A model generated the notes under the pieces. The model did no database searches and had not been told where the DNA came from. It saw only the letters and a list, made by a program, of their open reading frames with translations. From positions 1 to 34,809 of the forward strand of contig JAGGWE010000068.1 in the NCBI GenBank assembly GCA_021157665.1: a stretch of DNA of 34,809 bases, in the 5' to 3' direction. The translations under genes were made by a program, and so were the position numbers. The DNA comes from Sulfurimonas sp. (lineage in GTDB: Bacteria > Campylobacterota > Campylobacteria > Campylobacterales > Sulfurimonadaceae). Below, one piece after another: positions 1 to 34,809 of this stretch (position 1 is its first letter; each line of letters opens with the position of its first letter).

Positions 1-305
1 CATTTATATTCACTTGAACTAAGATCATAATAATATTCTAAATTTTGTTTGGAACATGTAGGAATAGCACCCTGTGAAACAGAGTTATCTAAAATAGCTA
101 TATAAAAAAATGGTGATTCTTTAGTGTATTGAAGTATATACTCATATAATTCTATGCTTAGATAAGTTTCAGTAAAACTCTCTTCATGGTAACTAACAAC
201 ATCTTTTTTATTTAACATCTCAATATATACTGTTGTTTTAGAATCACCAACAACAATATTTACCAATACCTTTAAATATAAAGATTCATAAAATTTACTT
301 AACAT
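1..305 (-). CDS. Conserved hypothetical protein, partial (runs off left edge)
   Basis: Open frame on - strand from ATG at 303-305 (MLSKFYESLYLKVLVNIVVGDSKTTVYIEMLNKKDVVSYHEES...); the start overlaps the xerH stop as ATGA. Confidence 0.7.
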   Translation of the reverse strand, partial: MLSKFYESLYLKVLVNIVVGDSKTTVYIEMLNKKDVVSYHEESFTETYLSIELYEYILQYTKESPFFYIAILDNSVSQGAIPTCSKQNLEYYYDLSSSEYK

Positions 306-1141
306 CACTTTTCAACCATGCAAAGTGGATGTGCTTTGTTGTAATTTTGTTGTTTCAATGCACTACCTAATTTAGTATATATTTGTGTTGTAGCCATAGA
401 TGAGTGACCTAGTAACTCACTAACATCAGAGATTCTTGCACTATTATTTAACAGTGCCGTCGCATAAGAGTGACGGAGTTGATGTGGAGTAACTTTTAAG
501 GCAACTCTTTTAAAGACCTTAGTAACGATATATCTTAGACTATTTTCGCTTAATTTCTCGCCATTTTTCTCAAAAATAAATTTTTTACTATCTTTTTTAC
601 TCAGGTATTCATCTAAAAGTTCTTTAGTTTGCTTTAAAAGTGGTATATCTCTATGCTTATTTCCTTTACCTAAAACTCTAACCCACTCATCTGAAATATC
701 ATCGACTTCAAGTGAACTAAGTTCTGAAATTCTAAGACCTAAAGTATAAAGCATCGTTATAACTAAAACCTCTTCTTCATCAGCTTTATTTATAGCCTCA
801 AGAATATGCTTATGAGATATTGGTTTAGGTAGTGTCGCAGCTACTTTTATTGTTTCATCTGCTTTTAAAATACAAGAGATTCCATTATCATTTAAATACT
901 GGGCAAAGGTTCTAATCGTACTTAATTTTCTAGATATTGTTTTTGAGTTCAAATGGGCTATTTTTATACGATATGGCATTAAGTTTATAACTATTTGTGT
1001 ATCTTCTTGTACAACTTCCACATGCCAAGATGCCTCTGATAATGTCTCATCATAACTTTTTATAGTTAAATCAGAATAACCCCTCAAATCTTCAAGGTAA
1101 ATTAAAAATTGTTTTTTATATTTTTCTATTAACTTTTTCAA
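305..1141 (-). CDS. xerH: Tyrosine recombinase XerH (Campylobacterota single Xer recombinase)
   Basis: Catalytic-domain motifs LGLRISEL, HQLRHSYATALL, LLGHSSMATTQIYTK. The track ORF extends to 1183; a TTG start at 1139-1141 (LKKLIEKYKKQF) is more plausible. Confidence 0.85.
   Translation of the reverse strand: MKKLIEKYKKQFLIYLEDLRGYSDLTIKSYDETLSEASWHVEVVQEDTQIVINLMPYRIKIAHLNSKTISRKLSTIRTFAQYLNDNGISCILKADETIKVAATLPKPISHKHILEAINKADEEEVLVITMLYTLGLRISELSSLEVDDISDEWVRVLGKGNKHRDIPLLKQTKELLDEYLSKKDSKKFIFEKNGEKLSENSLRYIVTKVFKRVALKVTPHQLRHSYATALLNNSARISDVSELLGHSSMATTQIYTKLGSALKQQNYNKAHPLCMVEK
1016..1028 (-). repeat. Dispersed TYGGCATGTGGAA motif, 13/13
   Basis: + strand TTCCACATGCCAA, inside xerH; encodes WHVE. 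Confidence 0.9.
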
Positions 1142-1577
1142 GAAGTTTCTCAAATTTTTTATAATAAGCAGCACTATCTTCAACTAACTTATCATCTGTA
1201 ATAACACTAGGTGCTAGTTTAATATATGAAGCAATCATAATCTCACAAATCAGCCTTATCTTTGACTTATCTGCATCAGAAATAAACTCATGTGTAGCAA
1301 TTTCATTAATATCTTTCATATATTTTTTACCCATCTCAATATACTTTACATACTTAAGAGAGGTTATTGACTGAGCCATAATTGTAGATGCCATACGATT
1401 ATAAACATCCAAAGAAAAAGACTCTTTTGATAAGACTAAAGCCTCTTGATAATCTCCAATCTCATAATAATATTTTGCTTTAATAGATTTTTCGTAAGAG
1501 GGATTAATCACAAAAGATATACCCATAATTAATATTAATGATACTGCGATTAATGGAATTAAAATTTTATTATTCAT
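1116..1577 (-). CDS. Hypothetical protein with N-terminal membrane anchor
   Basis: 153-aa ORF, N-terminal hydrophobic helix (ILIPLIAVSLILIMGISFV); overlaps neighbours in a compact operon. Confidence 0.65.
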   Translation of the reverse strand: MNNKILIPLIAVSLILIMGISFVINPSYEKSIKAKYYYEIGDYQEALVLSKESFSLDVYNRMASTIMAQSITSLKYVKYIEMGKKYMKDINEIATHEFISDADKSKIRLICEIMIASYIKLAPSVITDDKLVEDSAAYYKKFEKLLEKVNRKI

Positions 1578-2199
1578 GTTTTTTAAGCCCCTCTTTTAAA
1601 ATATCCTTCGCTTCTTGTAAACTTTTATCACCTACATCTATCAAATCACTGATATAATAGTTTATTGTACCAAATGGTTTTGGAATTACAAATTTATCCC
1701 AACTGTTTAACTGCCAAAACTTCGTCGGTTTTATCTCAACAAGTACAATTTTAACTTTTGCTTTTTGTGCCATAATAACTATGCCATCATGAACTTCATG
1801 TCTAGGACCTTTGGGACCATCAGGAGTTATCCCTAAATCATATCCATTTTTTATCTCTTTAATCGATTCTATCAAAGCCTTAGCACCACCTCTGGTACTA
1901 GAACCCCGTATCGTACCAAATCCAAAAAAGTTTAAAGTTTTAGCTATTAGATTACCGTCAAAATGTTCTGAAATAAGTAATTTTACATGAGGATTTTTTC
2001 TGTATCTTGTATATGCGTATGGAATCATAAGAAGTTCACCATGCCAACAAGCCATGATAAACTTTTCATCACCTAAATTCTCAGGTGCATGAAATTTTTT
2101 CTTATTTGTTAAGTATAAAAGTCTAATCAATAGCGAACCTATTAAAGGCACTATTAAAATAGCTAAAAAGCGAGAAGTTTTTTTAAGCAACAATCTCAC
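1570..2199 (-). CDS. Lysophospholipid acyltransferase family protein (DUF374)
   Basis: Motifs [38 protein letters not shown] typical of DUF374. Confidence 0.85.
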
Positions 2200-3484
2200 C
2201 AGTTAAAATAGTTCTGCCTATCGCAGTTATCTTAACATCTCTAAATTGACCAAGAAGTTCCTCTGAGCCTTTAACTTTTACAACAATATTGTTATCACTT
2301 CTACCAGCTGCATGTCCATCACTGTGTAAATCTTCAAAATAAACTCTATAAGTATTACCAAGAAGTTTAGCGTTGTTCTTATCCATAATCTCATTATGAA
2401 GTGATTGTAGAAAAGTAAGTCTGCTAGAAGCCAACTCTTCATCTACTACATTTTTAAAATATTGTGCTTCAGTTTCAGGACGAGGAGAATATTTAAAAGA
2501 AAAAATCTGATCAAACTCAACTGTTTTCATGACATCTAAAGTATCTTCAAAATCTTCATCACTCTCACCAGGAAAACCCACAATAATATCTGTACTAATT
2601 GTAGCTTCTGGACACATAGTTTTAAGTTTATTAACTCTATTTAAAAACCACTCTTTTGAGTAACCTCTTTTCATATCTTTTAAAACTTTTGTGCTTCCAC
2701 TTTGTAATGGCATGTGCATAGATTTACATATTTTAGGGTTAGATGAAAACTCTTCAATAAACTCATCATCCATATGAAAAGGGTGTGGTGAAGTAAATCT
2801 GATTCTCTCTAGTTCTTCAATTTTAGAGAGTCTTCTTAAAAGTTCTGTAAAATTAACATCTTCATGCTCACCAGAAAAACGGCGACCATAATTATTAACA
2901 TTTTGTCCTAAAAGAAAAATCTCTTTTGCTCCAATACTAACCAATCTTTTAGCTTCATTTATAATCAAAGCATCAGGGATAGAGATCTCATCACCACGAG
3001 TTTTTGGAACTATACAATAGGTACAAGATTTATCACAACCCATTGAAATATTTATAAATCCTTTAAAAGGAGATGAACGAAAATCTTTAAAAGCAAATTC
3101 ACTATCATCATAGTTTATATCTATCTCAACTGCCTTATCTTTATGTATAATTTCACTAATTTTAGATACATTTCTTGCACCTAAAACGAAATTTACATAA
3201 GGGGCTCTTTTTATTATCTCTTTACCTAAATGTGAAGCAGTACAACCACAAACACCTATCTTGGCATGTGGCTTTTTATGTTTGTTAAATCCACCAAGTT
3301 CAGAAAAAAGCTTATGCACTGGTCTCTCTCTAACTGAACAAGTATTTATCAAAATCAAATCAGCAACTTTGAAATCATTAGTCATAACAAAGCCCTCTTT
3401 CTCAGTTAACTCAGCAATCATATGCTCAGTATCACGAGAGTTCATAGCACAACCAAGTGTTTCGATAAATAGCAATTTAGACAA
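2183..3484 (-). CDS. miaB: tRNA-2-methylthio-N6-dimethylallyladenosine synthase MiaB
   Basis: [25 protein letters not shown], radical-SAM CxxxCxxC ([16 protein letters not shown]), [11 protein letters not shown]-terminal TRAM region. Confidence 0.95.
3261..3273 (+). repeat. Dispersed motif copy, 11/13
   Basis: TTGGCATGTGGCT inside miaB (PHAK on the gene strand). Confidence 0.75.
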
Positions 3485-3495
3485 AATAAAATCTC

Positions 3496-3741
3496 TTAGT
3501 TTACTATGTGTACTTGGTACATATATTCACTATCTGAAAGACCATATTTAACTTCACTCATATAAAAACTTTTACCTTTTGCTTCAAAATAATCTTGAAG
3601 TTCTAGTAAATCTTTATGAGAATTATCTTTATCAAAATAAAAAATAACACTATCCTCTTTTTCAACGCTAGATTCTATTTTAGCTAGTTCAGCTTTTTTA
3701 GGTTTTTGATCAACTTCTGTTCTTGCAAATTTTAAATTCAC
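3496..3741 (-). CDS. HP0268-family protein (Campylobacterota-specific putative nuclease)
   Basis: Pattern [33 protein letters not shown] resembles H. pylori HP0268 from memory. Confidence 0.7.
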
Positions 3742-3904
3742 TGTATATCCTTAGTTTATATAATTATTGCATTATAGTCTAACTCTACTAAAAGTCCTAT
3801 TAAAGATGTTTTTATACTCTTTTAGATATAATTTCACACTTCATAAGAAATCCCCAAAACTTAACATTTTATTTTTTGTGAAAACACCTTAAAAAGGCAT
3901 AATA

Positions 3905-5041
3905 ATGGAAAAAATTTTAGATATTGCAGAAGCAATTGCACACGAAAAAGGACTTGCTCCTGAAAAAGTAATTGAAGCATTAAAAACTGCATTTGTACAA
4001 ACTGCAAAAAGAGTTATTGATAGAAATTTTGCTTTTGAAGCACAAATAGATGATGAAACTAAATCAATAAATATTATACAAACAATTACGGTAGTTGCTG
4101 ATGATGATGAAAATCTACAAGATGAAGAGTTAGCACCTCAGTTTATCTCTATTACTGATGCAAGAGAGTACGATGACCAAGTGGAGTTAGGTGACCAACT
4201 TCAGATTGAGCATAAACTAGAAGATCACGGTAGAACAGGAGCATCTCAACTTCATAGAGAGATAGAATTTCATATTCAAAGACTTGTTGAAGATGAACTT
4301 TACAATAGATATAAATCAAAAATTGGTACTCTAGTTTCTGGTAGAGTTACAAGAGTTGATGCTCAACAATCAACTTATATAGAGGTAGATGAAGTTAGAG
4401 CTGTTCTTCCTATGAAAAGCCGTATTAAAGGTGAAAAATTTGAAGTTGGAGATCATATCAAAGCTGTTGTTCGTCGTGCAAATATGGACAAAGAAAATGG
4501 TATTCAAATTGAACTTTCTCGTACAAGTCCTAAATTTTTAGAAGAACTTTTAGCACTTGAAGTTCCTGAAATTGCTGATGGAACTGTTATAGTTGAAAAA
4601 TCAGCTCGTATCCCTGGTGAGAGAGCAAAAATAGCACTTATATCAACTCATCCACAAGTTGATGCTGTTGGTGCTACTGTTGGTGTTAAAGGTGTTCGTA
4701 TCAATGCTGTTAGTGAAGAGTTAATTGGTGAAAATATTGACTGTATCGAATACACTGATATTCCTGAACTTTTTGTATCAAGAACTATGAGTCCAGCGAT
4801 TATCTCTCATGTTGAAATCATTAAAAATGAAGAGGGTGAAAATGAAAAAGCAATCGTCACTCTACCAGCTGATCAAAAAAGTAAAGCAATCGGTAAAAGT
4901 GGTATAAATATCCGTTTAGCCTCTATGCTTACTGGTTTAAATATAGAACTAGTTGAAAATGATAGCACAACCAATGAAGAAACTGGTGAAATAGAAGAAG
5001 CTAAAGATAGTGTTGATGCACTTGAGGCTTTATTTAATTAA
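3905..5041 (+). CDS. nusA: Transcription termination/antitermination factor NusA
   Basis: N-terminal NusA domain, S1 domain (GTLVSGRVTRVD), KH domains (IPGERAKIALIS, GVKGVRINAVSEELIGENID, KAIGKSGINIRLAS). Confidence 0.95.
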   Translation: MEKILDIAEAIAHEKGLAPEKVIEALKTAFVQTAKRVIDRNFAFEAQIDDETKSINIIQTITVVADDDENLQDEELAPQFISITDAREYDDQVELGDQLQIEHKLEDHGRTGASQLHREIEFHIQRLVEDELYNRYKSKIGTLVSGRVTRVDAQQSTYIEVDEVRAVLPMKSRIKGEKFEVGDHIKAVVRRANMDKENGIQIELSRTSPKFLEELLALEVPEIADGTVIVEKSARIPGERAKIALISTHPQVDAVGATVGVKGVRINAVSEELIGENIDCIEYTDIPELFVSRTMSPAIISHVEIIKNEEGENEKAIVTLPADQKSKAIGKSGINIRLASMLTGLNIELVENDSTTNEETGEIEEAKDSVDALEALFN

Positions 5042-5074
5042 TTATAACAAGTATTTTTATATTCTAAAAAACTT

Positions 5075-5180
5075 AAAAGAGTAATGTAATTGCAAGGACT
5101 GAAGAAGGAAGCATACTATAATATGTGACGACTGAGGTAACGAAGCAAGTGCATTGCTATTTTATGTTTTACCCTCTTTT
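5075..5180 (+). repeat. Dispersed hairpin element, copy A1
   Basis: AAAAGAGTAATGTAATTGCAAGGACTGAAGAAGGAAGCATACTATAATATGTGACGACTGAGGTAACGAAGCAAGTGCATTGCTATTTT...CTCTTTT; similar to the reverse complements of A2 and A3. Confidence 0.7.
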
Positions 5181-6128
5181 CATATACGGATTTAATCGTA
5201 AAAGAATTAAATCTGCAAACATATTTCCAAGTAAAGTTAAAAACGATGTTATCATCAGTGTTCCCATGATTATAGGATAATCACGACTTAATGCTGACAT
5301 GAAAAATAGTTGTCCCATCCCCTCAATTCCAAATATAGACTCTAAAATAACACTTCCACCTATTAAACCAGGTAAGGATAATCCAAGTAATGTAACGATT
5401 GGGGGTAGTAGATTTGGTAAGATATAAAAACGAAGTAGTTGAGATTTGTCTAAACCACGAGACAGAGCAAAATAATAATAATCACTCTTTAGTATCTCTA
5501 AAGTGAGTGAGCGAATATAAATTATCATACTTCCCACTCCAACAAATATCATAACTCCAACTGGAAGTGCCAAGTGCCAAGCCATATCACTATAATAAGC
5601 AAAGCCAACTTTTTCTTCTATAGAATGAAGCCCAGCGATAGGAAACAGATCAAGATTTACACTAAAAAAGATTATAAAAAGAAGAGCTAAATAAAATGAG
5701 GGCATTGAAAAAGATATTAAAGAGATTTGACGAATAATATAATCAGTTTTCTTTTCATAATTTAGTGCAGATTTTATTCCCAAATATAAAGATATAACAA
5801 AAACACTAATAAGAGCTGTAATATTCATAATCAATGTTATGGGAACTCTTTTTAATATTTCAGCACTAACATCTTGTCCACTTACAAAGGAGATTCCAAA
5901 ATTAAGTGTCATAATATTTTTTACCCAATCAAAATACTGCTGAGATAATGATTTATCTAAACCATAAACAGCTTTTAACTGCTCTATCGCTTCTTTAGTC
6001 ATATTTGGATTAAGTTCACCTGCTCCAAAGAAACTGTTTGGTGCTGAATGTATTGCTAAAAATGAGATAATAGAGATAAGTATAAGCATAAAAAGTAAAT
6101 AAAAAAGTTTTTTTATTAAAGTTATCAT
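5169..6128 (-). CDS. ABC transporter permease, DppB/OppB family
   Basis: Multi-TM permease with binding-protein-dependent transport motif (ALSRGLDKSQLLRFYILPNLLPPIVTLLGLSLPGLIGGSVILE). Confidence 0.85.
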   Translation of the reverse strand: MITLIKKLFYLLFMLILISIISFLAIHSAPNSFFGAGELNPNMTKEAIEQLKAVYGLDKSLSQQYFDWVKNIMTLNFGISFVSGQDVSAEILKRVPITLIMNITALISVFVISLYLGIKSALNYEKKTDYIIRQISLISFSMPSFYLALLFIIFFSVNLDLFPIAGLHSIEEKVGFAYYSDMAWHLALPVGVMIFVGVGSMIIYIRSLTLEILKSDYYYFALSRGLDKSQLLRFYILPNLLPPIVTLLGLSLPGLIGGSVILESIFGIEGMGQLFFMSALSRDYPIIMGTLMITSFLTLLGNMFADLILLRLNPYMKRG

Positions 6129-6150
6129 ATTGAAAAAATGTTTAATGAGG

Positions 6151-6177
6151 ATAAGTGATTAAAAATTAATCACTTAT
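6151..6177. terminator. Hairpin at the 3' end of tpiA
   Basis: ATAAGTGATTAA-AAA-TTAATCACTTAT followed by a T run on the + strand; includes the tpiA stop. Confidence 0.55.
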
Positions 6178-6881
6178 TTTTGTAAATCTTGAGCATACTG
6201 TATCATAGTACAAAAGTGTTCAGCATAAAGTGCGGCACTTCCAACTAAAATGCCATCTACATTTTCTAAGGCTAAAACCTCTTTAGCATTTGTAACTTTT
6301 ACACTACCGCCATATAAAAGTGATGCAGTTGATTTTTCTTTTAAATCCGTATGAATAGCTTCTATATCTTCAAGAGTTGGAGTAAGTCCAGTTCCAATTG
6401 CCCAAACTGGTTCATAAGCAATAATAAGATTTTCATAACTTGTATCAATACCCTCATATTGAGCAGAGATATATTTCATCATCTCCTCTTTACCAGCTTC
6501 TCTTTTTTCTAAAGGCTCACCAATACAATAAACTATTTTAAAACCTAAATCTTTATAAAAGTTAAACTTCTTTACAAGTTCCTCTTGAGTTTCACCAAAA
6601 ACATGTCTTCTTTCACTATGTCCAATTAAAATAGTTTTTATCTCAAACTCATTTAGATGGTCTAAACCAATCTCACCCGTAAAAGCACCATTTTGAGTTG
6701 CATAAGCATTTTGAGCACCAATGATAACATCTCCATCATGTGCGTTTAAGCTTGAAGTTGCAGGGAATACTAAAACTTCTTGGGTTATATTATTAATTTT
6801 TAAATATGATTCTAATTCTGCTACATACTCTGTAGTTTGTTTTCTAGTAAGGTTAGTTTTTAAATTTGCTGCTATTATCAT
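6174..6881 (-). CDS. tpiA: Triose-phosphate isomerase
   Basis: AANLKTN, IGHSERRHVFGET, AYEPVWAIGTG, LYGGSVKVTNA, DGILVGSAAL. Confidence 0.95.
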   Translation of the reverse strand: MIIAANLKTNLTRKQTTEYVAELESYLKINNITQEVLVFPATSSLNAHDGDVIIGAQNAYATQNGAFTGEIGLDHLNEFEIKTILIGHSERRHVFGETQEELVKKFNFYKDLGFKIVYCIGEPLEKREAGKEEMMKYISAQYEGIDTSYENLIIAYEPVWAIGTGLTPTLEDIEAIHTDLKEKSTASLLYGGSVKVTNAKEVLALENVDGILVGSAALYAEHFCTMIQYAQDLQK

Positions 6882-6907
6882 TGACTTGCCTTTTTAGTTT
6901 ATATATA

Positions 6908-6954
6908 CATTCCCAAGTCCAAGTGCCCCTTGAGGGTAAAAACATGGGAACGAG
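6908..6954. repeat. REP-like GTTCCCA...TGGGAAYG hairpin between tpiA and pgk
   Basis: CATTCCCAAGTCCAAGTGCCCCTTGAGGGTAAAAACATGGGAACGAG; outer TTCCCA/TGGGAA, inner CCC-TTGA-GGG. Confidence 0.55.
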
Positions 6955-6971
6955 TATTGAGTAAATTAAAT

Positions 6972-8168
6972 CTATTCTTCTATGATTAGAGGTGCTACAC
7001 CTGGTAGTATTTTACCCTCTAAAAGCTCTAGTGATGCTCCACCACCAGTTGAGATAAAACTCATCTCTTCATCAAGTCCGATTCTTTGAACTAAGTCAGC
7101 AGTATCACCACCACCTACAACAGTTGTTGCATAAGAATCTGCTACAAAGTGAGCTATTTTAGATGAACCACGAGCAAATTTTTCCATCTCATAAACACCC
7201 ATAGGTCCATTCCATAGAATTGTTTGAACATCATTTAAACCCTCACGATAAAGTCTAACAGTTGCAGGACCAATATCAAGACCCATCCAGTTATCTGGAA
7301 TCTCTTGAGCAGTTACAATCTTACTAACAGCATCAGCAGCAAACTTCTCAGCAGCTATAACATCCACTGGCAAATAAAACTTAACACCAAGTTTTTTAGC
7401 TTCATCCATAACATTTTGAGCATCTTGAAGTAAATCATCTTCAACTAAAGATGCACCAATGTTATATCCCATCTGTTTTAAAAATGTAAAAGCCATCCCT
7501 CCACCGATAAAAATTTTATCAACTCTTGGAAGTAGATTTGTTAAAGCTTCTAGTTTTCCTGAAACTTTTGAACCACCAATAATCGCTGCAAAAGGGCGAG
7601 TTGGCTTTTTCATAAGTTTACCAAAAAACTGTATCTCTTTTTGAAGAAGAAAGCCAGCAGCTTTATGATTAATATCAAAAAACTCAGTTACTCCAGCAAC
7701 TGAAGAGTGAGCACGATGACAAACACCGAAAGCATCATTAATATAAATATCAACCATATCAGCTAATTTTTTAGACAACTCTATGTCATTTTTAGTTTCA
7801 CCAGCTTCATAACGAAGATTTTCTAAAAGTAAAACTTCAGTTGGTTTAAGTGCTGCTGCTTTTGCAACTGCATCATCACCAACAACATCTTTAGCTAAAA
7901 TTATTTCTCTTTTTAAAAGTTGATGAAGTCTTCTTGCCACTGGCATAAGTGAGTACTTTTCATTTACTTCACCATTAGGACGACCCAAATGTGAAGCTAA
8001 AATAATCGAACAATCTTGATCTAAACAAAAGTTTATAGTTGCAATAGCTGAACGAATTCTTCTATCATCAGAGATATTTCCAAACTCATCCATAGGTACA
8101 TTAAAATCACATCTTATAAAAACTTTTTTATTTTGTAAATCTAGTTTTTTTATATTTAAAAGTTCCAC
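6972..8168 (-). CDS. pgk: Phosphoglycerate kinase
   Basis: [62 protein letters not shown] start at 8166-8168. Confidence 0.95.
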
Positions 8169-8175
8169 ATGCCAA
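8163..8175 (-). repeat. Dispersed motif, 13/13, at the gap/pgk junction
   Basis: TTCCACATGCCAA; overlaps the pgk GTG start codon. Confidence 0.9.
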
Positions 8176-8176
8176 C

Positions 8177-9178
8177 CTATTTACTGATATGGATTGCCAT
8201 ATCAATAAGTCTCATTGAGTAGCCCCATTCGTTGTCGTACCAAGCCATAATTTTAACCATATCTCCACCAATAACCTGAGTTAAATCCTCAGCAACGATA
8301 GAACTATATTCACAACCAACGAAGTCTTGAGATACTCTCATATCTTTATCCATTAATAAAAGACCTTTAAGTCTTCCATCAGCAGCCTCGTTAAATACAC
8401 GAGTAACTTCCTCTTTAGTAGTTTCTCTTTTTACAACAACATTTAAATCAACCATAGAAACATCTGGTGTTGGAACACGAACAGACTGCCCATGTAAACG
8501 ACCTTTAAGTTGTGGCATAACAAGCGAAATAGCTTTTGCAGCACCAGTAGTTGTCGGAATCATATTGATAGCCCCTGCTCTTGCACGGCGTTTATCTTTT
8601 AAGTGTTTTACATCTAAAATATTTTGATCATTTGTGTATGAGTGAATAGTTGTCATTAAGCCTTTCTCAATCCCAAATGCATCATCTAAAACTTTAGCAA
8701 CAGGACCTAAACAGTTTGTAGTACAAGATGCATTTGAAACAATTTTTTGCCCAGCATATAATTCTTCATTTACACCCATTACAAAAGTATCAGTTGCAGT
8801 ATCTTTTGAAGGAGCTGAAAATAAAACTTTAGGAACACCATTATCAATATGAACTTGAGCAGATTCTTGAGTTAAAAATACACCTGTACACTCTAAAACC
8901 ATATCAGCACCACAATCAGCAAACTTAAGATTTTTAGGATCTCTATCTGAAAATATTCTAATTTTATGACCATCTACACTAATGTGATTATCATCAACTT
9001 GCTCAATATCACTTTTAAAAGTTCCATGAACAGAGTCATTCTTTAGAAGATAAAGCATCATATCCATAGTTGCCATATCATTTATCGCTACAATTTCAAC
9101 ATCATTTCTTGTTGCTGCTATTCTTGCAACACAACGACCGATTCTACCAAATCCATTAATTGCTATTTTAAGTGCCAT
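8177..9178 (-). CDS. gap: Type I glyceraldehyde-3-phosphate dehydrogenase
   Basis: [53 protein letters not shown]. Confidence 0.95.
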
Positions 9179-9253
9179 TATATTCCCTATAATTTTTAAA
9201 TTCGGTTATTTTATCCAAAGTTTAGTTATAATTCGCTTTAAATTAGGAGTGAT

Positions 9254-9796
9254 ATGCAGACTATCGCACTTTTTGGTGGTTCTTTTGATCCACCACATAT
9301 CGGTCATGAAGCTATTGTTAACGAAGCTTTAAAGCTAAAAGAGATTGATAAAGTTGTGATAATGCCAACTTTCTTAAACCCTTTTAAATCAGGTTTTTAT
9401 GCACCTTCAGCGCTAAGATGTAAGTGGCTTAAAAAGATTTATAAGTCTTATAAAAATGTTGAAATAAATAGTTATGAAGTTGATTTAGAAAAAAAGGTAT
9501 CAAGTATAGATAGTGTTAAGTATCTTTTAAAAAGATATAAAAAAATCTATCTGATAATTGGTGCTGATAATTTAAAAACACTTCAAAAATGGGACAGATA
9601 CAATGAGCTTAAAACTCTTGTTACATTTGTAATTGCACATAGGGATGATATAGAAATTCCAAAAAACTTTTTAGAACTTAAGATAAAAGAAGATATATCT
9701 TCAACAAATCTAAGAAAAAGTATTGATAGAGATAAGCTATCAAAAATATGCTCAGATGAAATAATAAAATTTTACAAGGAAAAAAATGAACAATAG
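9254..9796 (+). CDS. nadD: Nicotinate-nucleotide adenylyltransferase
   Basis: GGSFDPPHIGHEAI, LIIGADNLKTLQKWDRY, ISSTNLRKSI. Confidence 0.92.
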   Translation: MQTIALFGGSFDPPHIGHEAIVNEALKLKEIDKVVIMPTFLNPFKSGFYAPSALRCKWLKKIYKSYKNVEINSYEVDLEKKVSSIDSVKYLLKRYKKIYLIIGADNLKTLQKWDRYNELKTLVTFVIAHRDDIEIPKNFLELKIKEDISSTNLRKSIDRDKLSKICSDEIIKFYKEKNEQ

Positions 9797-10124
9797 AATA
9801 GAAAAAATAACATCAATTCTTGATATGAATAAAGCAGAGAACATTGAAGTTTTTGATTTAAGTAAGAAAAATTACTTTGTTGATTATGCAATTATTGCAT
9901 CTTCACTTGGTTCGAGACATACTGTGGCATTATTAGATCACTTAAAAAAAGGACTTAAACCAGAAGAAAACTTCAACAATGTTGATGAAAGTGGTGACTG
10001 GATAGTTATTGATTTAGGTGACATACTTATTCACATAATGACTCCAGAGTATAGAGTAAAATATGACATGGAAAAATTCTTAAGTGATTTAGCCGAAGGG
10101 AAAGAGGGCGAAGTAGTTCTCTAA
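9786..10124 (+). CDS. rsfS: Ribosome silencing factor RsfS/YbeB
   Basis: VFDLSKKNYFVDYAIIASSLGSRHTVAL, DWIVIDLGDILIHIMTPEYRVKYDMEKF. Confidence 0.92.
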   Translation: MNNRIEKITSILDMNKAENIEVFDLSKKNYFVDYAIIASSLGSRHTVALLDHLKKGLKPEENFNNVDESGDWIVIDLGDILIHIMTPEYRVKYDMEKFLSDLAEGKEGEVVL

Positions 10125-10127
10125 AAC

Positions 10128-10160
10128 AGTTAAACTACTTTTAAAAGAAGTAGTTTAACT
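10128..10160. terminator. Bidirectional terminator between convergent rsfS and porin
   Basis: AGTTAAACTACTT-TTAAAAG-AAGTAGTTTAACT, 13-bp perfect stem between convergent genes. Confidence 0.75.
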
Positions 10161-11580
10161 CAAAACGATACTCATTATAAGAAGTATCACTCTTATTTGT
10201 TCCATCAGACTTTAATATAGAATCATCAACATCAACAAAACCTAGTCTTACTTTAGCCACTAAATTTTTACTAATATTTTGATACATATCCACATGGATA
10301 ACTTTATTATCTGCAGCGACACCATCTTTGTTATCATCAAAATCCTGAATAACATAACGAGCCATAATACTAAAACCTGGTATTATATTAGCCTTACCAA
10401 AGTCATATCCAGCTCTAAACATATAACTTTTTGTATTTGCATACCAATTATACTGAGCCAATGCACGAGTAAATCCACCAGTAGGAAATCCTCTCCATGG
10501 AGTTACTAAGTCAGCTTTATCTGCAACTTTAGAATATCCAAAACGAGCTAAAAAAGCATCTTTTTTTATATCTAATCTAAGTGCTAAAAAATTAGAATCT
10601 AAACTATTTTCATCTGTATAGCCATGTTGATTTGCTTTAAGATTTGCAACACCATAAGATGCCCCTAAATGATCAAACTGTTGCATATATCTCAATCCAG
10701 GTATAAGTTTCCATCCATTATTAATTGGAATTGTATAGTGACTCTCAAAAGTAAGATTACTAATAACATCAGGAACAAGAGCATAACTAAGATTTAATTT
10801 TAGATTTTTTATAGATTTATTTGTGATTGTTGCGATTAACAACTTATTATTATCACCTATTCTATCAACTGTTAAGTTTTTATTAATAGCAGAATCATCA
10901 TTTTCTTCCCAATCATTAACTGCTATAACATCATGAGAATTAGTATGGTCACGAAGTTTCTGTTTATCCATATATGCCAACTGTATCGTTGTTTTTAGTA
11001 TCTCTTTTATAGTGGCAGTAAGACCATCAAATGTATTTGGTATCATTTTTGTATCATTTGATTTTGTAAAAACAGATTCAAATAATTGCCTACCAAGAAT
11101 AAAAGTTGTTTTATTTATCTCATATTGTAAATATGCCTGTCCAAACAGAGTCATACCAAATTTATTATCATTTACCACATCATAACGACTAAAAGTATCT
11201 TTACCAGATTTTACCAAACCTACATCTTGAGCATCTTCTCTAAACCAAGCTGGATTTTGAGAAGTATATAAACCTATCGTTGCACTAAGTCCAGATATTG
11301 GTGCCGTTTTATAAATAAAGCTACCCCCTACACCCATTGCTTTATGGTCAAACTTCGAGTTATCTTTGTAATCATACATAAATATATTTGTTCTAAGTCG
11401 TCCATAAAACATACCCTCAGTAAACACTTCACTGATTGTATCTACAGAAGATGGTACTTTATTATACTCAACTGTCATATTAGGTTTTAATGTAACTTTC
11501 TCACTTACTAAAGTTGCACAAAGTGTTGTTCCTAATGCCATGGATGATAAACCTAGCATTACTAATTTAAATATTTTCAT
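10141..11580 (-). CDS. Outer-membrane porin (OprD-like, Campylobacterota type)
   Basis: Signal peptide [24 protein letters not shown], amphipathic beta-rich body, C-terminal aromatic strand (YRFELNYFF). Track ORF extends to 11607; the ATG at 11578-11580 precedes the signal peptide. Confidence 0.8.
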
Positions 11581-12991
11581 TTTCTTTTTTCTCCGCAATC
11601 TCTTCAATATTATTTTCTAAAATATCTCTATAATCATAAATTGATTCTACATATTTTACAGGTTCTTCACCCCTTGCATATCCATATTTTAATGTTCTAT
11701 AATATTTTTTCTTAGAAAGAAGTGGTAAAACTTGCTTTAAATCACTCCATATATCTGGATTATATCCAAGTCTTACAGCTAATTTTCTAGCATCATTAAG
11801 ATGCCCCATCCCAACATTATATGCAGCTAATGCAAATTTCAAACGATTCTCACCATCTATCTCTTGTGGTACAAACTTTATCATCTGTTTAAGATGTCTT
11901 GTACCACCAACAATACTCTGTTTTGGGTCAAGACGATTTTTAACACCTAAAATTTTTGCTGTAGTTTTTGTAAGCATCATCATACCTCTAACCCCAGTAA
12001 AACTTTTGGCATGTGGATTCCAATGTGATTCTTGATAAGATATGGCTGCTAAAAGTTCCCAAGGGATAGAATATCTCTCTCCTGCATTAATAAAAATCTT
12101 TTTATATTTTGGTAGCCTTGTTTCAATTCTTTTATAAAACATTTTATTATCATAATAATCAAAGAAATGGATATTGCTATAATAATGATCTTTTAATTCT
12201 GCCATTTTTCCTCTTTGATTAAAATCATTTAACCAAGAGTACATATCAGCTTCTAATTCATCTGCACCTTTTGGTAGAACCCATGCTAATTGCTCTCTTT
12301 CACTTATAGTAAATGCTAAATGCATCTCAGGATAGTATCGCAAATTTAGTGCATATATATTTGAATCAGCAATAGTGCAATCTATTTTATGTGAAGCAAC
12401 CTGTTCTAAAAGTTCTTCTGTTGAATCACTGCTAAAAGTGGCATTAATATCAAAACCATCTTTAATTAATGAACGAATAGTATCGCTATAACTTGTTCCT
12501 TCACCAACTTTTAAATTTAACCCAACTAAACTTTCAACATCTCTTGGAAACTTTTTACTTTTTATCATACTACGATTACATATAACCTGCTCTTGTACTT
12601 CAAAGTATGATGGTCCAAAATTAAACTCTTTTTCCCGTTTAGCAGTTTTAGTAAGTGAAGCAGATGTAATATGAATAGTTGAATCTTTACCTAATTCTAT
12701 AGCATCTTTAACAGTATTAGCCGTTACTATTTTAAGTTTAACATCTAAGGAGTCTGCGTAGGCTTTTAAAAGGTCATACTCAAAACCTTGCGCTCCATTT
12801 GCCCCTATATAGTAAGTAGAAGGTGCATTTAGTAAAACAACTTTTAACTCTTTATCTTTTTTTATTTTATCTAAAACTGACAACTGCTTTATCTTATGAA
12901 TAGGTGAGTATGCTGAATGAGACAACCATCCAAACATAAAAAAAGAGAGAGCAAAGAAAATTAAAAGAAAAGGCTTTTTATACTGTTCCAT
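11567..12991 (-). CDS. MltF-like membrane-bound lytic transglycosylase (SBP_bac_3 plus SLT domains)
   Basis: N-terminal TM, periplasmic solute-binding-like domain, SLT motifs ([43 protein letters not shown]). Confidence 0.88.
12006..12018 (+). repeat. Dispersed motif, 12/13
   Basis: TTGGCATGTGGAT inside the mltF-like gene (NPHAKS). Confidence 0.85.
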
Positions 12992-12993
12992 GA

Positions 12994-13261
12994 TAAGTAC
13001 TTCTCCATAAAGAACCCCAACTTCAGCGATAAGTAAATTAGTTCTAGTGCTAGGCAGATTTATGCAGGACTAGTTTACTAGTTCAAATGAATCTAACGAC
13101 GCAATAGTGCTATTTACTTATCGCCCGAAGGGAAGCTTAAAAAGAGGGCTACTACTTCGTTGAAAATCCTTGAAGCTACTAGTAGCTCCTACGAATCTTC
13201 GCCTTGCATTAGCCCTCTTTTTAATCTTCTGAAGTTAGGGTTCTTTATGGAGAAGTACTTA
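12994..13261. mobile_element. Composite inverted-repeat (MITE-like) element in the mltF leader
   Basis: 33-nt terminal arms (12994-13026 and 13229-13261) with one mismatch; nested 13-bp stem GCGATAAGTAAAT (13026-13038)/ATTTACTTATCGC (about 13111-13123); contains copy A2. Confidence 0.7.
13138..13224 (-). repeat. Dispersed hairpin element, copy A2 (nested)
   Basis: Perfect 15-nt arms TTAAAAAGAGGGCTA/TAGCCCTCTTTTTAA; on the - strand reads TAATGCAAGGCGAAGATTCGTAGGAGCTACTAGTAGCTTCAAGG...AACGAAGTAGTAGCC. Confidence 0.65.
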
Positions 13262-13281
13262 CATATTCTACATTTATAAGC

Positions 13282-14568
13282 TTACGCAAATATAAAACGA
13301 TTAACCCCATTATCATACTCATGAGCTAAAACTTCATCATGTACTTTCAAAATAGAATCAACTAAATATAAACCTAATCCAAAACTATTTTTTGAAGGAT
13401 TGTCTTTTGTAAATGGTTCAATATAATATGAGAGAGGATATTTAATACACTCTCCTAAGCTTTCAAAACATAATTCATTATTTATCATTACAATTTTTAT
13501 ATGTTTATCAACTGAATACTTTATGCCATTATCAATCATATTTTTTATAGCCGTTGTATATAATCTATAATTTGCGTATATCTTTTCTGATGAAGAAACC
13601 CATATAGTTACAGACTCTTTATCTATCATTGCCATATCTATAGCACCATCTATAATATCTACTAGCCTATACTCTTTAAAATCACTTTTATCATTTAAAG
13701 ATGTAACCTCTTCAATAAGAGCAAACTCTCCTACAAGAGACTCCAATCTTCCAAAAATAGAACTAAATCTATCTCTTTGCTTTTGTGTATCTAACATCTG
13801 CGTAGCAATAGTACCTTTAGCTATAGGTGTTTTAAGTTCATGCATAATATTTCTTAAAAAAAGTGTACGAGATTCTAAGAGATTATTAATCTTTATTCTT
13901 GTATTTTCCATCTCTGTAGCTATTAGTGCGATTTCATCTTTACCATTTGTTTGAAATGATACATTCATATCACCATTACCATATTGAGCAATCTTTTTTC
14001 TTAGTCTAATTAAGGGTCTTAATCTTTGTAAAATAAGTATAAAAGAGATAAAAACTATCAAGATAATTATTGCATAAGCATAAAACATATTCCAAGGTCT
14101 ATAAGGTTTTAAATCTTCATCATGAATAAGTATATAACCTTTTGGTGATTGTATATAAAAGAAAATTTTATATGAGTATTGGAGCATAGTTATTCTTAAG
14201 TTTTTAACTACTTTTTGAGAAAAAGATTCCTCATTTCTTAAAAGCTGATTTATATTTTCAAAACCTTTTCTTTTTAAAATCTTACCTTTTTTGAGAACTT
14301 TTTTTTGCTCTGATACATCTTTTTCAATTTTAAAATTATAAACAGCAAGATTTGCTTCAAATAAAATATTTACATTTTCTTTTTGCATATGTTCACGATA
14401 TATCTGTGTAATTACTGAGTATTTTGTAAAAATATGATTTATATATTGTTGCTTGTTAAGTTTATAAAACTCCCAAAACACCGCACTTATGATAACAAGT
14501 GTTACAATTAAAGCAAAAAGTACAGTTAAAAGTACAGCATGTTTACGCAATATTTGTCTCCTTATCAA
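13282..14568 (-). CDS. Sensor histidine kinase (ArsS-like)
   Basis: Two TMs, HAMP region, H-box RNIMHELKTPIAKGTIATQML, N-box IKNMIDNGIKYS, G-box NSFGLGLYLVDSI. Confidence 0.88.
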   Translation of the reverse strand: MIRRQILRKHAVLLTVLFALIVTLVIISAVFWEFYKLNKQQYINHIFTKYSVITQIYREHMQKENVNILFEANLAVYNFKIEKDVSEQKKVLKKGKILKRKGFENINQLLRNEESFSQKVVKNLRITMLQYSYKIFFYIQSPKGYILIHDEDLKPYRPWNMFYAYAIIILIVFISFILILQRLRPLIRLRKKIAQYGNGDMNVSFQTNGKDEIALIATEMENTRIKINNLLESRTLFLRNIMHELKTPIAKGTIATQMLDTQKQRDRFSSIFGRLESLVGEFALIEEVTSLNDKSDFKEYRLVDIIDGAIDMAMIDKESVTIWVSSSEKIYANYRLYTTAIKNMIDNGIKYSVDKHIKIVMINNELCFESLGECIKYPLSYYIEPFTKDNPSKNSFGLGLYLVDSILKVHDEVLAHEYDNGVNRFIFA

Positions 14569-14621
14569 AGGAAGTAATTCCTTCGCTAATTCCTCTCACT
14601 AAAGAAAAAATTATATAATTT

Positions 14622-15284
14622 TTATTTAAGAAGTTTGTAACCAACACCTCTAACAGATTCTATAAGTGTTTTATCACCAAGTTTATTTCTAATTCTACCA
14701 ACCATAACATCTATACTTTTGTTTGATGAATCTTCATTTATAGCATTTACATTATGGATTAAATCTTCTCTTGAAACAACTAAACCTTGCTTTGAAATCA
14801 TGTATGAAAGTATTCCAAACTCTGCATTTGTTAAATCAATATTTCTACTTTTATATGAGATAATCATAGTTGAATTATCACATTTAAAATCACTTTTAGA
14901 TTCCTCTTTTGCCTCTGTTCTAGCTTCATATCTTCTTAAAACTGAATGAATCCTAGCTTCTAGTTCTCGTGGATCATATGGTTTTGGCATATAATCATCA
15001 GCACCAAGTTCAAGAGCTCTAACTTTATCAGTAACATCACTTCTTGCTGATGAGATAATAATAGGAATATCCTGACGCTCACGAATTGCTTCACAAACTT
15101 CTAAACCATCCATCCCCGGAAGGGTAAGATCTAATATGACTAAATCAAATGGTTCTAGTTTTAATATACTAACAGCTTTAAATGGATCATCTTCTGTAAT
15201 CACTTCAAACTCAAACTGTTCTAAATACTCAGTAAGTATTTCAGCTAACTCTAAATCATCTTCAATCATTAATATTTTTTTCAT
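14622..15284 (-). CDS. OmpR-family response regulator (ArsR-like)
   Basis: Receiver domain (IEDDLELAEILTEYL, DLVILDLTLPGMDG, ARSDVTDKVRALELGADDYMPKPYDPRELEARI) plus winged helix. Confidence 0.92.
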   Translation of the reverse strand: MKKILMIEDDLELAEILTEYLEQFEFEVITEDDPFKAVSILKLEPFDLVILDLTLPGMDGLEVCEAIRERQDIPIIISSARSDVTDKVRALELGADDYMPKPYDPRELEARIHSVLRRYEARTEAKEESKSDFKCDNSTMIISYKSRNIDLTNAEFGILSYMISKQGLVVSREDLIHNVNAINEDSSNKSIDVMVGRIRNKLGDKTLIESVRGVGYKLLK

Positions 15285-15331
15285 ATTTAATCCATATTCT
15301 TTATTTAGTATATAAGTATATCTAAGTAAAG

Positions 15332-17473
15332 TTAAGCAGAAAATAACTTAACTATATTATAAGCAATATATGCCATAACATATGCTGTCACAGATGTAAA
15401 TGCTAAAAGATAAAAGAAGTATCTTATCCCACCTGCTTCACGAGTAAATACTATTGAAGCAGCTAAACATGGTAAATAAATCATAATTACCACGATAAAA
15501 GCGATTGCTGATGGAAATGATATATTTTTACTAATTGCATTGATAAGAGAACTATCTTCTTCATCTACATCAGCACCTAATGAATATAAAACTCCTAAAG
15601 TTGATACAACAACCTCTTTTGCAGCTAATCCAGCCTGCAGTGCAACACTCATTTTCCAGTCAAAGCCAAGTGGTGCAAATATTGGTACTGAAAATTTACC
15701 AATAGTCCCTAAATAACTTTGTTCTAAATGTTCAACAGCCAATTGATTCTCAAAATCTATTTTTTCATCTTCATTAATTGCCATTTCAATCTTAGTTTCA
15801 TACTCTTGAACTAACTCTAAATTATGAGGATAATTACTTAAAAACCAAATAAGAATAGAAGCAGCGGCAATAAATGTACCTGCTTTTTTCAAATACATCA
15901 TAGTTTTTGTTAAAACTGTATGCCAAATAAGTTTTACAGAGGGAAGTCTATACTTTGGCATCTCCATAACAAATGGCTCATCTTCACCTTTAAAAGCTGT
16001 AAGTTTTAAGATTTTCGCAGCTATTAAACCTAACATAGCACCACCAATATAAATAAGAAAAAGAATATTCCCAGCCATCTCAGGAGAGAAAAAAGCCCCT
16101 GCAAAAAGGACATAAACAGGTAGTTTAGCACCACAACTCATAAAACCTATGATAAAAAGTGTTAAAAGTCTATCTCGATCATTTTTAAGAATTCTTGCAG
16201 ACATATAAGCTGGAATAGAACAACCAAAACCAGTTACAAGAGGGATAAATGATTGTCCGTGAAGTCCAAATTTATGAAAAAATCCATCAAGCAAAAATGC
16301 AACTCTTGACATATATCCTGTACCCTCTAAAAGAGCAATCCCTATAAAAAGAATAATAATATTTGGAGTAAAAAGTACAATCGCACCAACCCCAGCAATA
16401 ATTCCATCAACAACAAGTGAACGCATATCATCATTTGCTATTGTTGCACCAACAACATCACCCAACCAAGCAAAAAAACCATCTATATACTCCATAGGAA
16501 TTGCCCCAACTTCAAATGTAAGTTGAAATAATCCCCACATAAAAAATAAAAATATAGGAATCCCAAAGAGTTGATGGATTAAAACATTATCTATTTTTTC
16601 AGTTAGCGTTTTCTCTTTTTGCTCTTTTTTTTGCTTTACAACCTCAGTAACAATACCACGGTTAAAAGAAGCATACTCTTCTGCAAAAGCTTCTCTAATG
16701 TCATCACTATCATGATGAAGTTCCACATGCCGAGATGCTTCTATGAGAATAGGTTGAAGTTCTGTCCAGATAGGATTTTCATGAATTCTTTTATAAGTCT
16801 TAGGATTGTTTTTTAAAAGATTAATCGCCACATGCCGATAAGAATTGTTAGCTTCATATTTATGTTTTTCTAAATACTTAACAATTACAGTAATCTCTTC
16901 TTCAACTGCCTCACTAAAAATCAGTTTAGATTCTTGTTTTTCACTTTCATACTGAGTTAAAACAGCATCAATAAGATCATCAATACCCTCTTTTGTTTGA
17001 GCTGAAACTTTAATACAAGGGACACCTAAAAGCTGAGTCATATACTCTGCATCTATCTCTATCCCCTCTTTTTGAGCTTCATCACTCATATTTAGAGCTA
17101 TAACAACATCTTTTGACATACTCATAAGTTCAGAAGTAAGTTGAAGATTTTTTGCTAAATTTGTAGAGTCTACTACATTAATGATAAGGTCATAACTCTC
17201 AGCGCATAAATATTTATGAGTTACTCTCTCCTCGATAGTATAATCAGTAAATGCATATGTTCCAGGTAAATCTACTACTGTAAAATGATGATTTTTATAA
17301 TCAAATAAAACCTCAGTTTTATCAACCGTTACACCAGAAAAATTTCCCACATGCAGATGAGCATTTGAGATAGAGTTAATAAGCATACTCTTACCAACAT
17401 TAGGCTGACCAACAAGTGCTACTTTTATATGATTAGCTATAATAGGGCAAATTTTAGAAGTTGATTCATTCAT
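15332..17473 (-). CDS. feoB: Ferrous iron transporter FeoB
   Basis: G-domain VGQPNVGKSMLINSI, VGNFSGVTVDKTE, DLPGTYAF; Gate motifs GFGCSIPAYMSARIL and FMSCGAKLPVYVLF. Confidence 0.95.
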   Translation of the reverse strand: MNESTSKICPIIANHIKVALVGQPNVGKSMLINSISNAHLHVGNFSGVTVDKTEVLFDYKNHHFTVVDLPGTYAFTDYTIEERVTHKYLCAESYDLIINVVDSTNLAKNLQLTSELMSMSKDVVIALNMSDEAQKEGIEIDAEYMTQLLGVPCIKVSAQTKEGIDDLIDAVLTQYESEKQESKLIFSEAVEEEITVIVKYLEKHKYEANNSYRHVAINLLKNNPKTYKRIHENPIWTELQPILIEASRHVELHHDSDDIREAFAEEYASFNRGIVTEVVKQKKEQKEKTLTEKIDNVLIHQLFGIPIFLFFMWGLFQLTFEVGAIPMEYIDGFFAWLGDVVGATIANDDMRSLVVDGIIAGVGAIVLFTPNIIILFIGIALLEGTGYMSRVAFLLDGFFHKFGLHGQSFIPLVTGFGCSIPAYMSARILKNDRDRLLTLFIIGFMSCGAKLPVYVLFAGAFFSPEMAGNILFLIYIGGAMLGLIAAKILKLTAFKGEDEPFVMEMPKYRLPSVKLIWHTVLTKTMMYLKKAGTFIAAASILIWFLSNYPHNLELVQEYETKIEMAINEDEKIDFENQLAVEHLEQSYLGTIGKFSVPIFAPLGFDWKMSVALQAGLAAKEVVVSTLGVLYSLGADVDEEDSSLINAISKNISFPSAIAFIVVIMIYLPCLAASIVFTREAGGIRYFFYLLAFTSVTAYVMAYIAYNIVKLFSA
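16721..16733 (-). repeat. Dispersed motif, 13/13 with Y at position 2
   Basis: TTCCACATGCCGA inside feoB (SRHVEL). Confidence 0.85.
16826..16838 (-). repeat. Dispersed motif, 11/13
   Basis: CGCCACATGCCGA inside feoB (YRHVAI), about 100 bp from the previous copy. Confidence 0.75.
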
Positions 17474-17697
17474 ATTTTTTGTACCTCTATTAGTCCTGCT
17501 TCTTCAGCTCTTAAAGCTATTTTCATTTTTCCAACTTGTACCTCTATAGTACTTTTAGCAGGAGCATGTTCAATTATCTCTATAACTGCTTCTTTCATAA
17601 TTCCAAAAGAGATAAGTCTCTGTTTTAAATCAGATTTTGCATTTAACTTAACTACTTTAACTACACAAGCTTTTTGACAATCTTTTAATGTTTTCAT
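17470..17697 (-). CDS. feoA: FeoA-domain protein
   Basis: 75 aa, FeoA SH3-like fold signature (LKQRLISFGIMKEAVIEIIEHAP); overlaps the feoB start. Confidence 0.85.
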   Translation of the reverse strand: MKTLKDCQKACVVKVVKLNAKSDLKQRLISFGIMKEAVIEIIEHAPAKSTIEVQVGKMKIALRAEEAGLIEVQKI

Positions 17698-17705
17698 TAT
17701 AGTTC

Positions 17706-18929
17706 TTAAAAATTATAGTTAAGAGTTAACTGAATATGAGAATCATCAAATTCTGTTTTATCTGCAGACTCTTTATCTTCACCGATGATATAGTATAGTG
17801 ATGCATCAAACTCATCATTATATGCATACTCTATACCTAAATCTATCTCAGTTACATGAGCTTTCGTTCCACTTGCAATAGCATCAGCTTTAAAATCACC
17901 ATATGCTGCAAAGATATTTGCACCAGCAATCTCATAACCTAAAGATGCTACGAAAGATTTACCATCACCATAAGTTCCATCGTGAAGTGAACCAGCTGTC
18001 ATAGTATCCATATTTGTAAATGATGAACCACCACCAAATCCTTCAAAAATTTCTTTTCCATCATCTACACTTACATCATCATATGCCAATCCTGCAGTTA
18101 TGCCAAAAAATGAAGCTTCAACCATAGCTCCAGCGATACTACCATCTATATCGCTATTGTCTGATTCACTTTCACTTAAATACTGAGCAGCAACTGTAAG
18201 TTCAGCTTTGCCTAGTTCTAGTGTATATGCTGCATCTACATAAGTAGCTTTTGCAGCCTTATCAACATCATAATACCAAGCACCAGCTTCTAGGTTGTTT
18301 TTTGAATATACAGCAGCAGCCATATATGTTCCACTTCCATCTTCACGATTTGTTTCAACCCATTTATTATTAGTAACATTTTTATAATCAGCATCAACAC
18401 CCTGCCATCTTTGAATACTTGCTCCAATCAAAGTTAAACCAATATCATCAAATGTATAAGATGCAACTGCTGCTTCAAAAGTATGTGGAGTCATTCTTAT
18501 ATCATCACTATCTGCTAGAGGAGTATCTAGTAGTTGACGACCAACACAGATATTTAAACCATCATTTGCATAGTTAATATACGCTTCAGCTAACTCTGTA
18601 TAATGTTTTTCACTAGATGTTAACTCTTCATTAAACTTACCATCACTCTGTTCACCACTAAGAGCAGTGATAGCTTGTGATGTATAAACAGCAGCTCCTA
18701 GGGTAATCCCATGAAATGAAGCAGTTTCAAATTTTAACTGACCACCAATAGCAGATGCTGAAGTATCATTTTCACCAGCTACATCTGTATCAACATCAAG
18801 GTAACCAAAACGAATTTGACCACTTACTTCACCGTTTGTGAACATCTCTTGTATGCTAGAGACATCCTCTGCATACACACTACTTAAAATCACAGATGTT
18901 ACTAAACCTATTTTTAATATTCTTTTCAT
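17706..18929 (-). CDS. Outer-membrane porin
   Basis: Signal peptide MKRILKIGLVTSVILSSVYAED, beta-barrel alternation, C-terminal IQLTLNYNF. 8 bp from feoA. Confidence 0.8.
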   Translation of the reverse strand: MKRILKIGLVTSVILSSVYAEDVSSIQEMFTNGEVSGQIRFGYLDVDTDVAGENDTSASAIGGQLKFETASFHGITLGAAVYTSQAITALSGEQSDGKFNEELTSSEKHYTELAEAYINYANDGLNICVGRQLLDTPLADSDDIRMTPHTFEAAVASYTFDDIGLTLIGASIQRWQGVDADYKNVTNNKWVETNREDGSGTYMAAAVYSKNNLEAGAWYYDVDKAAKATYVDAAYTLELGKAELTVAAQYLSESESDNSDIDGSIAGAMVEASFFGITAGLAYDDVSVDDGKEIFEGFGGGSSFTNMDTMTAGSLHDGTYGDGKSFVASLGYEIAGANIFAAYGDFKADAIASGTKAHVTEIDLGIEYAYNDEFDASLYYIIGEDKESADKTEFDDSHIQLTLNYNF

Positions 18930-18989
18930 CATTTTCCCTAAATATTTTTTATGTTTGGAAATAATAACCATACTTATCTTAATTACAAA

Positions 18990-19018
18990 TTAATATTGAT
19001 ATGGATTATCAATATTAA
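18990..19018. promoter_or_regulatory. Fur-like palindrome upstream of porin-feoA-feoB
   Basis: TTAATATTGATA-TGGAT-TATCAATATTAA, perfect 12-5-12; inner TGATATGGATTATCA resembles the Fur 7-1-7 consensus TGATAATNATTATCA. Confidence 0.6.
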
Positions 19019-19091
19019 CATATCTTCTTTTCTTTTATCTCTTTAATAATTCAATTAGCTATAATACTGCAATTAAAATATAAGGTACTTT

Positions 19092-19649
19092 ATGAAATTT
19101 TTATGGACTCCCTCTTCTCACTTTAACCTAGCAAATCTTTTTACTTTTGTAAATATTACAGCAGGACTTATGGCTACTTATTTTATAACTCAAAACAATT
19201 TTTTCTTAGCAATTATTTTAGCTTGGGTTGGTGGGGCTTTTGATATTTTTGATGGAAAGATTGCTAGAAAATATAACTTATCAAATGAGTTTGGTGTTCA
19301 GCTTGATAGCTTTGCTGATTTTTTAAGCTTTGTTCTTGTTCCTGTATTTTTAATCTTTCAAGCAGTTTATGCCTCTTCACTCTCTGGCATGTGGCTTATC
19401 GTTGCAGCCATAGTAAGTATCTACTATGTAATCTCAGGACTTAGAAGATTAATCCACTTTAACCTACATACTGATGCAGGTGAAGTTGATAAATATTTCA
19501 CAGGTGTACCAACCCCACTTGGAGCGATACTTTTATGGTTAGTTTATTTAGCAGCTACTTACTCTTTAATCCCAGCTTTTTTAGTAGTTATGTTAATGGC
19601 TCTAATCGGATGGACTTTAAACTCAACTCTTAAAGTTCCACATCCTTAA
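19092..19649 (+). CDS. pssA: CDP-alcohol phosphatidyltransferase, probably phosphatidylserine synthase
   Basis: CDP-AP motif GGAFDIFDGKIARKYNLSNEFGVQLDSFADFLSF. Confidence 0.85.
   Translation: MKFLWTPSSHFNLANLFTFVNITAGLMATYFITQNNFFLAIILAWVGGAFDIFDGKIARKYNLSNEFGVQLDSFADFLSFVLVPVFLIFQAVYASSLSGMWLIVAAIVSIYYVISGLRRLIHFNLHTDAGEVDKYFTGVPTPLGAILLWLVYLAATYSLIPAFLVVMLMALIGWTLNSTLKVPHP
19384..19396 (+). repeat. Dispersed motif core copy, 10/13
   Basis: CTGGCATGTGGCT inside pssA. Confidence 0.6.
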
Positions 19650-19836
19650 TCCCTTTTATTTTAAATCTACAACTACCAACTGTAATAACTTTACCATTGG
19701 ATATAACACTTTTTATATACTCAAGAGTACCAATAGCGGCATCTTCACCAACTTCTTCTGAGATAATTTTGATTAAATCATTTTCACTTGTATCTGTCCA
19801 TATTTTCTCATAACTGTATTGTGTTTGTATTTTCAT
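19630..19836 (-). CDS. Small hypothetical protein
   Basis: 68-aa ORF abutting rmuC; convergent with pssA. Confidence 0.5.
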   Translation of the reverse strand: MKIQTQYSYEKIWTDTSENDLIKIISEEVGEDAAIGTLEYIKSVISNGKVITVGSCRFKIKGIKDVEL

Positions 19837-21086
19837 TATTCTACCTCACTTTCGATTGAAAGAGTTTTTTTAGGTTTTACACCAAGAGCCACTATATTTT
19901 CTGCTCTTTTTATAATGTTACCTCGTCCAGTTTTTAATCTATTCATAGATATATCGAAAGAGTCTTGTGCTTTTTGAATATGTGAACCAACTTTTTTCAT
20001 CTCATCCACAAAGCCAACCAATTTTTCATACATTGCTTCAGCTTCAGAAGCAATTTTCAGTGCATGGTCTTCTTGTCGTTGTGTTCTCCAAATATGCTCT
20101 ATCGTTCTTAGTGTTACAAGTAAAGTTGATGGGGAAACTACTAAAATATTGTTATCATATGCCTTTTTAAAGAACTCCCCATCCTCTCCAAGTGCTAAGT
20201 GAAATGCACCCTCTATCGGCATAAATAAAAGAACATAATCAAGAGTATTAATCCCCTCTAATTTCTCATAATTTTTAGCACTTAACTCTTTAACATGCCC
20301 AGATATACTTTGCAGATGTTCTTTAAGTGCAATAGACTTAGCATGTGGGTTCTCTTCGCTCATAAACCTTTCATAAGCAACAAGCGAAACCTTAGAATCG
20401 ATAACTATATCTCTTTTTTGTGGCATGTGGATAATTACATCAGGTCTATAAGTTTTACCCTCATCTGATTTCAAAGTAGCTTGTGTTTGATACTCAATCC
20501 CTTCTCTTAAACCTGATTCTTCTAAAATTCTTTCTAAAACTATCTCACCCCAATTTCCCTGAGTTTTATTTTCACCCTTTAGAGCATTTGTAAGGTTTAG
20601 TGCATCAGTAGAGAGTTGTGCATTCATCTCTTTTAAACGAAGTAGTTCATCTTTAAGTAGATGTCCATCTTTCGCACTTAGATTAAACTGCTCTTTTGAT
20701 TGTGTCGAGAAATTTGTTATCTGTTCACGAAATGGTTTTAACAAAATTTCAAACTGTTCTTTTTGAATATGAGAAAACTGTTTTGATTTATCTTCAAAGA
20801 TTTGATTTGCTAAAAGTTTAAACTCTTTACTTAACTCATCTTTTGCAGATCTAAGTACAGCTAGTTTTTCATTTGAAGATTTTATCTCCTCTTCATAACG
20901 AGTATTTAAAACAGCGTATTTAAGTTGCAAATCATTTTTTTCTTTTGTCATCTCCACATGCCAAGAATCTAACTCCTTGTTTTTTTCTAAAGCTAAACGC
21001 AACAAATCTTTTTGTTTTAAATATAAAACAGTTAAAAAAACAAAAAAACAAAAAACAACGATAAAAAGCATCATATATACATCCAT
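19836..21086 (-). CDS. rmuC: DNA recombination protein RmuC
   Basis: N-terminal TM and coiled coil, RmuC core TQGNWGEIVLERILEESGLREGIEYQTQ, RPDVIIHMPQKRDIVIDSKVSLVAYERF. Confidence 0.92.
   Translation of the reverse strand: MDVYMMLFIVVFCFFVFLTVLYLKQKDLLRLALEKNKELDSWHVEMTKEKNDLQLKYAVLNTRYEEEIKSSNEKLAVLRSAKDELSKEFKLLANQIFEDKSKQFSHIQKEQFEILLKPFREQITNFSTQSKEQFNLSAKDGHLLKDELLRLKEMNAQLSTDALNLTNALKGENKTQGNWGEIVLERILEESGLREGIEYQTQATLKSDEGKTYRPDVIIHMPQKRDIVIDSKVSLVAYERFMSEENPHAKSIALKEHLQSISGHVKELSAKNYEKLEGINTLDYVLLFMPIEGAFHLALGEDGEFFKKAYDNNILVVSPSTLLVTLRTIEHIWRTQRQEDHALKIASEAEAMYEKLVGFVDEMKKVGSHIQKAQDSFDISMNRLKTGRGNIIKRAENIVALGVKPKKTLSIESEVE
20420..20432 (+). repeat. Dispersed motif, 11/13
   Basis: GTGGCATGTGGAT inside rmuC. 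Confidence 0.7.
20952..20964 (-). repeat. Dispersed motif, 12/13
   Basis: CTCCACATGCCAA inside rmuC (SWHVEM). Confidence 0.85.
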
Positions 21087-21163
21087 AGGGCAACCTAATT
21101 ATTTATTTAAAAAATTATACAATATTTATAATTCTTTAACAAATACGAGGCTATAATCGTTTT

Positions 21164-23332
21164 ATGGTTAAATGGAATATTGGTCTTAATATTGATGTTG
21201 AAAGATTAGATAAAGAGCATGAATCTCTACTAAACTCTGTTTCTAAACTCTCTTTAGCTATTGATAGCGATGTGTCAAATGAACACTTAATAAAGTGTTT
21301 TGACTCTTTTGAAAAAGAATTAATAGCTCATTTCCATTATGAAGAGGACTTACTTGAAAAGTGTGATTGTAAAGAATTACAAAAACATAAAGTTGAACAT
21401 GATGAATTTATTAAAAAACTTCCTCAAATCAAAGAAAAGCTTTTAAACTCAGATAGCTATATACAAGCGAAAGAGGTCGTACTTGAACTAACAGATTCTC
21501 TGATTAATAATATTATTGAAGATGCTCCGTTAACAAATTGCTTTAATAAATGTAAAATCACAAATAACTCTAAAGAAAAGACCTCTCTTCACCAAAAGTT
21601 AATTAACAAAACTATAAACACATTTAGTTTTACAAAACGATTAATTTTATCAACAATAGTTCCACTTGTAGGGATGATTATACTAGGCATAGTAATTTTA
21701 TTTACTAACTATACAGAATATCAAAATATTAAAAAAACAGCAACAATATCCCTTGTCCTTTCTGAAGTAAATAAAGTAACTCATACTTTACAAATAGAAA
21801 GAGGTTTAAGTTGTGCAGTTGTAACATCTCCAGATAATAAATTTACACAAGATTTAAAACTTCAATACTCTAAAGTTGATGATTCAATTAAAAAATTAAA
21901 AATAAAACTTTATTCAATAAGAGATAATAAACCTACAAATATAGTTAAAATATTTGATAAAATTGAAACAAAAATAGATTCATTGGAATCTATTCGTAAC
22001 AAAGTTAATAAAAAAGAGATTTCTGTTAATGAAATTTTAAAATTTTATTCAAATATTATAAATAATACAATTAAATTAAATACAAAAATCTCAATATTAA
22101 ATAACGATAAGGATATATCATCATCCATCTCAACACTATCATCTCTTCTTTATTTTAAAGAATCTAATGGTCTGCAAAGGGCTTTAGGAACTATTGTAAT
22201 AAATCAAAAAGATTTTAAATCTAGAGAATATTATGAATTTATAAAATTAGTTGGTTCAAAAAGAACTTTTAAAAAATTATTTGAAGATACAGCTACACAA
22301 AACCAAATTAATTCTTTAAAAAAGAGTCTAAATATTGCTGATACAAAACTATTATCATCTTATGAAAGTCAAATTTTAAATAAAAATTTTGAAAACTTAG
22401 ATGAAAAACTATGGTTTGACACAGTAACAACACATATCAATAACATATACAAAGTAGAGAATAAACTTCTAATTAGTATTAACAAACTAATTAAAGAGAC
22501 TCAAGATAAATATTTTTATAAACTATTATTATGGACAATATATATATTTAGTGTTTTAATATTTGTTCAAATAATTTTACATCTCTTTTTTATAAGTTCT
22601 AAAAATCAAATTTTAAACTTAACAAAGGCTATGAAACACTTGGCATCTGGTGGAAGAGATTTAAGATTAATCAACTCAAATCTAAAAGATGAAATAGCAC
22701 AACTTCATGATGCATATGAGATAACAAGACAAAAACTTCTCAAAGGTGATATGCTTACACAACTATACCTTGCTAGAAAAGAGGCTGAGTTAAAAAATCA
22801 ACAAATACAAAATAATGCACTTGAGGAATTAGCTTTTATAGACCCTCTTACTGGTTGTGTAAATCGTCGTAAATTTGAAGAGTTATCAAATTTAGAACTA
22901 CAAAGGTCATCTAGATATAAAAATGACCTTAGTTTTTTAATGCTTGATATAGACCACTTTAAAAATATAAATGATACCTACGGACATGCTATTGGAGATG
23001 ATGTTTTAAAGCACTTTTCAAACATATGCTTAAATCTAGCTAGAGATATTGATGTTATTGCAAGAATAGGTGGAGAAGAATTTGTAGTTATGCTACCTGA
23101 AACAGATGTTGATGGTGCTTTTATATTTGCTCAAAGATTTCGTGAAGAAATTTATAACTCAGAAATTGTAGTTGATAAGCAAAAAATAAAATACACTGTA
23201 AGTATAGGAATATCAATTTTTGATATAGAAAAAGATACCGATATACCTATGATTTTACATAAAGCTGATTTAGCTTTATATCAAGCCAAAGATACAGGAA
23301 GAAATAAATGTGTCATCTATAAAGAAAATTAA
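21164..23332 (+). CDS. Hemerythrin-like / NIT sensor / HAMP / GGDEF diguanylate cyclase
   Basis: Hemerythrin-like N-terminus (LDKEHESLLN...HFHYEEDLLEKCDCKELQKHKVEHDEF), NIT-like periplasmic region between two TMs (THTLQIERGLSCAVV), HAMP-like segment, GGDEF as ARIGGEEFVVMLPETD. Confidence 0.85.
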   Translation: MVKWNIGLNIDVERLDKEHESLLNSVSKLSLAIDSDVSNEHLIKCFDSFEKELIAHFHYEEDLLEKCDCKELQKHKVEHDEFIKKLPQIKEKLLNSDSYIQAKEVVLELTDSLINNIIEDAPLTNCFNKCKITNNSKEKTSLHQKLINKTINTFSFTKRLILSTIVPLVGMIILGIVILFTNYTEYQNIKKTATISLVLSEVNKVTHTLQIERGLSCAVVTSPDNKFTQDLKLQYSKVDDSIKKLKIKLYSIRDNKPTNIVKIFDKIETKIDSLESIRNKVNKKEISVNEILKFYSNIINNTIKLNTKISILNNDKDISSSISTLSSLLYFKESNGLQRALGTIVINQKDFKSREYYEFIKLVGSKRTFKKLFEDTATQNQINSLKKSLNIADTKLLSSYESQILNKNFENLDEKLWFDTVTTHINNIYKVENKLLISINKLIKETQDKYFYKLLLWTIYIFSVLIFVQIILHLFFISSKNQILNLTKAMKHLASGGRDLRLINSNLKDEIAQLHDAYEITRQKLLKGDMLTQLYLARKEAELKNQQIQNNALEELAFIDPLTGCVNRRKFEELSNLELQRSSRYKNDLSFLMLDIDHFKNINDTYGHAIGDDVLKHFSNICLNLARDIDVIARIGGEEFVVMLPETDVDGAFIFAQRFREEIYNSEIVVDKQKIKYTVSIGISIFDIEKDTDIPMILHKADLALYQAKDTGRNKCVIYKEN

Positions 23333-23426
23333 TATAGAATTTTGAAACACTTTTAAACTTAAGTATTTTAAATCTAATTGACTTTAATAGTTTTTTAGGT
23401 CTATTTAGCTACAATTCGCTTTATAT

Positions 23427-23488
23427 TTAAGGGGAAGATGCTTTAGCCGTGTATTTGGCATGTGAGCAGACTTGTATCATCTCCTTAA
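23427..23488 (+). promoter_or_regulatory. Candidate structured 5' leader of the DEAD-box helicase gene
   Basis: TTAAGGGGAAGATG can pair with CATCTCCTTAA; internal short pairings GCT/AGC and GCC/GGC. Confidence 0.35.
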
Positions 23489-23500
23489 TTTTAAAGGATT

Positions 23501-25069
23501 ATGATGCAAGAAAATGCACAAGAAAACTCTTCAACAGAAGAAAAAACAATCACATTTGATGACTTAGGTTTAAAAAACGACATGCTTAGAAGCGTAAAAT
23601 TCGCTGGTTTTGTAACTCCAAGTCCTATTCAAGAAAAAGCTATTCCATTTATTTTAGATGGTCGTGACATTGTTGGTCAAGCACATACTGGTACAGGAAA
23701 AACAGCTGCTTTTGCTCTTCCAGCACTAAACAACATGAAAATGAATGGCTCTGTTGAGATGTTAGTTATAACACCAACAAGAGAACTAGCTACTCAAGTT
23801 TCTGATGAAATCTTCAAATACGGTAGAAATATAGGTGCTAAAACAGTAACCGTTTATGGTGGTAGTTCGTACAGCCGTCAACTTGATTTAATCAATCGTG
23901 GTGCATCTGTAGTAGTTGCAACTCCTGGTCGTTTACTAGACATTTTAAAAAGAGGAATGTTAAAAAACTTTGCTCCGAGTATAGTTGTTCTTGATGAAGC
24001 TGATGAGATGCTAGATATGGGATTTTTAGATGATATTAATGAGATATTTTCATTTTTACCAACTAAGCGTCAAACACTACTTTTCTCAGCTACAATGCCT
24101 CAACCTATCAAAACTCTAGCTTCTAGAATTTTAGAAAACCCAGAGTTTATCTCTATCACTAAGGGTGAAACAACTAACTCTGATATTGAGCAACTTTACT
24201 ATGTTATCGAAGAATCTGAAAGAGATGATGCAATTATTCGTCTTATGGATTCAGAAGAGACTAAAAAATGTGTTGTTTTTTGTAGAACAAAATCTGAAGT
24301 AGATAGACTTTCAAATGTTCTTTCTAACGCTGGTTATTTAGCAAATGGTCTTCATGGAGACATGGAGCAAAGACAAAGAGAAACTGTTATTAAAGGGTTT
24401 AAAGCTAACTCTGTAAAAGTTCTTGTTGCAACTGATGTTGCTGCTCGTGGTATCCATGTAAATAATATCTCACATGTATTTAACTACCATATCCCATTTG
24501 ACCCAGAATCTTATGTTCACCGTATTGGTAGAACTGGTCGTGCTGGAACCAAGGGTAAGGCTATTACACTTTTAACTCCATTAGAGTTTAAAGAGCTTCA
24601 ACGCATTAAAAATAAAGTTGGAACTTCAATGGGTCATGCTTTCATCCCAAGTAAAAATGATTTAAGAAGTTCAACTATTGATTCACTTGTTAAAAAAGTT
24701 GAAGAGCATAAAATCTACGATGAAGCACACAAAGTTTTAGATAAACTTCGTGAAGATATAGATGAGGAGCAAATGGCTTACAAACTTATCTCTATGCTAC
24801 TAGATCAACAAGATATTAAAGGACCAAATACTATTGGTATCCCTGCTGATAGACTTGACGCTGTTCTTGCTCGTGCTGCACAGCGTGGTGGTGGAAATAG
24901 TAGAGGTAGAGGAAGAAGTAGAAGTGGTGGAAGTAGTAATTACAAAGGGAACCGTGATAAAAACCGTTCAGGTGGAGGCGGTACTTACCGTGGAAACCGT
25001 GAAGGTGGAAGTAGAGACGGTGGCGGTTACCGTGGAAATCGTTCTAACTCAAACAGACATAGAGACTAA
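23501..25069 (+). CDS. DEAD-box RNA helicase with Gly/Arg-rich C-terminal tail
   Basis: Motifs AHTGTGKTAAFALP, PTRELATQV, VLDEADEMLDMGF, SATMPQ, HRIGRTGRAG; RGG-like tail from about 24880. Confidence 0.95.
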   Translation: MMQENAQENSSTEEKTITFDDLGLKNDMLRSVKFAGFVTPSPIQEKAIPFILDGRDIVGQAHTGTGKTAAFALPALNNMKMNGSVEMLVITPTRELATQVSDEIFKYGRNIGAKTVTVYGGSSYSRQLDLINRGASVVVATPGRLLDILKRGMLKNFAPSIVVLDEADEMLDMGFLDDINEIFSFLPTKRQTLLFSATMPQPIKTLASRILENPEFISITKGETTNSDIEQLYYVIEESERDDAIIRLMDSEETKKCVVFCRTKSEVDRLSNVLSNAGYLANGLHGDMEQRQRETVIKGFKANSVKVLVATDVAARGIHVNNISHVFNYHIPFDPESYVHRIGRTGRAGTKGKAITLLTPLEFKELQRIKNKVGTSMGHAFIPSKNDLRSSTIDSLVKKVEEHKIYDEAHKVLDKLREDIDEEQMAYKLISMLLDQQDIKGPNTIGIPADRLDAVLARAAQRGGGNSRGRGRSRSGGSSNYKGNRDKNRSGGGGTYRGNREGGSRDGGGYRGNRSNSNRHRD

Positions 25070-25084
25070 TCTTCAAATAACTTA

Positions 25085-25111
25085 TTGGCATGTGGAATTC
25101 TCATATGCCAA
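25085..25111. terminator. Inverted pair of the dispersed motif forming a hairpin after the DEAD-box helicase gene
   Basis: TTGGCATGTGG-AATTC-TCATATGCCAA; 11-bp stem with two G-U pairs, 15 nt after the stop at 25069. No strong T-tract, so terminator function is unproven. Confidence 0.65.
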
Positions 25112-25162
25112 CTTCTTTAAACTTCAAAAAAATTCGATATAATTGTCAAAAAAGAGATACTT

Positions 25163-25534
25163 ATGATAATTTATGAAGATAATGAAATATACATTGAAAA
25201 AGAGCAAAGCGAAATACCTTGGTTAAAAATATTTACGAAAGAACCATATAAAGAGTTGGGTGATGTTCCAAAGAAGTTACGCACAAAACTTTGGGAAGTA
25301 TATGATTTAATAGAATATGAGATGAAAGATTACTATAATCCAAAAAAAATAAATATGGCATCATTCGCAAATATGCTTCCAAGAGTTCATATTCATGTAA
25401 TGGCAAGATTTGAAAATGATAATTATTTTCCAGAGCCTATGTGGGGTAAAAAAATGAGAGATAGTGATTTAACTCTTCCTAATGAGAAAGAGTTTCATAA
25501 AAATATTAAAAAAGCTTTAAAAGAATTATTTTAA
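25163..25534 (+). CDS. HIT-family protein
   Basis: HIT-like core [28 protein letters not shown]. Confidence 0.75.
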
Positions 25535-26524
25535 TGGTGAAAAAGGTACTAAAGCACTTCCCCAAGTTAACCCACCACCAAAAGCATCAAGAAGAATAAG
25601 TTCACCTTTTTTAAGGATCCCTTTTTCATAAATATCATTAATAGCCATTGGAATTGAAGCACCTGAAGTGTTACCATATTTTTCAACAGTAATAACAACT
25701 TGCTTCTGTGTTAATTTTAGAGCATCACCAACAGCTTTAATTATTCGATAATTTGCTTGATGAGGAACAAAATGATTTATATCAGTACCATTAAGATTAT
25801 TGTCTGCTAAAATCTCTACAACATCTTTAGTTAAAGTACGAACAGCCACTTTAAAAGTTTCATTACCTTTCATCTGCATAAAACAACTTTTAGCCTCTTG
25901 CTCTAATGAATCATGAGGAGAACCTGTACCACCATTTGGTGTCATAAGTAAATCCGCATAACTTCCATCAGCACCAGTATGAACATCGATAATAGCTTCA
26001 TCTTTGTTATCTGTTGCCGAAATAACAGCAGCACCAGCACCATCACCAAACAAAATACAAGTTCCTCTATCACTATAATCAGTAATAGCAGATAGTTTTT
26101 CAGAACCAATAATCAAAATATTTTTTTTCATACCTGATTCAATAAATGCTTTTGCGATTGAAAGAATATATACAAAACCTGTACAAGCAGCAGAAATATC
26201 AAATGCAGTTACATTACCAAGTCCAAGTTTTGTTGAGATAATAGTCGCAGTAGATGGCATACAAAAATAATCAGGTGAGATAGTTGCACAAATAAGCATA
26301 TCAATCTCTGAAGAATCAATTCCACTACGCTCTATAGCAAGTTTTGCAGCTTCAACACCCATATCACTGGTAGTTTCATTTTCACCTGCAATATGACGCT
26401 CTTTAATACCTGTTCTTTTAGTAATCCACTCATCAGAAGTATCTACCATAGTCGCCAATTCTTCATTTGTTAATATTTTACTTGGAACATAAGCACCAAT
26501 CGAACGAAACGCTGCATAAGCCAT
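25526..26524 (-). CDS. fabH: Beta-ketoacyl-ACP synthase III
   Basis: [49 protein letters not shown]. Confidence 0.95.
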
Positions 26525-26525
26525 G

Positions 26526-27524
26526 TTAAGCTTCCTTTTGTTTAAGTATCTCTAATCTTGTTACAATATGCTCATTTACACCAGTATCTACATAAGATAT
26601 AGCTTGATAAATTGCATTTTCAATTGCTTTAGCATTACTCTTACCGTGACTAACGATTGCACAACCTTTTATACCAATAAGTGGAGCTCCACCAATCTCT
26701 GCATAATCAATTTGCTTTTTGAGAAGTTTAAAAACTTTTCTCATTAAGAGCGCACCGGTAATTGCTATAGGCGATTTACGGATGTAGTCTTTAATAAGGC
26801 CACTGATAGTAGAAGCAACTCCTTCACTAGCTTTAAGGACAAGGTTTCCAATAAATCCATCACAAGTAATTACATCACAGCTTCCATTAAAAATATCACT
26901 ACCTTCAACATTTCCCTTGAAACCTTTGTAGCCTTTTAAAAGTTTAAAAGCCTCTTTTGTAACTTCATTACCTTTAGAATCTTCTTCCCCATTTGCCAAA
27001 ATACCTATACTTGGATTTTCAATCTTTAACAAATCTTCTGCATAACATCCACCCATAACTGCAAACTGAGCTATATGTTCAGCTTTAGAATCAACATTTG
27101 CACCAGCATCAAGTAAAATCGAACGACGACCAGTTTTTGTAGGCATAAGAGTTGCAAGTGCTGGACGAGACACACCCTTAAGGCGACCAAGTCTAAGAGT
27201 TGCAAGTGTCATAGTCGCTCCACTATGTCCAGCAGATACAACACCATCAGCTTCACCATTTCTTACAAGTTCAACAGCTTTATATATAGTGCTTTCTTTT
27301 CTTTTTACTGCATCAGTTGCAGCATCACTCATAGATATAACATCATCAGTTTCTATTATAGAAATCTTATCTCTATAACGCTTGGGTAACAGAGGTAAAA
27401 TTTCTGATTTTTTTCCTACGAGAATAGGTATAAATTGTTTTTTCTTTAGTGCTTGGATACAACCTTTAACAATTGGCTCAGGACCAAAGTCCCCGCCCAT
27501 TGCATCAATGGCAATCTTAACCAT
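26526..27524 (-). CDS. plsX: Phosphate acyltransferase PlsX
   Basis: [59 protein letters not shown]. Confidence 0.95.
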
Positions 27525-27527
27525 TGA

Positions 27528-27677
27528 CTATTTATACTCACCAGTAGTTGGGTTGATGTGGTGTGGTAATCTATAAGTTCCATCTGCATCTTTAACTGGT
27601 TTAGCTAAAGTTATTTTGTAGTGAGTTCTTCTTTTTGCTGAACGCGAATGAGATACTCGTCTCTTAGGTACTGCCAT
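27528..27677 (-). CDS. rpmF: 50S ribosomal protein L32 (absent from the supplied ORF track)
   Basis: Manual translation: [49 protein letters not shown], between plsX and DUF177. Confidence 0.95.
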
Positions 27678-27693
27678 AATCTATTTCCTTTAT

Positions 27694-28050
27694 TTAATTT
27701 TGTTTACAATTTTCGCAACTATGATAGTCGCTTTTGATAAGTTCAATCTCAGAGTTTAAAAGCTCTTCAATCTCTACCATATCATTAAAAGATTCAACAA
27801 CATCTAATTCAATGCTGTTATCATCTTTAAAAACACCATCACAAATGAAGAATTCAACATCTTCATCCACTGACAATTTAAATTCTTCACCACAAGTATC
27901 ACATGGTTTAGTTAAAAAACCACTAATATTTGCTTTAAGTAAAATTAATTTACCGCCATGATACTCTAAATAACCTTTAAAAGTTATTTCATTAGATTTT
28001 ATTTCAAAATCTAATGGTGTTTTAGTAATTTTTCGAAGAGTGATTTTCAA
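27694..28050 (-). CDS. DUF177/YceD-family protein
   Basis: CDTCGEEFKLSVDEDVEFFI with C-terminal CENCKQN; upstream of rpmF as is common. Confidence 0.75.
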   Translation of the reverse strand: MKITLRKITKTPLDFEIKSNEITFKGYLEYHGGKLILLKANISGFLTKPCDTCGEEFKLSVDEDVEFFICDGVFKDDNSIELDVVESFNDMVEIEELLNSEIELIKSDYHSCENCKQN

Positions 28051-28059
28051 AAGTTAAAC

Positions 28060-28476
28060 TTAAGAAATTTCTCTTTCTGAAAAGAAAAATGCAATCTCGA
28101 TAGCTGCATTTTCAACAGAATCACTTCCATGAACTGCATTTGCATCTATATTTTCAGCGAAATCTGCACGGATAGTACCAGCTTCAGCTTCTTTAGGATT
28201 AGTAGCACCCATTAAATCACGGTTAATTTGCATTGCATTTTCACCCTCTAAAACTGAAACTACAACTGGTCCACTAATCATGAAATCAACTAAGTCACCA
28301 AAGAAAGGTCTCTCAGCGTGAACAGCATAAAATGCTTCAGCATCCATACGAGAAAGTTGAATCTTTCTAGTAGCAGCTATTTTAAGACCATTACTTTCAA
28401 ATCTGTCTAAAATTTTTCCGATAACACCTTTAGCAACTGCATCTGGCTTAATTATTGATAGTGTTCTTTCCATCAA
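28060..28476 (-). CDS. ndk: Nucleoside diphosphate kinase
   Basis: [51 protein letters not shown]. Confidence 0.96.
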
Positions 28477-28590
28477 ATCTCCTGTAAAAATATAAAATTA
28501 GGATGGAATTATACCCAAAAAAAGATTGATTTATGTTTAAAGTGAAAAAAAGATTGAGTCTACTACAAAAACTGTAGATTTTATAGAGGT

Positions 28591-28620
28591 AAAAAGATGA
28601 AGCACTTAAAAGTGCCTCAT
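28591..28620 (-). terminator. Rho-independent terminator after the ferredoxin gene
   Basis: - strand ATGAGGCACTTTTAAGTGCTTCAT followed by CTTTTT. Confidence 0.75.
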
Positions 28621-28631
28621 AAATAAAAAGA

Positions 28632-28916
28632 CTATTCTACAACAGCTTCTTTATTTGATCTTTGATCATCTGTGATATCTTCACGATGCTCTGGGCTATC
28701 ACCGATAGCACTCCAAGTGATACAACCCTCAGTTGGACATGCAGTTGCACAAGCTGGTTCGTCATGATGACCAACACACTCTACACATTTATCAGCGTAA
28801 ACATAATAAATATCCTCATCTGATGGATTATCATCCTCATCTACAATTGCTTCTACTGGACATTCATCGATACAAGCACCACAGTTGATACAAGTGTCAT
28901 TAATAATTACTGCCAT
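28632..28916 (-). CDS. 2[4Fe-4S] ferredoxin (YfhL-like)
   Basis: INDTCINCGACIDECPVEAI and KCVECVGHHDEPACATACPTEGC. Confidence 0.9.
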   Translation of the reverse strand: MAVIINDTCINCGACIDECPVEAIVDEDDNPSDEDIYYVYADKCVECVGHHDEPACATACPTEGCITWSAIGDSPEHREDITDDQRSNKEAVVE

Positions 28917-29010
28917 ATTTTCTCCTTAAATATTTTGTAAACAAACTATACAGTTAAGATTTTTAAATGTAGCTAAAATGAACTCTATTAGAACGAAATT
29001 TACTTAAAAG

Positions 29011-30168
29011 TTACAAATCTAAATAGTTTTTAATCTCATCTACCCTATTTGTTTTTTCCCAAGTAAAACCATCTTCTTCTCTTCCAAAATGTCCATAAGA
29101 AGCAGTTTTTCTATAAATAGGACGGAGTAAATCTAAAGAATCTATAATCCCTTTAGGAGATAAATCAAAAAGTTCTTTAACACACGATTCAATTTTTTCT
29201 TCATCTACCTTGCCTGTACCATGAGTATCTACCATTATTGATACAGGTTGAACAACACCAATTGCATAAGCAATTTGAATTGTTGCTCTATCACATGCTC
29301 CAGCTGCTACAAGATTTTTAGCCACATGCCGAGCGGCATAAGCTGCACTTCTATCTACTTTAGTAGGGTCTTTTCCTGAAAATGCCCCTCCACCATGTGG
29401 ACAACTTCCACCGTAAGTATCAACTATAATTTTTCTACCAGTTAAACCAGCATCACCTTGTGGTCCACCTATTACAAATTTTCCAGTTGGATTAATATGT
29501 ATAGTAGTATCATCATTCATCATCTCTGATGGAATTACTTCATTTATAACTGCTTCTATCATATCTTTACGAATTTGAGATTGAGAAACATCTGGAGAAT
29601 GTTGAGTTGAGATTACAACTGTATCAACTGAAACTGGTTTATCACCTATATATTTAACACTTATTTGTGCTTTTCCATCAGGGCGAAGATAAGGAACTAT
29701 CCCCTCTTTTCTAACCTCAGCTAATTTTTGAGTTAAACGATGTGCTAAATGGATTGGCATAGGCATTAAAACATCAGTTTCATTACAGGCATAACCAAAC
29801 ATCATACCTTGGTCACCTGCTCCTATCTCACCATCTTCTTTATCAACACCTTGATTAATATCAGGAGATTGCTCTCCTATCCCATTTAAAACTGCTGCTG
29901 CACGATAATCAAAACCATAATTAGCATCTGTGTAACCAATCTCTTGAATAACCTTTCTAGCTATCTCTTGCATTGGGGCATAAGCCATTGTCTTAAGTTC
30001 ACCTGCGATTACACAAAAACCATTAGATACCATTGTTTCACATGCCACTCGGGCATTAGCATCTCTCTCAATTATATAATCCAAAATTGCATCACTGATT
30101 TGATCAGCCATCTTATCAGGATGCCCTTCTGTTACAGACTCTGAAGTAAATATGTACTCTTTTGTCAT
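29011..30168 (-). CDS. metK: S-adenosylmethionine synthetase
   Basis: [74 protein letters not shown]. Confidence 0.97.
29320..29332 (-). repeat. Dispersed motif, 11/13
   Basis: AGCCACATGCCGA inside metK (ARHVAK). Confidence 0.7.
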
Positions 30169-30210
30169 CGATTCTCCTTATGATGAAATTATAGCAAGAG
30201 TAAATTAAAT

Positions 30211-30870
30211 CTACTTCTTAGAATTTAATCTTGATTGATATTCCTCTCCATGAAGACACACTGGACATTTTTTCAAAGCTTTTTTACCATAATGAACATG
30301 CCCACAAACTTCACAAATCCAAGCTTCTTCTTCATTTTCACTTTTATGTTCAGCTTCAGCTTCTAATCTTTGTAAAAGCATTTTAAACATATTTTCATGT
30401 TCTACTTCTATTTTTCCTATACCTGTAAAAAGTCTAGCTGCCTCTTTATTTCCTTCATCTTTAGCAATTTGTGCAAAATCTGGATACATAGTTAAGTTCT
30501 CATAACTCTCGCCATCTATTGCCATTTGAAGATTTTGTGCTGTAGTTCCCCAGCTTTCTTCTGAGTTATTTACCATTCTATTAGATAGTGCTAACTCTAG
30601 TTTTGCATGAGTTTTTTCATTATTTGCTGCTCTTTGAAAGTGTTCTGCTATATCTCTATAACCCTCTTTTTGAGCTACTTTTGCAAAGTATTCATATTTG
30701 TTTCTCGCTTGAGATTCACCCGCGAATGATTTAAGTAGATTTACAATTGTTAAATTTTCAGTAATCATTTCCATCGCCTCACCACAACAATAAAGTTCTC
30801 CGCCACCAACATTTTGTACTTCTATTTCATTACCACATTTATTACACTTATATATTTCATATTGTCTCAT
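30211..30870 (-). CDS. Three-domain rubrerythrin (desulforubrerythrin type)
   Basis: N-terminal desulforedoxin-like CxxC/CC (YKCNKCGNE...LYCCGEAM), ferritin-like diiron helices ([23 protein letters not shown]), C-terminal rubredoxin [10 protein letters not shown]...CPVC. Confidence 0.88.
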
Positions 30871-30919
30871 TTTAAACTCCTATGTTTTTTAACTAAACAA
30901 ATTGTACTCTCTTAAACTT

Positions 30920-30940
30920 AAAGGATAATTATTATCTTTT
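30920..30940. promoter_or_regulatory. Fur/PerR-type box between divergent rubrerythrin and perR
   Basis: AAAGGATAATTATTATCTTTT; core GATAAT-T-ATTATC is a perfect 6-1-6 palindrome. Confidence 0.7.
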
Positions 30941-30969
30941 AATAAATTATAGTATCTTTAAATATAAAT

Positions 30970-30982
30970 AATAATTTTTATC
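30970..30982. promoter_or_regulatory. Second PerR-like box near perR
   Basis: AATAATTTTTATC, imperfect 6-1-6 (reverse GATAAA-A-ATTATT). Confidence 0.5.
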
Positions 30983-31012
30983 CTTTATTAAAAATTAGTG
31001 TATAATTCCATC

Positions 31013-31414
31013 ATGATTAATTATACAAATATTTTAAGACAACATAATTTAAAGGCTACTCCCCAAAGATTGGCTATTACAGACATACTACATGTGCAAG
31101 GTCACATAACTATTGAAAGCTTATATGAGGTGATGGTAAAAAAGTTTAGCTCAATCTCACTTGCTACTATATATAAGAACATTAACCTAATGTTAGAAAA
31201 TTCTTTTATCCAAGAAGTAAAAATTCCACATGCCAAATCAGTTTATGAAATTACTAAAGAATCTCATTCCCACTTGGCATGTGAAAAATGTGGAGAGATT
31301 CAAGATATTATTATTGATTTAGATAATATACTAAATGAAGTTGCAAAAACAAACACTTTTAAAGTAAATTCTAGCGATTTAGTTTTATCTGGAATATGTA
31401 AAAACTGCCAATAA
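31013..31414 (+). CDS. perR: Fur-family regulator, PerR-like
   Basis: LKATPQRLAITDIL, SLATIYKNINLMLENSFI, SHLACEKCGEIQD. Track ORF starts at a GTG at 30998; ATG at 31013 is more plausible. Confidence 0.82.
   Translation: MINYTNILRQHNLKATPQRLAITDILHVQGHITIESLYEVMVKKFSSISLATIYKNINLMLENSFIQEVKIPHAKSVYEITKESHSHLACEKCGEIQDIIIDLDNILNEVAKTNTFKVNSSDLVLSGICKNCQ
31224..31236 (-). repeat. Dispersed motif, 13/13
   Basis: TTCCACATGCCAA inside perR (IPHAKS). Confidence 0.9.
31274..31286 (+). repeat. Dispersed motif, 12/13, opposed to 31224-31236
   Basis: TTGGCATGTGAAA inside perR. Confidence 0.75.
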
Positions 31415-31422
31415 ATCTAAAA

Positions 31423-31435
31423 GATAAAATTTATC
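31423..31435. promoter_or_regulatory. PerR-like box upstream of the peroxiredoxin gene
   Basis: GATAAA-A-TTTATC, perfect 6-1-6 palindrome about 100 bp upstream of the start. Confidence 0.6.
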
Positions 31436-31532
31436 CTTAAATAAAAATATTACTTTATTCCATCTAAGGTTAGTTAATAATCTTTAGCTAAAATTTCGTC
31501 AACAAATTAAATAATACACAAGGACATTATAT

Positions 31533-32129
31533 ATGTTAGTAACAAATCAAGCTCCAGACTTTACAGCAACAACAGTTTTAGGTGACGGTTCAATCGTTGA
31601 AGACTTCAAATTATCAGAGAACATGGGTGAAAAAGGTACAGTTTTATTTTTCTATCCACTAGATTTTACTTTCGTATGTCCTTCAGAGCTAATCGCTTTT
31701 GATCACAGACTTAAAGAGTTCAAAGATCGTGGTGTTGAAGTTATCGGTTGTTCAGTAGATAGCCAATTTTCTCACTTTGCATGGAGAGAAACTCCAATCA
31801 ACGAAGGTGGTATCGGTAGAGTTGGTTACCCACTAGTAGCTGACCTTACAAAACAAATTTCTAAAGATTATGATGTACTTTTCGGTGAAGCAGTAGCTCT
31901 TCGTGGTTCATTCCTAATCGATGGTAAAGGTGTAGTTCGTCACGCAGTTATCAATGACTTACCACTTGGTAGAAACATCGATGAGATGATTCGTATGGTA
32001 GATGCAATGCAATTCACTGACGAGCATGGTGAAGTATGTGCTGCTGGTTGGATGAAAGGTGACGAAGGTATGAAAGCTACAACTGAAGGTGTTGCAGAAT
32101 ACCTAGGTAAGCACGAAGGTGACTTATAG
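31533..32129 (+). CDS. Typical 2-Cys peroxiredoxin (AhpC/TSA)
   Basis: FFYPLDFTFVCPSELIAF, second Cys HGEVCAAGW. Confidence 0.95.
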   Translation: MLVTNQAPDFTATTVLGDGSIVEDFKLSENMGEKGTVLFFYPLDFTFVCPSELIAFDHRLKEFKDRGVEVIGCSVDSQFSHFAWRETPINEGGIGRVGYPLVADLTKQISKDYDVLFGEAVALRGSFLIDGKGVVRHAVINDLPLGRNIDEMIRMVDAMQFTDEHGEVCAAGWMKGDEGMKATTEGVAEYLGKHEGDL

Positions 32130-32149
32130 TCTTCCCTTAATCGATTTGA

Positions 32150-32235
32150 AATAGCAACGCAACTTCTGCGTTGTTCTTTCGTCAGATACTTATAGTATCC
32201 TTCCTCAATCACGCCTTAAATTTACATTACTCTTT
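32150..32235 (-). repeat. Dispersed hairpin element, copy A3
   Basis: - strand reads AAAGAGTAATGTAAATTTAAGGCGTGATTGAGGAAGGATACTATAAGTATCTGACGAAAGAACAACGCAGAAGTTGCGTTGCTATT, aligning along its length with A1. Confidence 0.7.
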
Positions 32236-32311
32236 CAAGTCTTACTTTTTAGAATATTCTTTATAAACCACATATTTTCCTTTTTGTAATTTTCTGCTAA
32301 TATATAAAACC

Positions 32312-32785
32312 ATGAAAAGAAAACAAAACCAAGAAGAGCTAAGAGCTAAACAATATCTTCAAAGCCTAAACTACACAAAAATAGAATACGAACCACTTGG
32401 AAATGTAACACCAGACTTTGTACTTGATGATAAAATAGCAGTAGAGGTTAGACGACTCAACAGAAACTTTATCAAAAATGAACAGCTTGTAAGTAGTGAG
32501 AGTTGTGAAATAGATATTCATACTAATACTAAAAAAAATAATTTATCTTGGAATACTTATGAATTACATAAAAACATTCAACTTGTTATCAATGAAAAAG
32601 ATAAAAAAATCGAACAAAACTTCAGTTTATATAATGAATGGTGGTTAATTTTAATAGACTGTATCACTGATGAAATTGGAACAAAGGCTTTTAAAGAACT
32701 AAAAAAAGTTCAACTTAATAAAGGCAAGTTTAACAAAGTAATCATAATATCATCAAATGAAGAATTTAGGACTTTTAAATTCTAA
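32312..32785 (+). CDS. Hypothetical protein, possible PD-(D/E)xK-like fold
   Basis: 157 aa; PDFVLDDKIAVEVRRLN resembles a PD...ExK nuclease core with R in place of K. Fold assignment is inference. Confidence 0.5.
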   Translation: MKRKQNQEELRAKQYLQSLNYTKIEYEPLGNVTPDFVLDDKIAVEVRRLNRNFIKNEQLVSSESCEIDIHTNTKKNNLSWNTYELHKNIQLVINEKDKKIEQNFSLYNEWWLILIDCITDEIGTKAFKELKKVQLNKGKFNKVIIISSNEEFRTFKF

Positions 32786-32837
32786 ATTGTGTATCATATG
32801 ACTAAGACGAGTTGACAAAATATAGAAGGAGTTAAAG

Positions 32838-33410
32838 ATGACTGATACTATTTTATTAAGAATCGCTAAAACAGCGATATTGAGTAAATTTAACAAAAAC
32901 TATGTACTAGATGAAAAAAGTATTTTAGAAGAATACCCATTTTTAGAAAATAATGGTGCAGTTTTTGTGACACTCAAATATAATAATGATTTAAGAGGTT
33001 GTATAGGTTCCATTATTTCACATAGAAGACTTTTTGATGATGTGGTTCACAATGCTATCTCTGCTGGTTTTAATGACCCACGATTTAAGCCTTTAAGTGT
33101 TGAAGAATTATCACACTTAAGCCTTGAAGTCTCGGTTTTAAGTGAACCTCAGATTTTAGAGTATAAAGATTATGCTGATTTAGTACAAAAAGTTAAAGTA
33201 AATAAAGATGGATTGATTTTAAAACATGGCAGATTTCAAGGAACTTTTTTACCTCAGGTTTGGGAACAGTTAGCAACTCCTGAACTATTTTTAGAACATT
33301 TAAGTATGAAAGCTGGAGCAACTCCATCTATATATAGTGAACACCCGAGTATTTATAGATATGGAGTAGAACATATAGAGGAAGATTTCGATGAAATACT
33401 TCCATTATAA
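32838..33410 (+). CDS. AMMECR1-domain protein (AmmeMemoRadiSam protein A)
   Basis: GAVFVTLKYNNDLRGCIGSIISHRRLFDDVVHNAISAGFNDPRFKPLS. Confidence 0.92.
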   Translation: MTDTILLRIAKTAILSKFNKNYVLDEKSILEEYPFLENNGAVFVTLKYNNDLRGCIGSIISHRRLFDDVVHNAISAGFNDPRFKPLSVEELSHLSLEVSVLSEPQILEYKDYADLVQKVKVNKDGLILKHGRFQGTFLPQVWEQLATPELFLEHLSMKAGATPSIYSEHPSIYRYGVEHIEEDFDEILPL

Positions 33411-33425
33411 AAAAGGAGTTTTATT

Positions 33426-34211
33426 ATGAGACGAGAAATGAGCGTAGCAGGTAGTTTTTACCCAGATAATACAAATGAACTGAAAAGATATTTTGAACAC
33501 TTCAATAAACTTTATAATGAAAAGCAAACTCTGCCAAATCTGAAAAGTAAAGCGATAATAGTCCCACATGCCGGATATATCTATTCTGGATACACGGCAA
33601 ATATAGCTTATAGAATTTTACAAAAATCAGATGTTAAAAAATTTGTTGTGATTGGTCCTTCACATAAAGTTGCTTTTAACGGGATTAGTCTTTGTGATTT
33701 TAGTAGCTATGCAACTCCATTTGGAGATATTGAAAATGACGATAATTTATCTCAAAAGTTAAAAGATAAATTTTCATTAAGTTGTTTACAAGAGGCTCAC
33801 ATTGAGCACTCTACAGAGGTACAGTTTCCATTTATAAAACATTATATTCCTGATGCAAAAATAGTTGAATTGGTTTACAGTAAAATTGACGCAGAATATA
33901 TCTCTGAGATTATAGATTTTGTTTTAGTACAAGAGGATTGTGGGGTTATTATAAGTACAGATTTAAGTCATTTTTATAATTTAGAAGATGCCAATAAACT
34001 AGACTTAATCTGCTTAGATGCTGTACAAAATCAGGATATACAAAAACTAGATTCTGGATGTGAGGCATGTGGAATAACAGGGGTAAAAGCCATGCTGCAA
34101 AGTGCAAATAAACTAAAGCTTAGTTCACAAATACTTGATTATCGAACAAGTGCAGATGCTAGTAATGATACAAGTCGTGTAGTTGGATATATGAGTGCTT
34201 TATTTTCTTAA
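33426..34211 (+). CDS. MEMO-like protein (AmmeMemoRadiSam protein B)
   Basis: VAGSFYPDNTNEL, IVPHAGYIYSGYTANIAY, VIGPSHKVAFNG, EHSTEVQFPFI, ISTDLSHF. Confidence 0.92.
   Translation: MRREMSVAGSFYPDNTNELKRYFEHFNKLYNEKQTLPNLKSKAIIVPHAGYIYSGYTANIAYRILQKSDVKKFVVIGPSHKVAFNGISLCDFSSYATPFGDIENDDNLSQKLKDKFSLSCLQEAHIEHSTEVQFPFIKHYIPDAKIVELVYSKIDAEYISEIIDFVLVQEDCGVIISTDLSHFYNLEDANKLDLICLDAVQNQDIQKLDSGCEACGITGVKAMLQSANKLKLSSQILDYRTSADASNDTSRVVGYMSALFS
33562..33574 (-). repeat. Dispersed motif core copy
   Basis: TCCCACATGCCGG in the MEMO gene; encodes the conserved PHAGY, so it could be coincidental. Confidence 0.5.
34062..34074 (+). repeat. Dispersed motif, 11/13
   Basis: GAGGCATGTGGAA in the MEMO gene. 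Confidence 0.6.
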
Positions 34212-34222
34212 AGGATTTTTTT

Positions 34223-34297
34223 ATGACTAAAGTAATGACTGTTAGCCAAGCTAGAGCAAGAGGATTGATTGGACTTATTATGGGGAATAAAGCTTAG
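34223..34297 (+). CDS. Candidate 24-aa small ORF
   Basis: MTKVMTVSQARARGLIGLIMGNKA*; AAGGA at 34211-34215 upstream; directly follows the MEMO gene. Confidence 0.35.
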   Translation: MTKVMTVSQARARGLIGLIMGNKA

Positions 34298-34377
34298 TCA
34301 TTGGCAGTTTTAAAGTAATCTACTTTTGCAGGATAGTACCATTCATCAGTAATGTCATCTTTGTATATCTTACTCAC
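34294..34377 (-). CDS. Candidate 27-aa small ORF
   Basis: GTG start, MSKIYKDDITDEWYYPAKVDYFKTAND*; strong AGGAGGG (- strand, 34386-34392) 8 nt upstream of the start. Confidence 0.4.
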   Translation of the reverse strand: MSKIYKDDITDEWYYPAKVDYFKTAND

Positions 34378-34421
34378 TTATGAAACCCTCCTGTTTTTAT
34401 TATCTATCACTTAGATATTTT

Positions 34422-34809
34422 TTACTCAATAGTGTGTGCCACATACTTACCCTTATGGGATTGAGCTATGACATTTTGTTTTATCTTTGTGGACGAAGTT
34501 TGTGGGTTATAGCTTACTTGAACTATCTTTTTCCCTTTTGATTTTAGATATTTTTCTACTGCAAGATTATGAGGTTTATCTCCCCAGTCCTCTCCAATCA
34601 CAAAAATATCAACATCTAATTCTTTACAATTAGTGACATACTCAAGTTTATCATACGATACAACATCATCTACACATTTTAAAGCCTTAAGCATTCTCAT
34701 TCGTTGCTCTAAAGGGATAATAGGAACATTTGGTTTATATGAAGCCACTACTTCATCAGAAGCAACCCCAACTACAAACTTATCGCCTAATGTTTTACAG
34801 TATTCTAAG
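34422..34809 (-). CDS. Cytidylyltransferase-like nucleotidyltransferase (TagD/GCT type), 5' end beyond window
   Basis: Frame stays open to the edge: LEYCKTLGDKFVVGVASDEVVASYKPNVPIIPLEQRMRMLKALKCVDDVVSYDKL...; resembles glycerol-3-phosphate cytidylyltransferases. Confidence 0.75.
   Translation of the reverse strand, partial: LEYCKTLGDKFVVGVASDEVVASYKPNVPIIPLEQRMRMLKALKCVDDVVSYDKLEYVTNCKELDVDIFVIGEDWGDKPHNLAVEKYLKSKGKKIVQVSYNPQTSSTKIKQNVIAQSHKGKYVAHTIE

Follow-up and report, generated by a model that had tools for sequence, protein, structure and literature searches.

According to PMC12616744, the Neisseriaceae and Pasteurellaceae are the only families in which DNA uptake words are known, and their presence in terminator hairpins is documented for those families (PMC1852404, PMC2397512); in the Pasteurellaceae, 17-29% of terminators contain the uptake sequence USS (PMC1852404). 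For the phylum Campylobacterota, our literature search found no uptake sequence reported: no paper joined "uptake sequence," "Campylobacterota," and "natural competence," none joined "DNA uptake sequence" with Sulfurimonas, and none among the matches listed was relevant to the word described below. Campylobacter jejuni, a member of the same phylum, discriminates self DNA through methylation of a common motif; this system would serve the same end as an uptake sequence and involves no enriched word.

Here we analyze a 34,809-nucleotide stretch of DNA (the window) from a genome of Sulfurimonas (Campylobacterota), in which the end of a helicase gene is followed by a hairpin whose arms are inverted copies of a word dispersed through the genome. 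The initial annotation likened this arrangement to the inverted uptake sequence pairs that act as terminators in Neisseria and Haemophilus, and the existence of such pairs is borne out by published work (PMC1852404, PMC2397512). Like the Neisseriaceae DUS (PMC2397512, PMC1852404), the Sulfurimonas word is 10 to 12 nt long, occurs in hundreds of copies and in both orientations, has flanks that differ between genomes in a dialect-like manner, and in copy-rich relatives forms inverted pairs at gene ends. Unlike the DUS, it belongs to another phylum, its copies are mostly coding, and its pairs contribute no T-tail. It resembles the Pasteurellaceae USS in having a short core with an AT-rich extended flank and in placing the smaller part of its copies in hairpins at gene ends, but differs from it in being known here from sequence alone. 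The core, GGCATGTG, is unrelated to either family's sequence, containing neither the DUS GCCGTCTGAA nor the USS AAGTGCGGT (PMC12616744, PMC1852404), and falls outside their dialects, a difference that bears on belonging to those two families but not on acting as they do.

The hairpin at the end of the helicase gene

Positions 25085-25111 of the window read TTGGCATGTGG-AATTC-TCATATGCCAA on the plus strand, with coordinates and letters exact when checked against the sequence. The left arm (25085-25095, plus strand) is a perfect copy of TTGGCATGTGG, the loop AATTC occupies 25096-25100 (plus strand), and the right arm (25101-25111, minus strand) is a diverged inverted copy, TCATATGCCAA, which differs from the perfect CCACATGCCAA by C-to-T changes at 25101 and 25104. 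Both changes give G-U pairs in plus-strand RNA, and the stem comprises 11 pairs, two of them G-U. The plus-strand fold has an energy of -13.8 kcal/mol (z, -5.3), a stability equaled by 0 of 200 shuffles, whereas the minus-strand fold is weaker (-10.5) because the G-U pairs turn into A-C mismatches there. The hairpin starts 15 nt past the TAA stop codon (25067-25069) of a gene encoding a CshA-like DEAD-box RNA helicase (23501-25069, plus strand). The pairing of a perfect with a diverged copy, the retention of G-U pairing, and the distance from the helicase stop codon had all been claimed by the initial annotation and are confirmed.

A local scan for terminator-like sites returned a single site, at 25085-25111, against 0.2 expected. 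As in Rho-independent terminators, the stem contains GC pairs, is stable, and lies shortly 3' of a stop codon; its 11-bp length, the 5-nt loop, and the likely promoter of the next gene add to the resemblance. That gene encodes a HIT-domain protein (25163-25534, plus strand) and is preceded by TATAAT (25138-25143, plus strand), a likely -10 element that recurs at the equivalent place in many relatives. Unlike typical intrinsic terminators, the hairpin has a weak U-tract: the tail CTTCTTTAAA (25112-25121, plus strand) contains 5 T in 8 nt. Its C-rich, G-poor surroundings also depart from that class and suggest a possible contribution from Rho. Intrinsic (Rho-independent) termination may occur at the hairpin but is unproven because the tail is weakly U-rich.

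The dispersed word and its genomic setting

The hairpin arm is a copy of a dispersed, orientation-neutral word with the core GGCATGTG within (Y)TTGGCATGTGGAAAT. The window contains 18 copies of the core (0.33 expected) and 16 matches to the word with at most one mismatch (0.22 expected). Other perfect copies of TTGGCATGTGG lie at 3261-3271 and 12006-12016 on the plus strand and at 1018-1028, 8165-8175, 20954-20964, and 31226-31236 on the minus strand; a core copy at 23457-23464 (plus strand) sits in the gap upstream of the helicase gene, and core copies at 31227 (minus strand) and 31276 (plus strand) are arranged divergently with 41 nt between them. A different motif, AAGAGGG/CCCTCTT, is moderately overrepresented on both strands of the window (15 versus 2.3 expected), and CCTCTTTT is also high in a related genome, G012.

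Across the window's own genome (G000), TTGGCATGTGG occurs 323 times and the reversed control 0 times, and in a 298-kb sample of this genome the core occurs 176 times against 2.7 expected. Orientation is random, with counts for the two orientations of 85/91, 39/38, and 67/72 in the sampled stretches. An apparent strand bias in two relatives (G062 and G063) reflected which matches were listed; their full sequence shows random orientation. Conservation extends over about 16 bp, approximately YTYGGCATGTGRRWT in G000 and TTTGGCATGTGGAAAT in G062. Spacing more even than random was looked for and is absent; copies are instead more clumped.

With genes called simply as long open reading frames, about 90% of the copies in the 298-kb sample lie within predicted genes (78-82% in G062 and G063), where they show frame preferences. 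Intergenic copies are enriched 1.5- to 3-fold and avoid divergent gaps: among 62 intergenic copies in the samples, 19 lie between convergent genes but 4 between divergent ones, where promoters are placed. In two 200-kb stretches that were sampled, the word is absent over the greatest distance at the S10-spc ribosomal operon and at the tuf-nusG-rpl-rpoBC operon (L074 2665-12830; L058 15048 to L059 8590); in these two cases the word is missing where coding constraint is highest, an exclusion characteristic of uptake sequences.

Dispersal in both orientations, extended flanks, restriction to a lineage, and absence from the most constrained operons are the behavior expected of an uptake sequence. 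The evidence is anatomical, and from it we infer that (Y)TTGGCATGTGGAAAT most likely functions in natural transformation as a DNA uptake sequence. The uptake sequence word proposed in the initial annotation is supported by its abundance and random orientation, but most copies lie inside genes.

Abundant 8-mers are also used by several protein systems, and the word, with its presumed uptake role, could instead be the binding site of a chromosome-organizing or recombination protein (Chi, KOPS, or nucleoid type). We consider this improbable: orientation is random within 200-kb stretches, without the strand bias of polar Chi or KOPS sites; conserved operons lack the word while many other genes carry it; inverted pairs lie at gene ends; and G052, a near sister, has a single copy, which an essential chromosome function would not easily allow.

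Some relatives carry minisatellite-like tandem arrays of the word with a 16- to 18-nt period (G063:C18:43139-43416, G062:C13:5-97, G062:C37:2059-2151, and G078:C119:2739-2842). Such arrays would be in keeping with derivation of the word from part of a REP-like or other small mobile repeat, an origin that we regard as very improbable given that conservation ends within about 16 bp with no longer conserved unit around the copies and that most of these are located within genes and show frame preferences.

G000 encodes an intact ComEC (426 amino acids) and a secretin, as would be in line with an uptake role for the word. ComEC and secretins are also found in word-poor Sulfurimonas, and competence genes therefore do not account for which genomes have the word. 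In G090, which has few copies, ComEC is split into parts about 8 kb apart (G090:C15:23346-24113 and 14716-15249; L271 and L279), which suggests an insertion, and no ComEC match was found in G133 (99% complete, few copies); both cases fit an uptake role for the word. Because the sister genome G127 has few copies yet an intact ComEC, loss of ComEC is not the whole cause of low copy number.

Inverted pairs and a probable RNA 3'-end element in relatives

We counted pairs of exact cores separated by 0 to 30 nt. Random placement would give as many inverted pairs (both kinds summed) as direct pairs, and the latter served as the control; the opposite inverted orientation was dropped from this role because it also forms hairpins. 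Inverted pairs exceed direct pairs 2- to 5-fold in seven copy-rich relatives: G062 (66/33, with 21 of the direct pairs in tandem arrays), G063 (104/51), G089 (116/38), G086 (73/18), G056 (58/24), G075 (61/19), and G076 (53/10). The two kinds are near parity in G078 (19/17) and G108 (13/11). We examined 26 convergent hairpins in G062: 23 lie between genes, and the majority start 8 to 30 nt past a stop codon. In G000 itself there are 17 exact inverted pairs (5 convergent and 12 divergent) versus 15 direct, with about 10 inverted pairs expected from the sampled density; allowing up to two mismatches gives a mild excess, 16 inverted versus 6 direct, with some pairs counted twice. The genome-wide search for inverted pairs near gene ends that the initial annotation had proposed thus succeeds in the copy-rich relatives, just after stop codons, but finds no comparable excess of exact pairs in the window's own genome.

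We compared the helicase junction in 68 distinct relatives that have the helicase upstream and a spacer of 30 nt or more. In 63 of them the junction contains a hairpin of -8 kcal/mol or lower, at a median of 16 nt past the stop codon. The stems vary by lineage, and many are unrelated in sequence; copy-poor clades carry CCCGAAA..TTTCGGG, and AACCCGAAA..TTTCGGGTT is common to the junctions of seven word-poor genomes (G131, G021, G128, G005, G055, G058, and G012). The junction hairpin is built from the word in G000, G062, G086, G056, G078, and G087, while an altered word with pairing retained is found in G090, G127, G133, G057, G035, and G052. An example of a compensated stem, from G090, is GATATGTGGAAATTTCCACATATC. 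We considered GATATGTG as a dialect of the word in G090 and G133 and rejected it; GATATGTG is not enriched there and is therefore a compensated relic at the junction.

Across 12 related stems, 93% of cells pair, and two-sided changes occur in 8 of 11 pairs versus 2.9 in shuffles (reached in 0 of 500). These stems were picked by eye for resemblance to the word and hand-trimmed to 11 + 11 nt, so that the test leans towards a stem; the covariation supports retained pairing among the chosen stems and is not an unbiased screen.

Because the stem lies right past the stop codon, its position and pairing are conserved, and the gene that follows is preceded by a likely promoter, the best reading of the hairpin is as an RNA 3'-end element that has been conserved and that this lineage has built from the uptake-sequence-like word. 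It would act at the end of the helicase transcript as a terminator, an exonuclease barrier, or both, and would separate that transcript from the HIT gene, which would be expressed from its own promoter just downstream.

The relatives also bear on how the 3' end may form. The 8 nt after the junction stems contain a mean of 2.7 T across relatives, which is not above background, and word pairs do not supply a T-tail. Outside the stems, C makes up 30% of the relatives' junction spacers and G makes up 4%, unlike ordinary tandem gaps, where C is about equal to G; this C-rich, G-poor stretch (25070-25160 in the window, and the relatives' junctions) is possibly a Rho-loading site. Together with the average absence of a U-tract, this composition makes it conceivable, as a sub-case overlapping the 3'-end role, that termination is Rho dependent within the spacer and that the hairpin is a barrier to 3' exonuclease trimming. 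We hold this only tentatively; canonical stems followed by a U-run do occur in a few relatives (e.g., TTTCGGGTTTTTT in G012), which argues against it. The terminator-type hairpin of the initial description is supported by its conserved position and compensatory changes, but its tail is not a strong U-tract, and Rho-independent termination there would be conjectural.

Alternatively, the hairpin could be an ordinary conserved terminator that matches the word by coincidence, with the word itself serving some unrelated role. Most relatives indeed have a junction hairpin with unrelated stems, such as the CCCGAAA type, and exact inverted pairs in the window's own genome are close to chance. However, the junction hairpin is word-built in five further genomes as well, with several clades represented, and the relatives' word pairs cluster past stop codons; we judge coincidence to be quite unlikely. 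The reading that we prefer, and consider likely, is that the helicase 3'-end hairpin consists of inverted uptake-type words; in this Sulfurimonas lineage its stem would be two inverted copies of (Y)TTGGCATGTGGAAAT, with termination as the presumed function of the hairpin and recognition during uptake as that of the word.

Distribution and possible origin of the word

The word is unevenly distributed in the genus. Eighteen of 135 Sulfurimonas genomes have 33 to 769 copies, one has 18, and the others have 0 to 10 (mostly 0 to 5); in a sample of 398 genomes from the phylum, two copies of the 12-mer are the most that any genus besides Sulfurimonas has. In a phylogeny built from the helicase and HIT proteins, word-rich genomes fall in several clades, which implies losses or repeated gains, with the proviso that a single-locus tree may mislead if these genes recombine. 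G052, with its single copy, is a near sister of G000 and G078.

We lean towards a history in which Sulfurimonas has a third, independently evolved uptake sequence system, the first in the Campylobacterota. The system would have been widespread early and repeatedly lost, and in lineages that lost it the hairpins that it seeded would have been kept through compensatory changes as fossils of earlier uptake specificity. If so, comparison within an environmental genus in which near sisters differ in the presence of the word could test how uptake specificity arises, spreads, and disappears, and would aid in finding the receptor. The helicase junction also illustrates how uptake-like words may be co-opted as RNA elements that persist after their original role has ended.
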